The position numbers and the translations under genes are program-made. A model generated the notes under the pieces. It saw nothing but the letters and a program-made list of their open reading frames with translations, searched no databases and had not been told where the DNA came from. Positions 1 through 64,000 of a stretch of 64,000 nt of DNA are shown piece after piece. Positions within the stretch are counted from its first letter, which is position 1, and each line of letters opens with the position of its first letter. The DNA lies in the NCBI GenBank assembly GCA_030655135.1, contig JAURWC010000079.1:1-64000 (forward strand), given 5' to 3'. This DNA comes from Hyphomicrobiaceae bacterium (GTDB lineage Bacteria > Pseudomonadota > Alphaproteobacteria > Rhizobiales > Hyphomicrobiaceae).

Positions 1-83
1 TCGAGTCCAGCCCGGAATCGCCCTCCGGGGTGAGGCGTGACGATCATCTGCAGCCTACAAAATGTTACGGAGGAATGAGCAAC

Positions 84-1085
84 TTATGAGGCGAGACGCT
101 TTCCGCTTAGTCTAAGGGTTATGATCGCACCGTCCTCCGACCAATCATATTCGATGGTTCCCCCTAGCTGACCAGAGACGCTTCTATTGACGAGTTTGCT
201 ACCAAAGCCGTCAACGCCAGCTGGCGGTTCTACCCTCGGCCCGCCTCGTTCAGTCCAAACCAGTTCAAGGTCCTCTCCAACTGACGAACCTGACAAATCA
301 AGAGCGCCTGTATCGGTGGACAACGCTCCATACTTCAAGGAGTTGGTTGCCAGTTCGTGAATTACCAGCGCGAGTGAAGTTGCCGAGCCTTCGCCTATCC
401 CCATACGAGGCACCGCCACCCGAATCCGACCGCTGAAGGCTCCCATGTCTTCGTACGGGGAAAGCAAAATCGACAAGAGGTCGCCGAGCAGGGCGGCCTG
501 CCCCTGATGGCCCGGAAGCGGCCGCACCAAGTCATGCGCTCGCCCTAAAGCAGCAAGCCTGCCAGTTAGCAATTCCGCCATTTCCTTTGCGGTGGCGGTA
601 GACTTGGAGGACATATTTGTGAGCCCGGTCGCGATCGCCAATAGGTTCTTCACCCTATGGCTCATTTCCCCGGCCAACAATTCGTGTCCTTCTTCCGCCT
701 GCTTACGCCCAGTTACGTCTAAAAATATTCCAAACATTTGACCTTTATGGAGCGCAGAGTCGTCACCTAAGCCACGTGCAGAAATCCACCTAATCTCGTC
801 CTCCACCATAATCCGAAAGTCGATTTCATAAGCCCCAACTATTCCGCGGGTTGCAGTAAAAGCCTCGCGCACGCGATCTCTATCCGCTGGATGAATATGC
901 GCCGATAAGTCTTCAAACTTCACTTCGCGACTGTATGCCAGCCCCCAGAGCTCGAAGGCTTGCTCGTCCATCGCGAACCGGTCGCCAGTAACATTCCACG
1001 ACCAGAGTGCGACGCCAGCCGCGTGAATTGCGCGACGCAGATTGTCAACTTGAGATAACGGGTGGTGCGGGTCGCTGAACGGCAT
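84..1085 (-). CDS. PAS-domain HWE-family sensor histidine kinase
   Basis: Cytoplasmic kinase of 333 residues with no membrane segment. A PAS fold of the PAS_3 type covers about residues 15-130 and ends in the usual DVTGRKQAEE linker. The dimerisation box GEMSHRVKNLL holds the phospho-accepting His143. The N-box-like HELATNSLKYGAL and the WTE triplet in LVWTERGGP are the marks of the HWE subfamily common in Hyphomicrobiales. ATG at 1085 is chosen over TTG at 1091 because AAGGA lies 7 bases upstream of the ATG. No response regulator is adjacent, so its partner is unknown; HWE kinases often feed PhyR, and one PhyR gene lies at 22389-23195, but that link is inference. Confidence 0.88.
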   Translation of the reverse strand: MPFSDPHHPLSQVDNLRRAIHAAGVALWSWNVTGDRFAMDEQAFELWGLAYSREVKFEDLSAHIHPADRDRVREAFTATRGIVGAYEIDFRIMVEDEIRWISARGLGDDSALHKGQMFGIFLDVTGRKQAEEGHELLAGEMSHRVKNLLAIATGLTNMSSKSTATAKEMAELLTGRLAALGRAHDLVRPLPGHQGQAALLGDLLSILLSPYEDMGAFSGRIRVAVPRMGIGEGSATSLALVIHELATNSLKYGALSTDTGALDLSGSSVGEDLELVWTERGGPRVEPPAGVDGFGSKLVNRSVSGQLGGTIEYDWSEDGAIITLRLSGKRLAS

Positions 1086-1091
1086 AGACAA

Positions 1092-1578
1092 ATCCTTGAA
1101 ACGCTACTTCCACAGGGCCGCACCGCTACAAGGGAGATTGCGGAGGAAAGGTCAAGGTGCAAGGCGTTTTGTCTCCATGCGGTTAAGTATTCTTCGAATA
1201 AATGTTTTAAACTTTCGGCTGGCCGCGAGGGATGTTGGTGCGTACCAGCCCGATCGTCGGGCGTAATATCCTGGGCTTCGCCTGCGGTCAGAAGGCGTTA
1301 TTGCGCGCGGGACGACCACAGAGACTTCAGACTTACAACGTTGCAATTCACGGACGCTCCAAACCGCTGAAACTGCGTGGGCGCAGGCGGAGGGCTCGCA
1401 AACTGAGGTTTCAGGAAGGCGACGCATCTGACCATGTGCTGGTCGATGCCAGCGTCGATGAGCAGAGCCGGTTGGCGAGCGAAAGACCAAGCGACCTGCG
1501 TGCGTATTTCATCTCAGGTACGTAAATTCGACCGCGTGGGCATCGGGCCGTAACTCCCGCATCCTGTGAGCCAGGATA
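1092..1578. other. Intergenic stretch without recognisable gene
   Basis: About 490 bases between the HWE kinase start and the end of the small gene at 1579. Open frames on both strands here (for example 1232-1525 and 1152-1490) give Arg/Ser-rich translations without a family resemblance or a convincing ribosome-binding site. It may be decayed accessory sequence. Confidence 0.4.
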
Positions 1579-1791
1579 TTATTCCCGCAGCCTGCCGGCC
1601 ATGCGCGCAATCTCATGCAGGCTGATCTCGTTTCCTCTCGCGTCTATCACCGTAACCTGCATTGAACGATAAATCGCTTTCATCAAGACCAGGTCGTAAG
1701 CCTGATAAGCATTGTCGGCGTAAAACGACATCCTCGGCTGTTCGGATCCCCACGTGGTCACTGTATACGACGTGCATGGCAAATTACCCAT
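1579..1791 (-). CDS. Small protein, paralogue of the overlapping upstream gene
   Basis: Predicted 70-residue soluble protein of unknown function. Its ATG (1791-1789) lies within the end of the gene upstream, so the reading frames overlap by 8 bases, which suggests translational coupling. The C-terminal half (MQVTVIDARGNEISLHEIAR) lines up with the neighbour's IEVADDDGNALSDEDLL: both have a beta-strand, a D-x-x-G-N turn and an acidic helix. The N-terminal YTVTTW likewise matches YEVSVW. The two are therefore likely tandem duplicates of one small fold. A longer frame upstream to 1866 exists, but the similarity starts only after this ATG. Confidence 0.6.
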   Translation of the reverse strand: MGNLPCTSYTVTTWGSEQPRMSFYADNAYQAYDLVLMKAIYRSMQVTVIDARGNEISLHEIARMAGRLRE

Positions 1792-1987
1792 GGCCGTCCC
1801 CGCATAGTCGCAGCAGATCCTCGTCAGATAGCGCGTTGCCGTCATCGTCCGCGACCTCAATGCCATGACCAGGTGGACGCAGAGCTTGGGCCACGTGCAA
1901 AGCTCGGTCGGGGTGCGGTGTAGTCAACAGCAATTCGCGTCGTAAGCCGACCCAAACGCTAACTTCATAAAGTGGGCTCGATTTCAA
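1784..1987 (-). CDS. Small protein, upstream member of a tandem paralogous pair
   Basis: Predicted 67-residue protein of unknown function starting with TTG at 1987, preceded by AAAGG at 8 bases' spacing. Starts further upstream in the same frame lie in sequence that looks non-coding. The product reads as an N-terminal strand (LYEVSVWVGLRRE), a helix (DRALHVAQAL) and a strand-turn-helix ending (GIEVADDDGNALSDEDLL). The neighbour at 1579-1791 has the same layout. Short size, a TTG start and the absence of a known domain name make this moderately certain; the paralogy is the main support for both being real. Confidence 0.6.
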   Translation of the reverse strand: MKSSPLYEVSVWVGLRRELLLTTPHPDRALHVAQALRPPGHGIEVADDDGNALSDEDLLRLCGDGHG

Positions 1988-2319
1988 TGGCGCGACCTTT
2001 GGCCGGCGGGCCGTTTGATGCGAATGTTTGTGATGTGGCCAAGGACTGCCTCGTGGGGACGAGGTGATAATCGAGCAACTTGCTGCTGGTGGCTTCGTTC
2101 CAGGCGGTGCCCTACGCAGCAACGAATAAGCCAATATGCCGGCACGAGGTATGCAGCTTGAAAACGCAGCTATGCTTCGAAGGCATAGTGCTGAATAACT
2201 TCGACAATCCAAAGTTTTCCACCCAAAACCCGCTAACTCTTTTAAATTTGTAATTTAAATGGTTGCTAAAGGATATGGCGTTATTTTTGGCATTCCACCC
2301 TGATTAAGGAATGTTCCGC
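1988..2319. other. Divergent intergenic region
   Basis: About 330 bases between two divergent units. The part nearest the HlyD-type gene (2220-2310) is clearly AT-rich and likely holds its promoter; the other side holds the possible stress promoter at 2077-2101. No further gene is seen. Confidence 0.4.
2077..2101 (-). promoter_or_regulatory. Possible EcfG (general stress) promoter
   Basis: On the minus strand GGAAC (2101-2097) is followed after 16 bases by AGTT (2080-2077). The alphaproteobacterial general-stress consensus is GGAAC, 16-17 bases, CGTT. It lies 90 bases upstream of the TTG start at 1987. A one-mismatch short motif can occur by chance, so this is only suggestive. Confidence 0.3.
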
Positions 2320-3618
2320 ATGGCAGATTCTGTCGGCTTAAATGCGCTTATTCGAAGGCGGGGAATGAGAATTGTATTAGGGTTTGCTCTTCTTGGGGCT
2401 AGCGCCTGGGCCTTTGCTCCGTACCTTGCTTACCGGGTTGCGACCTCAGCTTTCGTCAACGCAGAGCTCGTGCGCGTCACCGCTCCAATCGCGGGACGCC
2501 TTACCGGAGAGCTGCCCCATAAAGGCGATGTGATTAGCCGCACGACTTCGACGGCGTTGATAAAATCCCTATCGCCCGATCGCAGGCAACTGCTCGATCT
2601 AGCGCGTCAGCAAGACACCGCAGAAAAGAAGGGGGCGCTTGCCGGTCGTCAACTCCAAGAGGTCAATGAAATTGATAGCGAACTTAGCCGACGCATCACA
2701 GCATTTCACGAGGCCTCCATCGGACGGCTCGGTTATGAAATTGAAGAGGCCGACGCAGAAAGGAAGGGCTGTCTGGCAGAAGTCGGCCAGAGACGAGACG
2801 TAGGAGCACGCATGGAGGAACTCGTTCGCCGGGGCACTGCATCCAAGATCCGCGCATCAGAAGTCCTGGCACTTCAGGAAGCCGCGATTACCAAGTGCGA
2901 AATGGCTCAGGCTCGGCTTCGCCGCCTGCAAGCCGAACTCACACTTCTGCGTGGTGGAGTTTATGTGCGCGATGCCGTGAATGACGTCCCCTATTCACAG
3001 CAGCAGCGCGACCGGATGATCTTGCGGCGTCAGGAACTAGAGAGCGAAGTTCTACAGGAGCGTTCTCGCGCGATCCAACTCACTGCCCAGATGGAGGACG
3101 AAAGCAATCGGGTTGAACGCCTCGCCCAGTATGAGCTAGCCATGCCGATAAACCACGTCGTGTGGTCGGCGTGGGCCAGCGCCGGCTCCGCTGTTACCGA
3201 GGGACAGACTGTTCTTGATCTTGCCAACTGCGCTCAGCGATTTATTGCCGTCGAACTTCCTGAGCGGGAGTTCGAACAGATCAAAGCCGGTGATCCCGCG
3301 TCTGTGCGCCTTGTTGGAAGCAGTGACTGGAAACAGGGGCAGGTCCGTCAGGTTCGCGGCTCCGCAGCGCGCGCCGATGATCGGCTTTTGGCCGCTGACG
3401 TACCCGGACCCACGCAAGGGAAAATTAGCGTGGAGGTACGCATCGCTGAAGACGATAGGCGGTCCGAGCAAAACAGCTTTTGTAACATCGGGCGCCTTGC
3501 CGAGGTTCGATTTCAACGCACGCATCTAGTCTTCCTCGATCGCATCAGCCAGCACGTTGCCGCGTTATGGACAAGGCTTACGGGTCCTGCGCCCGTGGCA
3601 GTGGTTGCGGTGCCATAG
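2320..3618 (+). CDS. HlyD-family membrane-fusion protein (BgsB-like)
   Basis: Predicted 432-residue inner-membrane periplasmic adaptor. One membrane helix spans about residues 17-38; a barrel-sandwich half follows (VTAPIAGRLTGELPHKGDVI), then a long charged coiled coil (about 90-260), then the second half-motif and a beta-barrel. ATG at 2320 is preferred to ATG at 2311 because AAGGA (2306-2310) sits 9 bases before it. It overlaps the glycosyltransferase gene that follows, so the two are one operon. The order adaptor-then-glycosyltransferase matches bgsB-bgsA of Sinorhizobium meliloti, which makes a mixed-linkage beta-glucan. The adaptor probably helps move the polymer across the periplasm. 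The product made here cannot be told from sequence. Confidence 0.85.
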   Translation: MADSVGLNALIRRRGMRIVLGFALLGASAWAFAPYLAYRVATSAFVNAELVRVTAPIAGRLTGELPHKGDVISRTTSTALIKSLSPDRRQLLDLARQQDTAEKKGALAGRQLQEVNEIDSELSRRITAFHEASIGRLGYEIEEADAERKGCLAEVGQRRDVGARMEELVRRGTASKIRASEVLALQEAAITKCEMAQARLRRLQAELTLLRGGVYVRDAVNDVPYSQQQRDRMILRRQELESEVLQERSRAIQLTAQMEDESNRVERLAQYELAMPINHVVWSAWASAGSAVTEGQTVLDLANCAQRFIAVELPEREFEQIKAGDPASVRLVGSSDWKQGQVRQVRGSAARADDRLLAADVPGPTQGKISVEVRIAEDDRRSEQNSFCNIGRLAEVRFQRTHLVFLDRISQHVAALWTRLTGPAPVAVVAVP

Positions 3619-5729
3619 TGGCAACTGAGACCCTTGCCGCTGCGTTGATCTTTGCGCCTTTACTCTTCGTCGTAGCGACGATTTATGTGCTTGGCCCACT
3701 TTTACCGATCACCAAAACCTGGTCTCGGCTGCTCATCTTTAGTGTCGTCTGGCTGGTGGTCGCGCGATACGTTGCTTGGCGCGTTGTGGACACGGTCTTG
3801 CCGGTCGACGGTACGTGGTACCAGATCATGTGGGTCTACTTCTGCTTCGCTGTTGAGCTGTTTGCACTTGTTGACGCCCTGATCCTTTATCTGGGTTTTC
3901 TTCGCTCCCGCGACCGACGCGCCGAAGCCGATGTCGGCGAGGCGCGGCTTCGGGCCCAAACGCACGGAGGACTTCCTTCGGTCGATGTGTTCATAGCGAC
4001 CTACAATGAGTCCTTAGAGATACTCGAGAAAACCATCACCGGTGCCCTTTGCTTGGACTACCCGAACTACAATGTTTGGGTGCTCGACGACGGGCGCAGG
4101 CCATGGCTGAAGGATCTGTGTGCAGCCAAAGGCGCCGGATACCTCACAAGGCCCGACAACGCGCACGCCAAGGCCGGCAACATCAATCACGCCCTCACGC
4201 AAACATCCGCCGACTTTGTCGCCGTCTTTGACGCGGACTTTGTCGTTCAGAGAAATTTCCTTTTACGCACGATGGGGTTCTTTGATGACCCCCGCATCGG
4301 CATCGTGCAAGTGCCGCACGCCTTTTACAACAATGATCCCATGCAAACCAATCTCGCCGTCAGGAAGACCTTGCCCGACGATCAACGGTTCTTTTTCGAA
4401 GCCATTATGCCCAGCCGTGATGGCTGGGACGCCGCCTTTTGCTGCGGCTCCAATTCTGTCACGCGCCGCGATGCTCTGCGAAGCATCGGGGACGCCTTAC
4501 CCACCGAGTCCATTACCGAGGATATGCTCCTCAGCCTCAAGCTGCTGCGTAAGGGTTACGTCACGCGCTACCTGTCCGAGCATTTAGCCTTCGGCTTGGC
4601 ACCGGAAAGCCTGACAGCATTTTTCATCCAGCGTCGCCGGTGGGCCAGAGGAGCCATGCAAATCCTTTTCCTGGCGGATGGACCGCTAGGCCCCGGTCTC
4701 AACCCGATGCAGCGACTGCTCTTTCTTCCCACGCATTGGCTGTCGCAGAGCCTTATGCTGCTCACCGCACTGATTGCGCCTATTGTTTTCATGTGGACCG
4801 GAATTCTGCCGCTGGTGAATGTCTCCTTGGAAGCGGTCGCTTATTATTTGCTGCCGATGCTTCTCGCCATGGCCGGCGGAATATGCCTGTACGCGCCTAA
4901 CCTTTATTTCCCTTTGGCAGCGCAGGTGTTGGGCACCTTCCAAAGCTTCAAAATCTTGCCGACTGCGTTAGCCACGCTCATCAAACCCTGGGGCCACGCG
5001 TTCAAGGTGACACCGAAGGGAGCGGAAGCAGGCGGCGCCGACTACGAAGCCCATGTGTTTTGGTCAGCGGCCGCTCTGCTGAGCTTGACCATGTGCGGGA
5101 TTTTGATCAATGCGCTGCCAGAGTGGCGGATCGTTTCGCAGGCAGGGCTTGTGCCCATCGTGGCTATTTGGAGCTGTATCAACATTGGTGTCCTTTTCCT
5201 GGTCTGCATGATGTGCGTCCAAGAACCGGCGCGGCGCGGTGAAGAGCGCTTTTCAATCGACGAAGCCGTGTGGATGGCCGGCGACCGTGCGTACACCGTC
5301 GGCGCCTTACAAGATATTTCGCTTTCGGGGGCCAGGATCACGCTCTTGTCAAACGGACCGCTGCCGGACTCGATGCGACTCTTTCTGGCGGAAGTGGGCT
5401 ACATCCGCTCACATATAGTGTGGCAGCGAGCGCTAACCATCGGAGTGAAATTCGATCTGCCGCCATCAATTGAACGAGACCTGCTTATTCGCAAATTGTT
5501 TACGTCAGGCTTTGACGCGACGGCTGTCACCGCGTCCGCATGGTCGTCGACCAGCGCTGTGCTAGTCAGCATGTGGTCGCAACGATCAACAATCTCGTCC
5601 GGCGCAACCGAAACCCCTGTGTCAACTGCGATCCAGAAGCTGCCGGCTGTTACTCTCGTAGTGGCGCCCGTACCCCAACTGCATCGGCTGTCAGAACTGG
5701 TGAAGACAAGGCGCGTCATTGCCGCCTGA
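3618..5729 (+). CDS. Processive family-2 glycosyltransferase with PilZ domain (BcsA/BgsA-like)
   Basis: Membrane polysaccharide synthase of 703 residues. Membrane helices flank a GT2 core: FIATYNES, DDG (157-159) and DAD (205-207) for nucleotide-sugar and metal, TED (300-302) with the catalytic Asp, and QRRRW (338-342) that holds the growing chain. A C-terminal PilZ domain (about 535-633) keeps both cyclic-di-GMP signatures, RGEER and DISLSG, so activity is likely switched on by cyclic di-GMP. The GTG start at 3618 overlaps the TAG of the preceding gene (TAGTG); an ATG at 3567 is possible but adds residues that look like out-of-frame adaptor sequence. Cellulose, mixed-linkage beta-glucan or a related polymer are all possible products. 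Confidence 0.88.
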   Translation: MATETLAAALIFAPLLFVVATIYVLGPLLPITKTWSRLLIFSVVWLVVARYVAWRVVDTVLPVDGTWYQIMWVYFCFAVELFALVDALILYLGFLRSRDRRAEADVGEARLRAQTHGGLPSVDVFIATYNESLEILEKTITGALCLDYPNYNVWVLDDGRRPWLKDLCAAKGAGYLTRPDNAHAKAGNINHALTQTSADFVAVFDADFVVQRNFLLRTMGFFDDPRIGIVQVPHAFYNNDPMQTNLAVRKTLPDDQRFFFEAIMPSRDGWDAAFCCGSNSVTRRDALRSIGDALPTESITEDMLLSLKLLRKGYVTRYLSEHLAFGLAPESLTAFFIQRRRWARGAMQILFLADGPLGPGLNPMQRLLFLPTHWLSQSLMLLTALIAPIVFMWTGILPLVNVSLEAVAYYLLPMLLAMAGGICLYAPNLYFPLAAQVLGTFQSFKILPTALATLIKPWGHAFKVTPKGAEAGGADYEAHVFWSAAALLSLTMCGILINALPEWRIVSQAGLVPIVAIWSCINIGVLFLVCMMCVQEPARRGEERFSIDEAVWMAGDRAYTVGALQDISLSGARITLLSNGPLPDSMRLFLAEVGYIRSHIVWQRALTIGVKFDLPPSIERDLLIRKLFTSGFDATAVTASAWSSTSAVLVSMWSQRSTISSGATETPVSTAIQKLPAVTLVVAPVPQLHRLSELVKTRRVIAA

Positions 5730-6046
5730 CGCTGCCCCTCAAAGGCAACTTCGGCAATAGCCGTGTGTCGCTCACACGCCCTGGCTGGTTGCCACCTGAT
5801 CGGCACGCACGTAACCGAACGAAGCGCATAAACGCGAGGTGGGGCGAGTTCGGTAGACATTTAACGAACAAAACTCATTCAAAGGACACGGGACAAGGTT
5901 TAGAGTTTGTGTCTCTTCGCAGCCCTGTGAAAACTTCCATTTAAAATGAGTTTCACGCTCTTAATGCCTTGTTAAATACAACGAGAGCAACTGGGTCACC
6001 TGAAAATTCGCGTTTGTATTTTTTTTGTCTATCCGGAGAATCGCAA
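5730..6046. other. Intergenic leader of the ice-binding-type adhesin gene
   Basis: About 317 bases. The 3' half is AT-rich, with a T-run just before the start codon's GGAGA ribosome site. It probably contains a separate promoter for the adhesin gene. No small gene or clear hairpin was found. Confidence 0.4.
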
Positions 6047-7843
6047 ATGAGATTAAGCCCTGCGACCAAACTCCTCGTTTTTTTTGGCTCAATTGGGGTC
6101 TCTGCGCTCACGCCAAAATACGCGCACGCGCAGATATTGGGCAGCGCTGCGGACTTTGGCGTTCTGGCTGGGTCCACCGTGAGTAACACCGGGCCCAGCG
6201 TCATCCAGGGCAGCGTTGGCGTGTCTCCCGGAGGCGCTGTTGTCGGGTTTCCACCAGGAATCGTGCTTCCGCCGGGAGTTATCCACGCGGCCGACGCCAC
6301 AGCTTCGCAGGCACAGACGGACCTTACGACCGCCTATAACACGCTGATGGGAATGCCTTCCCAGGTTGACCTTACCGGACAGGATCTCGGAGGTCTGATC
6401 CTCACGTCCGGCGTATATTCATTCAATACCTCGGCTCAGTTGACGGGCGTTGTGACGCTCGATGGACAGGGCAATCCGGCGTCACCGTTCGTGTTCCAGA
6501 TTGGAACCACGTTGACGACTGCGAGCAATTCCGCCGTGCTACTGATCAATGGGGCGAACGGCAATAACGTCTACTGGACCGTCGGCAGTTCCGCGACCTT
6601 AGGCACCAACACAGTTTTTGCGGGTAACATCGTAGCGCTCTCGAGCATTACCTTGAACACCGGGGCGTCCATCAATTGCGGCCGAGCTCTCGCAAGGAAC
6701 GGTGCCGTCACACTCGACAATAACACGATAACCCTTTGCGTCTCTGGCTCGGGCGGCAGTGGTACAGGTGGCGACGATATCCCCCTCAACGAGCTCTTCG
6801 GCGAAGGGGTAACAGGCACGCAGCAGACGGCATTCGGCGCCTCCAACCTTTTCGCGTCGACAATGATGGGTCAGGGAGCTTTTTGGCGTGACGGCGGACA
6901 GGACGCCAAAAATCCGGACAACGACAATCAATCGCTCAAAGACGGCCCTGGGTCATTGGCCCCTAATGCCTACGTGAACAGCGGTGCACCGCGCACCTGG
7001 CGATTGTGGACGACCGGGTTCGCAGGTGCAGCCATGTATGACGGGCAAGCAGCCCGCGATACGGCAGATTTGGACACCCGAATTGCTGGGTTCGCGCTTG
7101 GGCTGGATTATCAAGTCGACCGGAGCGCGCTGGTCGGCGTGGCAGGTGGCTACACGAATTCCCATTTTTCCATCGACCAGCGGCGGACAAGCGGCGACGT
7201 CGAGGGTGCGCATGTCGGGCTCTACGCGGTCAAGACCTTCGGCCGGGCCTATGTGGCTGCGAGCGCCGATTACGCCCATTTCAGCAACGATACCGATCGC
7301 TCAATCGATTGGGTTCTGGATGAGCAGGCGCAGGGCGACTTTGACAGCGAACAAGTGGGTGCGCGCGTGGAGGCCGGCTGGCGGACATCAGTCCGAGGGC
7401 TCGGCTTGACACCGTTTGTCGGATTCCAGGCCTCGCATCTGCAAAGCGAGGGGTTCACCGAAGACAGCCAAAGAAGCGGCGGTCCCGGCATTCTGGGCCT
7501 GACCTTCAGGTCACACCGCGAGACCTCACTGGTGAGTTCGCTGGGTCTTCAACTGGATAGCCGTGTTGCAATGTCGGCGGGCCGGAGCCTGCAGCCCTTT
7601 GCCCGGGTCGCATGGCTTCACGAGTTTGACGCAGACCGCGAAGCGGACGCATTTCTTACGTCGTCACCCACGGCATCCTTCACCGTCGAAGGCGCCTCCG
7701 CCTCATCCGACCTTGCTAAAGTGAACCTCGGAGTAAATTTCCAAATGACGGAGCGCGCGGGACTGTTTGCCTATGCCGAAGGTGAATTATCCGGCCAGAG
7801 CCAGAGCTACTCCGGCAATGGTGGATTTCGGCTTACCTGGTGA
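6047..7843 (+). CDS. DUF3494 ice-binding-type domain fused to autotransporter beta-barrel
   Basis: Predicted 598-residue surface protein. A signal peptide (1-28, ending AHA) is followed by a DUF3494 domain (about 29-229): it opens with LGSAADFGVLAGSTVSNTG, contains the family's SGVYSF, FVFQIG and VYWTVGSSATLG segments, and closes with GRALARNGAVTLDNN. This family, typified by bacterial and algal ice-binding proteins, is a discontinuous beta-solenoid. A Gly/Ser linker (about 230-250) leads to a type V autotransporter barrel (about 320-598) ending in FRLTW with terminal Trp. GGAGA lies 7 bases before ATG 6047. It follows a cyclic-di-GMP-controlled polysaccharide operon. Ice binding is not proven; DUF3494 proteins may also be plain adhesins. 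Confidence 0.88.
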   Translation: MRLSPATKLLVFFGSIGVSALTPKYAHAQILGSAADFGVLAGSTVSNTGPSVIQGSVGVSPGGAVVGFPPGIVLPPGVIHAADATASQAQTDLTTAYNTLMGMPSQVDLTGQDLGGLILTSGVYSFNTSAQLTGVVTLDGQGNPASPFVFQIGTTLTTASNSAVLLINGANGNNVYWTVGSSATLGTNTVFAGNIVALSSITLNTGASINCGRALARNGAVTLDNNTITLCVSGSGGSGTGGDDIPLNELFGEGVTGTQQTAFGASNLFASTMMGQGAFWRDGGQDAKNPDNDNQSLKDGPGSLAPNAYVNSGAPRTWRLWTTGFAGAAMYDGQAARDTADLDTRIAGFALGLDYQVDRSALVGVAGGYTNSHFSIDQRRTSGDVEGAHVGLYAVKTFGRAYVAASADYAHFSNDTDRSIDWVLDEQAQGDFDSEQVGARVEAGWRTSVRGLGLTPFVGFQASHLQSEGFTEDSQRSGGPGILGLTFRSHRETSLVSSLGLQLDSRVAMSAGRSLQPFARVAWLHEFDADREADAFLTSSPTASFTVEGASASSDLAKVNLGVNFQMTERAGLFAYAEGELSGQSQSYSGNGGFRLTW

Positions 7844-7956
7844 CGCCCCCCTGAGCAAATTGTCGGCTTGTTAAGCACCTTAACGAGGAACGGAGTTTAA
7901 GCGAGCAACAGAAGCGCATTCTCTGCCGAATTAGATGCAAGGCTCTTTCCCCACCC

Positions 7957-7996
7957 TAGCAGGGACAGTCCGCGCCTGAAGCCGCGGTCCCTGCTA
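7957..7996 (+). terminator. Strong hairpin after the adhesin gene
   Basis: TAGCAGGGAC (7957-7966) and its exact complement GTCCCTGCTA (7987-7996) form a 10-bp stem with a further GC-rich inner part. There is no T-run, so it is either a weak terminator for the adhesin gene or a leader structure of the MHYT gene that starts 30 bases on. Confidence 0.5.
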
Positions 7997-8026
7997 CTTC
8001 ACACCACCGCTCAGACTGGAGCTCAG

Positions 8027-10471
8027 ATGGTGCAGGTTCTTGCCTGCCTAACGATGCAACACGACTGGCGACTTGTCGTGCTTGCAACGACTATCTGTTT
8101 TGCGACAAGCGTTGCCGCGTTCAAGCTCCTTCATCGCGCGCGTGCCGCATCCGGTGCACGACGAGCTCTGTGGCTGGCGGCCATCGGGGCGGCAGTCGGC
8201 TACGGAGTCTGGGCAACGCATTTCATCGGGATGCTCGCTTTCGACGCCGGCGTCCCGGTCGAATACGATTTCCCGCTCACAGCGCTCTCGCTTCTGGTCG
8301 CAGCCAGTGTAACAGGCTTCGGCTTTGCCATTGCAGCCGAACGCCAGGATAGATGGGCTGCTCCGGTCGGGGGGGGCACCATCGGAGCCGGCGTGGCCAT
8401 CATGCACTATACGGGCATGTGGGCCATGGATGTGCCGGGACAAATGCACTGGTCCACCGATTTAATTCTTGCCTCGATCCTGCTGGGCATAGGCTTCGCG
8501 AGCGCGGCCATGTTTGTCGCCTCACCCGACAGCGGGGGCAGGCAAACATTTGCCGCCGCGCTCTTGCTGACGCTCGCCATCACGAGCCATCACTTCACGG
8601 CTATGAGCGCTGTTGTGATCATTCCTGATCCGACAATTCCCGTCGTCGCGGTGGCCCTATCATCGTCGGCGCTCGCCATGACGATCACGGTCGCCGCAGT
8701 TGCCGTGCTGGGTATCAGCCTTGTTGCGGCGCTGGCCGATAGCGCGCAGGCACACCTGCGAGCGTCGTCGGAACGAGAACTTGCTGAACAGAGTAAGCAA
8801 CTTCAGGCTGCCTTGACCAACATGCCTCAGGGTCTGTGCATGTTCGATGGCCAACAGCGCATCCTGGTCACGAACGCACGTTATAGGGAAATGTATGGCC
8901 TTACGCTCGAGCAGACTAGGCCGGGTATCAGCTTCCGGCAGCTTCTCCAGAACCGTGTAGACCACAGAATGTTTCCGGCTGGATCAGCGCCGGATGATTA
9001 CGTTGCCGAAGTGCTGGCTTGTTTAGCGCGAGGTTCTGCCTGGACGCAAGTCACCGAGGTTCCGGACGGTCGGATCATTGCGGTTTCCAATCGCACCATG
9101 CCCGGAGGGGGTTGGGTCGCCACGCACGAGGATATCACCGAGCGTCGAAGTATTGAATCTCGGCTCGCGCACATGGCCCACCACGATACCCTCACCGGCC
9201 TGCCGAATAGGGCTTTATTAAGGGAGAGGTTGGAGACGGCCCTTGCGGCAATCGTAGGATCCGACGGAGAACTTGCCGTCATTTTGTTGGATCTTGACCG
9301 GTTTAAGGAGGTCAATGACACATTGGGCCACGCGGCTGGCGATACACTGCTTAAACAGGTGGCCGAACGTTTGAGGGTTTGTGTGCGGGAAGGGGATACG
9401 ATTGCGCGGCTCGGCGGCGATGAATTTGCCATAGTTCACCGCATTAAGAGCGCGGACCACGAAACCACGGCTCTTGCCGTGCGCATTCAGGAAACGATCG
9501 CTGCGCCTTTCATTCTCAATCACAACCAGATGGCCATTGGGACAAGCATCGGAATCGCCATCGCACCGCAGGACGGCTCCGACCCTGATCATCTGATGGA
9601 CCACGCCGATCTAGCCCTTTACCTTGCGAAGATGGAAGGCCGTGGCAGATCACGGTTTTTCGAACCAGCCATGCATAGGCGGATGCACGAGCGTCGTGAC
9701 CTAGAGCATGATTTGAGAGCAGCCCTCGCGAAGGGGCAGTTCAACCTCCATTACCAACCCCTGGTGAATATTGCGCGAGACGAAATATGCTGTTTTGAGG
9801 CCCTTCTGCGCTGGACTCATCCTGAGCGGGGCAATATTCCGCCAGCGCGATTCATACCCCTCGCTGAGGAAACGGGCCTTATCGCACCGATTGGAGAATG
9901 GGTGTTGCGGGAAGCATGCAAAGCCGCGGCAAGCTGGCCCTCGAGCATCAAGGTAGCGGTGAATGTATCGGCGGCGCAGTTCAAATCCCGCGACCTCGTC
10001 GCAATAGTTGTCGGGTGCGTGGCTTCATCCGGCCTGTCGCCCCAACGTCTCGAACTTGAGATTACGGAGACCGCGATGTTGCAGGATGAGGTCGGTGCAT
10101 TCGCGCTACTATCGCGCATGCATGACCTGGGGGTGCATATCGCGTTGGATGATTTCGGGACGGGCTATTCTTCGTTGAGCAACCTGCGCAAGTTCCCTTT
10201 CGACAAGATCAAGATCGATCAAAGCTTCATTAGGGATCTGTCGCCCACGAACTTAGACGCCATAGCCGTTGTTCGCTCCATAGCGCAGCTCGGGGAAAGC
10301 CTGAAGATGACGACGACGGCTGAGGGCGTCGAGACCGAAGAACAACTGGATTACGTGAGGGCACAGGGATGCTCTGAGGCGCAGGGTTTTCTCTTTAGTC
10401 CGCCTGTGCTGGCAGACGAAGTCACGCCACTTTTGAGGTCCTACCGACCAGTTTCGATGCGAGTGGCGTAG
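8027..10471 (+). CDS. MHYT-PAS-GGDEF-EAL cyclic di-GMP enzyme
   Basis: Membrane protein of 814 residues. The N-terminal MHYT sensor has about seven helices (15-235) with the repeated metal-ligand motifs ATHFIGM, MHYTGM and HHFTAM; MHYT domains are thought to sense gas or redox through bound metal. A PAS domain (about 255-375) is followed by a diguanylate cyclase with intact RLGGDEF and a phosphodiesterase with intact EALLRW, ELEITET and DDFGTGYSS. Both making and breaking cyclic di-GMP are therefore possible; which dominates is unknown. A GGAG site precedes the ATG. Its place beside a PilZ-controlled glycosyltransferase suggests it sets the local cyclic-di-GMP signal for that module. Confidence 0.92.
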   Translation: MVQVLACLTMQHDWRLVVLATTICFATSVAAFKLLHRARAASGARRALWLAAIGAAVGYGVWATHFIGMLAFDAGVPVEYDFPLTALSLLVAASVTGFGFAIAAERQDRWAAPVGGGTIGAGVAIMHYTGMWAMDVPGQMHWSTDLILASILLGIGFASAAMFVASPDSGGRQTFAAALLLTLAITSHHFTAMSAVVIIPDPTIPVVAVALSSSALAMTITVAAVAVLGISLVAALADSAQAHLRASSERELAEQSKQLQAALTNMPQGLCMFDGQQRILVTNARYREMYGLTLEQTRPGISFRQLLQNRVDHRMFPAGSAPDDYVAEVLACLARGSAWTQVTEVPDGRIIAVSNRTMPGGGWVATHEDITERRSIESRLAHMAHHDTLTGLPNRALLRERLETALAAIVGSDGELAVILLDLDRFKEVNDTLGHAAGDTLLKQVAERLRVCVREGDTIARLGGDEFAIVHRIKSADHETTALAVRIQETIAAPFILNHNQMAIGTSIGIAIAPQDGSDPDHLMDHADLALYLAKMEGRGRSRFFEPAMHRRMHERRDLEHDLRAALAKGQFNLHYQPLVNIARDEICCFEALLRWTHPERGNIPPARFIPLAEETGLIAPIGEWVLREACKAAASWPSSIKVAVNVSAAQFKSRDLVAIVVGCVASSGLSPQRLELEITETAMLQDEVGAFALLSRMHDLGVHIALDDFGTGYSSLSNLRKFPFDKIKIDQSFIRDLSPTNLDAIAVVRSIAQLGESLKMTTTAEGVETEEQLDYVRAQGCSEAQGFLFSPPVLADEVTPLLRSYRPVSMRVA

Positions 10472-10916
10472 CGGGGTGCACTATAAAGGCCGACAAGTGG
10501 CGACGAACGGCCCTCACCTGAGCTGCGCTCTGGGCGGTTCACCTGTTTGGCGTGCTGACTGCGAGGGTCAATATAAAAGAAAGCAACAAACGAGTCCTCC
10601 TAATCGCTGTTGCACACTCGCCCGAACATAATTGCACTTCGAAGCCTGCTAGCGTTATTTTCAGGGAGCGGCAGTCGGCGGTGAGGTTGCGGGGCCTTGC
10701 CGGGGGCGCGACTACCGCTCCTGATTGAAACAGATGATCCCGTGCCTCGATGATCTCGCGGACCAAGGCGTGAGCCTAGCGCTATCGACATCGGGTCTGC
10801 CGCACGTCGGTCAGTTAGTATTCATTTTAGGGATCAGGAGCGGGTTGGTACAAAACCGCTTCTGCACAAGTCCGATAAATTTTTGAAACCATTACCACTC
10901 GTCGTGGCGGCAAATT
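10472..10916. other. Intergenic accessory DNA
   Basis: About 445 bases without a believable gene on either strand. It contains one copy of a TGGTACAAAA-type motif (10846-10859) that recurs twice beside tRNA-Ser at 13535 and 13557. It borders an insertion-sequence remnant. Confidence 0.4.
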
Positions 10917-11174
10917 CAGATGCGCCAATGCGGTTTTGCAGTTTGAAATGCTGAGACGGCTCGCTTGAGGCGATCGTTCTCGCGTTCGAGATCCTTAGGC
11001 GCTTGGCCTGAGCCATCTTCAGACCGTCTTAGTCGATGCCGCCAGCGGTAGTAGTTCTGCTCCGAGATGTTGATGCCCCGGCAGTGGTACCGATCGCCTG
11101 CCCCTGACCAAGGCGGACCTCGCTTCGCGCAGAAGAACGATGATCTGCTCTGTTTTAAAGCGCTTCCGTGCCAT
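10917..11174 (-). pseudogene. Remnant of an IS3-family transposase OrfA
   Basis: Reading from 11174 the frame begins MARKRFKTEQIIVLLREA, typical of the helix-turn-helix OrfA of IS3-group elements. It then needs at least two frame changes to recover INISEQNYYRWRH and finally KDLERENDRLKRAVS, the usual C-terminal leucine-zipper part. No OrfB and no clear terminal repeats were found. It is a dead fragment marking past insertion activity. Confidence 0.8.
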
Positions 11175-11314
11175 TCCCTTCTCTCCTCATCGCGGTAGGA
11201 AATAGCCGGATTTGCTCATTCAGCTTTGTAGCGGTTCAGGGGAGCAGGCCACTTGTGGCCACGACCTGCGTGGGTCAGATGCAGTAACCAAGCTCACGTG
11301 CATAAAGGACGCTG

Positions 11315-11339
11315 CGAACTTTTTGCGACGATCAACGTT
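11315..11339 (+). promoter_or_regulatory. Possible EcfG (general stress) promoter
   Basis: CGAAC (11315-11319), 16 bases, then CGTT (11336-11339) matches the general-stress consensus GGAAC-N16/17-CGTT with one mismatch. It lies 40 bases before the start of the tiny membrane-protein gene at 11379, a sensible distance. Confidence 0.4.
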
Positions 11340-11378
11340 CTATCGCGTACCTAATGTCATGACCTCAAAGGATTTCCG

Positions 11379-11453
11379 GTGAACAACATAATTTACATTG
11401 TTGGTTTGGTCGTCGTTGTGTTGGCGGTCCTGGGCTTTCTTGGACTGCGTTGA
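11379..11453 (+). CDS. 24-residue single-pass membrane peptide
   Basis: A GTG-started frame of 24 codons gives MNNIIYIVGLVVVVLAVL followed by a short Gly-Leu-Arg end: one hydrophobic helix with almost no tail. AAAGGA lies 6 bases before the GTG. Very similar tiny membrane peptides are common, usually unannotated or hypothetical, in Hyphomicrobiales (from memory, not checked). It heads a run of three small genes and follows a possible stress promoter. Function unknown. Confidence 0.65.
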   Translation: MNNIIYIVGLVVVVLAVLGFLGLR

Positions 11454-11486
11454 TCCACAGCATAGGTCTGCCCAAAGGCCACAACA

Positions 11487-11708
11487 TTGCTCTCCATTAC
11501 GTGCGTAATCCCGGCGGTCTGGCTGGTGTACACCTCGAGGGCCTGGTGGCTCGCCCGTCGAGATTGGCAAAGCCTCTCGTCCGATACGAAAGCGTTTTAC
11601 CTTCTCGTGGCTCCGCCGATCACACTGGCCCTCGACCTCTTCCTGCTCTTGGACAAATTGTTTTATTCACCGTCTCTGGCGCGAGATCACGCGGCGGATG
11701 CACGATGA
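11487..11708 (+). CDS. Small membrane protein of unknown function
   Basis: 73 residues from a TTG start at 11487 with AAAGG 8 bases before it. Two hydrophobic stretches (about 2-16 and 38-56, with ITLALDLFLLLDKL) suggest one or two membrane helices separated by a basic, Trp-rich loop (RAWWLARRDWQ). Its TGA overlaps the ATG of the next gene (ATGA), a sign of coupled translation. No family was recognised. Confidence 0.55.
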   Translation: MLSITCVIPAVWLVYTSRAWWLARRDWQSLSSDTKAFYLLVAPPITLALDLFLLLDKLFYSPSLARDHAADAR

Positions 11709-11941
11709 TAAGGCATGCGGCCTTCATGATCGCCCTTCTGGCCTTGCCGTATAGCGGATATGCAGCCGAGCACGATTGTATGCAGGAGCATCCGGCTGCT
11801 GTGGACGTGGGTCCTAACGAACCGGCGCTCGGGCGAGTGCGCCGGCCCGACCTCTCGCCCGCCGAAGCATCGGCACTCCAATATCGGGATGGTCAGTCAG
11901 AAGTCAGCGCGGATGACATTCGTGCTAGAAAAGTCGACTGA
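11705..11941 (+). CDS. Small secreted protein of unknown function
   Basis: 78 residues. The N-terminus (MIRHAAFMIALLALPYSGYA) is a signal peptide with likely cleavage after YAA; the short mature part is acidic and Pro/Glu-rich with one Cys near its start. The ATG overlaps the preceding stop, so it is the third member of a small-gene operon. No domain was recognised. Confidence 0.55.
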   Translation: MIRHAAFMIALLALPYSGYAAEHDCMQEHPAAVDVGPNEPALGRVRRPDLSPAEASALQYRDGQSEVSADDIRARKVD

Positions 11942-12120
11942 TGGGTGGAGCGTTTGTCGGATTCGAGCTTCGCGTCTCAGGCAGATCAAGATGGCAGGAC
12001 CTGCGCGGAAGTACGCGTCTCTAGTCTAGTGTTGCTGCAGTTTTCAAGGGTTTTGGATCGGCAATGAATGTTGCACTCGCTGGAGAACGAAGCTCGCATC
12101 CACCTGCATGGTTGACCTGA

Positions 12121-13401
12121 ATGACTGAGCCAGCATGGTTGCCGGACCCGTACATTCTGGCGGTTACTGGAAGCGGAGTGCTCATTGCTCTTGTGGCCTG
12201 GCTACCTCTCGCGTTGAAACGCCTGCCGCTGACCTTGCCGATCGTCTGCATAGTAATCGGTGCGGCACTGTTTTCACTGCCTCAAACGGATGCGATACGG
12301 CTGGTACCCCTAGCCTATCCGGAATTCACTGAGCGCTTCACCGAGTTCGTCATAATCGTCGCGCTTATGGGAGCCGGTCTTAAGCTCGACAGGATTTTCA
12401 GCTGGCAGCGCTGGAACGTGACTTGGCGCCTGCTCGCCATAACAATGCCCCTCAGCATCGTGGCGATCACCCTGGTGGGAACTTGGCTCGTTGGTCTTCC
12501 CCCCATCATTGCCCTGCTACTCGGCGCATGTCTTGCTCCGACTGATCCAGTCTTGGCCGCAGATGTGCAGGTGGGACCTCCTCGAAGCGGCGACGAGGAT
12601 GAGGTTCGCTTCGGCTTGACCTCGGAAGCAGGTCTGAATGATGGATTGGCCTTTCCATTCGTCAATCTCGCGATAATTCTGGCTCTAAGCAATACGACCG
12701 GCAACGCTTGGGTGTTCACCTGGGTAACGCACAATGTGCTGTGGGAGCTGCTGGCTGGAGTTGTAGCGGGCTGGCTGGTCGGCAGGATGTTTGGCTGGTT
12801 GACGTTCCGCATCCCGGCGGAAACGAAACTTTCGAGAACGGGGGATGGTCTGATCGCGATCGCCGCCACATTTGTTTCGTACGGGTTCACAGAAATAATC
12901 CAAGCGTATGGCTTCTTGGCCGTTTTCGTCACCGCTCTAACGCTTCGCCATGTAGATCGCGATCACGATTTCCAGCGGGACATGCATGACATAACCGAGC
13001 AGATCGAACGGTTGGCCATGATGGTGCTCCTGATATTATTCGGCGGCGCCTTGGTAAGCGGCCTACTCGCCCCGCTTCTATGGACGGACATTGTCGCCGC
13101 GATCGTAATCCTGCTTGTGATCCGGCCGGTTGCCGGCTTGATCGGACTGATCGGCCATGCAGCAGATTGGGGAGAGAAGTTCATGCTCGCCTTCTTCGGC
13201 ATCCGAGGGGTGGGTTCTTTTTATTATCTGGCCTACGCCTTGAATCATATGCCGGTGGAGGGAGGCGACCGCCTCTGGGCAATTGTCGGCTTGGTTGTTC
13301 TCATCTCAATCCTGCTTCATGGACTTACCGTAACTCCCCTGATGCGCGCACTCGACCGGCGGCAAGGCCGCCACCCAGACGCCGAAACTTCGACGGTATG
13401 A
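12121..13401 (+). CDS. CPA1-family cation/proton antiporter
   Basis: Integral membrane protein of 426 residues with about 12 helices. The conserved APTDPVLAADV and SEAGLNDGLAFP motifs hold the ion-binding Asp and the Asn-Asp pair region typical of NhaP-type CPA1 exchangers, and GIRGVGSFYYLAYAL is the late conserved helix. It would exchange Na+ or K+ for H+ at the inner membrane. Short for the family, without a cytosolic regulatory tail. It stands alone between the small-gene cluster and tRNA-Ser; the ribosome site is weak. Confidence 0.88.
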   Translation: MTEPAWLPDPYILAVTGSGVLIALVAWLPLALKRLPLTLPIVCIVIGAALFSLPQTDAIRLVPLAYPEFTERFTEFVIIVALMGAGLKLDRIFSWQRWNVTWRLLAITMPLSIVAITLVGTWLVGLPPIIALLLGACLAPTDPVLAADVQVGPPRSGDEDEVRFGLTSEAGLNDGLAFPFVNLAIILALSNTTGNAWVFTWVTHNVLWELLAGVVAGWLVGRMFGWLTFRIPAETKLSRTGDGLIAIAATFVSYGFTEIIQAYGFLAVFVTALTLRHVDRDHDFQRDMHDITEQIERLAMMVLLILFGGALVSGLLAPLLWTDIVAAIVILLVIRPVAGLIGLIGHAADWGEKFMLAFFGIRGVGSFYYLAYALNHMPVEGGDRLWAIVGLVVLISILLHGLTVTPLMRALDRRQGRHPDAETSTV

Positions 13402-13490
13402 ATAGCCTACTGGCGCGAGGGTGCTACTCGTGCGGCATCTGAAAGTTCGAATGCACGCGACATACTCGAATCCATCTCGATTGGCTGACA

Positions 13491-13516
13491 GCTCCAAGCC
13501 GCAATCAGCTTGGAGC
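13491..13516 (+). terminator. Hairpin downstream of the antiporter
   Basis: GCTCCAAGC (13491-13499) and GCTTGGAGC (13508-13516) form a perfect 9-bp stem with an 8-base loop. A T-run does not follow directly, so termination is likely but not certain. Confidence 0.5.
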
Positions 13517-13534
13517 GCTTGCTAAGCAAATTTC

Positions 13535-13570
13535 TGGTACAAAAACGAACTGACTCTGGTACAAAATCGC
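13535..13570. repeat. Tandem TGGTACAAAA motifs beside tRNA-Ser
   Basis: TGGTACAAAAACG at 13535-13547 and TGGTACAAAATCGC at 13557-13570 are spaced 22 bases apart; a third copy, TGGTACAAAACCGC, is at 10846-10859. They sit 45-80 bases from the 3' end of tRNA-Ser, where arm-type sites of an integrase might be expected. Confidence 0.5.
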
Positions 13571-13615
13571 CTTAAGATGCATCAACTAAGTCATTGATAT
13601 ATATTGCAATCGCGG

Positions 13616-13705
13616 TGGCGGAGGGAGTGGGATTCGAACCCACGGTAGGCTTGCACCTACGCCGGTTTTCAAGACCGGTGCCTTAAACCACTCGGCCACC
13701 CCTCC
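13616..13705 (-). tRNA. tRNA-Ser (UGA anticodon)
   Basis: 90 bases including an encoded CCA. The acceptor stem pairs GGAGGGG with TCCCTCC (one G-T pair). The anticodon loop CTTGAAA lies within a CCGGT/ACCGG stem and gives UGA. A long variable arm (GCGTAGGTGCAAGCCTACC) and a TTCGAAT T-loop confirm a class II serine tRNA. Its 3' end points towards the accessory region on the left. Confidence 0.97.
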
Positions 13706-13897
13706 CGGGTGAGACCGGGGAACGGGGTGTATGACCGCAACCTCAGCGCCGTTCAAGACCTTAATTTCTGTCCCAGTCTGATGCACGAGCGGAAGGAGCT
13801 TGCCGGTTCCTGCAATTGCAGCGCGAAGAATAACGGACTACATTATTAGGCATGCGCAACTATTTAGGGCGCGCACAAACAAAATGTGTATCGAAAC

Positions 13898-14620
13898 ATG
13901 AATAAAGCAAATCGATTTGAAACCCGTCCACTTTATTTGCAAGTTAGAGACATGTTGCTCGGCCGGATTACCACTGGAAATTGGAAACCCGGCACGCTCA
14001 TCCCGAATGAAATTGATCTTGCTCGCGAGTTTGGATTGAGCGTCGGCACGGTACGCAAGGCCCTCGATCAACTGCAGGCCGAGCACCTGCTGACGCGCCG
14101 CCAGGGCCGCGGCACTTTTGTAAACGATCTCGCCAGCACCGAGCACGCCTCGCGTTTTGCCAATCTTTACAGCGGCGACGGCACCCGGATGACCCTGCAG
14201 AGCAAACTTGTGGGCGTTTCGGCCCACGCGGCAGACGATGCCGCGCGCCGGGTTCTCGGATTGGCCCAAGGCGCTAGCGTAATACACCTCGTTCGTCTGA
14301 AATCGCGCAAAGGCGAACCATACGTGTATGAAAAGTCGACACTACCGGCGGCACTGTTCGCCGGCCTGCCTGACGACGAGGACATTCCGGACGAGATTTC
14401 GGCACTCGCCCAGAAATACGGCCAGATCGCGGGCAGCGCGGAAGAGACGATATCAATTTCCAAGGCCGATAAAGATGAAGCTGAAAAGTTATCCGTCCCG
14501 GAGAGCAGCGCGCTCTTGCGGCTCGAGCGCAAAGTCTATGCGGTCGAGGGTGCGATACTGGAATGGCGGCGGGCCGTCTGCAACCTGCAGGACGGTTTCT
14601 ACAAGTGCCTCGTCGCCTGA
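13898..14620 (+). CDS. GntR/HutC-family transcription regulator
   Basis: 240 residues: a winged helix at about 10-75 (LAREFGLSVGTVRKALDQL is the recognition helix) and a UTRA effector domain (about 90-238) like those that bind sugars, amino acids or organic acids in HutC-type repressors. A GTG at 13886 would add four residues; neither start has a clear ribosome site. It lies 51 bases before the receiver-kinase gene in the same direction, so it could regulate the signalling cluster. Ligand unknown. Confidence 0.88.
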   Translation: MNKANRFETRPLYLQVRDMLLGRITTGNWKPGTLIPNEIDLAREFGLSVGTVRKALDQLQAEHLLTRRQGRGTFVNDLASTEHASRFANLYSGDGTRMTLQSKLVGVSAHAADDAARRVLGLAQGASVIHLVRLKSRKGEPYVYEKSTLPAALFAGLPDDEDIPDEISALAQKYGQIAGSAEETISISKADKDEAEKLSVPESSALLRLERKVYAVEGAILEWRRAVCNLQDGFYKCLVA

Positions 14621-14671
14621 CCTGAAGCTCCCGCTCTCAGTCCATCCAGGCGCGGAGAGCCGGAGCTTACC

Positions 14672-15841
14672 GTGAACGCAAGTCGATCGGCTTCCCCAGA
14701 TCATCCGGCGATCACCCTACTGATCGTCGATGATGAGCATCAGGCGTTGAAGTATTTCGCGCGGCTGTTCAGCTCGGATTTCGAGGTGATCACTTGCCAA
14801 AGCGCTGAAGAGGCGGAAGCAATCTTCGAAGCGCGCCAGGGCAAGATCTCGGTCATCGTCAGCGATCATCAGATGCCGACGACCACCGGCGTTACCCTCC
14901 TGGCGCGCGTCAAGGAGCGGTGGCCCCAAACCGTGCGGCTGCTCACGACGGCATATGCCGACACCGAAAGCCTGGCCGCCTCGATCAACGAAGCCTCTGT
15001 TCACCGCTACATTGCGAAACCCTGGGATCTCGATCACCTGCGCGATGTGCTGAAAGATGCCTCGCAGACCTACGCCCGCAACAACACCAATCCTACCCCT
15101 CCTGTCGGCGGCGCATCCCAGCTGCCGCCACTCGTTGGGGCTGTCGCGCATGAGCTGGCAACACCCCTTCTCAGCATCGAGATGACGTCCAAATCGATAC
15201 TCCATGCCGTCCGCGACCAGCTTGCCGTGACGCCAGCTGAAACGCAGCCTGACATGGCCGTGACGCTCGACCGGTTCGCCAGGGCGGCACAGCGCATAGG
15301 CGAAGATGCGGCCCGCGCCAGGCGCCTCGCGCGCTCGCTTGCCGAATTGGCCCGCGATTCCACTGCACGATCTGCCTTTATGCGCATCACCATTGCGCAA
15401 TGCGTCAGACGCGCGGTCGAAAGCTTCCCGTATCAAGACAGCGAACGAAGCACCGTTTCGATGGACCTGGCGGATGATTTCAGTTTTGTCGGCACCGAGG
15501 TTCTGATGACGGCGGTCATGACCAACGTCCTCAGCAACGCCTTGGACGCCACCCGCAAGCATGCCGATCCCCGGGTCTGGATCGAACTGAAGCGTGGCGA
15601 CACCTACAACAGCGTGTTCGTGCGGGATAGCGGCTCGGGCGTGCCGCAACACATCGAGGGCTCTGAATTCAAGCCCTTCGTCACCGGAAAGGACGACGGC
15701 ACAGGACTAGGCTTGTCGATCTGCGATTGGATCGTCCGCTCGTTCGGGGGCGGCATCGCGTTGCGATCGATTACCCCGCCCGCGGTAACGGAGCTCGAGA
15801 TCCGCCTGCCGCACCCATCCCCCCATGCGGCCAGAACTTAG
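14672..15841 (+). CDS. Receiver-histidine kinase fusion, PhcR-like
   Basis: 389-residue soluble protein with an N-terminal receiver (acid pocket Asp20/Asp21, phospho-acceptor Asp65, Lys116) and a complete C-terminal kinase: VAHELATP with His160, N-box NVLSNALDATRKH, DSGSG and GTGLGLSI for ATP. A receiver with a kinase as output is the unusual layout reported for PhcR of Ralstonia quorum sensing. GTG start with GGAG 6 bases upstream. The receiver is clearly related to that of the convergent neighbour (both have ALKYF/TLKYF, LLTTAY/MLTTAY, YIAKPWD/YIVKPWD), so they probably share the same upstream kinase. Confidence 0.85.
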   Translation: MNASRSASPDHPAITLLIVDDEHQALKYFARLFSSDFEVITCQSAEEAEAIFEARQGKISVIVSDHQMPTTTGVTLLARVKERWPQTVRLLTTAYADTESLAASINEASVHRYIAKPWDLDHLRDVLKDASQTYARNNTNPTPPVGGASQLPPLVGAVAHELATPLLSIEMTSKSILHAVRDQLAVTPAETQPDMAVTLDRFARAAQRIGEDAARARRLARSLAELARDSTARSAFMRITIAQCVRRAVESFPYQDSERSTVSMDLADDFSFVGTEVLMTAVMTNVLSNALDATRKHADPRVWIELKRGDTYNSVFVRDSGSGVPQHIEGSEFKPFVTGKDDGTGLGLSICDWIVRSFGGGIALRSITPPAVTELEIRLPHPSPHAART

Positions 15842-15912
15842 CCCAAGGCTGCCCAGTCTACGCGAGTGTTGGAGCGATCTGCCGATTGAGTATATGGCAA
15901 ACGCCGGCCCTG

Positions 15913-17118
15913 CTATGCGGGCCAATCTTCAAAATGTTGGAACAGTTTCTGCAGCCAGTCGGCGCGCACCTCGGGCACCTGAGCCTTGGCGGCGTCGTTC
16001 GGCACGGCTACGACCGCCGTCAAGCCGGCGCTATCGCGTTTCACCTTTATGCTGCCACCGCATTCGCGTGCAGCGAGATATGAAGCAAAGAGCTGTCCCG
16101 GCTCTGCCGCGCCCGCTCGCGCCGCAGCGCTGTAGAGCACACTATCGGCACCGCGTGTCACCTCACGCGCCGCTACACGTAGCTCGGTGCCTGGCGTGCC
16201 TTGAACCTGCCCGCCGGCCAGCGAAACATGGACATCGCCGCCGTCCGGCGCTGCCCCGATCAAGGCCGACAGTGTCCCCGCGACGATGCCGCGCAAAACC
16301 GCCGCCGGCACATCGGTCGTCGCCGCAGCAGCGTCGTCCACCACCACCCGCACCTTCGCCGCGGTGGCCTGTGATGCGGTCTCCGACACCGCCTCTTTCA
16401 ACACGGCCGACAACGATGTTCCAGCCTTGGCGCTGGCGGCACCCAGCTCTCCGGCGACGCGTGCCGCTGCCGCAGCGACCCCGCTCATGTGTTTGGCCTC
16501 CGCCTGCGGCTGCGACCACAGGTCGAGCGCACCGGCCTCATTGAGCGACGGCGAGGCCGTGAAGTTGGCCGCGCAATCGCGCACGTAATCGTCGACCGCC
16601 AGACGTGCGTGACGCAGCTGCGGAAGAGCTGCCGCAATCACGGCGAGATCGCGCGCACGATCCACCGCCATCATGCGCTGGCGAACGATGAGCTTCTCGC
16701 CGATCAACAGCTCGCGCTCAGTTTGCAAGCTGAACACCAGCAGACCTGTCTTTATTTCCTGCCGCAGCAAATCGAAGTCCCACGGCTTCACGATGTAGCG
16801 GAAGATCTCGCCGCGGTTTACCGCCTCGATCGCATCGTCCAGCTCCGAATAGGCCGTCGTCAGCATGCGCACGATGCCGGGGTGTTTGCGCCGCACCGAG
16901 TTCAACAGGCTCACGCCGGAGCGTCCCGGCATTCTCTGATCCGAGATGATGACGCCGATCTTGCCCGGATTGGCATCGACGATCGCTTCGGCCTCGTCGG
17001 CAGACGGCGCGGTGAGCACGGGAAAATCCTTGGCGAAGGCGCGCTCGAAATATTTCAAGGTCTGCCGCTCGTCGTCTACGAGCAGAATCGCCAGCTCAGC
17101 CGTGGGACGAGATTGCAT
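15913..17118 (-). CDS. Receiver protein with degenerate kinase-like output, PhcR-like
   Basis: 401 residues. The receiver (about 9-125) has Asp15/Asp16, phospho-acceptor Asp60 and Lys111, and continues into a long helix. The C-terminal ~230 residues are Ala-rich and resemble a kinase fold in length and order, but have no recognisable H-box, Asn-box or Gly-boxes, so it probably cannot phosphorylate. It may be a decoy or a protein-interaction output. Its ATG lies inside the end of the kinase gene upstream (23-base overlap), so kinase and regulator are made together. Confidence 0.82.
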   Translation of the reverse strand: MQSRPTAELAILLVDDERQTLKYFERAFAKDFPVLTAPSADEAEAIVDANPGKIGVIISDQRMPGRSGVSLLNSVRRKHPGIVRMLTTAYSELDDAIEAVNRGEIFRYIVKPWDFDLLRQEIKTGLLVFSLQTERELLIGEKLIVRQRMMAVDRARDLAVIAAALPQLRHARLAVDDYVRDCAANFTASPSLNEAGALDLWSQPQAEAKHMSGVAAAAARVAGELGAASAKAGTSLSAVLKEAVSETASQATAAKVRVVVDDAAAATTDVPAAVLRGIVAGTLSALIGAAPDGGDVHVSLAGGQVQGTPGTELRVAAREVTRGADSVLYSAAARAGAAEPGQLFASYLAARECGGSIKVKRDSAGLTAVVAVPNDAAKAQVPEVRADWLQKLFQHFEDWPA

Positions 17119-19735
17119 CTACTGCGCCTTTCATTACCATTCTTGCTTCCAACGGCAGATCGAAAGACAGCTCTGCCCACTGCCCCTCTTCACTCTGCGC
17201 CGTCAGCGTACCACCGTGACTGTTGATGATGCTGTGGGATATGCTGAGACCAAGCCCCGTACCGGTTCCCACGTCCCCGGTGGTGTAGAACGGGTCGAAG
17301 ATGCGCGACAGCTTGTCTGCCGGAATTCCGCACCCGTTATCCCTGACGGCCACGACCAGGCGATCACCCCGCACCTTGGCCGAGACCTTGATTGCGCCGA
17401 GCCGTTCCAGCTTCTGACGCCGGATGGCCCGCGCGGAATTGAGAAGGAGGTTCACCAACACCTGCACGACCTGCGATTCGTTTCCGACCACCATATCTGC
17501 GTCCGGCAGGTCGGTCTTGATCTCAATTCCGGATCTTTCGCTGGCCGTAAAGCGCAGCGCGTGCTGCACGGCAGTCGACACATGGAACGGACGGCGCGCT
17601 TCCGCCTTGGTGGGCGCCGAAAAGAGCCGCAGGTCCGATACGATGGTTTGGATCCGCCGGAACCCGTCATGAATGTCGACCAGCATTTCCTTCAGGTCGG
17701 CATCAGCTTCCAGCGCCGGGTTCTGCATGACGAGCGAGAACGCCGTGTTCGCGAAATTGATCGGGTTGTTGATTTCGTGCAGCAAGCCGGCCGCCATGGT
17801 GCCAAGCGCGTTCAGCTTTTCCGAATGCAGCAGCTGCGATTCCGTCTCGCGCAACCGCCGCAGAACTTGCTCCAGGTCGGTATTGCGCGCTTTCAGGTCT
17901 TTCTCCAGCTTGCCCGCTTCGATCAGGTTGCGCAGCCGCGTTTTGATCTCGACGCTGGAGAACGGCTTCGTCATGAAGTCGTCGGCGCCGTTATCTAGCG
18001 CACTCAGCTTCGCTTCGTCGTCGGCGCGCGCCGTGAGCATGACGATTTTCATGCCTTCGATATTCTCGCGGCGCTTGAGAGTTGCGCACACCGCAAGGCC
18101 GTCGATCTTCGGTAGCATGAGGTCCAGAAGCACGATGTCCGGCCTCAATTCGATCGCCGCAGCAAGCCCCGCCTCGCCGTCGCCGGCCTGATAGACATTG
18201 TAGTCGCTATCCAGCATGGCCTTGAGATAGCGTTGCATCTCCGGCTCGTCGTCGACGACGAGCAGCGTCGGCCGCGTGTACCCAAGCTCCGCCGGCTCGG
18301 GCACACCCGCGCGCTCCGTCGCGACCATCCCCCAGGAAACCTCACGCACGGCCTGGCGATGAAACGTCGTGATCGCGTCGACCGGCTCGGTGGAAGGATC
18401 GATCGCCTCGCTGCCTTCCGGTGCCATCGGCAGCGCAACGGTGAAGGTGGTGCCCTCGCCGCGCGCGCTCGTGACGCTGACCTCACCTCCCATGCGCTGC
18501 ACGAGATCCTTGACCAGTGCCAGGCCGAGCCCAAGCCCCTGCTTGCGCCGCGCTGACGAACTGTCGGCCTGCTGAAAGCGCTCGAAGATGCGGTCGAGGC
18601 TTTCCGCGTCGATCCCGATCCCGTTGTCGGCGACAGAAATATAGGCTCGGTCGTCGCGGACATCGGCCGCAACGCGGATCTGCCCGCCCTTCTCAGTAAA
18701 CTTGATGGCGTTGCTCAGCAGATTGATGAACACACGCTCCAAGGCCGCAGCGTCACCCTCCACCACGACCGGCTGGCCAGGGAGTTCGCTGATGAGTTGC
18801 AGCTCCTGCGTTTTTGCCAGATGGCCCACTTGTTCCACGAGCGAACTGACAAGACGGCGGGCATCCACCGGCAAACGTTCCAGCTTCACGTCACCCTGCT
18901 CGAAGCGGATCAGATCGAGAAGATCGTTCACGAGCCGCAACAGCCGCAAGGCCGACTGCTCGATGATGCGCAAAGGTTCGCGCAGAGCCGTCGACCGCGC
19001 TTCGATGCGCCGCTGCAAATCCTGCACTGGGGCGAGAATGAGCGTCAGGGGCGTCCTAAGTTCGTGACTGACATTGGCGAAGAACTCGGATTTGACGCGA
19101 TCGAGCTCCGCCAGCTGCAGGTTGCGCTGTTCAAGTTCGCGCTTCAGCACGAACTCCGTGAACCGCCGCCGCGTGCTGAAATACACTGCCGTGACACCGA
19201 TGGTGCTGGCCAGCAGCATGAAGAAGACGTTGTTGATGAAGCGCGGGGTGTCGAAGCCCGTTTCCTGGTGCAGCAAGCAAGCCAGCACGTAAACGGCCAA
19301 GATCAGCACGGAGAACAAGATGACGTCGCGCACACTGAGCGGCAGCAGGATCCCGATGGCCAGCGGCGCCAACACGAGCGACTCGTAGTACGTCGAGCGC
19401 GTCCCATCGATCGCATAGATCATGTAGGCGATCATCAGGCAGCCCGTGCCCAGCCACAGGTTGATGAGCAGGGTCGGATGCCGCTCGCCAAACTCGGTCC
19501 AGTGCAGAGCGATCACGCCCAGCACGCAGATGATCGCGATGATGCGATACCCCGTCAGCTCCGCGACGAACTGCGGATGCGACGTGACGTCGACGATCAC
19601 GCCGCCCGGTATCAGGAACAGCATCAACCACGCGCCAATCTTCGACTGATCGAAGCGCAGTTTGCGCTCTTCGGCGTCGAAGTCGCGTCGCACGCTTGGG
19701 TTCACCGTATCCGGCGCAGCGGTCATCGGCCTCAC
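17096..19735 (-). CDS. Membrane hybrid kinase: kinase-receiver-kinase, PhcS/CqsS-like
   Basis: 879 residues. Six membrane helices (about 30-190) without a large periplasmic loop, as in CqsS, LqsS and PhcS, which read diffusible lipid-like signals. First kinase: VSHELRTPLT, NLLSNAIKF, DNGIG, GLGLGLAL. Receiver: VVDDEPEM, acceptor Asp in VLLDLMLPKIDG, Lys in MTKPF. Second kinase: LLHEINNP, NLLLNSARAI, DNGCG, GTGLGLSI. Both kinases look intact, which is uncommon. GTG start at 19735 overlaps the methyltransferase TGA (GTGA); ATG at 19726 is the alternative. It probably senses the product of the methyltransferase and passes phosphate to the two adjacent receiver proteins. Confidence 0.87.
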   Translation of the reverse strand: MRPMTAAPDTVNPSVRRDFDAEERKLRFDQSKIGAWLMLFLIPGGVIVDVTSHPQFVAELTGYRIIAIICVLGVIALHWTEFGERHPTLLINLWLGTGCLMIAYMIYAIDGTRSTYYESLVLAPLAIGILLPLSVRDVILFSVLILAVYVLACLLHQETGFDTPRFINNVFFMLLASTIGVTAVYFSTRRRFTEFVLKRELEQRNLQLAELDRVKSEFFANVSHELRTPLTLILAPVQDLQRRIEARSTALREPLRIIEQSALRLLRLVNDLLDLIRFEQGDVKLERLPVDARRLVSSLVEQVGHLAKTQELQLISELPGQPVVVEGDAAALERVFINLLSNAIKFTEKGGQIRVAADVRDDRAYISVADNGIGIDAESLDRIFERFQQADSSSARRKQGLGLGLALVKDLVQRMGGEVSVTSARGEGTTFTVALPMAPEGSEAIDPSTEPVDAITTFHRQAVREVSWGMVATERAGVPEPAELGYTRPTLLVVDDEPEMQRYLKAMLDSDYNVYQAGDGEAGLAAAIELRPDIVLLDLMLPKIDGLAVCATLKRRENIEGMKIVMLTARADDEAKLSALDNGADDFMTKPFSSVEIKTRLRNLIEAGKLEKDLKARNTDLEQVLRRLRETESQLLHSEKLNALGTMAAGLLHEINNPINFANTAFSLVMQNPALEADADLKEMLVDIHDGFRRIQTIVSDLRLFSAPTKAEARRPFHVSTAVQHALRFTASERSGIEIKTDLPDADMVVGNESQVVQVLVNLLLNSARAIRRQKLERLGAIKVSAKVRGDRLVVAVRDNGCGIPADKLSRIFDPFYTTGDVGTGTGLGLSISHSIINSHGGTLTAQSEEGQWAELSFDLPLEARMVMKGAVDAISSHG

Positions 19736-21123
19736 ACGGAAATCTCGAGAAACACGTTGAGATGTGTGTCGTCGTCATAAACACGCGTGGGAAAGTCCGT
19801 GGGCGAGATCGCCCGCATGTCTTCGATGCTGCGGTGGATGATATGCCAGTCCACCACGTGCTCCATGATCCAGCGGGTCGGATTGTCGGGATGCACGTTG
19901 GTCGCCATCACCATGCCGCCGGGCACCGTCCAGCGGCAGAACAGCGTGAGCAGCCGCTGGCAGATGCGATCAGACAGATAGTCGAACAAGCCTGCACAAT
20001 AGATGAAATCAAATTCTCTGATCTCGCCGTTCTCTCCGGCGATCGATTGCTTCAGCAGCTCATGCACCGACCGCTGGACGAACGTGACGTCCATCGGCCG
20101 GTTCGCATCCCGCATAGCCTCGCCGACTTTGTCCTTTGCGTACGCTAGCGTCTCTTCATTGAAGTCAAGCAGCGTGAACTTCAACGCGTCTGCGGCGTCG
20201 CATTCACGGATGAAGCGTTGGATTTCGATCGATGGCCCGCAGCCGACGTTCAAAACCCTGAGCGTCGCGTTGCGCGATTTCGCTTCCCGCGCGCGCTCTT
20301 CCAGGCGCTGCTGCAGGATCGTCAGCCGGTTGCGATGCGCGCGGGCAAGGCCAGCATCCAGATAGAAATCATTGATGAGCTGGGAATACGTCGTTGGCCC
20401 CTCGCGGTCAGCGCGGGCAATCATGTTGACCATTTCGTAATCGCCCGCGTAACCAAGCGGCTTGGTGTACGAACGATGAAAAAAGGGCGCACGCATCATT
20501 AATGGCAGAAGATCGCGCTGCGCGAAGCTGCAATGCGACTCCAGCTCGTCAGCCGTGACGTTCTTGGCTTCGTATTCGAAACGTTGTTGCAACTCGATCA
20601 TTTTTGGCAGCAGCGGAGATTTTAAATTATCGAAGAATTCCGGGCTGAGTCCGGTATTGACGTCGATTGCTCCTTCGTCGTGCATTTCCAGCTGAGCCAA
20701 CCAGAGATTGAGCTGAGAAAGGAACGATCTGAGTTCACCGACGGCAATCTGATATCCTGGCCGGATTCTTTTAGTTTTTTCCCAATCTCCGACGAAGATA
20801 CCCACAGCATTCGACACATCCTCCCGGCCTTGCAGCACGAGCGACATGTCCTGCCACCCGTCGACCAGGGTTGCAGAAACGATGAGCATAAGCCCTGTAT
20901 TCACAAGGCTGCTGACGACGGCCTTGCCACGATAGATGGGGTCTTCGCCCCGCCGGATGACGAGCTCTCGAAGAACTTCGCTCAGCTGGACGATCGAATA
21001 TGGATTATAGACTTCGAAAACAACCGACGATCGGCTGACCCGTAAAAGCGTTCCGCGTGCCGGTATTCCCTGAGAGTTGCTGAATGTAATCAGATCACTG
21101 ATTGAATTCGTGAATGCCGACAT
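19732..21123 (-). CDS. SAM-dependent methyltransferase with PilZ-like N-terminus, PhcB-like
   Basis: 463 residues. The N-terminal ~110 (RGTLLRVSRSSVVFEVYNP through YRGKAVVSSLVNTG) look like a PilZ-type beta-barrel without the classical cyclic-di-GMP Arg motif. A helical middle part follows. The Rossmann methyltransferase (about 290-450) has motif I VLNVGCGPS, acidic LLDFNEE and FDFIYCAGLFDYLSD. Its order before a six-helix kinase matches phcB-phcS, where PhcB methylates a 3-hydroxy fatty acid to give the volatile signal. AGGG lies 6 bases before the ATG. Substrate is inference; other small-molecule methyltransferases are possible. Confidence 0.75.
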   Translation of the reverse strand: MSAFTNSISDLITFSNSQGIPARGTLLRVSRSSVVFEVYNPYSIVQLSEVLRELVIRRGEDPIYRGKAVVSSLVNTGLMLIVSATLVDGWQDMSLVLQGREDVSNAVGIFVGDWEKTKRIRPGYQIAVGELRSFLSQLNLWLAQLEMHDEGAIDVNTGLSPEFFDNLKSPLLPKMIELQQRFEYEAKNVTADELESHCSFAQRDLLPLMMRAPFFHRSYTKPLGYAGDYEMVNMIARADREGPTTYSQLINDFYLDAGLARAHRNRLTILQQRLEERAREAKSRNATLRVLNVGCGPSIEIQRFIRECDAADALKFTLLDFNEETLAYAKDKVGEAMRDANRPMDVTFVQRSVHELLKQSIAGENGEIREFDFIYCAGLFDYLSDRICQRLLTLFCRWTVPGGMVMATNVHPDNPTRWIMEHVVDWHIIHRSIEDMRAISPTDFPTRVYDDDTHLNVFLEISV

Positions 21124-21193
21124 TCGCTACCCTGCTTAGAATCTGGCAGAAACGGAGTGAATATCTGGCATTTCTTGCCGATTCACAAACGTT

Positions 21194-21214
21194 GCTGAGT
21201 TCCTTTAACTCAGC
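21194..21214. promoter_or_regulatory. Perfect inverted repeat in a divergent promoter region
   Basis: GCTGAGTT (21194-21201) and AACTCAGC (21207-21214) are exact complements around CCTTT. It sits in the 219-base gap between the divergent methyltransferase and response-regulator genes, where an operator or a leader hairpin would act on both. Confidence 0.45.
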
Positions 21215-21342
21215 CTGAATGATTGGCCAACAAACTTTACCGCAAACAGATAGCGTAGTGCTAATCGATCACTCGGCACCGGAAAAGTGGGTGCAATTAC
21301 CGGCAGCACCGAATGATCCGACCCCGATAGAGTTCGGCAGAC

Positions 21343-22350
21343 ATGTTCCCATACTTCTACCCGACGACCGTTGCGATCATCGACGACGACCTGCGCTTCT
21401 TGGAAAGCTTCGACGAGCTGTTGCGGCGCGAGTTCATCGTTCGCCGCTTCGCCAACCCGCAACTTGGCTTAAATCATCTCGTAGGCGCCGACGCCGAACA
21501 TCTATCCCGCATTGCCCGCCTGGGCGCGTATGCCACCTCGCATAATTCACCCGCAGATGAATTCGATCGGCTGCAAATTCTGCTGTCGTCCTACATCGGC
21601 CAGCTGCGAGGCTATCCCAATCGTTTTGAAACGGTTTCTGTCGCCATCGTCGACCTCAACATGCCTGGTGTTGATGGCCTGATGATCTGCCGCGCACTAC
21701 GGCGCCGGCCAGTCAGAACCATCCTGCTCACCGGAAACGCGAGCGAGAAGGTCGCGCTCAGCGCCTTCAACGAAGGCTTGATAGACCGCTTCGTCTCCAA
21801 GCACGAACCCGATCTGATGACGATCATCGCATCACACGTCCGCGACCTGCAGAACGCGTATTTCCGGCGCGTTACCACCACCATCAAGGACACGCTGGCC
21901 CTGCAGTGCCTGCGCTTCATGACTGACGGCGCCTTCTTGCGCTTTTTCGCGGATGCCTGCGCGGAACACAGGATCGTGGAGTATTATCTCAAGGCCGACC
22001 CGCCGGGCGTAGAACTGATCCGCTCAGACGGGCAAACGGTCATTCTGATGGTGCTGGACGACCAGGAGGTCCACCGACGCATTGCGGCAGCACGAGACGC
22101 GGGCGGCCCTCCCGAAATGCTGGCGAAAATGGAGAGCGGTGAGATCGTCACGCACTTCCCATCCGAAGGCGGCTACTACGCCCCGAATTTCCGCGATCAC
22201 TGGCCCCGCTATTCGTTCCCCGCCACCCCCGTGGTTGGCGCCACGAGATGGCTGACGGCAAAATTGAAACCAACCGACATCCGCCCGTTCGCGTTGCGCG
22301 ATTTCGTATCGTTCGATTCCTTCGTACGCGAGCGTGCAGACTTGCACTAG
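21343..22350 (+). CDS. Response regulator with enlarged receiver domain, LqsR-like in size and context
   Basis: 335 residues. The acidic pocket (IIDDD, 14-16) and the acceptor Asp104 (VAIVDLNMPGVDG) are about 90 residues apart, where normal receivers have about 40, so roughly 45-50 residues are inserted after the first helix. The Thr (ILLTGNAS) and Lys (FVSKHEPD) switch residues are present. The C-terminal ~150 residues have no DNA-binding motif and match no output domain known to me. It is divergent from the PhcB/PhcS-like pair. LqsR of Legionella is similar in length and also lacks a standard output, but homology is not shown. Confidence 0.78.
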   Translation: MFPYFYPTTVAIIDDDLRFLESFDELLRREFIVRRFANPQLGLNHLVGADAEHLSRIARLGAYATSHNSPADEFDRLQILLSSYIGQLRGYPNRFETVSVAIVDLNMPGVDGLMICRALRRRPVRTILLTGNASEKVALSAFNEGLIDRFVSKHEPDLMTIIASHVRDLQNAYFRRVTTTIKDTLALQCLRFMTDGAFLRFFADACAEHRIVEYYLKADPPGVELIRSDGQTVILMVLDDQEVHRRIAAARDAGGPPEMLAKMESGEIVTHFPSEGGYYAPNFRDHWPRYSFPATPVVGATRWLTAKLKPTDIRPFALRDFVSFDSFVRERADLH

Positions 22351-22388
22351 CGGGCGGCTTATCCGGCAGCAGGCGTCCTGCACCTGGG

Positions 22389-23195
22389 TCAGGCGTCGGT
22401 GCTGGCTTCAATTGGCGGGACGTCCTGGCTCCAGAACAGCGCCTGCCCGATAACCGCGCGAACCATGTCGGCGCGGAAGGGCTTGGTGATAAGAAACGCC
22501 GGCTCGCGGCGCAGTCCGGTCAACAGGCGTTCGGGAAACGCGGTGATGAAAATTGCCGGCACGTCCCGGCTTTGGAGAATTTCCTCTACGGCTTCGATGC
22601 CGCTGGAATCGTCAGCCAGCTTGATATCCGACAAGATGAGATTGGGTTTCACCGACTTTGCCTTCGCGACCGCGCTGGCACGCGTTCGCGAAATGCCGAC
22701 GACGTTGTGCCCCAGGTCGGTGACGATGCTCTCCAGGTCGACCGCGATCAACGGCTCGTCCTCGATGATCAACACATTGACCGCACGTTGAGCCGCGATC
22801 TGCCGCTGCGCCAGCTTGAGCGCGGCGTGCAGCTCTGCCTCCGGCATTTCCAGGATGTGTGCAGCAGCGGACGGAGAAAACCGCTCCATTGCCACGAGCA
22901 GATAGGCTTGGCGCGCCCGCGGCGTCAGCCGGATCAACTGACGCTGAAGTTGCTCAGGCTGGCGCTTGCGCACTTGCTCCGTCGAACGCCAGTAGTCACC
23001 GACCGGGCCAGTCCAGATGCGGGACAGAAGCCGGTAGAGGCGCTGCTTGTCCAACCCCTCTTCGGCCTCGCAATACTCTGCGTCTTCCAAAGTGAGAGAC
23101 ACCAGCGCATCGCCGAGGTGTTGGCTGCCGGTCAATGTCCGCGCATAGCGTCGCAAATCCGGGAGAAATGGGATTACGTCGATCATCTGCCGCAT
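22389..23195 (-). CDS. phyR: PhyR-type general stress response regulator
   Basis: 268 residues. The N-terminal ~125 are an EcfG-sigma-like domain (LPDLRRYARTLTGSQHLGDALV, then LTPRARQAYLLVAMERFSPSAAAHIL), the C-terminal ~120 a receiver (LIIEDEPLIAVDL, acceptor Asp in LILSDIKLADDSSG, ITAFPE, LITKPF). When phosphorylated, such proteins bind the anti-sigma NepR and free EcfG. ATG at 23195 is chosen over TTG at 23216 because GAGGA lies 7 bases before it. nepR and ecfG, often neighbours, are not seen here. It converges on the LqsR-like gene. Confidence 0.92.
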   Translation of the reverse strand: MRQMIDVIPFLPDLRRYARTLTGSQHLGDALVSLTLEDAEYCEAEEGLDKQRLYRLLSRIWTGPVGDYWRSTEQVRKRQPEQLQRQLIRLTPRARQAYLLVAMERFSPSAAAHILEMPEAELHAALKLAQRQIAAQRAVNVLIIEDEPLIAVDLESIVTDLGHNVVGISRTRASAVAKAKSVKPNLILSDIKLADDSSGIEAVEEILQSRDVPAIFITAFPERLLTGLRREPAFLITKPFRADMVRAVIGQALFWSQDVPPIEASTDA

Positions 23196-23489
23196 CTGAG
23201 TATCCTCGCCGGACAATAATGAACCAACGGGCCATTCGCGGCGCCGGAAACGATGCAGTGGCGGGCTTTGCCACTAGGGGCGCTGCACAAGCGCATGCTG
23301 CATCCGATCGGGAAGAGTAACTAGATCGTTCGTTTAGAAACGGACCTTATGATTACCCTAGCTAACCTGGGACCGACAACAAAGAGTTATGCCTTTCGCC
23401 TGCTCATTTTTCTGAACGTTGACAGACAAAGCTACGCCAATAGAGTGCAGCGCAACTCTCACCCCCCTTACATAAGGAAAACGTTGCCG

Positions 23490-24542
23490 ATGGCCGCGAT
23501 CCGCACGCCTGCGAAGTTTTATACCCCTTTGGCTATCGGCGCTCCCGAGCCCCTGCGCGCCGTCCCCACGCGCCTGGAGCGCATGATCCACTTCGTGCCC
23601 CCCCACAACGAAAAGATCCGTGCCAAAATTAAGGATGTCGCCTCGCAAGTGGACGTCGTTCTGGGGAACCTTGAGGACGCCATTCCCGCCGACCAGAAGG
23701 AAGCAGCCCGCAAGGGCTTCATCTCGATGGCCCGAGACAACGACTTCGGCAGCACGGGCCTATGGACCCGGATCAACTGCCTGAACTCGCCCTGGATGCT
23801 CGACGACGTCATCGACATCGTTCGCGAGGCCGGCAACAAGGTCGACGTGATCATGCTGCCGAAGGTCGAGGGTCCCTGGGATATCCACTATCTCGATCAG
23901 TTGCTGGCCCAGCTTGAAGCGCGCCACAGCGTGAAGCGGCCGATCATGATCCACGCAATCCTGGAAACTGCCGAGGGCGTCAACAACATTGAATCGATCG
24001 CGTCGGCGAGCCCCCGCATGCACGGCATGAGCCTGGGTCCGGCAGACCTCGCCGCCTCGCGCGGAATGAAAACCACGCGCGTCGGCGGCGGCCACCCCGA
24101 TTACGGCGTGCTGGCCGATGGCGGCAAGGACGGCGCCACGCGCAGCTTCTATCAGCAGGACCTCTGGCACTACACGGTCGGCCGCATGGTCGACGCTTGC
24201 CTTGCCTACGGTCTCAAGCCGTTCTACGGCCCATTCGGAGACTTCTCCGACAGCGCCGCTTGCGAAGCGCAATTCCGCAACGCATTCCTTCAAGGCTGCC
24301 TCGGCGCCTGGTCGCTGCATCCCTCGCAGATCGACATCGCCAAGCGCGTCTTCTCGCCCGACGTCGCCGAGGTGAAGTTCGCCAAGCGCATCCTCGACGC
24401 GATGCCGGACGGCACGGGCGCCGTAATGATCGACGGCAAGATGCAGGACGACGCCACTTGGAAGCAGGCAAAAGTCATCGTCGATCTGGCCAAGCTCGTC
24501 GCTACCAAGGACAAAGAGCTGGGTGCTGCCTACGGGTTGTAG
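23490..24542 (+). CDS. CoA-ester lyase of the HpcH/HpaI-citrate lyase family (malyl-CoA lyase-like)
   Basis: 350-residue TIM-barrel enzyme. The metal/substrate segments of the malyl-CoA and citramalyl-CoA lyase group are visible: GNLEDAIP with the Asp/Glu pair, [23 protein letters not shown] with the metal-binding Glu, [11 protein letters not shown], and the C-terminal [11 protein letters not shown]. It is longer at the N-terminus than the serine-cycle malyl-CoA lyases (~320), and LGNLEDA replaces their FLDLEDA, so the substrate may differ. AAGGA lies 11 bases before the ATG at 23490. It is followed by a DsrE-like gene and a convergent acyl-CoA ligase, which suggests a pathway that activates an acid and cleaves its CoA ester. 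Confidence 0.82.
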
Positions 24543-24611
24543 AGCTTGAATTGCGGCGTTGGCCCGGAACGGCTAACGTCGCTCTCGACCTAATTGAACT
24601 TAAGGATCGAA

Positions 24612-24989
24612 ATGGCCAAGAAGCTCGTCATCATCATGGCCAATACCGACCCGCGCAACGGGCAGGAACTCGGCGCGCCAATCTTCCAGGCGTCCGTCGC
24701 TGCCGCGATGGAATATCAGGTCGAGGTGATCTGCACGGCTGCTGCCGGCTGCCTGATGAAGAAAGGCGTCGCCGAAAAGCTCTCGATCAAGGATGGCGAC
24801 ACCAAGTCGATCTACGACTTCATCAAGGAAGCGCACGAAGCCGGCGTGAAGTTCTTCTGCTGTTCACCCAATCTCGATTTGCACAACATGACGCCGGCCG
24901 ATCTCATTCCCGAATGCCAGGGCATCGTCGGCGGCGCCTTCCTCGTTGAGGAGATCATGGAAACCGACTGCCGCGTTCTGACCTACTGA
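24612..24989 (+). CDS. DsrE/DsrF-like small protein
   Basis: 125 residues with a DsrE-type fold: a Rossmann-like opening (KKLVIIMANTDP), then CTAAAGCLMKKGV, FFCCSPNLDLHNM and ECQGIVGGAF. Several Cys residues sit where sulfur-carrier members have theirs, so it could bind persulfide, but many DsrE-like proteins have other roles. AAGGA precedes the ATG at 24612; the frame extends to 24594 without a better start. It lies 69 bases after the lyase in the same direction and likely shares its transcript. Confidence 0.8.
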   Translation: MAKKLVIIMANTDPRNGQELGAPIFQASVAAAMEYQVEVICTAAAGCLMKKGVAEKLSIKDGDTKSIYDFIKEAHEAGVKFFCCSPNLDLHNMTPADLIPECQGIVGGAFLVEEIMETDCRVLTY

Positions 24990-26521
24990 GACGCTGCAGC
25001 GAGCGCCGCAAGCCGCGAGCGCTGCACTTTGCCATTGGGCGTGCGCGGCAAGGCATCGACGATCACGACCTCGCGCGGGCATTTGTAGGCAGCCAACCGT
25101 GTCGCCGCAAAAGCTTTGACCGCGTCGGGTTCGATCTCGCGACCTGGACGCGGCACGACGAAAGCGGCGATGACACTCACGCCTGCGCGAACCGTCAACT
25201 CCGCGCACGCAATCTCCCCGATGTCCGGATGCGCGCCCAGCGCCGCCTCCACTTCCAGCGGCGAGACCCGATAGCCCAGCGCCTTCATAATTTCATTGGC
25301 GCGCCCCAGGTGCGTGACATAGCCGTCGGCATCGATCACGGCGAGGTCGCCACCGCAGAACCAATCACCCCGCATCACGTCGGCCTCCTCGGCCGGGCGG
25401 TTCCAATAGCCGAGCATCAAGCCGGGGTCAGAGCGGTGCACGGCCAGCAGCCCCTGCTCGCCCCGGGGCAACGGCTCGTGGTCGCCTTCCGCCACAGGCA
25501 GCACGGCGATCTGCCGGCCAGACTGGGGCTTCCCTGTCGTGCCGGGTTTGCGCGGCACGGACGGCGATGACGAAATGTACGTGGAGATCTCGCTCATCCC
25601 CAACGCCTCGTAAAGTGCCGTGCCGGTGCGGGCCTGCCAATCGCCGAACAGGTTGCCCGGCGGCGCTTCTCCGGCCGTGAGTCCGTGGCGCAGCGCGCCC
25701 AGGTCGAGCGGTCCCGGCGGCGCATATTTCAAGATTTGGCGATAGACGCCGGGCACTGCGGCAAAGAGCGTCGCTTGAGTTTCCCGGATGAGCTGCGGCC
25801 AGACCTCAGGTCCCTTCTCGCCGGTGAAGACGATCGCGGTCGCACCATTCGCCCAAGGATCCGTCAAGCCGGTACCCAAAGTGAACGTCCAGTTGAACGC
25901 GCCCGCGTGCAGCACCCGATCAGTCGCGCCGATGCCGTACCAGCCCTGATACATCGGCCGTCGCCCGAACGCTGACCGATGCGCGTGCAGCACGCCCTTC
26001 GGCCGCGCCGTCGTTCCCGATGTGTAGACCATGAACGCCGCATCATTCGCCTGCGTGCCGGCGTACGACGCCTGCGGCCCGGATTGGATAAGCCCGGCGA
26101 CGTCCGCCGCCGTCAGCACCAGCAGGCCTGCCGGTAGATCCATGCCTTCCACACTATCGGCAAGCGCAACGGCCGCGGCACCGCTGTCGCCCAGCATGAA
26201 GCCGGCTTCCGCGTTGGTCAGTTCGCTCGACGCCGGAATCGGCACGAACCCGCCAGCCACCGCTCCGAAAAAAAGGATCGCGTAAGCACTCGTGTTGTCG
26301 AGCCGGATCAGAACGCGATCACCGGGCCGCAGCCCGTTCGCCTGCAGTCCACCCGCAACGCGCAGCACCGCGTCCTGCAATTCCCGATAGGTCCAGGTTT
26401 CTAAAGGTCCGGCCTGCAACGTGCGCAGCACCAGCAGCGCAGCTTTGTCTGGCGTGCGCCGCGCGCCCTCTGCAAGACAGTAGGCAGCCATGTTCAGCCG
26501 TGGCGGAAGCGTTTCAGGCAT
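24983..26521 (-). CDS. AMP-forming acyl-CoA synthetase (benzoate-CoA ligase-like)
   Basis: 512 residues of the ANL superfamily. The P-loop-like MVYTSGTTARPKGV, the YEALGMSE adenine motif, GDWFCGGDL and the catalytic C-terminal PRTPNGKVQR with its Lys are all intact. It joins a carboxylic acid to CoA through an acyl-AMP. The overall pattern (AHRSAFG, GLTAGEAPP) is closest in my reading to benzoate/aryl-CoA ligases. ATG at 26521 is preferred to TTG at 26530. Its end overlaps the DsrE-like gene's end by 7 bases, convergent; the solute-binding protein gene lies 15 bases upstream in the same direction. Confidence 0.87.
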   Translation of the reverse strand: MPETLPPRLNMAAYCLAEGARRTPDKAALLVLRTLQAGPLETWTYRELQDAVLRVAGGLQANGLRPGDRVLIRLDNTSAYAILFFGAVAGGFVPIPASSELTNAEAGFMLGDSGAAAVALADSVEGMDLPAGLLVLTAADVAGLIQSGPQASYAGTQANDAAFMVYTSGTTARPKGVLHAHRSAFGRRPMYQGWYGIGATDRVLHAGAFNWTFTLGTGLTDPWANGATAIVFTGEKGPEVWPQLIRETQATLFAAVPGVYRQILKYAPPGPLDLGALRHGLTAGEAPPGNLFGDWQARTGTALYEALGMSEISTYISSSPSVPRKPGTTGKPQSGRQIAVLPVAEGDHEPLPRGEQGLLAVHRSDPGLMLGYWNRPAEEADVMRGDWFCGGDLAVIDADGYVTHLGRANEIMKALGYRVSPLEVEAALGAHPDIGEIACAELTVRAGVSVIAAFVVPRPGREIEPDAVKAFAATRLAAYKCPREVVIVDALPRTPNGKVQRSRLAALAAASQ

Positions 26522-26536
26522 CGGCGTCAAATGTCT

Positions 26537-28339
26537 CTATTGTGCTTTCTGGGGCTCGGCCCACCACGTATCGATGTTGTAGCCGCTAAGCGGAATCTTC
26601 TCCGGATGGCGCAAGGTCCGCCAAAACGACACCCACTCGCTAGGTACGTGGAACAACGGAATAACGTAGTCTCCCGATATCAAAACGCGATCGAGCGCCC
26701 GCACCGCCGACGCGAATCCGTCCGGATCCCTCTCCGCCAGCAAAGCCGTGATCATGGCATCGACCGCCGGATTGTTGACGCCGGCGTAGTTGCGCGAGCC
26801 CTGCGCTTTGGCCGCCGGAGATCCGAACCGCCCCCACTGCTCGTTGCCTGGCGACAGCGACTGCTGCCAGGTCTGCATGATGATGTCGAAGTCGAACGTG
26901 TTGATGCGGCCGATCAACTGCGTGCTATCGATGGACCTCAGCGCAGCACCAATCCCCAAAGACTTCAGCCCGGCGATATACGCCAGCATAAGCCGCTCGC
27001 TTCCGCCTTTGGTGACCAGGATCTCAAATCCGAACTGGACCCCGGTCTCCTTGTGCACCAACCTTTCGCCGCGCAATGCGTAGCCCGCGGCCTGAAACAG
27101 CTCGAGCGCGCGCCGCGTATTTTCCCGGTTGAAACCCGTGCCGTCACTGACCGGCATGCGGAATGTGCCGTCCATCACGTCCGGCTTCACCTGGCCGGCA
27201 AATGGAGCCAACAAATCCCGTTCGCGGGCATCGGCTGGCCGGCCCGTGGAGGCAAGATAGCTGCGCTCGAAATAGCTCTGCGTCCGCTTGTACCGGCCGT
27301 CATAAAGCGTGCCGTTGATCCACTCGAAATCGAACAGGAGGATGAGCGCCTGGCGCACGCGCGGATCGGCGAACTGCGGGCGCCGCGAATTCATCACCAG
27401 CCCGTTCATGCCCGCCGGTAAGCCTGTCGGTAATTCTTCGCGCACCACGCGGCCGTCGACGGCCGCCTTGAATGCCCCGGTCTTGGCCCACATCGTCGGG
27501 TCATCGTCGACGCGCACATCGATTTGGCCCGTTTTGAAGGCTTCCAGCAGGATCGAAGCGTCGCGGTAGTAGTCGTAGCGGATCTCATCGAAGTTGAAGC
27601 GTCCCTGCGAAACCGGCAGATCGCGGCCCCAATAGTTCGGATCGCGCTTGTAGGTAATCGATCGCCCGGGGTCGACGCGTGACACCTGGTAGGGCCCAGA
27701 ACCCAGCAACGGGGTCAACGTCGATTGATCGAACGTCGCGGCATCGATCTTGTGCTTCGGCAGCACCGGCATAAGCCCAAGGATCAGCGGCAACTCCCGG
27801 TCCTGGCCGTCCATGTTCATGCGTACGACACGCTCGGAGATGCGTTCGGTCGACAGCACCTTTTTGTAGTGCGCGCGATGAATGGTCGGCACGCCCTTGT
27901 CGCGCAGCAGCTCGAACGAGAAAATCACATCGTCGGCCGTAACCGGCACCCCGTCGGCGAACGCGGCTTTCGGGTTGAGATAAAACGTGATCGACGTCCG
28001 GTCCTCCGGCACCTCCACGCGCTCCGCCAGCAGGCCGTACAGGGTAAAGGGCTCGTCCAATCCGCGAGCCATCAGGCTCTCAACACTGAATTCGCGGACA
28101 CCGGAAACCTTCTCTCCCTTGACGATCAGCGGGTTGACGCTGTCGAATGACCCCGGCATCCCCAGACGCAACCGGCCACCCTTCGGCGCATCGGGCCGCG
28201 CATACGGGAAGTGGGAGAACCCTTCCGCCAAGGCCGGCTCGCCGTGCATCGCGATGGCGTGCACCGGCTCGGCATTGGCGCGGCCGCAGCCGGCAATCAG
28301 CCCGGCCAGAAGCAGGCAGCCGCAGAAAACTCGATGCAT
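26537..28339 (-). CDS. Family-5 extracellular solute-binding lipoprotein (peptide/YejA-like)
   Basis: 600 residues. The leader ends in LLLAGLIAGC, a lipobox, so the mature protein is probably anchored to the membrane. Family-5 features: HGEPALAEGFSHFPYARPDAPKGG near the start, PLIVKG, ADGVPVTADDVIFSFELL, YKRDPNYWG, and a C-terminal IPLFH. The strong HFPYARPDAPKGG motif is typical of YejA-type peptide or microcin C binding proteins. The permease and ATPase genes are not next to it; instead it precedes an acyl-CoA ligase, so it may share a distant transporter. Confidence 0.88.
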   Translation of the reverse strand: MHRVFCGCLLLAGLIAGCGRANAEPVHAIAMHGEPALAEGFSHFPYARPDAPKGGRLRLGMPGSFDSVNPLIVKGEKVSGVREFSVESLMARGLDEPFTLYGLLAERVEVPEDRTSITFYLNPKAAFADGVPVTADDVIFSFELLRDKGVPTIHRAHYKKVLSTERISERVVRMNMDGQDRELPLILGLMPVLPKHKIDAATFDQSTLTPLLGSGPYQVSRVDPGRSITYKRDPNYWGRDLPVSQGRFNFDEIRYDYYRDASILLEAFKTGQIDVRVDDDPTMWAKTGAFKAAVDGRVVREELPTGLPAGMNGLVMNSRRPQFADPRVRQALILLFDFEWINGTLYDGRYKRTQSYFERSYLASTGRPADARERDLLAPFAGQVKPDVMDGTFRMPVSDGTGFNRENTRRALELFQAAGYALRGERLVHKETGVQFGFEILVTKGGSERLMLAYIAGLKSLGIGAALRSIDSTQLIGRINTFDFDIIMQTWQQSLSPGNEQWGRFGSPAAKAQGSRNYAGVNNPAVDAMITALLAERDPDGFASAVRALDRVLISGDYVIPLFHVPSEWVSFWRTLRHPEKIPLSGYNIDTWWAEPQKAQ

Positions 28340-28660
28340 TTCGGCCCTTTAGCATTGCACCATGAGATGGCCCAGACGGGTGGCCACCTATGTTCCTCAA
28401 CGCGTGCCGTTTAGCACAGCCGATCGCAATTGGTGAGGCTGGGATCTCAGCCACGGGTGCGTTGCGCGTTTGCAACGATGCTTCCGAACCCCTCTGTGGA
28501 TCAAGCATTGACGGGCGATTCGGCCACGGGATTGCCGCAATCCAAGCCTTACTGCCCCCAGATCGGCGACGCACTGCGACGCCAGGTACAGCGGCAATCG
28601 ATTGCGCGCCGCATGAGGTACGAGCCGTCCATCGGCTCTCAGCGAGAGGTCGAATTCCCT
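28340..28660. other. Divergent intergenic region
   Basis: About 320 bases between the divergent solute-binding protein and IalB genes. An open frame runs through it into ialB, but the similarity and the signal peptide begin only at 28661. It should hold both promoters; no clear motif was identified. Confidence 0.4.
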
Positions 28661-29587
28661 ATGGCTTACACGGGACTTAGCGAGATTTTCAGCGGCCGTA
28701 CATCGCCGGTGCGGTTCGCGGTGGCGGCGGCATTTGTGTCCGCTTGCCTCGCCGCTCCGGTGCTGGCACAGGATGCCAAGGACAAGGCCGCTCCAGCCGC
28801 CAAACCGGCCGCTGCCAAAACGGCACCTGCCAAGGACGGCAAGCAAGCCGCGACACCAGCCGCTCCGGCAGCCGGACAGGGCGATCGCCCTGTCTGGGCA
28901 AAGATTTGCGAGAAGGTTCCGGTCGTCAAGAAAGACAAGGACGGCAAGGAAACCAAGGAAGAGAAGCAGGCGTGCAAGACCATGTACGAAAGCTTCGATC
29001 CTTCGACCGGCGGTCCGCTGGTCGCCATCTCGATCGAGGAAGGCGAAGGCATCGACAAAAAGGCGATGACCATCATCGTGCCGCCGGGCGTCGCCCTGCC
29101 GCCGGGCCTCAGCCTCGCTGTGTTCCAGAAGGACCAGTGGGAAAAGGTCGCCGCGCAGAACAAGGAAGGCAAAGCGGTGAAGCCGGAAGAACTCGGCCTC
29201 AAGCCCTATAACTTCAAGTTCCTGCATTGCGCACCGACGGGCTGCGTCTCGCTGGCTGAAGCAACGAACGAACTGCTTGATTCCATGAAGACCGGCGTCG
29301 GTATCATGATCCGCGTCGCTGACGTCAGCGGCCGCGTTGTCGACCTCGCCGTGCCGTTGAAGGGCTTCCCGGAAAGCTTCACCGGCGCTCCCGTCGACAC
29401 GAAGGAGTTCCTGAAGGATCGCCAGGCTCGCCTGACGGCTCTTTCCCAGAAGCGTGCGGAAGCTGTCGAGCGCTTCAAGAAGGAGCGCGCGGACATGATG
29501 AAGAGGGATGCCGCTGGCACGACGACCGGATCAACCACGCCTGCCGCAGGCGCCAAGTCTGACGCCAAGCCGGCCGAGAAGAAGTAA
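28661..29587 (+). CDS. IalB-family secreted protein
   Basis: 308 residues. A signal peptide with a long N-region (cleavage after APVLA, about 37) precedes an Ala/Lys/Pro-rich linker, then the invasion-associated-locus-B domain (about 80-250): WAKICEK, QACKTMYE, IIVPPGVALPPGLSL, HCAPTGCVS. Cys residues probably form disulfides. The C-terminal ~60 residues are a charged, low-complexity tail. IalB proteins are periplasmic or outer-surface and help Bartonella invade red cells; in free-living bacteria their role is unknown. A GAGG site is 11 bases before the ATG. A terminator follows. Confidence 0.85.
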   Translation: MAYTGLSEIFSGRTSPVRFAVAAAFVSACLAAPVLAQDAKDKAAPAAKPAAAKTAPAKDGKQAATPAAPAAGQGDRPVWAKICEKVPVVKKDKDGKETKEEKQACKTMYESFDPSTGGPLVAISIEEGEGIDKKAMTIIVPPGVALPPGLSLAVFQKDQWEKVAAQNKEGKAVKPEELGLKPYNFKFLHCAPTGCVSLAEATNELLDSMKTGVGIMIRVADVSGRVVDLAVPLKGFPESFTGAPVDTKEFLKDRQARLTALSQKRAEAVERFKKERADMMKRDAAGTTTGSTTPAAGAKSDAKPAEKK

Positions 29588-29612
29588 GCAACTCGCCTAA
29601 GCTCAACATCAA

Positions 29613-29646
29613 AGCTGCCGGAGCCCACTAGCTCCGGCGGCTTTTT
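29613..29646. terminator. Intrinsic terminator after ialB
   Basis: GCCGGAGC (29617-29624) pairs with GCTCCGGC (29631-29638) and is followed by a run of six T at 29642-29647. It ends ialB; hspQ ends about 90 bases further on the other strand. Confidence 0.9.
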
Positions 29647-29734
29647 TGTGCTGATTGATGGCCCAGGCATCGTTGGGAAGCGCCGCGATCCAGCGCCAAA
29701 ACTTGGGCGCTTCGAAAAAAATCGCGAGCCCGCG

Positions 29735-30115
29735 CTAGTGCGCTTGCACGAACACCGCGTGGTAGCGGCCCTGGTCGTCTTCAGCGAACAACTCGCCGAC
29801 CTGCGGATGCCGCAGCGGACGGCCGCTCCGGTCCGGCAGCAAATTCTGCTCTGACACGTAGGCGATGTATTCGGTCTCGTCGTTTTCAGCGAGCAGATGA
29901 TAGTAGGGCTGATCCTTGCGCGGCCGGATGTCTTCCGGGATCGCTAGCCACCACTCCTCGGTATTCGCGAACACGGGGTCGATATCGTAAACGACACCGC
30001 GGAACGGGTAAAAGCGATGGCGTACGACTTCGCCCAGCGCGAACTTCGCTTTCGGCATAAGCCGTTTTCGCGACGCTTTCTTGCGTACCGGAGTCTTGAC
30101 CTTCTTTATCGCCAT
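29735..30115 (-). CDS. hspQ: HspQ-like (YccV) heat-shock protein
   Basis: 126 residues. A basic Lys/Arg-rich start of ~22 residues is followed by the YccV/HspQ domain: KFALGEVVRHRFYPFRGVVYDIDP, then QPYYHLLAE, AYVSEQNLL and a C-terminal HAVFVQAH. The fold is a small beta-barrel that binds hemimethylated DNA in Escherichia coli and acts as a specificity enhancer of Lon protease in Yersinia. It stands alone. Confidence 0.92.
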   Translation of the reverse strand: MAIKKVKTPVRKKASRKRLMPKAKFALGEVVRHRFYPFRGVVYDIDPVFANTEEWWLAIPEDIRPRKDQPYYHLLAENDETEYIAYVSEQNLLPDRSGRPLRHPQVGELFAEDDQGRYHAVFVQAH

Positions 30116-30208
30116 CGCCGCATCACAGTGGATGTCCGCTCGCCTGTCAATCAGAACGCACCGCGTGATTAAATTTGCCGCAACGCGATCCGTCAGCCCC
30201 CGCAGAGC

Positions 30209-32524
30209 CTACATGCGCTGCGGAAAGAAACGGCGATAGAGCGTAATCGTTGCAGGTAGGAACACGAGATCTCCGATCAGCGAGCATAATAGCGTCAAGG
30301 CGCAAACGCCGCCGAACAGCCGCAGCGACGGCAGGTCGGAGAACATCGTGACACCGAGCCCCAGCGCCAGTACCGCCGTCGTGAGGATGATTGCGGGGCC
30401 GACCAGAACGCGGGCCCTGCGAATCGCGTGAACCGGATCTTCCCCCGGTCTCTCCTCCAGCCCGAGCCGGTTGAGGAAATGGATGAGGCTGTCGATGCCC
30501 AGGCCGAAGATGACGACGAGCGCCACGACGGAGGCGAAGTCGAGACCCTGTCCCGCCAGCGCCAGCACCGAACCAGCCGCGACAACCGGGAACAAGCCTG
30601 GCAAAAAGCTCAGCACCATCACGCCAAACGAACGGAACGCCAACCCAAGAAGAAGAGAAACGAACACCACTTCCGCAAACAAACTGGTCTTGAGTTGCCC
30701 GATCATCGCCGCCGAGTTGCGCGCCGCGATCGCCGGCAGCCCTGTCACCGCAATTTCGAAGTCCGGATTGGCCTTGCGCAACGGATCGAGCGCATGATCC
30801 AGCTTCTCGACCAGCGGCAAGATCTCGGCGGAGTCTACGTCCGGCAACCGGCCGGTCACGAGAACCGCGTTCTCCTCCTTGGAGATGAACCGTCGCTGCA
30901 GGCTCTCCGGCAGAATCTTGACGTACTTCTTCACCGTCTCGATCGACGTGTCGCCAGCCTCCGCCAGCCAGCGCCGCAAGCTGTCGAGCGACCACACGTT
31001 GCCCACACCCGCTTCACTCTCCAAGGCTCGATGTGCCTTGGCAATAGCGTCGAGCACGGTTGGATCATAGAGAGAGCGGCCGTCCTTCCACTTGATCATG
31101 ATGTGCGCCGGGTTGCCGCCGGTCAGCTTCTTGTCAAGGCTCGCCGTGGCGCTTAGCGCCTGCTCGCGATCAGGCACCTGATCGGCCAACCGGTATCGCG
31201 GGGCCAGCGACAGGTACAGCGACAGGCAGATACCGAAGATGCCGAAGCCAAGCAGCGTGACGAGCACGGGATGCTTCACGACGCGATCAACGACCGCGCC
31301 AACGAACCGGCCCAGCGCGTCCATCGCTCCATCGGACGGTGTCCGTTCGAACGTCAGCGATGACGCGTCACGAATGAGGAAGTGGCCGATCACCGGCAGC
31401 GCGGCGATGACGACGAAGAACGACAGCAGCACCGATATAGCGCCCGCCATGCCGAACGTATGAATGAGCCCGCTGTCTGAAAACATCAGCGCGATAAACG
31501 ACAGCAGCGCCGTGCCGTGCGCGATGACGCAAGCCGGCCCGACGATCCTGACGCCGAAACGCAGGGCTTCCTCGCGGCTGTCGCCGTGCCGCATGCGGTC
31601 GCGGATCGCAGTCGTCATCTGCATCGAATCCGCAAAGCCCATGACCATGATGAGCGGCGTCATGACGTTGAGGAACAGGTTCAGCTTGAAGCCGAGCCAG
31701 CCCAACGCCCCGAGCGACCAGATCACCGCCAGCAGCGGCGGCACCACGGCCAGCATCATCAGCGAGAAGCGGCGATAGAAGACGTAGGCGACGATGGCGC
31801 CGAGCAGGAAGCCGGCGCCATTGTAGACCAGCCGGTCGCGCTCTACCGCGTTGCGGATCTCCAGCTGCATGACCGGTGCACCGGTCAGCTTGTAGACCAG
31901 TCCGGATTTCCCGAGCTCCTGATCGAGCACACCCTTTACGGCACCGATCACCGTCTTTGCCGATTGCTCAGCGACAATGTCGCGATTGAGCGAAATGACG
32001 ACGAGCGCCAGCTCTCCATCGTCCGACAGGAACTTGCCCTTGACGATTTCGTTGGCGCGCAGCGTCGAGATGATTTCGTCATACGCCGCACCGTCCGGCA
32101 GGTCGTCCGGCACGATTGGCGGAACATAGCCGCTGGCATCCGGCTTGCCGCGCGCAGAGACCATCGACACAAGGCCGTCGACACCATCCGTCAGTTGCAG
32201 CTCCGTCGTCATGTTGCGGAACGCTTCGAGCTGCGGCTTTTTCAGCAAGTCGGGCCCCTCGACCACGGCCAGCACGTCGTACTCACTCGAGGGAAAACGC
32301 TTGTCGATCTCTTCGTACTGCCTGAACTCTTCCGTGTTGTTGCGGAACAGTTCCGAAAGGCTGTCGTCCACCTTGAGACGCTCGATGCCGAGGCCCGCCA
32401 GGCCCGTCAGCAGTGCGATGAGCAGCCCGACAATCCAGGGATGTGCAAGCGCGACCAAGCCCACGCGTTCCAGGCCGAACGAAACAAGATGCGTCGAGCG
32501 GCCAGACGAGTTCGCAGCGTCCAT
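30209..32524 (-). CDS. RND/MMPL-family membrane exporter
   Basis: 771 residues with about 12 helices in two similar halves, each a helix, a large periplasmic domain and five helices. Charged residues in GFADSMQMTTAIRDR and GLGIDSLIHFLNRL correspond to proton-relay positions in helices 4 and 10. The size and layout fit the MMPL/HpnN group, which move lipids such as hopanoids or mycolates, more than the 1000-residue drug pumps. No hopanoid genes are near, so the cargo is open. ATG at 32524 is chosen (AGGAGG-like GGGGAGGA upstream); TTG at 32530 is an alternative. Confidence 0.85.
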   Translation of the reverse strand: MDAANSSGRSTHLVSFGLERVGLVALAHPWIVGLLIALLTGLAGLGIERLKVDDSLSELFRNNTEEFRQYEEIDKRFPSSEYDVLAVVEGPDLLKKPQLEAFRNMTTELQLTDGVDGLVSMVSARGKPDASGYVPPIVPDDLPDGAAYDEIISTLRANEIVKGKFLSDDGELALVVISLNRDIVAEQSAKTVIGAVKGVLDQELGKSGLVYKLTGAPVMQLEIRNAVERDRLVYNGAGFLLGAIVAYVFYRRFSLMMLAVVPPLLAVIWSLGALGWLGFKLNLFLNVMTPLIMVMGFADSMQMTTAIRDRMRHGDSREEALRFGVRIVGPACVIAHGTALLSFIALMFSDSGLIHTFGMAGAISVLLSFFVVIAALPVIGHFLIRDASSLTFERTPSDGAMDALGRFVGAVVDRVVKHPVLVTLLGFGIFGICLSLYLSLAPRYRLADQVPDREQALSATASLDKKLTGGNPAHIMIKWKDGRSLYDPTVLDAIAKAHRALESEAGVGNVWSLDSLRRWLAEAGDTSIETVKKYVKILPESLQRRFISKEENAVLVTGRLPDVDSAEILPLVEKLDHALDPLRKANPDFEIAVTGLPAIAARNSAAMIGQLKTSLFAEVVFVSLLLGLAFRSFGVMVLSFLPGLFPVVAAGSVLALAGQGLDFASVVALVVIFGLGIDSLIHFLNRLGLEERPGEDPVHAIRRARVLVGPAIILTTAVLALGLGVTMFSDLPSLRLFGGVCALTLLCSLIGDLVFLPATITLYRRFFPQRM

Positions 32525-32708
32525 GTTCAATGGTCCTCCCCTTGGCTGTCCAGTTTCCCCCGGCAGCCAGGAATCATCTTATTTTCGCGCCGATGGTCGC
32601 ATTCGTACCCGGCGCTGCGCAAGCTAGCCTTTTTGTTTGTTCGCAACGCTTTAAGCCCGCGAGTCAATCTGCCATAAACGGTGATTGTGACCGTGAGGCG
32701 GGGAGCCG

Positions 32709-32933
32709 ATGCCCGACAAAATTCTGGATGCCAAAGGCCTGAACTGTCCTTTGCCGATCCTGAAGGCCAAGAAGGCGCTGCAGGACGTCCCTGCCGGTGG
32801 CACCCTTGAGGTATGGGCCACCGATCCCGGCTCGGTTGCCGATTTCACCGCCTTTTGCCGCGCGACAGGCCACCACTTGCGCGAGCAGGACGGCGCGGAC
32901 GGCGTTTACCGCTTCCTGATCGAGCGCGTTTAA
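32709..32933 (+). CDS. tusA: TusA-family sulfur carrier protein
   Basis: 74 residues. The family's GLNCPLPILKAKKAL carries the CPxP motif whose Cys takes up persulfide in tRNA thiolation and related sulfur transfer. The second part (ATDPGSVADFTAFCRATGH) is standard for the family. It could relay sulfur within the cell for tRNA, molybdenum-cofactor or other pathways. Divergent from the MMPL exporter; tRNA-Val follows 87 bases on. Confidence 0.93.
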   Translation: MPDKILDAKGLNCPLPILKAKKALQDVPAGGTLEVWATDPGSVADFTAFCRATGHHLREQDGADGVYRFLIERV

Positions 32934-33020
32934 CGACGATGGAAACGCGGCGCTTGGCGGCTTGACAGCAGCCTGCGGCGCCTCCCATAAGGGCGCCTCA
33001 CGCGCTTCGAAGAGCAGCGC

Positions 33021-33095
33021 GGGCGGTTAGCTCAGCGGTAGAGCACACGCTTCACACGCGTGGGGTCATAGGTTCAATCCCTATACCGCCCACCA
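33021..33095 (+). tRNA. tRNA-Val (CAC anticodon)
   Basis: 75 bases with encoded CCA. The acceptor stem pairs GGGCGGT with ACCGCCC. The anticodon loop TTCACAC gives CAC, reading GUG. The T-loop is TTCAATC. The 3' end abuts the repeat element that starts at the CCA. Confidence 0.97.
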
Positions 33096-33198
33096 GCCTT
33101 CGCTCTACGAGCTTCGGCTCGGCAAGCCGGAGGCTTGACGGAGAAGGTCGTAGAGCGAAGGCTGTCGCGCCGAAGTTGCGCAGCAACGTAGGCGGACT
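33095..33198. repeat. Direct repeat, left copy, with internal palindrome
   Basis: The copy matches 33451-33548 with only a few differences over ~98 bases. It begins AGCCTTCGCTCTACGA and this is met by its exact complement TCGTAGAGCGAAGGCT (33148-33163), so the transcript would fold into a long hairpin. It lies directly behind tRNA-Val and before a GIY-YIG gene. Confidence 0.85.
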
Positions 33199-33209
33199 AT
33201 GCTGCGCGC

Positions 33210-33449
33210 ATGAAATATGTCTACATTCTTCAAAGTCTCGCAGACGTGGATAGATTTTATGTCGGAGTGACCGACGACGTCCCGGCAAGGCTAATTAAAC
33301 ACAACAAAGGTGACATCTCGCACACGTCCAAGTTCGGCCCTTGGAAGGTCAAGACCTTTATTGCGTTCTCCGACGAGCAAAAGGCCCTTGCGTTTGAGCG
33401 CTACTTGAAATCCGGATCGGGCAGGGCATTTGCCAAAAAGCGGCTCTGA
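33210..33449 (+). CDS. GIY-YIG domain nuclease-like protein
   Basis: 79 residues forming a lone GIY-YIG domain: YVYILQS supplies the GIY-like strand, FYVGVTDD the YIG-like strand, then ARLIKHNKG with the Arg, and AFERYLKSGSGRAFAKK near the end with the metal-binding Glu. Free-standing members are similar to YhbQ/UvrC N-termini and are often present in many copies in alphaproteobacteria. It lies exactly between two ~98-bp direct repeats, so the unit may have moved as a cassette. Confidence 0.9.
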   Translation: MKYVYILQSLADVDRFYVGVTDDVPARLIKHNKGDISHTSKFGPWKVKTFIAFSDEQKALAFERYLKSGSGRAFAKKRL

Positions 33450-33450
33450 A

Positions 33451-33548
33451 CGCTCTACGAGCTTCGGCTCGGCAAGCCAGAGGCTTGACGGAGAAGGTCG
33501 TAGAGCGAAGGCTGTCGCGCCGAAGTTGCGCAGCAACGCATGCGGACC
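33451..33548. repeat. Direct repeat, right copy
   Basis: Begins CGCTCTACGAGCTTCGGCTC right after the GIY-YIG stop codon and repeats 33101-33198, including the palindromic arms. The first ~90 bases differ at only two positions. Confidence 0.85.
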
Positions 33549-33587
33549 ACGATCCGGCCGGCCTTCGCCAAAAAAGCCGCTCAGACC

Positions 33588-33776
33588 TCAAGCGGCTTTC
33601 AGCACCAGCGGCGCAAGCTTCACCTTGTCGACGTCCCGGCGCAGCTGCTCCAGCTCGTACTCGACACTGGCGAGCATCGCTTCCGTGGTGGCTTGTCCAA
33701 CGCGCATATGGTCGACTCCGCCATTCAAACGCGCGAACCAGCCGACGATGCGCTCGAATTCTTCATCGAGTGGCAT
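33588..33776 (-). CDS. Small hypothetical protein
   Basis: 62 residues, helical and acidic (PLDEEFERIVGWFARLN, then EAMLASVEYELEQLRRDV), likely soluble or coiled-coil. AGGAGA lies 5 bases before the ATG, a strong ribosome site that supports it as a gene. No family recognised. Confidence 0.55.
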   Translation of the reverse strand: MPLDEEFERIVGWFARLNGGVDHMRVGQATTEAMLASVEYELEQLRRDVDKVKLAPLVLKAA

Positions 33777-34034
33777 CGCGATCTCCTAACTCAGTCGATC
33801 AGCGATAGCCTGAGTCGCAGGGTCAATTAGGGCACACCTGGCACCTTAGCTGTGGATGGCGCGCAGCGGCCGCCGAACCCAAACGCTGGGCAATTGTCCA
33901 CTTCTCTGGCCGGTTAGCGCATCATGGTCGCCGCGCGACGCGCCGAGGCGGACTGTGCATCACAATCCGTAGACGCTCGCGCCACGCAAGGTGATGCGTA
34001 TAGGATACGCCTGACACAACGCATTCGGAGGCAC

Positions 34035-35825
34035 ATGACGGCGCCGGGCACTGATCTTGGGATCTATCGCGACGTGATGGTCGTCCTCACCACGGCGGCA
34101 GTCATCGTTCCCCTTGTCCAGCGCCTGAAGGTCAGCCCCATCCTTGGCTTCCTGCTGGCTGGCATCGCTCTTGGCCCGAAAGGACTAGGCGCGCTCCCAG
34201 CCTTCGACTGGGTGACGATCAATGACGAAAAGAGTTTGACCGCGCTGGCCGAACTCGGCGTCGTCTTCCTCATGTTCCTGATCGGCCTGGAACTCTCACT
34301 GAAGCGCCTCATCACGATGCGCCGCCAGGTCTTCGCCCTCGGCGGCCTGCAGATCGCCATCTCGGGCGCGGTGATCGGCCTAGCGGCCTGGCTCCTCGGC
34401 AGCACCGCAGAGGCAGCCACGATCATCGGCTTCAGCCTCGCCTTGTCCTCGACGGCAATCGTGGTCGAGGTACTTTCGCGCCAGAACCGGTTCCGTACCG
34501 CAACCGGAAGGGCCAGCTTTGCGGTCCTCCTGGCCCAGGATCTGGCCGTCGTCCCGCTGCTGCTGCTCGTCACCATTCTTGGACCGGGCCAGCAGGAATC
34601 GATCCTGACCGGCCTGCTCCTCGCCTTCGCCCAGGCCGGACTGGCCATCGCCGCCATCGTTGTGGTGGGCTCGGCACTGCTGCGCCCCCTCTTTCGCCTG
34701 GTGGCCTCGAGCGCCAACAAAGAGTTGTTCGTTGCCGCCACGCTGTTCGTCGCCGTCGGCAGCGGGTTGCTGACGGCCGTCGCTGGCCTATCCATGGCGT
34801 TGGGCGCGTTCGTGGCCGGCCTGCTTCTGGCCGAGACGGAGTTCCGCCGCGCCGTCGAGGCAACCATTGACCCGTTCAAGGGTCTGCTGCTCGGCGTCTT
34901 CTTCTTCACCGTCGGCATGAGCCTTGATATCGCCGCGCTGCTTGCAAACCCGCTGCCGGTCATCGGCGCCACCGTGGCGTTGATCGCGGCTAAGGTGTTG
35001 ATTGCCGGCGGTCTGCTGCGGGCGTTCGGCGCGCCCGTTCACGTGGCGCTGCAAGGAGCGATGCTGCTGGGTCCTGGGGGAGAATTTGCGTTCATCGTGA
35101 TCGGCCTTGCCGTGATCCAACAGATCCTGTCGGGCGAAGCGGGCGCCTTCGTCCAGGCCGTCACGTCCTTATCGATGGCGCTGATCCCCTTGCTCGACTA
35201 CGTGGCACGCCGCGCCACCAGCAAGTGGTTGCCCCAGCAGCTGGCAGCCGACCCCGCGTTGTCTGAGTTGCCCGAGGACGCGAAGGTGCGCGCCATCGTC
35301 ATCGGCTACGGCCGCGTCGGCAGCCTCGTCTCGGAAATGCTGGACCGGCATAACGTGAAGCATCTCGTCATCGAACGTGCGCCCGACATCGTGTCCCAGG
35401 CGCGACGCGACGGAAAGCCGGTGTACTTCGGCGACGCAAAGAACGTCGGCTTCCTCAATCGTTGCGGTTTCCAAGAGACCTCAGCCGTCATCATCACCAT
35501 TCACGTCAATGCCGAGATCGACGACATCGTGCGCGTGGTGCGCAGCGAGCGCGAGAAGGTTGTGATCGTCTCACGCGCCCGCGACGCCGATCACGCCCGC
35601 CACCTCTACGACCTCGGCGTCACCGACGTGGTGCCCGAGACGATCGAGGCCAGCCTGCAACTGACCGAGGCAGCCCTCGTCGGCCTCGGCGTGCCGACAG
35701 GCCTGGTCATCGCCTCCGTGCACGAGCGGCGCGACGAGTTCCGCGAAGAACTCCAGGTCGCCGCCAAGCGTGCCGGCCGCGACGCCACCCGCGGCCTGCG
35801 CGCCAAGACCGTGAAGAAGGCCTGA
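34035..35825 (+). CDS. KefB/KefC-type cation/proton antiporter with TrkA-N domain
   Basis: 596 residues. About 12 helices (10-400) of the CPA2 exchanger fold with GFLLAGIALGPKGLG, ELGVVFLMFLIGLELS and LGPGGEFAF, then a cytosolic TrkA-N nucleotide domain (about 420-540; AIVIGYGRVGSLV is the dinucleotide loop). Members move K+ or Na+ against H+ and are gated by NAD(H) or glutathione adducts. ATG at 34035 has GGAGG close before it; frame extends to 33924. Confidence 0.88.
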   Translation: MTAPGTDLGIYRDVMVVLTTAAVIVPLVQRLKVSPILGFLLAGIALGPKGLGALPAFDWVTINDEKSLTALAELGVVFLMFLIGLELSLKRLITMRRQVFALGGLQIAISGAVIGLAAWLLGSTAEAATIIGFSLALSSTAIVVEVLSRQNRFRTATGRASFAVLLAQDLAVVPLLLLVTILGPGQQESILTGLLLAFAQAGLAIAAIVVVGSALLRPLFRLVASSANKELFVAATLFVAVGSGLLTAVAGLSMALGAFVAGLLLAETEFRRAVEATIDPFKGLLLGVFFFTVGMSLDIAALLANPLPVIGATVALIAAKVLIAGGLLRAFGAPVHVALQGAMLLGPGGEFAFIVIGLAVIQQILSGEAGAFVQAVTSLSMALIPLLDYVARRATSKWLPQQLAADPALSELPEDAKVRAIVIGYGRVGSLVSEMLDRHNVKHLVIERAPDIVSQARRDGKPVYFGDAKNVGFLNRCGFQETSAVIITIHVNAEIDDIVRVVRSEREKVVIVSRARDADHARHLYDLGVTDVVPETIEASLQLTEAALVGLGVPTGLVIASVHERRDEFREELQVAAKRAGRDATRGLRAKTVKKA

Positions 35826-35837
35826 CCTGTCCGCGCG

Positions 35838-36176
35838 CTACGCATACGCTGCCCCTGCATACCCCCGCTGTACGGAAACGCGCGGCCGTTGATTGCGCGC
35901 ACTTGGTCCAGCACTGGTTCGGCGAGGCCGGCGGGGCACGTAAGGCCCGTCTGGCCGCACCATGAGCGCGATGCGAAGCAGGCCATTGGCGGCGGCCCGG
36001 CGAATGTGAAAACTGGCGAAACGTTCCATGCGCTCTGAAATCATCCTCCATGCGATGACGGTTGCAGCGGAGACGGCGAAGTCGTGCCAGCTGAGATACG
36101 GAAACCAGACCACCAGATCGATCAGGCTTGGGTCGAACACGAAGCGTTCGAACAGTTCCTTGGCCGCATTCAGCAT
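35838..36176 (-). CDS. Hypothetical protein
   Basis: 112 residues. The N-terminal ~75 (ELFERFVFDPSLIDLVVWFPYLSWHDFAVSAATVIAWRM) look like a real, partly hydrophobic helical protein; the C-terminal third is Arg/Pro-rich and may be low-value. GAGG lies 8 bases before the ATG at 36176. No family recognised; moderately uncertain. Confidence 0.45.
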   Translation of the reverse strand: MLNAAKELFERFVFDPSLIDLVVWFPYLSWHDFAVSAATVIAWRMISERMERFASFHIRRAAANGLLRIALMVRPDGPYVPRRPRRTSAGPSARNQRPRVSVQRGYAGAAYA

Positions 36177-36578
36177 GGCGCATCCCTCAGTCGTCCGAGG
36201 TCCGGGATGTTTGAACTGCCCCCGCAGCGCCGGCCTCAGGGCTATGGTTGACGAACCGTTGCCGTGCGCACCGGATGATCCGAAAAGATCGCTCGTTTGG
36301 AATGCTTTGCCGAAACGCGCGCAGTCTTGAACGCAGCGTACGCAGCAGCGGCAACGCGTTGGGCACCCGGCGTTATCCAACGAAATATCTCGATAAAAAA
36401 ATGCTGGGTTTTCAATATGTTGCCAAGTCAAGTTAATATAGAATGGAATGCATCGGTAAGCATGGAATGGAATGCACATTGTCGGAATGCATGGGCAATG
36501 GCAGTATGAAATGTATCGAATGGAGCGACTGGCATGCAGTGCGAGCGCATTTCAAGTCTATGCGTCGAGGATGCGAAA
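36177..36578. other. AT-rich divergent intergenic region
   Basis: About 400 bases, clearly more AT-rich than the neighbours around 36360-36500, with three GGAATGCA copies (36445, 36469, 36484) ahead of the gene at 36579. Likely a promoter region. Confidence 0.45.
36445..36492 (+). promoter_or_regulatory. Three GGAATGCA repeats upstream of a winged-helix gene
   Basis: GGAATGCAT (36445), GGAATGCAC (36469) and GGAATGCAT (36484) are direct copies spaced 24 and 15 bases apart, 90-135 bases before the start at 36579. They could be binding sites for a regulator, perhaps the downstream protein itself. Confidence 0.4.
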
Positions 36579-37118
36579 ATGGGCGCCGGTGGCGATGACG
36601 ACCTGGCACACATCTCGCGGATCTTCGCCGAGGACGTGCTGAAGGCGATGGTAGATCGCGTCGGCTCTTCGCCGGCCGCTATCAAGCAGTTGGCTGCCGA
36701 GATCCGCAGCAAGCTCGACGCGCTGGAGACACTGGCGGACGCCTTCCCGGCATCTGGCGCCCGGCCCGCATCCAAGATCGGCACGGCCGACAGCTATGCC
36801 GCGCTCGGCCCCGTGGGCGACGAGCCCGACAGCGAAGACTTCGACGACATCGGCCGCAATCAGCGGTCCCGGCTGCGCGAACTCGTGCTGCTGGAAGTCA
36901 TGGCCAAGGATCACCGGGCGTACGCCCTGCAGCAGCTGATGACGGCGCTATCGGCCAAGGGCTTCAGCGATTCAAATGGTGCGGTCGTCTCACAGCTGCA
37001 TCGCCTGAAGCGCGTCGGCATCGTCGATCAACCGGGCAACGGCATGTACCTCATCACCGACGCCGGGCTCGGCCACCTGCGCCGCCTCCGCTCTAGTTTC
37101 GGCGGGTTGTTGGGCTAG
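36579..37118 (+). CDS. Hypothetical protein with C-terminal winged-helix-like domain
   Basis: 179 residues. The N-terminal half is acidic and helical (ISRIFAEDVLKAMVDRV, KQLAAEIRSKLDALETLADAF). The C-terminal ~85 resemble a winged helix: a helix pair, then SNGAVVSQLHRLKRVGIVDQPGNGMYLIT as recognition helix and wing, and LRRL. GAGGA lies 7 bases before ATG 36579; an upstream ATG at 36534 lacks one. No named family; a transcription regulator is possible. Confidence 0.65.
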   Translation: MGAGGDDDLAHISRIFAEDVLKAMVDRVGSSPAAIKQLAAEIRSKLDALETLADAFPASGARPASKIGTADSYAALGPVGDEPDSEDFDDIGRNQRSRLRELVLLEVMAKDHRAYALQQLMTALSAKGFSDSNGAVVSQLHRLKRVGIVDQPGNGMYLITDAGLGHLRRLRSSFGGLLG

Positions 37119-37143
37119 CCGGCAGCGCTTGGGGCTTGGGGTA

Positions 37144-37220
37144 GGTTGGGTCAAGCGTAGCGCGACCCAACAGCTCTAGGTGTGCCGTGGATGTTGGGTC
37201 GCGCTACGCTTGACGCAACC
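37144..37220. repeat. 29-bp inverted repeat between convergent genes
   Basis: Arms 37144-37172 and 37192-37220 are complementary with a single mismatch, around a 19-base loop; the arm includes GGGTCAAGCGTAGCGCGACC. The long hairpin lies between the converging ends of the winged-helix gene and cckA and probably stops transcription from both sides. The sequence is of a type widely repeated in bacterial genomes. Confidence 0.85.
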
Positions 37221-37231
37221 TCGGGCAACGC

Positions 37232-39832
37232 TCAGCGCCCCATCTCTTCCTTCACCTTTGCCGCGAGCTGCGGCATCGAGAAGGGTTTGGGCAGGAAGGC
37301 GAACTGCTCGTCCTTGTCGAGGCTCGTCTCGAACGCCTCGTTGGGATAGCCGGAAACGAAGATGATCTTCAGCGACGGGTTCGTCTTGCGCAGTTCCTTC
37401 AGCAGCGTCGGGCCGTCCATCTCGGGCATGACGACGTCAGACACGACGAGGTCGACACCGCCCGGGCTCGCAGCCAGCACTTCCAGCGCTTCGACACCGG
37501 TCGAGGCTTCCAGCACTTCGTAGCCCAGCCGCGTCAGCGCCCGCACCGCGAACGAGCGGACGAAATCTTCGTCTTCGACGAGCAGCACGCGGCCGAAGCC
37601 GGTAAGATCCTTCGGCGTCTCTTTCTTTACGATGCCCTTGTTGGGCAGCAGGTCGTCGTCGTTATCGGGCGAGAAGCGCGGCAGGTAGACGCGGAAGGTC
37701 GTGCCCGCGCCCTCTTCACTGTCGACGAAGATGTAGCCGCCCGACTGCTTGACGATGCCGTACACAGTCGCCAGGCCCAAGCCCGTACCCTTGCCGACGC
37801 CCTTGGTGGTAAAGAACGGCTCGAAGATCTTGGCGCGCACGTCCGCGCTCATGCCGGTGCCGGTGTCCTGCACCTCGATGCAAATGTACTCGGCCTCCAG
37901 CAGGCTCTCCTGACCGGGGCGCTGGCTTTCGCGCTGGCTATCGCGCTCGGTAACGTTGCGCGTTTGGATGGTAACGACGCCGCCCTCCGGCATCGCATCC
38001 TTCGCGTTGACGGTCAGATTGATCAGCACCTGGTCGATCTGCGTCTTGTCGGCCTTGATGTACCAAAGGTCGCGGGCCGGCGGCGTCTTGAGGTCGATCT
38101 TCTCGCCGAGCGTACGGCGCAGAAGGTTCGACATGTCCGACAGCACTTCGCCCATGTGCAGCGGTTCGCTCTGGAACGTCTGGCGGCGCGAGAAGGCCAG
38201 CAGTTTGGCGACGAGCCCGGCGGCGCGTACCGCACTTGAGCGGATGTTGTTGATGTCCTTGTAGGCGGCATCGGTGGGGCGGTGCGTTTGCAGCAGAAGA
38301 TCCGAAAAGCCGATGATCGCCGTCAGCACGTTGTTGAAGTCGTGGGCGATACCGCCGGCCAGGTTGCCGACCGCCTCCATCTTGGAGCTTTGGGCGAACT
38401 TGGCTTCGAGCGCCTTTTCTTCCGTGGCGTCGATGACGTAAAGGATCGCGGCTTCGCGGGCACCTTCGCGCGCATTGAGCGGGCTGACGTAGACGCGAAC
38501 GGTGGCCTTTTTCTCGTCGCCGATGGTGAGTTCGACCGGCGAGCTGGCGCGCCCCAGTAGCGCGTCGCGGATCGCGGCGTCGAATTCGGCCTTCGGCTCG
38601 GCTTCTGCGGTGCGGCCGAGAATATCGGTGACAAGGCCCGAGATGCCGTTGCCGCCTTCGCTGACGATGCGGGCAAACGCGGCGTTGGCATTGGCGATGC
38701 GGCCGTCGGCAGCGATCGTGGCGATGCCGAACGGTGCAGACTGGAAGAAGCGCGCCGCGCGCTGGTCTGTCGAAACGCCGCTAAGCCCGACGGCGCCGTC
38801 CTTATCGCGGCTGGACGCGGCGATCAGCATGCCATCGTGCGTCTTGCGGGCAACGAAGCGCATCGGCAGCACGCGGCCATCGTCGCACGTTACGTCGAGA
38901 TCGATATTCGCCGCCGTGCCGTTGGTGCGGCGCAGAGCGCCCTGCAACAAGGCGTTACCGCCAATGGTGATGATGTCGACGAGGTTCATGTCGGCATTGC
39001 GCTTGCCGCCGCGGGCGATGCCGAGCCAGTTGGCGAATGTCGCGTTGATGTAACGGACGCTGCCGTCGTTATGCGTCGCGATGAGCCCGACCGGCGCCGT
39101 GTCCGTATACGAGAGCGCATTTTCCAAGGCATGCACGCGATCTTGATCGAGCGCGCGTTCGTCGGTGATGTCGGTCAGCGTCCACAACACCAGCGGAGCA
39201 GCCCCAGCGGCACGCGCTGGCAATGCGAATGGACGGCAGGTGATGCGGATCTGGCGCTTTTCGCCGACGCGGCCCGGCGGAATGTGATCCATCTCTTCCA
39301 GTGCAGCCTCGCCGCGCGCGGCGGCGCGCTGAAGGCGGAACAGGGTCTCGCCGGCCTTCGCGTCCCCGGCAAAGATCGTCTCGAAGTCGACAAGCCGTCC
39401 AACCTCGCTGCTGGGCGCCATCGCCTGCAGCCGGCCGTTCGCGTAGGCGATCGTGCCGTCCTGCGCCGTGACCAGCAGCCCCACGTTCACGTCGGCGCAA
39501 ATCGCGTTGACGAGGTCCGCCATTCCGCCGCGGTCGGCGAAGCGGATGTAGCCGAGCGCCAGGGCCGCGGCGAAGAAAACGCCCAGCATCGCCAGCGCGG
39601 CCAGCACGGTCAGGAGAAACGGTTCGGCGGCACCACTCGCGAAAAGGGACAGAATCGCTACGCTCGCCGCACCCATGACGCCTGCGATGGGCCAGATGCC
39701 CACGTTGTCAGGGAGTGCCACGAAACCATGCCTTTCGGCAGCCGCTACGGCGCCGGGATTGCCTGCCTCGCCTTCGCTCATGAATGGAAACGCTATCTGA
39801 TTCTGAGGAGTGGCGACTTCAGACGACTGCAT
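37232..39832 (-). CDS. cckA: Cell-cycle hybrid histidine kinase CckA
   Basis: 866 residues. Two membrane helices (about 45-95), then PAS domains (about 105-240 and 245-480), the phosphorylation box GGIAHDFNNVLTAIIGFSDLL, ATPase boxes NLTVNAKDAMPEGG, DTGTGMS, GKGTGLGLATVYG, and a receiver with VEDEDFVR, acceptor Asp in VVSDVVMPEMDG and LPKPFS. This layout and sequence are typical of CckA, which sends phosphate through ChpT to CtrA and is tuned by cyclic di-GMP. A second in-frame ATG (codon 18, 39781) is possible. Divergent to a FliO-like gene, a common alphaproteobacterial arrangement. Confidence 0.93.
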   Translation of the reverse strand: MQSSEVATPQNQIAFPFMSEGEAGNPGAVAAAERHGFVALPDNVGIWPIAGVMGAASVAILSLFASGAAEPFLLTVLAALAMLGVFFAAALALGYIRFADRGGMADLVNAICADVNVGLLVTAQDGTIAYANGRLQAMAPSSEVGRLVDFETIFAGDAKAGETLFRLQRAAARGEAALEEMDHIPPGRVGEKRQIRITCRPFALPARAAGAAPLVLWTLTDITDERALDQDRVHALENALSYTDTAPVGLIATHNDGSVRYINATFANWLGIARGGKRNADMNLVDIITIGGNALLQGALRRTNGTAANIDLDVTCDDGRVLPMRFVARKTHDGMLIAASSRDKDGAVGLSGVSTDQRAARFFQSAPFGIATIAADGRIANANAAFARIVSEGGNGISGLVTDILGRTAEAEPKAEFDAAIRDALLGRASSPVELTIGDEKKATVRVYVSPLNAREGAREAAILYVIDATEEKALEAKFAQSSKMEAVGNLAGGIAHDFNNVLTAIIGFSDLLLQTHRPTDAAYKDINNIRSSAVRAAGLVAKLLAFSRRQTFQSEPLHMGEVLSDMSNLLRRTLGEKIDLKTPPARDLWYIKADKTQIDQVLINLTVNAKDAMPEGGVVTIQTRNVTERDSQRESQRPGQESLLEAEYICIEVQDTGTGMSADVRAKIFEPFFTTKGVGKGTGLGLATVYGIVKQSGGYIFVDSEEGAGTTFRVYLPRFSPDNDDDLLPNKGIVKKETPKDLTGFGRVLLVEDEDFVRSFAVRALTRLGYEVLEASTGVEALEVLAASPGGVDLVVSDVVMPEMDGPTLLKELRKTNPSLKIIFVSGYPNEAFETSLDKDEQFAFLPKPFSMPQLAAKVKEEMGR

Positions 39833-40069
39833 ATTTGGCTACTCTGACAACGCAAACGCAACACGTGACACCAAGAAGGCTCACACGCGCAGCCGGAGCC
39901 TTTTATTAATGCCGCGAAGGCATCGGGCACTCAGCTGCGCGTCCACAAGAGATCGACCATTAAAGTTAAATTGGGATGAATTCCGCGCTATAGCACCCAG
40001 GTTTGTTGGGCCGGGGCGTGCGGGCTCATCGCCAGAGAGGAGCGCGGGCCGGGCCCGTGTTGCGCAAGC

Positions 40070-40441
40070 ATGTTCGACGCAATTTACTATTTGGGCGTGG
40101 TTTTGCTCCTCGCCCTAGCAGTTTTCGGATTGCTGTTCGTTGCGAAAAAACAACTGGCTGGCGGCGGCGGCTCATTATTCGGACCAAAGCCATACCGGCG
40201 CATCGGCGTAGTCGATCACGTAAGCGTAGATGGCAAGCGCCGCCTGATTCTTTTGCGGCGCGACGATGTGGAACATCTGATTATGACCGGGGGGCCGGTT
40301 GATGTCGTGATCGAAACCGGCATCGTGCCGCAATCGGTGCCTAACCCCGTGCACGACGACGACCACGTGCTGGCTGAATTAACCGATGAGCCCTACCCGC
40401 GCCATCCCCCCACCTTGGGCGGCTCCGGCGGACAACTTTAG
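40070..40441 (+). CDS. FliO-like membrane protein
   Basis: 123 residues. One membrane helix (about 7-26, YLGVVLLLALAVFGLLFVAK) and a small cytosolic beta domain (RRIGVVDHVSVDGKRRLILLRRDDVEHLIMTGG) typical of FliO/MopB proteins, which aid flagellar export-gate assembly. A Pro-rich tail follows. In many alphaproteobacteria a short FliO-like gene sits beside cckA and may act outside flagella. No flagellar genes are in this window. Confidence 0.75.
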   Translation: MFDAIYYLGVVLLLALAVFGLLFVAKKQLAGGGGSLFGPKPYRRIGVVDHVSVDGKRRLILLRRDDVEHLIMTGGPVDVVIETGIVPQSVPNPVHDDDHVLAELTDEPYPRHPPTLGGSGGQL

Positions 40442-40501
40442 ATGCGCGACACTGCTACGGCCCACTCTCGCCGACGTCAGGGCCGGCACTCAAGGACTGC
40501 C

Positions 40502-43177
40502 ATGAAGACCATTCGATCGTTGATATCGCTGCTGCTTCTAACGCTGGCCTGCGCCGTACCGCCGGCCGCCGCCCAGGCACCCGCTCAACCCGCGGCGGAG
40601 AGCCAGCCCCCAGCTGCAGCCAAAGACGCCGCAACGCAGACGCCGGCGACGCCAGCGCAGCCGCCCGTGCCACCTACGCCTGCTCCGCCTCCCGCCGTGC
40701 AATTGCCCGAAGACCTGCAGCGCCCGATTTCGTCGCTGCAGACGCGCATGGAACAACTGGAGCAGCAGGTCAGCCGCGAAAACCTCAGTGACGATCAGCT
40801 GTTGAGTTTGCGCGAAGACGTCGACAACGCCAATCGCGAGGCCCAGCGCATCGCCGACAGCATCCGGCCCAAGCTGAATGAGGTGCAGTCCCAGATCGAC
40901 AAACTGGGCAAGCCACCCGAGCAAGGCCAGCCGCCGGAAGCCCAGGAAGTTGCCACAGAGCGGGCGCGCCTGGACGCGCTGAAGTCCAGCTTCGACGGTG
41001 GCGTGAAAACGACGGACGTCGTCGGCGTGCGCGCCGGCAACATTACCCAGCGCATCCAGGAAATGCGCCAGGCGCTGTTCACGAGACAGCTCCTGCGCCG
41101 CTCGCAATCGCCTTTGATGCCGACGATCTGGCGCCAGGTCGCCAACGAATTGCCCGGCATGTCGCGCGATATCGGCCGCATCACACAATCCTGGTGGAAC
41201 GCGGCCAGCGGTCAGCCCTTCATGCTCGCGGCGCTGATTGCGGCCGTCGCCAGCCTCTACGTCCTGCTGAAGACGTGCGTCGTATTTCTGATCCGCATGG
41301 CGCTGCCCGATACGGGCGAACGTCCCGGATATTTCCAGCGCGCGGGCGCCGCCGGCTGGGCCGCTCCCGCGCTCGCCCTGCCATCTGCAGCAGCCGCGTT
41401 GCTGCTGGTCTTTGGCCTCTACAGCCTGCAGCTGCTGCCCTATCAGATCGAACGGCTGACCGAGACGGCGCTGCCCGCGTTCCTTATCTTCATCGCCGTG
41501 TCGGCTCTCGCACGCGCCGTGATGGCGCCCAAACGGGCCCGCTGGCGCCTCGTCGATCTGGCCGACAAGCCCGCTAGAAAGATTGCAACGACCGTCAGCT
41601 GGATTGCTGGCGTCTACTCGCTGGACTTGGTTCTCAAAGAACTGATCCGCATCCTCTACCTGCCGCTACCGGTTTCGATCGCCGTCGCGTCACTCGGCAG
41701 CATCGCCATCGCCCTCTTGCTGGTCCGCCTCGTACGCACGGACTTTACGCCTGCCGCAAAACTCGTGACAGGCGAAGGCAGCTTGCCGCCGGTGCCACCG
41801 CAGTCGTCCTCCCACTCCACGCCGCCTGCGGCCGTTCCGGCGGCCGACGTGCCGGCCGACGCAACGGCGGCTGGCCCAAGCCGTCTGGCGTTTCTGCGCC
41901 CGGTGCTTTTGAAGCTTCCCCTGCTAGCCGCGGCCCTGGGCATCATGGCCGCGTCGCTCTCAGGCTACATCGCGCTTGGCCGCTTCATGGCCGGACAGAT
42001 GGTTGTGACCGGCAGTGTCGTCGTCCTCGTGCTGCTGTTGCACCTGGCTATTCGTGCCGTCATCGGCGAACCGGGCCACGAGGCCGAACGCTTCCGCACC
42101 GTCTTCGATGAACGTCTGGGCCTGGATGACAGGCACCGGCACGTGCTCGGCCGCGGCGCCAGCATTCTGCTCAACGTCGCGCTGGCGCTGGTAGCGCTTC
42201 CACTCGTGCTGCTGACATGGGGCTTCACCCAGGCGGACGCCCTTGAGTGGGTGCGCAACGTCGTGTTCGGCTTCCGCGTCGGCTCGTTCCAGATATCTCT
42301 GGCGCAGATCCTGATCGCCATCGGCCTTTTTCTCGGACTGTTGATCGCCACGCGGCTCGTGCAGCGCTGGCTCGCCGCGCGCATGTCGCGCCCGCCTCGC
42401 GTGGTCGAACAAGGCATCGCCGATTCGATCCACACATTCGTCGGCTATCTCGGCATCGGCTTCGCCGTGCTGACGGCGCTGTCGTATGCAGGCCTCGACA
42501 TCACTAATTTTGCGATCGTCGCCGGCGCGCTGTCTGTTGGCGTTGGCCTTGGCCTGCAGTCGATCGTCAACAACTTCGTGTCGGGCCTGATCATTCTCGT
42601 GGAAAGGCCCATCAAGGTCGGCGACCTCGTGAATATCAAGGGGCAAGAGGGCCATGTGCGCCGCATCTCGGTGCGGTCGACCGAAATCGAGACCGGCGAT
42701 CGCGCCAGCCTCATCGTGCCAAATTCGGAGTTCATCAGCAGCACGGTGACCAACTGGACGCACCGCAATCCCTTGGCGCGCGTACTGGTGAAGGTTGGCG
42801 TATCTTACAAATCCGATCCGGAAAAGGTGCGCTCCATCCTCCAGACGGTAGCGCGCGAGTGCCCGCTTGTGATGCAGATCCCCGCGCCTGGCGTCGGCTT
42901 CGACAATTTCGGCCCAAACGCGCTCGAGTTCTCTCTGAGCGGTGTCGTGCCGGAAATATCGCGCGCCGGCGCGGCCCAGACAGACCTGCGCATCCGCATT
43001 CTCAAGGCGTTCCGCGAGCACGGCATCGAGATCGCGCACGCGCAGCACGACATCCATTTGCGCGACCTGGACGGCGTCAAAACCGTACTGACGACGATGA
43101 TGCAGGAGCGCGCACGCCGCGCCGAGGAAGACGCAAAGCCCGACGCGCAAACGGTGCCGTTCGCCCGCAAGACATGA
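40502..43177 (+). CDS. DUF3772/MscS mechanosensitive channel (MscK-like)
   Basis: 891 residues. A signal peptide (1-24) is followed by a Pro/Ala/Gln-rich region and periplasmic coiled coil, a DUF3772 domain, ~10 helices, and a C-terminal MscS channel core (pore helix GALSVGVGLGLQSIVNNFVSG, then VERPIKVGDLV and the beta domain). Such large channels release solutes on osmotic down-shock. AAGGA lies 5 bases before ATG 40502; an upstream in-frame start at 40442 adds 20 low-quality residues. It lies 60 bases after the FliO-like gene. Confidence 0.88.
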   Translation: MKTIRSLISLLLLTLACAVPPAAAQAPAQPAAESQPPAAAKDAATQTPATPAQPPVPPTPAPPPAVQLPEDLQRPISSLQTRMEQLEQQVSRENLSDDQLLSLREDVDNANREAQRIADSIRPKLNEVQSQIDKLGKPPEQGQPPEAQEVATERARLDALKSSFDGGVKTTDVVGVRAGNITQRIQEMRQALFTRQLLRRSQSPLMPTIWRQVANELPGMSRDIGRITQSWWNAASGQPFMLAALIAAVASLYVLLKTCVVFLIRMALPDTGERPGYFQRAGAAGWAAPALALPSAAAALLLVFGLYSLQLLPYQIERLTETALPAFLIFIAVSALARAVMAPKRARWRLVDLADKPARKIATTVSWIAGVYSLDLVLKELIRILYLPLPVSIAVASLGSIAIALLLVRLVRTDFTPAAKLVTGEGSLPPVPPQSSSHSTPPAAVPAADVPADATAAGPSRLAFLRPVLLKLPLLAAALGIMAASLSGYIALGRFMAGQMVVTGSVVVLVLLLHLAIRAVIGEPGHEAERFRTVFDERLGLDDRHRHVLGRGASILLNVALALVALPLVLLTWGFTQADALEWVRNVVFGFRVGSFQISLAQILIAIGLFLGLLIATRLVQRWLAARMSRPPRVVEQGIADSIHTFVGYLGIGFAVLTALSYAGLDITNFAIVAGALSVGVGLGLQSIVNNFVSGLIILVERPIKVGDLVNIKGQEGHVRRISVRSTEIETGDRASLIVPNSEFISSTVTNWTHRNPLARVLVKVGVSYKSDPEKVRSILQTVARECPLVMQIPAPGVGFDNFGPNALEFSLSGVVPEISRAGAAQTDLRIRILKAFREHGIEIAHAQHDIHLRDLDGVKTVLTTMMQERARRAEEDAKPDAQTVPFARKT

Positions 43178-43192
43178 GCCAGGTGCCGCAGT

Positions 43193-43681
43193 CTAACTTT
43201 TCGCCGCAGCTGCAGCCTGTCTTGCGAACTCGAGCGGCAGGGCCGTGGTGTATTTCATCTGCTCCATGGCGAACGATGATGACACCTTGGTGATCTCAAT
43301 CCTGGTGATCAGCTTTTTGTAGAATGCATCGAACGCAGCAATATCGGGCACGACGACGCGCAGTAAATAGTCCACCTCGCCAGCCATGCGATAGAACTCC
43401 ACGACCTCCGGAAACTCCGAAACCGCTTTGTGAAATTTCTCCAGCCACGCCAGATTGTGCTGGTCGGTCTTGATGGACACGAAAACCGCCACACCCGCAT
43501 TCACGCGCTCCGGATCCAGCACCGCCACGCGACGCCGTATGACGCCCGCTTCTTCCAGTTTCTGGATACGGCGCCAGCAAGGGGTGGTCGATAACCCAAC
43601 CTCTTTGCCGATGTCTGCGACCGGCCGCGTGCAGTCCTCCTGCAGAATGCGCAGAATTTTAACGTCCATCTCGTCCAGCAT
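43193..43681 (-). CDS. Lrp/AsnC-family transcription regulator
   Basis: 162 residues. An N-terminal helix-turn-helix (MDVKILRILQED, VADIGKEVGLSTTPCWRRIQKLEEAGVI) and a C-terminal RAM ligand domain (VFVSIKT, YRMAGEVDYLLRVVVPD). They usually sense an amino acid and bind as octamers. Starts at 43765 or 43837 would add residues not found in the family. Converges on the MscK-like gene and is divergent from the phosphatase. Confidence 0.9.
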   Translation of the reverse strand: MLDEMDVKILRILQEDCTRPVADIGKEVGLSTTPCWRRIQKLEEAGVIRRRVAVLDPERVNAGVAVFVSIKTDQHNLAWLEKFHKAVSEFPEVVEFYRMAGEVDYLLRVVVPDIAAFDAFYKKLITRIEITKVSSSFAMEQMKYTTALPLEFARQAAAAAKS

Positions 43682-43863
43682 CGGGGCGCTCTCGGGAAAT
43701 TTGTTTCGCGATCCGCCAGTTTCAGCGATAATCGTTTTTCTGAAAGCCCGCGTCAAGCGCTGCATTGGTATTTTTTTCCACTTTCCCCCGCCATTGCCAT
43801 TGCGATCCGTGCCCGGATAACGAGATAATGGGGGCAATTCACTTACCGAAAGACGTTCCCCTC

Positions 43864-44373
43864 ATGAGCAAAATCATCCAGATCACGCCGAGCTTCGCAG
43901 TTGCGGGGCAGTTGGAACCGGAAGACTTCGCGCACGCAGCGGCTTTGGGTTTCCGGACAATCATCAACAACCGCCCAGATGGCGAAGAGCGCGGCCAGCT
44001 TAGTGCTGCCGAGGGCCGGCAGGCTGCGGAAGACAACGGTCTCGCCTACGTCCACATCCCGACGACGAAGCACGACATTTTCACCGACGCCGTCGTAGGG
44101 CCGATGGCCGATGTCGTAGCCGCGCAGGCTGGCCCAATTCTGGCGCACTGCAAGTCGGGTCAACGATCGGCAATCGCGTGGGCTGCAGCCGCAGCCCGTG
44201 GTCAGCCCGTCGCCGAAGTTTTGGCGACGCTGGAAGATGCCGGCTTGGATTTTGGCTTCCTACGTGACGATCTCGACAAGCAGGCAGACCGCCGAAGCTG
44301 GTCGACCGACACGACGGCGAAACGCAGCAGCGACGCCGCCGTCAGCGCCGGCGCGGCGGCTCACGCCGCCTAG
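43864..44373 (+). CDS. TIGR01244-family phosphatase (beta-lactamase-hydrolase-like)
   Basis: 169 residues. The tyrosine-phosphatase-type loop HCKSGQRSA (C-x5-R) and preceding TIINNRPDGEERGQ and HIPTTKHDI match the TIGR01244/DUF442 domain found alone or fused to the persulfide dioxygenase-like Blh protein; it has been linked to hydrogen sulfide handling and phosphatase activity. The C-terminal ~40 residues are an Ala/Ser-rich tail. No dioxygenase partner is adjacent. Confidence 0.85.
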   Translation: MSKIIQITPSFAVAGQLEPEDFAHAAALGFRTIINNRPDGEERGQLSAAEGRQAAEDNGLAYVHIPTTKHDIFTDAVVGPMADVVAAQAGPILAHCKSGQRSAIAWAAAAARGQPVAEVLATLEDAGLDFGFLRDDLDKQADRRSWSTDTTAKRSSDAAVSAGAAAHAA

Positions 44374-45011
44374 CTTTTCCTGACCTGGGGTTCGCTGGAC
44401 GGGCCTAACAGGCTGCGCACCTCGCCGCGCAGCTCCGGCAACAGCTCGGTTTCGAACCATGGGTTCTTGTTGAGCCAGCCGTTGTTGCGCCACGACGGGT
44501 GCGGCAACGGAAAGCACCGTGGCTTGCCCTGACGTGCCGTTACTGCGCGCCAATCACCCACCGTCTCCGTCAGGCTCGTCTTCGTACCGATGTGCCAGCG
44601 CTGCGCGTAGAGCCCTACCAGCAGAATGAGCTCGAGACGCGGCATCAGCGGCATCAGCCGCGTGTGCCAAAGCGGCGCGCATTCGCGGCGTGGGGGCAGG
44701 TCGCTCCCCGCCGCATCGAGGCCCGGAAAGCAAAATCCCATCGGAATGATTGCGACGCGGCTCACGTCGTAGAACTCATCGGCCGTAACGCCCATCCAGT
44801 CGCGCAAGCGGTCCCCTGATGGATCGCTGAAGGGCGTGCCGGATGCATGGACACGCGTGCCCGGCGCTTGCCCTGCAATTGCAAGGCGCGCCGTACTGCT
44901 CACGCGCAGCACAGGCCGCGGCTCATGCGGCAACGGCCGGCCCTTGGGCTGATCGGCACAAACGCGGCAGCTACGGATTTCGCCAACCAGCCGGTCGAGC
45001 GCCGACGCCAT
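44370..45011 (-). CDS. Uracil-DNA glycosylase-family protein
   Basis: 213 residues. CRVCADQPKGRPLPHEPRPV at the start, IAGQAPGTRVHASGTPFSDPSGDRLR as the active-site loop and PLPHPSWRNNGWL as the DNA-binding end match the UDG-superfamily group often annotated as uracil-DNA glycosylase family or DUF4918-like. Only part of the classical iron-sulfur Cys set is seen, so base-excision activity is likely but not certain. GAGG lies 6 bases before ATG 45011. Confidence 0.82.
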   Translation of the reverse strand: MASALDRLVGEIRSCRVCADQPKGRPLPHEPRPVLRVSSTARLAIAGQAPGTRVHASGTPFSDPSGDRLRDWMGVTADEFYDVSRVAIIPMGFCFPGLDAAGSDLPPRRECAPLWHTRLMPLMPRLELILLVGLYAQRWHIGTKTSLTETVGDWRAVTARQGKPRCFPLPHPSWRNNGWLNKNPWFETELLPELRGEVRSLLGPSSEPQVRKS

Positions 45012-45022
45012 CGAAGCCCTCG

Positions 45023-45766
45023 TCAGATGTTCAGGGTCAGCCCATCCCACGCCGCCAGCACGCGTCGATCCTTGATCGCGCCTGCGTTGGCCAGCATCTC
45101 CTCGCCCATATGGGTGATCATGATCTGGCGTGCAGAGAGCCGCGGCAAATTTTTCTCGATCGTGCGCCAGTCCATGTGGTGGCGCGCCTGGCGCTCAAAG
45201 CCGTAGCATTCAGCGATGAACAGATCGGCGTTATCCGCAGCTGGGATGAGGCTTTCCACCCATTCCGTGTCGCCGGAGAAGGTGACGATCTTGCCTTCGA
45301 CTTCAAACCGCAGCGCGTAAGGCGGCGCCCCGGACGGGTGCAGCACCTCAAACGGCGTCACGCGCACCCCGCCGATATCCAGCGGCGTGCGCTCGGCCAG
45401 TTCGCGGAACGTCAGCTCGAACCGCCGCGGGTTCGTGGTCGACCCTGGATACAGCGCCTCGGCCGCCGCGGTGAACCGCGCTTCGATGCCAGCTGGTCCA
45501 ACCACGGTCAGCGGCGTGGTGCGGGCGGCAATATGGTTGGCATGAATAAGCCACCAGATCAGCCCGCCAAAATGGTCGGCATGCAGATGGGTGATAAAAA
45601 TCGTCGACACGCGATTGGGATCTAGCCCGAACTTGTTGAAACCGATCAGCGCAGTTGCCCCGCAATCGATCAAAAACTCGGTTCCCCACGCGGCCACGTG
45701 AAAGCAGGTCTGCAGGCGCCCCCCAGAGCCAAAGGCGTCGCTACAGCCGACGACCGTCAGTTTCAT
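45023..45766 (-). CDS. MBL-fold metal hydrolase (ribonuclease Z-like)
   Basis: 247 residues. The zinc motif THLHADHFGGL is intact, with later ligands in LHPSGAPP, FSGDTEW and ITHMGEEM. It resembles RNase Z and other single-domain metal hydrolases; the short size and lack of the exosite argue against a true tRNase Z. AAAGGA lies 5 bases before the ATG. It lies just upstream of the glycosylase gene in the same direction (11 bases), so the two are likely co-transcribed. Confidence 0.87.
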   Translation of the reverse strand: MKLTVVGCSDAFGSGGRLQTCFHVAAWGTEFLIDCGATALIGFNKFGLDPNRVSTIFITHLHADHFGGLIWWLIHANHIAARTTPLTVVGPAGIEARFTAAAEALYPGSTTNPRRFELTFRELAERTPLDIGGVRVTPFEVLHPSGAPPYALRFEVEGKIVTFSGDTEWVESLIPAADNADLFIAECYGFERQARHHMDWRTIEKNLPRLSARQIMITHMGEEMLANAGAIKDRRVLAAWDGLTLNI

Positions 45767-45882
45767 CGCGGTCCTTTCTTGCTCGTTCTGCGCCCCGAAA
45801 CGTCAAAGTGCCGGTGCCGCGCCGGCTCTTGTTCCCCATGTAACAGAGCCAGAGATCAGGGCTGTTCCCTGAGTAACACACG

Positions 45883-46422
45883 TCAGTCCCGGCCGCGGCC
45901 ATGCTGCCGCCGCCAATCTCGCGGCCGCTCGAACTCGCCAGACCACAGCCCCCGCTTTGCGGCCCGGGCAGCCGCCTCCTCACGCTCGTAATTTCCGTAC
46001 GCCAAGGCTAGGCCAGATGCCACCATTTCGCGGTTGAGCTCGCGCCCCTCCACCGTACAAACGCCCAGCAGCCGGCCGTGCTGATCGCGTTCCACAGCGC
46101 GGCAAGACACCAGCCGTCCTCCGATCAGCCGGGCCAAGGTCCGCCGCGACTCCTCCCCGCACGGCCAATTGACGCCTCCTCGCGTGCACGACTGCCGCCC
46201 CTCGGGTGCGTCGATCCCGACGAGCCGGACCTCCTCCCGCCCCAGGTGAAAACTGTCGCCGTCAACCAGCCGGGGCTGGCCGGACACACCCTCCGCGGGC
46301 ACGTTCCCGCTGCCGCCCGTGCTCTGCTGCAGCCACTGCAGTCCAGCCAGCGCCAAAATGAGCACCAGGGTCGCCAACCAGCGGTTGCGCCGAAGCGTGC
46401 TTCGCCACCATCGTATTTGCAT
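45883..46422 (-). CDS. Thermonuclease-family secreted or membrane-anchored nuclease
   Basis: 179 residues. A signal-anchor helix (about 12-32) precedes a staphylococcal-nuclease-like domain: LVDGDSFHL, VRLVGIDAPEGRQSC, CGEESRRTLARLI, RDQHGRLLGVC, LALAYG and KRGLWSGEF. Catalytic Arg, Asp and Glu equivalents are present. ATG at 46422 is preferred to TTG at 46476. Divergent from the kinase gene. Confidence 0.85.
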   Translation of the reverse strand: MQIRWWRSTLRRNRWLATLVLILALAGLQWLQQSTGGSGNVPAEGVSGQPRLVDGDSFHLGREEVRLVGIDAPEGRQSCTRGGVNWPCGEESRRTLARLIGGRLVSCRAVERDQHGRLLGVCTVEGRELNREMVASGLALAYGNYEREEAAARAAKRGLWSGEFERPRDWRRQHGRGRD

Positions 46423-46562
46423 GTGCTTCCGATTTATTAACGACTTATTTCCTATCGATAACGTTGAATTAGACAATTCAATTCACAATCCAGAGCACGA
46501 AGTGCTTCGGACCACCCGTAGTGTGCTCGGTGGCATGTATCACGACAGATAACCGGCCGAAG

Positions 46563-48152
46563 ATGACGCAGTTCGACAAATCGTCCGGCTTGAAGCAGCG
46601 GCAGGCGCGCGATGCCCGCGTTCGCGCGTCGCAAAAAATGAAAGCCGCCCGGCTGAAACTCACGCGCGGTACCGCTACTCCCGAACTCGACTACGAAATG
46701 CTGGCGATGTTCGTGCGCAACGAACGCAGTGCCGCTCCGACGATTTGGGCGTTGGCCATTATCTTTTCGCTCGCCTCCATGTTCTGGGCCCCGAAGGCTG
46801 AAGCCACCATTTGGCTGATCATGGTGGTCCTCTCCAAGGTTGGCCTGCTGGAGGTCTGCCGCCAGTTCAACATGCTCGACCCCGATGAGGTTGACGTTCG
46901 CCTCTGGCGCCGCCGCTTTGTCTTCGCCGAACTTATCAGCGGCCTCACCTGGGCAGGCTTCGCACTGATCGGCGTTTACAATCCCTTGCATAACGAGGCC
47001 ATGTTTGCGTCGCACGTCTTCCTGTTCGCGACGCTGATGGTCGTGCTTGCCATTCGCATGACGTTCGCCAGTCCCGTTCTCACCGTGCTCTATGTCGGTA
47101 CGATACCGATGACGATCGCAGTGGTCGCGCGCCTGATCATGGTGGGGGATCCATTCTCCCTTGCGCTCGCCGCCATGGCGTTAGGCGTTCACGCCTACTT
47201 CCTTTCGCTGGCCAGGGGCCTGAACTCGACCGCCCTGGCGATGATGGCGTTCCGCGCGCAGAAGGATCTCCTGATTTCCGAGTTGGAAGAAGAAAAGTTG
47301 ATGTCGGACGAGGCGCGCCGCCGCGCCGAGTCGGCAAACAAGGCCAAGTCCCGCTTCCTCGCGACCATGAGCCACGAACTGCGCACGCCACTCAATGCCA
47401 TCATGGGGTTCTCCGAAGTTATGCGTGACGAGGTCTTGGGCTCGCTCGAGAACCCGCTCTATCGCGAGTACTCCAAAAACATCCACGACAGCGGCCAGCA
47501 CCTGCTGAACCTGATCAACGAGATCCTGGACCTTTCGCGCATCGAGGCTGGCAAATACGACCTCAGCGAAGAACCGCTGCGCATCTGCGATGTCGTGGAC
47601 GACTGTTACAGGCTGCTGAAGCTACGCGTTCAGGCGAAGGGCCTTGAGGTCGTCGAACGCTACGAGACGAACCTGCCGCAGGTCTGGGCGGATCAGCGCG
47701 CTATGCGTCAGATCTGCCTCAACCTGATGTCGAACGCGCTGAAGTTCACCCCGCGCGGCGGGCGCATCATTCTCACCGCATCCAGCCTGCCGGGCGGCGA
47801 GCAGATCTTTTCGGTTCGCGACAACGGACCAGGCATTCCCGCCGACGAAATTCCCAAGGTGCTGCAGGCTTTCGGACAAGGGTCTCTAGCCCATGAATCG
47901 GCGGAAGGAGGCACCGGCCTTGGCCTGCCAATCGTGAAGAACCTGATCGAGTTGCATGGCGGCAGCCTCGAACTGAAGTCGGAGTTGCGCAAAGGCACTG
48001 AGGCGATCGTTACCCTGCCATCGACGCGTGTGTTGCTGCCCGTGCCACCGCTGCAACCACTTGGCCAGGAGCGCCATCGCCATCCCGAAGCGGCGGAGCC
48101 GAAGCCGGCCCGCGGCCGACAGCCCAAAGCTCCCCAGCGCATTTCGGCCTAA
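46563..48152 (+). CDS. Sensor histidine kinase of the PdhS/DivJ/PleC type
   Basis: 529 residues. Six or so membrane helices (about 50-210) are followed by a linker and a kinase: ATMSHELRTPLNAIMGFSEVM, then YREYSKNIHDSGQHLLNLINEILDLSRIEAGK, NLMSNALKFTPRGG, DNGPGIP and GTGLGLPI. This box is typical of kinases acting on DivK. The C-terminal ~40 residues are Pro/Arg-rich. GTG at 46521 would be an earlier start; ATG 46563 is favoured. It may link to the CckA pathway coded 7 kb away. Confidence 0.87.
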   Translation: MTQFDKSSGLKQRQARDARVRASQKMKAARLKLTRGTATPELDYEMLAMFVRNERSAAPTIWALAIIFSLASMFWAPKAEATIWLIMVVLSKVGLLEVCRQFNMLDPDEVDVRLWRRRFVFAELISGLTWAGFALIGVYNPLHNEAMFASHVFLFATLMVVLAIRMTFASPVLTVLYVGTIPMTIAVVARLIMVGDPFSLALAAMALGVHAYFLSLARGLNSTALAMMAFRAQKDLLISELEEEKLMSDEARRRAESANKAKSRFLATMSHELRTPLNAIMGFSEVMRDEVLGSLENPLYREYSKNIHDSGQHLLNLINEILDLSRIEAGKYDLSEEPLRICDVVDDCYRLLKLRVQAKGLEVVERYETNLPQVWADQRAMRQICLNLMSNALKFTPRGGRIILTASSLPGGEQIFSVRDNGPGIPADEIPKVLQAFGQGSLAHESAEGGTGLGLPIVKNLIELHGGSLELKSELRKGTEAIVTLPSTRVLLPVPPLQPLGQERHRHPEAAEPKPARGRQPKAPQRISA

Positions 48153-48242
48153 TCACCGCTCCCTGTGAGCGCGGCCCTGTATCCGCCGCATCGGCTCGTA
48201 TAGGATGCGCGCCATACGCACGGCGATAACGGAGATGCCGGA

Positions 48243-48938
48243 ATGCTCGGTTGGCTGGCCGCAGTCTTAATCGCCCTCGTTGGCGTCTTCTTTTTCCTAA
48301 ATTCCGATACCACCATGGACGGCGGACGCGTCTTGTACGTGATCGGCCTTGGCGCGCTTTGCCTGATCTACATCGTGTCTCTGTCTGGCGACTATCGCGG
48401 GCGCAGCCTGCAGGGTCTCCGCCACGCCGCGACCTGGGGTCTGATTTTCTTCGCCTTGCTCGCCGCCTACAGCTACCGCGGCGAACTGCAGACGGTCGTC
48501 TATCGCGTCGCCGGCGAAGTGCTGCCGCCCGGCCATGTGTTGACGGTCGATACCGGCACGAGCGGCGAAAAGGCCGTGCGCATCCGCGGCGACGGCGGCG
48601 GTCATTTTTCCGCGCAGGGCCGCGTCAACGGCAGCGACATCCAGATGCTGGTCGACACCGGCGCCTCTACGGTGGTGCTGAAAGCTGCCGACGCCGAACG
48701 TGCCGGCATCGACCTGGCGGGGCTGTCGTTCACCGTTCCCGTGCAAACCGCCAACGGAACCGCTTATGCCGCCCCCGTCCGCTTGCGCGATATTGCGATC
48801 GGGCCAATCGTTTTCGACGGCATTGAAGCGCTCGTCGCCAAGCCGGGAAGTCTTAACGAGAGCTTGCTTGGTATGAGTTTCTTAAAACGTCTGAAGTCAT
48901 ATGAGGTCGTTGGAGACTTCATGACGCTCAGGGGCTGA
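48243..48938 (+). CDS. Retropepsin-like aspartic protease, membrane-bound
   Basis: 231 residues. Three N-terminal helices (about 3-90) are followed by a retropepsin domain of the TIGR02281 clan AA type: HFSAQGRVNGSDIQMLVDTGAST with the catalytic DTGAS, then a strand-rich half and LLGMSFLKRL. It would dimerise to form an active site outside or at the membrane. The next gene is a shorter paralogue. Confidence 0.9.
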   Translation: MLGWLAAVLIALVGVFFFLNSDTTMDGGRVLYVIGLGALCLIYIVSLSGDYRGRSLQGLRHAATWGLIFFALLAAYSYRGELQTVVYRVAGEVLPPGHVLTVDTGTSGEKAVRIRGDGGGHFSAQGRVNGSDIQMLVDTGASTVVLKAADAERAGIDLAGLSFTVPVQTANGTAYAAPVRLRDIAIGPIVFDGIEALVAKPGSLNESLLGMSFLKRLKSYEVVGDFMTLRG

Positions 48939-48981
48939 ATCTCGGCCGCGCCCTGCAAGCGGCAGAGGCAGGTGTTGTCCC

Positions 48982-49548
48982 GTGGACCTCAGTTCAGGCA
49001 TCAAGTCATTATTGGCGCAGATTGCGTCTTGGGCCGTGGTAGCCGGCCTGGCATTGGTGGTTTTTCTTAACTACGACACCCTGAAATCGGCGACGCAGGC
49101 CACGCTTGGCAACAGCGTTGCAGATGTCGCGGTTCTGACGCCGGCGCAGCCGCGCGATGTACCCTCCGCCCGTTCAGACGGCACCGTCGAATTGAAAGCC
49201 GGCCGCAACGGTCACTTCCAGGCCCGCGCCGACATCAACGGCCGCGGCCTCCCCGTCATGGTGGACACTGGTGCCTCTATCGTCGTGTTGACCTACGAAG
49301 ACGCTCAAGCCGCCGGCGTCTACGTCAAGGCGTCGGACTTCACGCAACCCGTCTCCACCGCGAACGGTACCAGCCGGGTCGCCCCCGTCACCCTGGACCG
49401 CGTCAGCATTGGCGATATCACGGTACACGACGTGCGCGCCGCGGTCGCCGGCCCAGGCCTGTTGAAACAAACCCTGCTGGGCATGAGTTTCCTCAACAAG
49501 CTGCAGCGCGTAGACATGCGCGATGGAATGATGGTCCTGAAGGACTGA
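48982..49548 (+). CDS. Retropepsin-like aspartic protease, shorter paralogue
   Basis: 188 residues. One N-terminal helix (about 14-30), then the same protease domain: GHFQARADINGRGLPVMVDTGAS with DTGAS, STANGTSRVAP and LLGMSFLNKL. It shares the whole domain with 48243-48938 but lacks its first helices, so this looks like a tandem duplication. The start is GTG or an ATG-less upstream codon at 48982; the helix supports this start. Confidence 0.88.
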   Translation: MDLSSGIKSLLAQIASWAVVAGLALVVFLNYDTLKSATQATLGNSVADVAVLTPAQPRDVPSARSDGTVELKAGRNGHFQARADINGRGLPVMVDTGASIVVLTYEDAQAAGVYVKASDFTQPVSTANGTSRVAPVTLDRVSIGDITVHDVRAAVAGPGLLKQTLLGMSFLNKLQRVDMRDGMMVLKD

Positions 49549-49695
49549 TCTCCCATAGGTGGGTCGTCTTTCCCGCGAAAATGCGCCATTGCATTGACAT
49601 GTTCGCTGCCATAAAGGCGGAACCGTGGGCGGCTGATCCCGTTGCGTTTCCGCCCTATCTCATGCCCAGCGCTCTTCCCGACAAAGGATTACCCC

Positions 49696-51195
49696 ATGCT
49701 CCCCAAGCCCCGCGCGGACTTGAAGCCGAATACGGCCGATTTCGAACGTTTTCCGCTGGTCAAGCCAACCGGCTTCCGCGAGTACGACGCGCGCTGGCTG
49801 TTTCCCGAAGAAATCAACCTGATGGGACTCAACGCGGTCGGCCTTGGCATGGCCCAGCTTTTTGAAGACCGCGGCGTGCCGAAGCGCATCGTCGTCGGCC
49901 ACGACTATCGCTGGTACTCCGGCTCGGTGAAGCAGGCGCTGATCACCGGCCTGCTGGCGGGCGGCATGGAAGTGCACGATATCGGTCTGGCTCTTTCGCC
50001 GATGGCCTACTTCGCCCAGTTCGCCCTTGACGTGCCCGGCGTCGCAATGGTGACGGCAAGCCACAACGACAACGGCTGGACCGGCATCAAGATGGGCATG
50101 AACCGGCCGCTGACGTTCGGGCCAGACGAGATGACGGCGCTGAAGGAGATCGTGCTCTCTGGCTCTGCCAAGATGAACTCCGGCGGCAGCTACCACTTCG
50201 TGGAAAACTTCGGCGACAAGTACATCGCCGCGCTGGTTGACCGGCCGAAGCTTAAGCGCAAGCTCAAGGTCATCGCCGCGTGCGGCAACGGAACGGCTGG
50301 CGCATTCGCCCCGCAGGTTCTGGAAGCCATCGGCTGCGAAGTCGTGCCGCTGGATGCTGAGCTCGACCACTCGTTCCCGCGCTACAATCCTAACCCCGAA
50401 GACATGAAGATGTTACACGCCATGGCCGAGGCCGTCGTGGAGCACAAGGCCGACGTCGGCTTCGGTTTCGACGGCGATGGCGACCGCTGTGGTGTCGTCG
50501 ACAACGAAGGCCACGAGATCTTCGCCGACACCGTCGGCGTGATGCTGGCGCGCGATATCTCGGCGCTGCATCCCAACGCAACGTTCATTGCCGACGTGAA
50601 GTCGACCGGCCTGTTCGTCACCGATCCGGTGCTGCAGGCCAACGGCGCCAAGACGCTCTATTGGAAGACCGGCCACTCGTACATGAAGCGCTACACCTTC
50701 GAACAGAAAGCGCTGGTAGGCTTTGAAAAGAGCGGCCACTTCTTCTTCCAGCCGCCACTCGGCCGCGGTTACGACGACGGTCTCGTCGCCGCCCTTGCCG
50801 TTTGCGACATGCTGGAGCGTGCCCCCGACAAGACAATGGCCGATCTGAAGCGCGCACTTCCCAAAACGTATCAGTCTCCGACGATGTCACCGCACTGCGC
50901 CGACGAAGCCAAGTACGGCATCGTCGACAAGATCGTTGCCCAGTTCCAGGAAGCCGAAAAGGCAGGCGAACAAGTCGCTGGCCAGAAGATCCGCGATCTC
51001 GTGACGGTCAACGGCGTGCGCGTTACGCTCGCCGATGGCACCTGGGGGTTGGTGCGCGCCTCATCGAACAAGCCGGAACTGGTAATCGTCGTCGAAAGCC
51101 CCGTTTCGGAAGCCAACAAGATCGCGATCTTCCGCGATATCGAGGGACGGCTCGCCAAGTTCCCCGAGGTCGGCGAGTACAATCAGAAGATCTGA
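49696..51195 (+). CDS. Phosphomannomutase/phosphoglucomutase
   Basis: 499 residues. The phosphoserine loop TASHNDNGWTG, metal loop DGDGDRCG, sugar loop GFEKSGHFF and C-terminal phosphate loop RASSNKPEL are all present, the four signatures of alpha-D-phosphohexomutases. It interconverts 1- and 6-phosphates of mannose or glucose to supply GDP-mannose or UDP-glucose for polysaccharides. AAAGGA lies 7 bases before ATG 49696; a TTG at 49642 is not needed. Confidence 0.9.
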   Translation: MLPKPRADLKPNTADFERFPLVKPTGFREYDARWLFPEEINLMGLNAVGLGMAQLFEDRGVPKRIVVGHDYRWYSGSVKQALITGLLAGGMEVHDIGLALSPMAYFAQFALDVPGVAMVTASHNDNGWTGIKMGMNRPLTFGPDEMTALKEIVLSGSAKMNSGGSYHFVENFGDKYIAALVDRPKLKRKLKVIAACGNGTAGAFAPQVLEAIGCEVVPLDAELDHSFPRYNPNPEDMKMLHAMAEAVVEHKADVGFGFDGDGDRCGVVDNEGHEIFADTVGVMLARDISALHPNATFIADVKSTGLFVTDPVLQANGAKTLYWKTGHSYMKRYTFEQKALVGFEKSGHFFFQPPLGRGYDDGLVAALAVCDMLERAPDKTMADLKRALPKTYQSPTMSPHCADEAKYGIVDKIVAQFQEAEKAGEQVAGQKIRDLVTVNGVRVTLADGTWGLVRASSNKPELVIVVESPVSEANKIAIFRDIEGRLAKFPEVGEYNQKI

Positions 51196-51388
51196 CGTTC
51201 GGACGCCGGCAGCGCGCTCGCGGGCTCTTAGGAGACCGCGCGTTTTCGCACAACTCGAGTTGAATGCGCATCCAGGATGCCTGCGGCGATTCTTGCAATC
51301 GACGCGCTTGTGCTAGGACTGTCTTGACCGGCGATGCGGGTTGACGCCACCGCAGACATTCCGGACCTGGAATTTTCTGGAAAACCCG

Positions 51389-52174
51389 ATGCCGCGGTTC
51401 TGCGCCAACCTCTCCATGCTCTTCACCGAGCTGCCGTTCCTCGACCGCTTCGAGGCTGCGGCCCGCGCTGGCTTCCAAGGCGTCGAGTATCTATTCCCGT
51501 ACGAGTTCGACGCCGCGGAAATCGCGGATCGTTTGGCGACGCACGGCCTGACGCAAGTTCTGTTCAACATGCCGCCTGGTGACTGGGCCGCCGGTGAGCG
51601 GGGGCTGGCCGCGTTGCCGGATCGGGTCGATGAATTCCGTGGCGGCATTGATCTGGTTGTGCGCTACGCGCGCGATCTCGGCTGCCGCAGCGTGCACTGC
51701 ATGGCAGGAATTGCTCCGGCTGGCGCCGATGCGGGAGCGCTGCGCGCGACCTATGTCGCCAATTTGATCCACGCGGCCGATAGACTGGCCCAGGACGGAG
51801 TGGATCTGCTGATCGAGCCGATCAACACGCGCGACATGCCGGGCTACGTATTGACCCGCACCCAGCAGGCGCTGGACATTATCGCCGACGTGGGCCGCCC
51901 GAATGTCAGGCTGCAATACGACTGCTACCATATGCAGATCATGGAGGGCGATTTGTGTCCCACCATCGAACGCAATCTGGCGTCCATCGGACATGTTCAG
52001 GCGGCTGACACGCCAGGACGTCACGAACCTGGAACGGGTGAGATCAACTATCCATTCGTGTTCGCGCACCTGGACCGGCTCGGCTACGCCGGCTGGATCG
52101 GCTGCGAATATCGTCCGCGGGCTGCTACGCTGGATGGGCTGGCGTGGTTTTCGCCGTATATCGCCTCGCTTTGA
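51389..52174 (+). CDS. hyi: Hydroxypyruvate isomerase-like TIM-barrel enzyme
   Basis: 261 residues. MPRFCANLSMLFTELPFLDRF, GVEYLFPYEFDA, FNMPPGDWAAGERG and IEPINTRDMPGY match the Hyi/OtnI group; the metal ligands (Glu in IEPIN, Asp/His in QYDCYHMQ, His/Glu in VQAADTPGRHEPG and CEYRP) are conserved. It interconverts hydroxypyruvate and tartronate semialdehyde (or 2-oxo-tetronate 4-phosphate). ATG 51389 is preferred to an upstream start at 51341. Confidence 0.9.
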   Translation: MPRFCANLSMLFTELPFLDRFEAAARAGFQGVEYLFPYEFDAAEIADRLATHGLTQVLFNMPPGDWAAGERGLAALPDRVDEFRGGIDLVVRYARDLGCRSVHCMAGIAPAGADAGALRATYVANLIHAADRLAQDGVDLLIEPINTRDMPGYVLTRTQQALDIIADVGRPNVRLQYDCYHMQIMEGDLCPTIERNLASIGHVQAADTPGRHEPGTGEINYPFVFAHLDRLGYAGWIGCEYRPRAATLDGLAWFSPYIASL

Positions 52175-52333
52175 GGAGTGCCGTGCGAAGAAAGTGACGA
52201 AAACGTCAAGTGCTCTCATACTGACTCACGTGCTGTTCGGACTGGCCGTCCGTTGCAGAATGGCGTCCCAGGGTCGACATAGAGTGTCAGGGCCCCCTGG
52301 CCGTCCCATCGAAACTGCGTGTAAGGATCCGAG

Positions 52334-55000
52334 ATGCAGGAAGAGCAAGACAGCGTATCGGCCCAGACCCAGGAATGGAATGACGCGATCTCGTCCGTTA
52401 TTGCCTTCGAGGGCACGGAGGCAGCCGATCAAATTCTGACGCAAGTCGTGGAGACGGCGCGGCGCAACGGCGCCAAGGTGCCCTTCGCAGCCAACACCGC
52501 GTATATCAACACGATCCCGCCGGACCAGGAGCCCAAGCACCCCGGGACGCGCGCAATCGAGCATCGCATTCGCTCGGTCATCCGCTGGAACGCAATGGCG
52601 ATCGTGCTCAAGGCCAACAAGCATTCGTCCGAACTCGGCGGCCATTTGGCGAGCTTCCAGTCCGCGGCGACCCTGTACGACACCGGCTTCATGCATTTCT
52701 GGCACGCGCCGGATGAAACACACGGCGGCGACCTTGTGCTGGTGCAGGGTCACTCATCGCCCGGCATCTATGCGCGCGCCTTCCTTGAAGGCCGCCTGAC
52801 CGAGGAGCAGTTGTTGAACTTCCGCCAGGAAGTCGGCGGCAAGGGCATCCCATCCTACCCGCATCCCTGGCTGATGCCGGACTTCTGGCAGTTCCCGACC
52901 GTCTCCATGGGCCTTGGCCCCCTGATGGCGATCTACCAGGCCCGCTTCCTGAAGTATCTGCATGCGCGCGGGCTGGCCGACACCGAGAAGCGCAAGGTGT
53001 GGGTGTTCTGCGGCGACGGCGAGATGGACGAGCCTGAAAGCCTCGGCGCCATATCGCTGGCCGGCCGCGAGCATCTCGACAACCTCATCTTCGTCATCAA
53101 CTGCAACCTGCAGCGGCTCGACGGCCCGGTGCGCGGCAATGGCAAGATCATCCAGGAGCTGGAGGGCGACTTCCGTGGCTCGGGCTGGAATGTGATCAAG
53201 GTCGTCTGGGGTTCGCAGTGGGACGAGCTGCTGGCGCGCGATACGTCCGGCAAGCTGCGCCAGCTGATGGAAGTGTGCGTCGACGGCGAATACCAGAATT
53301 TCAAATCGAAGAACGGCGCCTACATCCGCGAGAACTTTTTCGGCCGCTATCCCGAGACTGCGGCTCTCATCGCTGATTGGCCCGACGAGAAGATCTGGAA
53401 GCTGACCCGCGGCGGGCACGACCCGCAGAAGGTCTACGCCGCCTACAAGGCGGCGAGTGACCACAAGGGCCAGCCGAGCCTTATCCTTGCCAAGACCGTC
53501 AAGGGATACGGCATGGGCGCGGCGGGCGAAGGCCAAATGATCAGCCACCAAGCCAAGAAGATGCCTCTGGAGCCGCTGAAGCAGTTCCGCGACCGCTTCC
53601 AGGTGCCGCTTGAAGACGACAAGCTCGAAGAACTGCCGTTCATCACCTTCCCCGAGGGCAGCGAGGAGATGAGCTACCTGCGCACACGGCGCAAGGAACT
53701 TGGCGGCTATCTTCCGCAGCGGCGCGTGAAGTCCTCCGAGACGCTACCCGTGCCGCCGCTGAGCGCCTTCGAAGGGCAGTTGAAGTCGAGCGAGGATCGC
53801 GAGATCTCCACGACGATGGCGTTCGTGCGCATCCTCAACACGCTGCTGCGCGACAAGGAGATCGGCAAACGCGTCGTGCCGATCGTGCCCGACGAAAGCC
53901 GCACCTTCGGCATGGAAGGCATGTTCCGCCAGTTCGGCATCTTCAGCCAGGTGGGCCAGCTTTATAAGCCGCAGGATGCCGACCAGCTGATGTTCTACAA
54001 GGAGGATCGCAACGGGCAGATCCTGCAGGAAGGCATCAACGAACCTGGCGCCATGGCATCGTGGATCGCGGCCGGCACCAGCTATTCCACGTCGAACTGC
54101 CCGATGATCCCGTTCTACATCTACTATTCGATGTTCGGCTTCCAGCGCGTCGGCGACCTCGCCTGGGCCGCCGGCGACATGCGCGCGCGCGGCTTCCTGC
54201 TGGGCGGCACCTCAGGCCGCACCACGCTCAACGGCGAAGGCCTGCAGCACGAGGACGGCCATAGCCACATCATTTCGCAGACCATCCCCAACTGCATCAG
54301 CTACGACCCGACGTATTCCTATGAGCTGGCGGTGATCATCCAGAACGGTCTGAAGCGGATGCTGACCGACCAGGAGGACGTGTTCTTCTACCTGACGCTG
54401 CTCAACGAGAACTACACGCATCCCGAGATGCCCAAGGGTTCTGAAGAGGGCATCATCAAGGGCATGCACCTCATCCGCGCGGCCAACCCAGAGGCGAAGG
54501 GCCGTCGCGTGCAGCTGATGGGTTGCGGCGCCATCCTGCGCGAGGTGATCGCGGGAGCGGATCTGCTGGAGAAAGACTTCGGCATCACCGCCGACATCTG
54601 GAGCGTAACGAGCTTCACCGAGTTGAAGCGCGAGGCGCACGATTGCGAGCGCTGGAACATGCTGCATCCCGGCGAGCCCGAGCGCGTGCCCTACGTCACG
54701 CAAATGCTCAAAGAGCGCGGCGACGACCCCGTCATCGCCTCGACCGACTACATGAAGCTGTTCGCCGATCAGATCCGCCCGTTCGTGCCGGCCAAGTATC
54801 GCGTGCTCGGCACCGACGGCTACGGGCGCTCAGATTACCGCAAGGCCCTGCGGGCGTTCTTCGAGGTAGACCGGCATTTCGTGGCCGTGGCCGCGCTGAA
54901 GGCGCTGGCCGACGAGAACAAGATCCCTTCGACCAAAATTGCCGAAGCGATCCAGAAATACGGGATCGACCCCGAGAAAAACAATCCCGCGCGCACGTAA
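52334..55000 (+). CDS. aceE: Pyruvate dehydrogenase E1 component, homodimeric type
   Basis: 888 residues, the length of AceE. Thiamine-diphosphate motif GDGEMDEPESLGAIS through NLIFVINCNLQRLDGPVRGN, then the C-terminal transketolase half (GINEPGAMASWIAAG, TSGRTTLNGEGLQHEDGHS). It decarboxylates pyruvate and acetylates lipoyl arms of E2. AAGGA lies 6 bases before the ATG. First gene of the E1-E2-E3 operon. A homodimeric E1 is unusual for alphaproteobacteria, which mostly use the PdhA/PdhB heterotetramer. Confidence 0.95.
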   Translation: MQEEQDSVSAQTQEWNDAISSVIAFEGTEAADQILTQVVETARRNGAKVPFAANTAYINTIPPDQEPKHPGTRAIEHRIRSVIRWNAMAIVLKANKHSSELGGHLASFQSAATLYDTGFMHFWHAPDETHGGDLVLVQGHSSPGIYARAFLEGRLTEEQLLNFRQEVGGKGIPSYPHPWLMPDFWQFPTVSMGLGPLMAIYQARFLKYLHARGLADTEKRKVWVFCGDGEMDEPESLGAISLAGREHLDNLIFVINCNLQRLDGPVRGNGKIIQELEGDFRGSGWNVIKVVWGSQWDELLARDTSGKLRQLMEVCVDGEYQNFKSKNGAYIRENFFGRYPETAALIADWPDEKIWKLTRGGHDPQKVYAAYKAASDHKGQPSLILAKTVKGYGMGAAGEGQMISHQAKKMPLEPLKQFRDRFQVPLEDDKLEELPFITFPEGSEEMSYLRTRRKELGGYLPQRRVKSSETLPVPPLSAFEGQLKSSEDREISTTMAFVRILNTLLRDKEIGKRVVPIVPDESRTFGMEGMFRQFGIFSQVGQLYKPQDADQLMFYKEDRNGQILQEGINEPGAMASWIAAGTSYSTSNCPMIPFYIYYSMFGFQRVGDLAWAAGDMRARGFLLGGTSGRTTLNGEGLQHEDGHSHIISQTIPNCISYDPTYSYELAVIIQNGLKRMLTDQEDVFFYLTLLNENYTHPEMPKGSEEGIIKGMHLIRAANPEAKGRRVQLMGCGAILREVIAGADLLEKDFGITADIWSVTSFTELKREAHDCERWNMLHPGEPERVPYVTQMLKERGDDPVIASTDYMKLFADQIRPFVPAKYRVLGTDGYGRSDYRKALRAFFEVDRHFVAVAALKALADENKIPSTKIAEAIQKYGIDPEKNNPART

Positions 55001-55022
55001 GCGCACACGAGCCGGAGGACGT

Positions 55023-56309
55023 ATGTCGCTTATCGATGTGAAGGTGCCGGACATCGGTGACTTCAAGAACATTCCCGTCATCGAGATCGCCGTGAAACCC
55101 GGCGATGAGGTGAAGGCCGACGATCCCTTGATCACGCTGGAGAGCGACAAGGCCACGCTCGATGTGCCGGCGCCGCAAGCGGGCAAGATCGCCGAGATCC
55201 TCGTCAAAATCGGCGACAAGGTCAGCATGGGCTCGGCCATCGTCAAGATGGAAGACGCCGGCGGTGGCGCGCCCAAAAAGCAGGAAGCGACGCCCGGCAA
55301 GGCTGATCAGAAACCAGCGGGAAAGGCGGACACGACCGCCTCGAGCGCCGTCGAGAGCAAACAGGCGGCAGGCGAGTCTCAACCCTCCACCGCAGGCCGC
55401 AGCGGCCTGCCCCCTCCGGTCGACTTCGGCAACGCGCACGCCAGCCCCTCTGTGCGCCGCATCGCACGCGAACTCGGCGTCGATCTGACCCAGCTCAAGG
55501 GCAGCGGCGACAAGGGCCGCATTACCACCGATGACGTCAAGCGCGCGCTGAGCGGTGGCGCGGCAGCCGGATCCGGCATCCCCGAAATCCCGGCCCAGGA
55601 CTTCTCCAAGTTCGGGCCGGTCGAAGAACTGAAACTGTCGCGGCTGAAAAAGCTGTCCGGTCCTCACCTGCTTCGGTCGTGGCTAAACGTGCCGCACGTC
55701 ACCCACACTGACGAAGCCGACATCACCGAACTGGAGGCTTATCGCAAGCAGCTCGACACGGCTGGCAAGGAGAAGGGCTATCGCGTCACGATGCTGGCTT
55801 TCCTGCTGAAGGCCAGCGTCTCGGCCCTGAAGGATGCGCCGGAGTTCAATTCGTCACTGGCACCGTCCAAGGACGCGCTGATTCTCAAGAAGTATTACAA
55901 CATCGGCGTCGCCGTCGACACGCCCGACGGCCTCGTCGTGCCCGTCATCAAGGACGTCGACCGCAAAGGCATCATTGAACTGAGCCAGGAACTGGGCGCG
56001 GTCTCCGCGCGCATGCGCGAGGGCAAGATCCAACCCGCAGACATCTCTGGCGGCACGTTCTCGATCTCCAGCCTCGGCGGCATCGGCGGCACCAACTTCA
56101 CGCCCATCGTCAACGCGCCGGAGGTGGCCATCCTCGGCGTCGTCCGCTCGGCGATGAAGCCCGTGTGGGACGGCAAGGCCTTCCAGCCTCGGCTGATGCT
56201 GCCGCTGTGCCTCTCCTACGATCATCGCGTGATCGACGGCGCCTCGGCCGCACGCTTCACCAAGCGCCTCGCCGACATCCTGTCGGACGTGCGCGAACTC
56301 GTGCTTTAG
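55023..56309 (+). CDS. aceF: Pyruvate dehydrogenase E2 (dihydrolipoyl acetyltransferase)
   Basis: 428 residues. One lipoyl domain (1-75, Lys in ESDKATLDVP), an Ala/Lys-rich linker, a peripheral-subunit-binding domain (about 137-172; ASPSVRRIARELGVDLTQ) and a catalytic domain (about 200-428) with LCLSYDHRVIDGA, whose His is catalytic. GGAGG lies 4 bases before ATG 55023. Only one lipoyl domain, unlike the three of E. coli. Confidence 0.93.
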   Translation: MSLIDVKVPDIGDFKNIPVIEIAVKPGDEVKADDPLITLESDKATLDVPAPQAGKIAEILVKIGDKVSMGSAIVKMEDAGGGAPKKQEATPGKADQKPAGKADTTASSAVESKQAAGESQPSTAGRSGLPPPVDFGNAHASPSVRRIARELGVDLTQLKGSGDKGRITTDDVKRALSGGAAAGSGIPEIPAQDFSKFGPVEELKLSRLKKLSGPHLLRSWLNVPHVTHTDEADITELEAYRKQLDTAGKEKGYRVTMLAFLLKASVSALKDAPEFNSSLAPSKDALILKKYYNIGVAVDTPDGLVVPVIKDVDRKGIIELSQELGAVSARMREGKIQPADISGGTFSISSLGGIGGTNFTPIVNAPEVAILGVVRSAMKPVWDGKAFQPRLMLPLCLSYDHRVIDGASAARFTKRLADILSDVRELVL

Positions 56310-56325
56310 GCCCGCGGAGATCATC

Positions 56326-58092
56326 ATGAGCAATGAAATCCGCGTTCCGGATATCGGGGACTTCAAGGACATCGCCGTCATCGAAGTGCACGTGAAGCCG
56401 GGCACGCAGGTGCAAGCGGAAGACCCGCTGATCACGCTGGAAAGCGACAAGGCGACGCTCGACGTGCCGGCACCGCAGGCGGGCACGATCAAGGAGCTGA
56501 AGGTCAAGCTTGGCGACAAGGTGAGCCAGGGCTCGATCATCGCCGTGTTCGAGGGTGAAGCTGCAGGCGCCACATCGACCGCGCCGTCAGCCCCAGCAAA
56601 GGCAGCCGCAGCATCGGCGCCAATGTCCGGCGCTCCCGCAACGCCCGCGCCTGCCGCGGCCAAACATTCCGGTTCCGCCGACATCGAATGCCAGGTGCTC
56701 GTCATCGGCGCTGGACCGGGCGGCTACTCCGCGGCGTTCCGTGCAGCGGATCTCGGTATGAAGACTGTGCTCATTGAGCGTTGGCCGGTGCTCGGCGGCG
56801 TCTGCCTCAACGTCGGCTGCATCCCGTCGAAAGCGCTACTGCATACCGCCGCCATCATCGACGAAGCCGCAGCGCTCGCCGCGCACGGCATCTCTTTCGG
56901 CACACCGAAAATCGACCTCGCCAAACTGCGCGCACACAAAGACAAGGTCGTCGGCAAGCTGACGACGGGCCTGGCCGGTATGGCGAAAGCGCGCAAGGTC
57001 ACGATCGTCCAGGGCACGGGCCGCTTCGTCGATCCCAATCACGTCGAAGTCGAGAATGCGGGCAAGAAGCAGATCGTGCGCTTCGACAAGGCCATCATCG
57101 CCGCGGGCTCGGAAGCGGTGAAGCTGCCCTTCATCCCCGACGATCCCCGCATCGTCGACTCGACAGGCGCGCTGGAGCTGCGCGAGATCCCTCAGAAGAT
57201 GCTCGTCATCGGCGGCGGCATCATCGGCCTGGAAATGGCGACGGTCTATTCCACCCTCGGCACGCGCCTGGAAGTCGTCGAGATGCTCGACGGCCTGATG
57301 CCCGGCGCCGATCGCGACCTCGTCAAGGTCTGGGAGAAGAAGAACGCCCCGCGCTTCGACGCCATCATGCTGAAGACGAAGACCGTCGGCGTGGAAGCCA
57401 AGAAGGATGGCATCTACGTCCGCTTCGAAGGCGAAAAGGCACCCAAAGACGCCGTGCGCTACGACATGGTGCTGGTCGCCGTCGGCCGCACGCCCAACGG
57501 CAAGCTCATCGCGGCCGGAAACGCCGGCGTATCGGTCAGCGACCGCGGTTTCGTGCCAGCCGACAAGCAGATGCGCACCAACGTGCCGCACATTTTTGCC
57601 ATCGGCGACATCGTTGGCCAGCCCATGCTGGCGCACAAAGCCGTGCACGAGGGCCACGTTGCCGCCGAGAATGCTTCTGGGAAAACGTCGTACTTCGACG
57701 CGCGCCAGATTCCGTCGGTGGCCTATACCGATCCGGAAATCGCCTGGGCCGGCGTCACCGAAGATCAAGCCAAGGCGCAGGGCCTGAAGTTTGAAAAGGC
57801 GGTATTCCCGTGGGCCGCCTCGGGCCGTGCCATCGCCAACGGCCGCGACGAGGGCTTCACAAAGCTGCTGTTCGACGCCGAGACGCATCGCGTCATCGGC
57901 GGCGGCATCGTTGGCACCCACGCCGGCGATCTGATCGGTGAGGTCTGTCTCGCCGTCGAGATGGGCGCGGACGCCGTCGACATCGGCAAGACCATCCACC
58001 CGCATCCCACGCTGTCGGAATCTATCGGCATGACTGCGGAAGTGTTCGAGGGCGTCTGCACAGACCTGCCACCTCAGAAAAAGAAGGCGTAA
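56326..58092 (+). CDS. lpdA: Dihydrolipoyl dehydrogenase E3 with N-terminal lipoyl domain
   Basis: 588 residues. A lipoyl domain (1-75; ESDKATLDVPAP), an Ala/Pro linker, then an FAD-binding disulfide reductase: GAGPGGYSAAFRAADLG, the redox pair CLNVGC, an NAD loop GGGIIGLEMATVYSTLG and the C-terminal HPHPTLSE with catalytic His-Glu. It reoxidises lipoyl arms. Lipoyl-bearing E3 of this kind pairs with homodimeric E1 in betaproteobacteria. 16 bases after aceF. Confidence 0.95.
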   Translation: MSNEIRVPDIGDFKDIAVIEVHVKPGTQVQAEDPLITLESDKATLDVPAPQAGTIKELKVKLGDKVSQGSIIAVFEGEAAGATSTAPSAPAKAAAASAPMSGAPATPAPAAAKHSGSADIECQVLVIGAGPGGYSAAFRAADLGMKTVLIERWPVLGGVCLNVGCIPSKALLHTAAIIDEAAALAAHGISFGTPKIDLAKLRAHKDKVVGKLTTGLAGMAKARKVTIVQGTGRFVDPNHVEVENAGKKQIVRFDKAIIAAGSEAVKLPFIPDDPRIVDSTGALELREIPQKMLVIGGGIIGLEMATVYSTLGTRLEVVEMLDGLMPGADRDLVKVWEKKNAPRFDAIMLKTKTVGVEAKKDGIYVRFEGEKAPKDAVRYDMVLVAVGRTPNGKLIAAGNAGVSVSDRGFVPADKQMRTNVPHIFAIGDIVGQPMLAHKAVHEGHVAAENASGKTSYFDARQIPSVAYTDPEIAWAGVTEDQAKAQGLKFEKAVFPWAASGRAIANGRDEGFTKLLFDAETHRVIGGGIVGTHAGDLIGEVCLAVEMGADAVDIGKTIHPHPTLSESIGMTAEVFEGVCTDLPPQKKKA

Positions 58093-58137
58093 CGGCATCT
58101 CGCTCAGCGGGAGCGCACCGGCCAGGCCTTGCCGATC

Positions 58138-59124
58138 TCAGGCGATCAGGTTCCGCGCCTTGGCGTTTGCCAGCATCTCGGCGAGAACGCCGAATGCGAA
58201 GGTCGCTTTGCTCTTGGCGTTGGGGATCGAGCCTACGGGCGCATGCAGGCGCGCAAGCGCCTCCTCGCCAAGTCCAAGCGCGCGCAAGGCATCGAGCCGC
58301 GCGCGATGCACGGCGTGGTTGCCCAAGACGCCGAGATAGAAGCACGGCGTTTCCAGCAGTTTGCGCAGGATCCGCGGTTCAGCCTCGTGGTCGTGGAACA
58401 CGACGACGGCAGCACTCGCATGGTCGAGGCCCGAGATCGCGACATCAAGATCGTCATCGCTGCTGCTGGCAACCTGGTTGCTCGCGGCCAACTGGCTTCG
58501 CGTCACATCGTCGGTCGACCAGATCGTGAGATCGAGACCCGTGGCCTGAGCCAGCGTGGCGATGCCCGTCAGCGCCGGTCCATTTCCGATCAACGCAAGG
58601 CGGATCGGCGGCGTATAAACCCGATCGAACACGTGTCCATCGCGCCGGCTGAACGGAACGGCATCGTCGATCGTCACCACGTCGCTGGCGCCGCTATCGA
58701 GATCAGTTCGCAGTGAAAACGTCCGGCGCTCAGCCCGGCGATCCAGCATGAGCGCGACGTGTTCGTCGCCCAGCGCCTGATCGAAATAGAGATCCATCCC
58801 GCTGCCGCACGGCAATCGAATGTCGAAATACGGCGAGCCCTTGCCGTAGCGCACAAGGCGGTTTGCGCCTGCTGCTATGGCGGCCTGCGCCTCCAACGCC
58901 ACCGCCTGCTCCAGGCAGCCTCCGGACAGATAACCGACGTAGCTGCCGTCTTCGGCCACAGCCATCTGCGCGCCCGGCTGCCGGGGCGATCCACCCTCGA
59001 CGCCCACCAGCGTCACGAGCGCCGTGCGCAGCCCCTGCCGCCGCCACGCGTGCAGCATCGGCAGCACGTCATCTTCGTCGAGAAGATTGACGCCGGGAAT
59101 GATGCGCTGAAATCCGATGGTCAT
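58138..59124 (-). CDS. XdhC-family protein
   Basis: 328 residues. N-terminal XdhC/CoxI domain (VTLVGVEGGSPRQPGAQM, SGGCLEQAV) and C-terminal Rossmann part (LALIGNGPALTGIATLA, YLGVLGNHAVHRARLDALRALGL). Members insert or mature the molybdenum cofactor of xanthine dehydrogenase and CO dehydrogenase. No molybdenum hydroxylase genes are adjacent, so its client is unknown. It converges with the dehydrogenase operon. Confidence 0.85.
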   Translation of the reverse strand: MTIGFQRIIPGVNLLDEDDVLPMLHAWRRQGLRTALVTLVGVEGGSPRQPGAQMAVAEDGSYVGYLSGGCLEQAVALEAQAAIAAGANRLVRYGKGSPYFDIRLPCGSGMDLYFDQALGDEHVALMLDRRAERRTFSLRTDLDSGASDVVTIDDAVPFSRRDGHVFDRVYTPPIRLALIGNGPALTGIATLAQATGLDLTIWSTDDVTRSQLAASNQVASSSDDDLDVAISGLDHASAAVVVFHDHEAEPRILRKLLETPCFYLGVLGNHAVHRARLDALRALGLGEEALARLHAPVGSIPNAKSKATFAFGVLAEMLANAKARNLIA

Positions 59125-59163
59125 GGCTCGGCGTGCTCCGTCACGCTCAGCATATGGGATGCC

Positions 59164-59928
59164 TCAATCGGCCAGCAAGTCGGCGCGGCCAACGCGCATC
59201 AGCGACACTTCCAGGCGCTTGCTGTCGCGCTGGATGTCTTTCACCTGGCCGAACGTATAGGAAATGTGCCGTGCTGCGGCCGCCTCCGCGGCATCCGCAT
59301 CTCCGGCGATCACAGCATCGGCGATCGCGGCGTGCTGCTCCAGCAGCTTTTCGCGCACGCCGGGACGCTCGTAAAGCGTATTGCGATTGTAGAAGATGTT
59401 GTTGCGCAGCAGATCCCCCAGCGCCCGCATCACGTGCAGCATCACGACGTTGTGGCCGGCCTCGTAGATCGCCATGTGAAAATCAACGTCGGCTTGCGCC
59501 TCGATGGTGGGGTTATCGTCCTTTTGAACGGCTCGCATTCGCGCGATGTGCTCACGCAGCGCATCCTTGTCGACGCTCGTTGCGTTGAGAGCTGCAATCC
59601 GAGCAGCCTGCGATTCAACACCCTCGCGAAACTCGAAATAGTCTGCCGAAGCGCGCGGGTTGTCGGTCAAAAGACTGGCCAGCGGCTGCATCATCGGCGT
59701 CAGAAAATCGGCAACGTACGTGCCGTTGCGGGTGACGCGTAGCAGCCCGCGCGCCGTCAGCTTCTCGATGGCATCGCGCAGCGACGGCCGCGAGACATCG
59801 AAACGTTGCGACAGCTCCCGTTCGCCGGCCAATTTTTCACCTGGCCGCAGCGCACCCTCGAGGATGAGCTTTTCCAGGTGGCACACGATGGCGTCACAAA
59901 CCTTTTGCGTGCGGATCATTGCCGTCAT
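59164..59928 (-). CDS. FadR/GntR-family regulator of the lactate locus (LldR-like)
   Basis: 254 residues. A winged helix (about 8-75; LSQRFDVSRPSLRDAIEKL, ARGLLRVTRNGTYVADF) and an FCD effector domain (about 95-230) whose Asp and His ligands typically hold a metal and a hydroxy acid. Divergent from the lactate permease, with a matching operator candidate between them, so it likely senses L-lactate. ATG at 59928 is preferred to TTG at 59964. Confidence 0.88.
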   Translation of the reverse strand: MTAMIRTQKVCDAIVCHLEKLILEGALRPGEKLAGERELSQRFDVSRPSLRDAIEKLTARGLLRVTRNGTYVADFLTPMMQPLASLLTDNPRASADYFEFREGVESQAARIAALNATSVDKDALREHIARMRAVQKDDNPTIEAQADVDFHMAIYEAGHNVVMLHVMRALGDLLRNNIFYNRNTLYERPGVREKLLEQHAAIADAVIAGDADAAEAAAARHISYTFGQVKDIQRDSKRLEVSLMRVGRADLLAD

Positions 59929-59977
59929 GCAGTTCCGGTCCAGAGCTTTGCTCACGCAGAGCAAGCCGATTGACGTT

Positions 59978-60000
59978 ACTGGTATACTTTACTAACCAGT
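59978..60000. promoter_or_regulatory. Operator candidate for the FadR-type regulator
   Basis: ACTGGT (59978-59983) and ACCAGT (59995-60000) form an inverted repeat with an 11-base centre, similar in type to GGT...ACC sites of the FadR subfamily. It lies in the 173-base gap between the regulator (minus strand) and the permease (plus strand), 102 bases before the permease start. Confidence 0.55.
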
Positions 60001-60101
60001 GATGACAAGTGGTAAGAAATTCGAGCTAAAGCGTCACTCCGCGGGAAACCACCTAGGGCACACCACCGCTTCAAAAGAAGGCGGAGCACAAGGGAAATGC
60101 T

Positions 60102-61736
60102 ATGTGGTCTCAGGTATATGATCCATTCGGGAACATGGTCCTGTCAACGCTTGTGGCAGCCATCCCGGTAGTGGTCCTGCTTGGCGCCATCGGCTTGTTT
60201 GAGATCCGCGCCCACATTGCAGCAGTCTTGGGTCTGGTCGCAGCCTTGATCGTCGCCATTTTCGGCGTCGGGATGCCCGCACCGATGGCCGCGGCCGCCG
60301 CGGGCTACGGCGCAGCATTCGGCCTGCTGCCGATCGGCTGGATCATCCTCAACGTCATTTTCCTTTACCAGCTGACGAACGAGAAAGGCGTCTTCGACGT
60401 CCTGCAGCGCAGCATCAGCACCATCAGCAACGACCGGCGTCTGCAGTTGCTGTTCATAGCGTTCTCGCTTGGCGCCTTCTTCGAGGGCGCGGCCGGCTTC
60501 GGAACACCCGTCGCCGTCACAGCCGCCATTCTGATGGGCCTGGGCTTCCGGCCTTTACAGGCGTCTGGCCTGTCGCTGATCGCCAACACCGCCCCTGTCG
60601 CCTTCGGAGGCCTGGGAACACCAATCATCGCACTGCAGGCAGTCACCGGGCTCGACCTGCTGGAGCTATCGGGAATGGTGGGACGCCAACTGCCGTTCTT
60701 CGCCGTCCTCGTTCCCTTCTGGCTGATTTGGGCATTCGTCGGCTTCCGCAAGATGGCCGAGGTCTGGCCGCCAATTCTCGTCGCCGGCGTTTCCTTCGCC
60801 ATCCCGCAGTACCTGGTCTCGAACTTCCACGGCCCTTGGCTGGTGGACGTGGTGGCGGCCATCGTGTCGATGGCGTGCCTCGCCGCGTTCCTGAAGGTCT
60901 GGCATCCGGCAAACCCAATGACCGCCGTGCCGGGCGGAGAGCCTGTCAGCACAGCTGCAGTAGAGGCAGATACACCGTCCGCCGTCCGCCGCGCCTGGAT
61001 GCCATGGGTCGTCCTCAGCCTATTCGTCTTTGCCTGGGGCACACCCCAGCTGCGCGCCGCGATCGATGCCGTGTGGTCTGCCGAGTACAAGGTCGCTGGC
61101 CTGCACGAACAAGTGCAGAAAGTCCCGCCCGTCGTCGCCGCTCCCGTGCCTGAGAAGGCCGTGCTGAAACTCAACATCCTGTCGGCGACCGGCACCGGCA
61201 TCTTCGTCTCCGCCATCGTCGCGGGACTGCTATTGGGATACTCGCCCGCCGGCTTGGCCCGCGTTTACGGCCGGACGCTGCATACCGTGCGATACTCGCT
61301 GCTGACCATTTCCTGCATGATGGCGATCGGCTTCGTCACGAAGTACTCCGGCACCGATGCAACGATGGGCTTGGCCATGGCCAACACCGGCTGGACGTAT
61401 CCGTTTTTCGGCACGTTGATTGGCTGGCTCGGCGTAGCGCTGACAGGCTCCGACACCTCGTCGAATGTGCTGTTCGGCGGCCTGCAGAAAGTCACGGCCG
61501 AGCAGCTCGGTCTTAATCCCGTGCTCATGGCGGCGGCCAATAGCTCCGGCGGCGTGATGGGCAAGATGATCGATGCGCAGTCGATCGTCGTCGCCTCGAC
61601 GGCCACCAAATGGTACGGCCACGAAGGCTCGATCCTGCGCTTCGTGTTCTTCCACAGCGTGGCGCTGGCTGTACTCGTCGGCATGTTCGTCATGGGCCAG
61701 GCCTATCTCTGGCCGCTGACGTTGTTGGCGCCATGA
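60102..61736 (+). CDS. lldP: L-lactate permease
   Basis: 544 residues, about 13 helices. FEGAAGFGTPVAVTAAILMGLGF, ANTAPVAFGGLGTPI, and the C-terminal GSDTSSNVLFGGLQ and NSSGGVMGKMIDAQSIVVAS are signatures of the LctP family of lactate/glycolate-proton symporters. First gene of lldPEFG. Confidence 0.94.
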   Translation: MWSQVYDPFGNMVLSTLVAAIPVVVLLGAIGLFEIRAHIAAVLGLVAALIVAIFGVGMPAPMAAAAAGYGAAFGLLPIGWIILNVIFLYQLTNEKGVFDVLQRSISTISNDRRLQLLFIAFSLGAFFEGAAGFGTPVAVTAAILMGLGFRPLQASGLSLIANTAPVAFGGLGTPIIALQAVTGLDLLELSGMVGRQLPFFAVLVPFWLIWAFVGFRKMAEVWPPILVAGVSFAIPQYLVSNFHGPWLVDVVAAIVSMACLAAFLKVWHPANPMTAVPGGEPVSTAAVEADTPSAVRRAWMPWVVLSLFVFAWGTPQLRAAIDAVWSAEYKVAGLHEQVQKVPPVVAAPVPEKAVLKLNILSATGTGIFVSAIVAGLLLGYSPAGLARVYGRTLHTVRYSLLTISCMMAIGFVTKYSGTDATMGLAMANTGWTYPFFGTLIGWLGVALTGSDTSSNVLFGGLQKVTAEQLGLNPVLMAAANSSGGVMGKMIDAQSIVVASTATKWYGHEGSILRFVFFHSVALAVLVGMFVMGQAYLWPLTLLAP

Positions 61737-61749
61737 GGCAGCTCGCAGC

Positions 61750-62565
61750 ATGACCGTGCAAACCGTAAATGCGATTGCAGCCGGGGCCCCCAAAGCCCCC
61801 GCCAATCCGCGCGTCGCATTGTTCGTGACGTGCCTGGTCGATCTCATTCGGCCCAACATCGGCTTTGCCGCGGTCAAGCTGCTGGAAGACGCAGGCTGCC
61901 GGGTGGAAGCGCCCCGCGCCCAGGTTTGCTGCGGACAACCTGCCTACAACAGCGGCGACTTCGCCTCTGCCCGCCGCATCGCACAGCAGGTCATCACCAC
62001 CTTCGCGGGTTTCGACTATGTCGTCGGCCCATCGGGCTCATGCATGGCGACCATCCGCAAGGACTACCCGGCCCTGTTCGAAGACGACGCAGCCTGGCGC
62101 GATAAGGCCAACGAGTTGGCGGGGCGCTCTTTCGAGCTGATCTCGTTCCTCACCGACGTGCTGCATGTCACCCCGGCCACGTCAGCGATGAACGCCACCG
62201 CCACCTACCATGACAGCTGCTCGGGTCTGCGCTCTCTCGGCATCAAGCAGCAGCCGCGCGATCTGCTCAGCAACGTCACGGGCCTCAAGCTCGTTGAGAT
62301 GCAGGACAGCGACGTCTGCTGCGGCTTCGGCGGCACGTTCTGCGTCAAGTATCCCGAGATTTCGGTGAAGATGGTCTCCGACAAGACCGCCAACGTCGAC
62401 GCCACGGGCGCCAGCGTACTGCTGGGCGGCGATCTCGGCTGTCTGCTCAACATGGCCGGCCGCCTCAAGCGCCTTGGCAAAACCACGCGCGTCTATCATG
62501 CCGCCGAAGTCCTCGCCGGCATGGCCAACGGTCCGGCCATTGGCGAAGCGGAGGATCGCCCATGA
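61750..62565 (+). CDS. lldE: L-lactate utilisation protein LldE/LutA
   Basis: 271 residues with two CCG domains (QVCCGQPAYNSG, DVCCGFGGTF) that bind iron-sulfur cofactors, and FVTCLVDLI, SGSCMA and YHDSCSGLR. With LldF and LldG it forms the iron-sulfur L-lactate oxidase that yields pyruvate. It starts 13 bases after the permease stop. Its TGA overlaps the next ATG. Confidence 0.94.
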   Translation: MTVQTVNAIAAGAPKAPANPRVALFVTCLVDLIRPNIGFAAVKLLEDAGCRVEAPRAQVCCGQPAYNSGDFASARRIAQQVITTFAGFDYVVGPSGSCMATIRKDYPALFEDDAAWRDKANELAGRSFELISFLTDVLHVTPATSAMNATATYHDSCSGLRSLGIKQQPRDLLSNVTGLKLVEMQDSDVCCGFGGTFCVKYPEISVKMVSDKTANVDATGASVLLGGDLGCLLNMAGRLKRLGKTTRVYHAAEVLAGMANGPAIGEAEDRP

Positions 62566-63980
62566 CGGCGCACCCGCTGAATTTCGATCGCCGCGTCGCA
62601 GCGGGTCTGGGCGACGAAGGCCTGCAGAAATCGCTGAGCGCCCTGAAGGGAAGTTTCGTCGCCGCGCGCGGAAGGGCCGTGCTGGCGCTCCCCGAGTTCG
62701 AAGCGCTGCGTGACGACGGCAAGGCCATCAAAGATCACACGCTGGCCAACCTCGATGCCTACCTGGAGACATATGAAGCCGCCGTCATCGCGCGCGGCGG
62801 ACATGTGCACTGGGCGCGCGATGCCGCCGAAGCCCGCGACATCGTCCGCGCCATCTGCAAGCAGGCCGGCGCCCGAACCGTCACCAAGGGCAAGTCGATG
62901 GTCTCAGAAGAGATCGAGCTCAATGCGGCTCTTGAGGCGGACGGGCTGGAGGTCGTCGAGACGGACGCTGGCGAATACATCCTGCAGCTCGGCCGCGAGA
63001 TGCCGAGCCACATCGTCATGCCGACCGTGCACAAGACGACCGAGCAGATTGCCGATCTGTTCCAGAAGCACCATGCCGCCCATGGCTTCCCTGACCGCAC
63101 GCTGGACGCCGCTGAACTGATCGGCCAGGTGCGCAGCGTGCTGCGCGGCAAATACTTCAAGGCCGACGTGGGCATTACCGGCGCCAACTTCCTGGTGGCG
63201 GAAACCGGCTCGAACATCATCGTCACCAACGAAGGCAACGGCGATCTGACCTCGACGCTGGCACGCGTGCACATCGTCACGACCGGCATCGAGAAAGTCG
63301 TGCCGACGCTGGAAGATCTCAGCGTCATGTTGCGCCTGCTGGCGCGCAGCGCGCTTGGCAGCGAAATCACCAGCTACACCACGCTGTCGACCGGCCCGCG
63401 GAGACCCGGCGATCTCGACGGGCCGGAGGCCTACCACGTCGTTCTGATCGACAACGGCCGCGCCAACATGCTGTCGGGCCATTTCCGCGAGATGCTCCGA
63501 TGCATCCGTTGCGGCGCGTGCATGAACCATTGTCCCGTGTACATGTCGGTGGGCGGCCACGCCTACGGCTCGGTCTATCCCGGCCCCATGGGCGCTGTGC
63601 TGACACCCATGATCTCGGGCCACGAGGCCGCCGGCGAACTGCCGCACGCGTGTACCTTGAACGGCCGGTGCCAGAGTGTCTGCCCTGTAAAGATCCCGCT
63701 ACCGGATCTGTTGCGCCGTCTGCGGCACGAACAATGGGAGCAAAAGCTGGTCTCCGGAACGGTACGGTTCGGCATCTCGGCTTGGGCATGGCTCGCCTTG
63801 CGGCCCCGGCTTTACCGCGCCACGACGAGCCTCGCCATGCGCGTGCTGGGTCGACTGGGACGCAGCAAGGGCGCTTTCCGTTGGCTGCCCCTGGCATCCG
63901 GCTGGACCGACGGACGTGACTTGCCGGCACCTGAAGGTCTGACGTTCAGCGAACTTTGGGCGCGGAGGCAGCAGCGATGA
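62562..63980 (+). CDS. lldF: L-lactate utilisation iron-sulfur protein LldF/LutB
   Basis: 472 residues. A LUD domain (about 70-300; TKGKSMVSEEIELNAALEADG, GITGANFLVAETGS) and a ferredoxin-like domain with CIRCGACMNHCPVY and CTLNGRCQSVCPVKI, eight Cys for two 4Fe-4S clusters. Start overlaps the end of lldE by four bases (ATGA). Confidence 0.94.
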   Translation: MTAHPLNFDRRVAAGLGDEGLQKSLSALKGSFVAARGRAVLALPEFEALRDDGKAIKDHTLANLDAYLETYEAAVIARGGHVHWARDAAEARDIVRAICKQAGARTVTKGKSMVSEEIELNAALEADGLEVVETDAGEYILQLGREMPSHIVMPTVHKTTEQIADLFQKHHAAHGFPDRTLDAAELIGQVRSVLRGKYFKADVGITGANFLVAETGSNIIVTNEGNGDLTSTLARVHIVTTGIEKVVPTLEDLSVMLRLLARSALGSEITSYTTLSTGPRRPGDLDGPEAYHVVLIDNGRANMLSGHFREMLRCIRCGACMNHCPVYMSVGGHAYGSVYPGPMGAVLTPMISGHEAAGELPHACTLNGRCQSVCPVKIPLPDLLRRLRHEQWEQKLVSGTVRFGISAWAWLALRPRLYRATTSLAMRVLGRLGRSKGAFRWLPLASGWTDGRDLPAPEGLTFSELWARRQQR

Positions 63981-64000
63981 TTCCGTCCTCACGCGACGTC
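63977..64000 (+). CDS. Start of LldG/LutC-like gene, cut by the window edge
   Basis: ATGA overlaps the lldF stop (TGA 63978-63980) and opens MIPSSRDV before the edge. The third lld gene normally follows here, so the identity comes from context; the sequence itself is too short to show it. Confidence 0.6.

Follow-up and report, generated by a model that had tools for sequence, protein, structure and literature searches.

The window, as we call the whole stretch of 64,000 nucleotides analysed here from a Hyphomicrobiaceae bacterium, an alphaproteobacterium, probably carries a Phc-type cell-cell signalling locus of unusual build, in which a synthase, a sensor and a relay would work together; we put the probability of this reading at about 70%. 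As judged by homology, there is a counterpart here for every product of phcX-B-S-R-Q, the set present in Ralstonia sp. SET104, and the likeness to phcBSRQ and phcX of Ralstonia and Cupriavidus extends to the six-helix PhcS sensor, the REC-kinase build of PhcR and the REC domain of PhcQ. Unlike in those genera, however, the kinase is a tandem form of 879 aa (PhcS has ~442 aa), the phcR-type gene is convergent and stands outside the operon, the lqsR-type gene is divergent and of separate origin, and the genome has no orthologue of the presumed PhcA. The first two of these, a kinase of twice the PhcS size and a phcR-type gene outside the operon, speak against the Phc reading.

Layout and conservation of the locus

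Three genes on the minus strand form the operon, encoding a PhcB-type SAM methyltransferase of 463 aa, the candidate signal synthase (19732-21123), a PhcS-type sensor in tandem form (17096-19735) and a PhcQ-type regulator of 401 aa (15913-17118). The methyltransferase stop and the kinase start have a GTGA in common, read directly in the sequence, and the kinase gene overlaps the 401-aa gene by 23 bases. The operon order is thus B-S-Q-type and not that of a single B-S-R-Q operon, the gene for the PhcR-type hybrid response regulator (389 aa; 14672-15841, plus strand) being convergent to it. On the other side, a divergent promoter region (21124-21342; 219 bases, start codon to start codon) lies between the phcB-type gene and that of an LqsR/PhcX-type response regulator (335 aa; 21343-22350, plus strand), itself convergent with a gene for a second PhyR-type regulator, sigma-like plus REC (22389-23216, minus strand). 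A preliminary description of this DNA had proposed the five genes from phcR-type to lqsR-type with their lengths, order and overlaps, and open reading frames occur at exactly those coordinates, with the GTGA and the 23-base overlap confirmed; Pfam likewise agrees with it on the REC, kinase and methyltransferase domains.

All five genes are also found in another species of the same genus, with protein identities of 70-78% and dN/dS of 0.08-0.19, at a dS of 1.2-2.2 that is near saturation and with two partial proteins in G001 (the kinase, at a contig end, and the 389-aa homologue, at the end of the stretch fetched). A palindrome between the methyltransferase and lqsR-type genes (arms 21194-21214) was considered as a promoter element and set aside, as the sister species does not have the whole palindrome.

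A PhcB-type methyltransferase and its possible product

The 19732 gene product is a methyltransferase by Pfam and close in size to PhcB (463 aa here, 464-468 published), and over its full length it is 45-47% identical to named Cupriavidus and Ralstonia copies and 43-47% identical to proteins from another class. In a tree built without L007 (motif not found) and L043 (long branch), it groups with PhcB-type proteins in one clade (100/100) that excludes five methyltransferases from its own class. The preliminary description had let the link to Phc hang partly on this point, an unrelated clade together with a kinase N-terminus unlike the PhcS/CqsS/LqsS sensor being what would break it; the protein proves to be a full-length PhcB homologue within the PhcB clade. 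This tree, which bears on whether the tandem kinase may be ancestral, makes the 24 non-betaproteobacterial rows paraphyletic, but the AU test does not reject a topology that unites them (p-AU 0.116).

By homology alone to Ralstonia, at that level of identity, we lean towards a methyl 3-hydroxy fatty acid ester as the product. The strongest competing explanation, which we regard as a serious minority possibility, keeps the Phc architecture and changes the ligand: the enzyme would methylate a different carboxylic acid, be it another acyl chain, a peptide or a cofactor. This would still be signalling, only not by a 3-hydroxy ester, and its odds overlap with those of the Phc reading. It is favoured by the depth of the methyltransferase clade, which includes several phyla, and by the frequency of distant homologues in Alphaproteobacteria (33 of 385 genomes, the window's own included and partner genes disregarded). 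On the other hand, synthase and sensor stay together, each matching its Ralstonia partner, and 50 residues are invariant among 48 aligned methyltransferases, betaproteobacterial ones included.

The predicted structure of the enzyme (pLDDT 83.7) has a strand-rich N-terminal domain with six strands (residues 8-86). This domain may have a PilZ fold; the PilZ profile matches none of seven PhcB-type N-termini and both of two distant class homologues (one above the cut-off), and hhalign of the N-termini on this question gives a probability of 8.6. The VIA-align rows cover mostly residues 180-463, so the N-terminus is hardly represented in them.

A tandem sensor kinase and two receivers

Pfam finds two HisKA/HATPase pairs and one REC in the kinase, and its motif residues are His224 (HK1), Asp538 (REC) and His653 (HK2), the last equivalent to His230 of PhcS. 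The H-box His of the PhcS-type protein of Ralstonia sp. SET104 is indeed at position 230, and His230 of PhcS is reported as an experimentally tested residue (PMC11960443). Six hydrophobic segments lie within residues 33-184 by a simple Kyte-Doolittle scan, and the preliminary description had spoken of a six-helix hybrid kinase with a PhcS-like sensor. This holds, as the N-termini of the long kinases match those of betaproteobacterial PhcS with an hhalign probability of 100 (E 3e-54 over 198 columns), and HK2 matches the PhcS kinase at 41% identity (E 3e-91), both being single-comparison E-values; L048 (long) and L093 and L107 (short) were left out of the hhalign comparison, and the HK2 profile used strict-motif rows only (19 of the 35 long kinases have the strict motif). 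The same description had also called the cluster Lqs-like, which fails for the sensor: in a negative control with four LqsS-type N-termini, a thin profile, the probability was 1.7 for the long and 0.1 for the short kinases. The single kinase of ~440 aa is thus replaced by a 6TM sensor-HK1-REC-HK2 protein, with HK1-REC inserted between the sensor and the PhcS-type kinase. A kinase tree, with 10 of 20 chosen long kinases retained by the strict-motif criterion, separates long from short and no more.

The two receivers differ in kind. In the 14672 protein, REC (Pfam 2.8e-17) with Asp65 is followed by a HisKA-like helix with His160, below the Pfam cut-off for HisKA, and by HATPase (6.3e-15); it is 28-29% identical to the PhcR-type genes in Cupriavidus and Ralstonia loci. 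The 15913 protein combines a REC with Asp60, its sole Pfam domain, with a decayed kinase half that has no phospho-accepting His motif, and reaches 46-49% over the receiver part to the PhcQ-type genes of the same loci. An earlier proposal of two PhcR-like outputs is therefore replaced by one PhcR-type and one PhcQ-type protein.

Could this instead be an Lvr-like relay, as in Leptospira, that merely acquired a sensor and a methyltransferase? A tandem HK-REC-HK with a REC-HK pair is the build of LvrA/LvrB, the NCBIfam LvrA model aligns kinase residues 199-861, and the best PDB match by Foldseek of the AlphaFold2 model of the PhcQ-type protein (pLDDT 88.5, from an alignment with one wrong row, L059) is the REC-kinase LvrB (8vc9, E 6.8e-12, TM-score only 0.32). 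We nevertheless consider such an origin quite improbable: the LvrA score of 329.5 bits is far under the family cut-off of 1200, HK2 is PhcS-like and the sensor is a different one, LvrA being described in PMC5863495 with a PAS domain and without a transmembrane part. The word methyltransferase is absent from the main text of that article.

The LqsR/PhcX-type regulator and the Lqs question

The 21343 protein matches the LqsR structure 6sy9 (phmmer, residues 5-327, E 2.3e-35) and keeps the receiver Asp (Asp104); its Pfam REC match is partial. It had been described as an extra regulator, which it is not, as an LqsR/PhcX-type gene also adjoins phcB in Ralstonia sp. SET104. Its origin is nevertheless separate from that of Ralstonia PhcX (AU p 0.005; p-AU 1.05e-5 on repeating the test without three long rows).

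Whilst this regulator is a likeness to the lqsA-lqsS-lqsR system, that the window encodes such an alpha-hydroxyketone system is very improbable. No orthologue of LqsA was found in the genome, the best match there scoring 117.5 bits against 579.6 for the orthologue in G052 (other aminotransferases in G007 reach 134 bits), no full-length LqsS was found in it, and the sensor fails to match LqsS-type N-termini. Lqs-type clusters are present in the relatives G007, G052 and G041. The initial label Phc/Lqs-like thus survives in its Phc part, with all five homologues, and falls in its Lqs part except for the LqsR-type gene.

Distribution of Phc-type loci

Phc clusters are presented in a 2023 paper as restricted, in Betaproteobacteria; by homology, a synthase-sensor pair of the Phc kind is also found in Alphaproteobacteria, Gammaproteobacteria, Planctomycetota, Verrucomicrobiota and deltaproteobacteria. 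Genes for receivers and kinases are plentiful, but it is barely credible that a methyltransferase gene has come to lie beside ordinary two-component genes by chance: among the best 80 of at least 579 relatives, a Phc-type kinase follows the methyltransferase in 71 loci (the rest are cut, broken or unclassed), a PhcQ-type receiver is near by in 67 of these 71, and the sensor domains match between loci.

Within the same 80 loci, the tandem 6TM-HK-REC-HK kinase occurs in all 35 classed loci outside Betaproteobacteria (four of them Pseudomonadota of unstated class) and the short PhcS in all 36 inside. The window thus resembles the tandem-kinase loci of Hyphomicrobium, Filomicrobium, Salinisphaera, Nitrococcus, Planctomycetota and Opitutaceae, with a methyltransferase, the long kinase and mostly a PhcQ-type gene, and shares its convergent phcR-type gene with Filomicrobium and OFTM230. 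Hyphomicrobium facile DSM 1565 (L065) is one non-pathogenic carrier. A phcR-type gene is missing from the examined stretch in 15 of the 35, some stretches being cut, which is a further point against the Phc reading; in its favour, the order B-S-R-Q is seen in four of ten gammaproteobacterial tandem-kinase loci (L048, L049, L051, L054). Unlike in the other tandem-kinase loci, an LqsR-type neighbour is found in the window's genus only, in flanks that extended to at most 10 kb.

A proposed relay and its output

Under the Phc reading, the methyltransferase would produce a diffusible (3-hydroxy) fatty acid methyl ester, to be sensed by the six-helix domain of the kinase. HK1 would autophosphorylate at His224 and pass the phosphate to the kinase's own REC Asp538, which may set HK2 (His653) in the way proposed for LvrA, and HK2 could then phosphorylate the PhcR-, PhcQ- and LqsR-type receivers. 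We infer this path through the kinase from its motifs and from Leptospira LvrA.

Ralstonia is a plant-wilt bacterium, and PhcA is its output regulator. LrhA of E. coli is kin to PhcA; as a bait it retrieved LysR genes mostly of ~300 aa, not PhcA, and was dropped. The published length of PhcA is 347, and the bait retained was a 340-aa LysR gene ~22 kb from the methyltransferase gene in G737, which its place and conservation suggest to be PhcA: orthologues (76-96%) are present in three of three other betaproteobacterial genomes, and the one in SET104, provided that G800:C19 and the contig of L115 are the same, lies ~14 kb away from phcB. The window's own genome has no orthologue of it (its best match, at 26% and 70 bits, falls short of the top paralogues in betaproteobacterial genomes, which reach 119-137 bits), and no DNA-binding domain was found among the five genes, which points to output by protein contact via LqsR, perhaps also via the neighbouring PhyR paralogue. 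Since the sensor is twice as long and the partners downstream of it differ, the response to the signal is probably not the one known from Ralstonia.

These loci open a test outside a plant pathogen: is 3-hydroxy-ester signalling widespread, what does the extra kinase-receiver module do, and how does LqsR/PhcX, a receiver without a DNA-binding domain, give output? The last question matters because LqsR/PhcX, by our trees, joined Phc at least twice.

The 22389 protein has a sigma-like domain and a REC (PF22233 1.5e-14, PF22029 2.6e-11, REC 2.4e-11; PhyR_sigma2 is matched in part, over positions 3-33 of 55), and an 80% orthologue stands at the same place beside lqsR in the sister species. Its position makes it a candidate output that may belong to the system. 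We could speculate, and think it unlikely, that the general stress response of Alphaproteobacteria receives input from a PhcB-kind quorum signal, with a tandem Phc sensor of ancestral type driving LqsR and a dedicated PhyR paralogue and not the LysR regulator PhcA, as an independent rewiring parallel to the capture of lqsR as phcX in Ralstonia. PhyR is normally under the control of HWE kinases, two of which adjoin the genome's other PhyR, and the window kinase is not HWE by Pfam, which weakens the link. No PhyR lies beside phc in a 21-kb stretch of Filomicrobium (L045) or at the Hyphomicrobium loci, and the 5-kb contig of G016 is too short to show such a neighbour. The four phc-adjacent PhyR rows do not form one clade (p-AU 0.0002), so the adjacency in G015 was not inherited together with that of the window; G015, a MAG in pieces, has seven PhyR matches, some of them partial.

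Conservation of the cluster and its methyltransferase

Open reading frames read from the window place all five genes where the preliminary description had put them. The methyltransferase (463 aa, 19732-21123), the hybrid kinase (879 aa, 17096-19735) and a receiver protein (401 aa, 15913-17118) lie on the minus strand, each overlapping the next; a receiver-kinase converges on these three (389 aa, 14672-15841) and a further receiver protein diverges from them (335 aa, 21343-22350). All five are kept in the sister species of the same genus (G001), at 70-78% identity and under purifying selection. Kinship at family level, with G015, identifies the host as an alphaproteobacterium. About 4 kb from the cluster lies a MHYT-PAS-GGDEF-EAL protein for c-di-GMP turnover (8027-10471); a 163-aa frame at 11450-11941, with no Pfam match at 0.001, is a putative gene.

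The window's enzyme and the PhcB-type methyltransferases listed below form a single clade in our tree (support 100/100, with five enzymes of the window's class as outgroup); Ralstonia PhcB is reported at 464-468 aa (PMC8578825). Across its own class, sampled as 385 genomes, the window enzyme's matches besides itself are all distant (22-33% identity), such matches occurring at E 1e-20 in 33 genomes with the window's own counted. Among 60 near relatives five have a match, counting the window's genome and a weak one in G057, and the phylum set has eight in 398 genomes: its own, one partial in the same order, and six full-length ones (43-47%) belonging to two families in a different class. Scanning named genomes gave 80 loci, the best 80 of at least 579 relatives, among which the closest enzymes belong to the sister species (78%), Filomicrobium (60%) and OFTM230 (59%), with 43-50% identity in Gammaproteobacteria, Hyphomicrobium, Planctomycetota, Verrucomicrobiota and deltaproteobacteria, and 45-47% in Cupriavidus, Ralstonia sp. 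SET104, Paraburkholderia and Hydrogenophaga.

Residues 8-86 of the methyltransferase (window 19735-21123) hold six predicted strands at the N-terminus. In an N-terminal profile comparison a PilZ match was confined to distant homologues; loci L008-L036 hold distant PhcB relatives of this kind, mostly ~490 aa and some with the N-terminal PilZ match, and their type occurs in 32 of the 385 class genomes besides the window's. Two PilZ-related papers (PMC10576176, PMC10667535) proved unrelated.

A PhcS-type sensor in a tandem kinase

The kinase is short (~442 aa) in all 36 classed betaproteobacterial loci and long (~880 aa) in all 35 classed loci outside the Betaproteobacteria, nine of the 80 being cut, broken or unclassed. 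The cluster had been described as Phc/Lqs-like, a label of which, for the sensor, the first half held and the second did not: in profile alignment the N-termini of long and short kinases match along 198 columns (probability 100, E 3e-54). Neither form matches a thin profile of four LqsS-type N-termini taken from relatives, which also carry several hydrophobic segments (probability 1.7 for long, 0.1 for short). Of the two kinase units, the second, HK2, is the closer to the short kinase (41%, E 3e-91), the first, HK1, being at 34% (E 5e-32); all E values here are for one comparison. Residue 230 is the H-box histidine of the SET104 short kinase, as it is in the PhcS studied in PMC11960443. Because sensor and HK2 match the short PhcS kinases and this histidine agrees, either the window kinase is a PhcS with an HK1-REC module placed between sensor and kinase, or PhcS is such a kinase from which that module was lost.

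Relay proteins and proposed phosphate path

In SET104 the order is LqsR-type, methyltransferase, short kinase, REC-kinase and REC, that is, phcX-B-S-R-Q, and by sequence the window's 389-aa protein fits the PhcR type and its 401-aa protein the PhcQ type. A REC-kinase gene lies near the methyltransferase in 35 of 36 short-kinase loci, as against 20 of 35 long-kinase loci. The kinase half of 14672-15841 is the genome's best match to an LqsS-type kinase domain (28%, 72 bits). On the Paraburkholderia graminis plasmid pPHS1_P, typed as conjugative, a Phc-type cluster (L006, 8983-13358) has a lone 134-aa receiver in the place of the phcR-type gene.

In the PhcQ-type alignment, counted without the wrong row L059, an H-box-like stretch with its histidine stands in seven of eight planctomycete and deltaproteobacterial rows and is absent from the window's; betaproteobacterial rows are shorter. 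The window's PhcQ-type model (pLDDT 88.5) has as its best Foldseek match the Leptospira REC-kinase LvrB (E 6.8e-12), with poor whole-chain superposition (TM-score 0.32). Given the histidine kept in those rows and the match to LvrB, PhcQ looks like a receiver-kinase decayed into a binding protein, which agrees with the reported binding and stabilisation of PhcA by Ralstonia PhcQ (PMC13320629).

Homology, gene order and the retention of phospho-residues are established for the window. The signal would be an ester, which the sensor would perceive, and phosphate might then travel towards an output along a path modelled on LvrA, from whose His218 it is reported to reach both LvrB and Asp524 of the same protein (PMC5863495). 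Literature titles and opening abstracts, with subscription journals mostly outside coverage, yielded no description of tandem-kinase Phc loci.

Repeated recruitment of lqsR

The window's 335-aa protein aligns with LqsR end to end. An LqsR-type gene occurs in seven of 60 relatives, the window's genome counted: together with LqsA- and LqsS-type genes in G007, G052 and G041, with LqsS only in G030 and with neither in G024; a search of the window's genome found no orthologue of LqsA or LqsS. A tree in which the window pair forms one clade with the PhcX proteins of Ralstonia and two Cupriavidus-like genomes, G669 and G737 (phcS 73% and 93% identical to that of C. necator), was rejected (p-AU 0.005; 1.05e-5 with three long rows dropped); lqsR thus entered Phc clusters at least twice. 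The Ralstonia case is described in PMC10653808, which counts PhcX/LqsR in 16 alphaproteobacterial genomes. LqsR falls within the fetched stretch at four of the 80 loci (L044, L105, L106, L115); 10-kb flanks overlook cases such as G669 and G737, where it lies ~12.5 and ~10.7 kb from the methyltransferase.

Candidate output

With a LysR gene near phc as bait, which we took as PhcA, orthologues (76-96%) were found in all three further betaproteobacterial genomes, and none in the window's genome (best 70 bits), the sister species (no match at 1e-10) or the family-level relative G015 (best 101 bits, 29%). Convergent with lqsR and adjoining it is a second PhyR-type gene (22389-23216), whose PhyR_sigma2 match covers part of the domain and of which the sister species has an 80% identical copy at the same place; the genome's other PhyR, on contig C17, has two HWE kinases and an ECF sigma factor as neighbours. 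We posit this second PhyR as an output candidate, as a lead. A parallel is the Lvr system of Leptospira, where phosphate is reported to pass from the REC-kinase LvrB to the anti-sigma regulator LvrC (PMC13269768). The phc cluster of G015 has a PhyR-type gene on either side (L138, contig C27, 245-1090 and 8690-9469), two of the seven PhyR matches in that genome; they are, in the tree, of other descent than the window's. Two close copies lie on short contigs.
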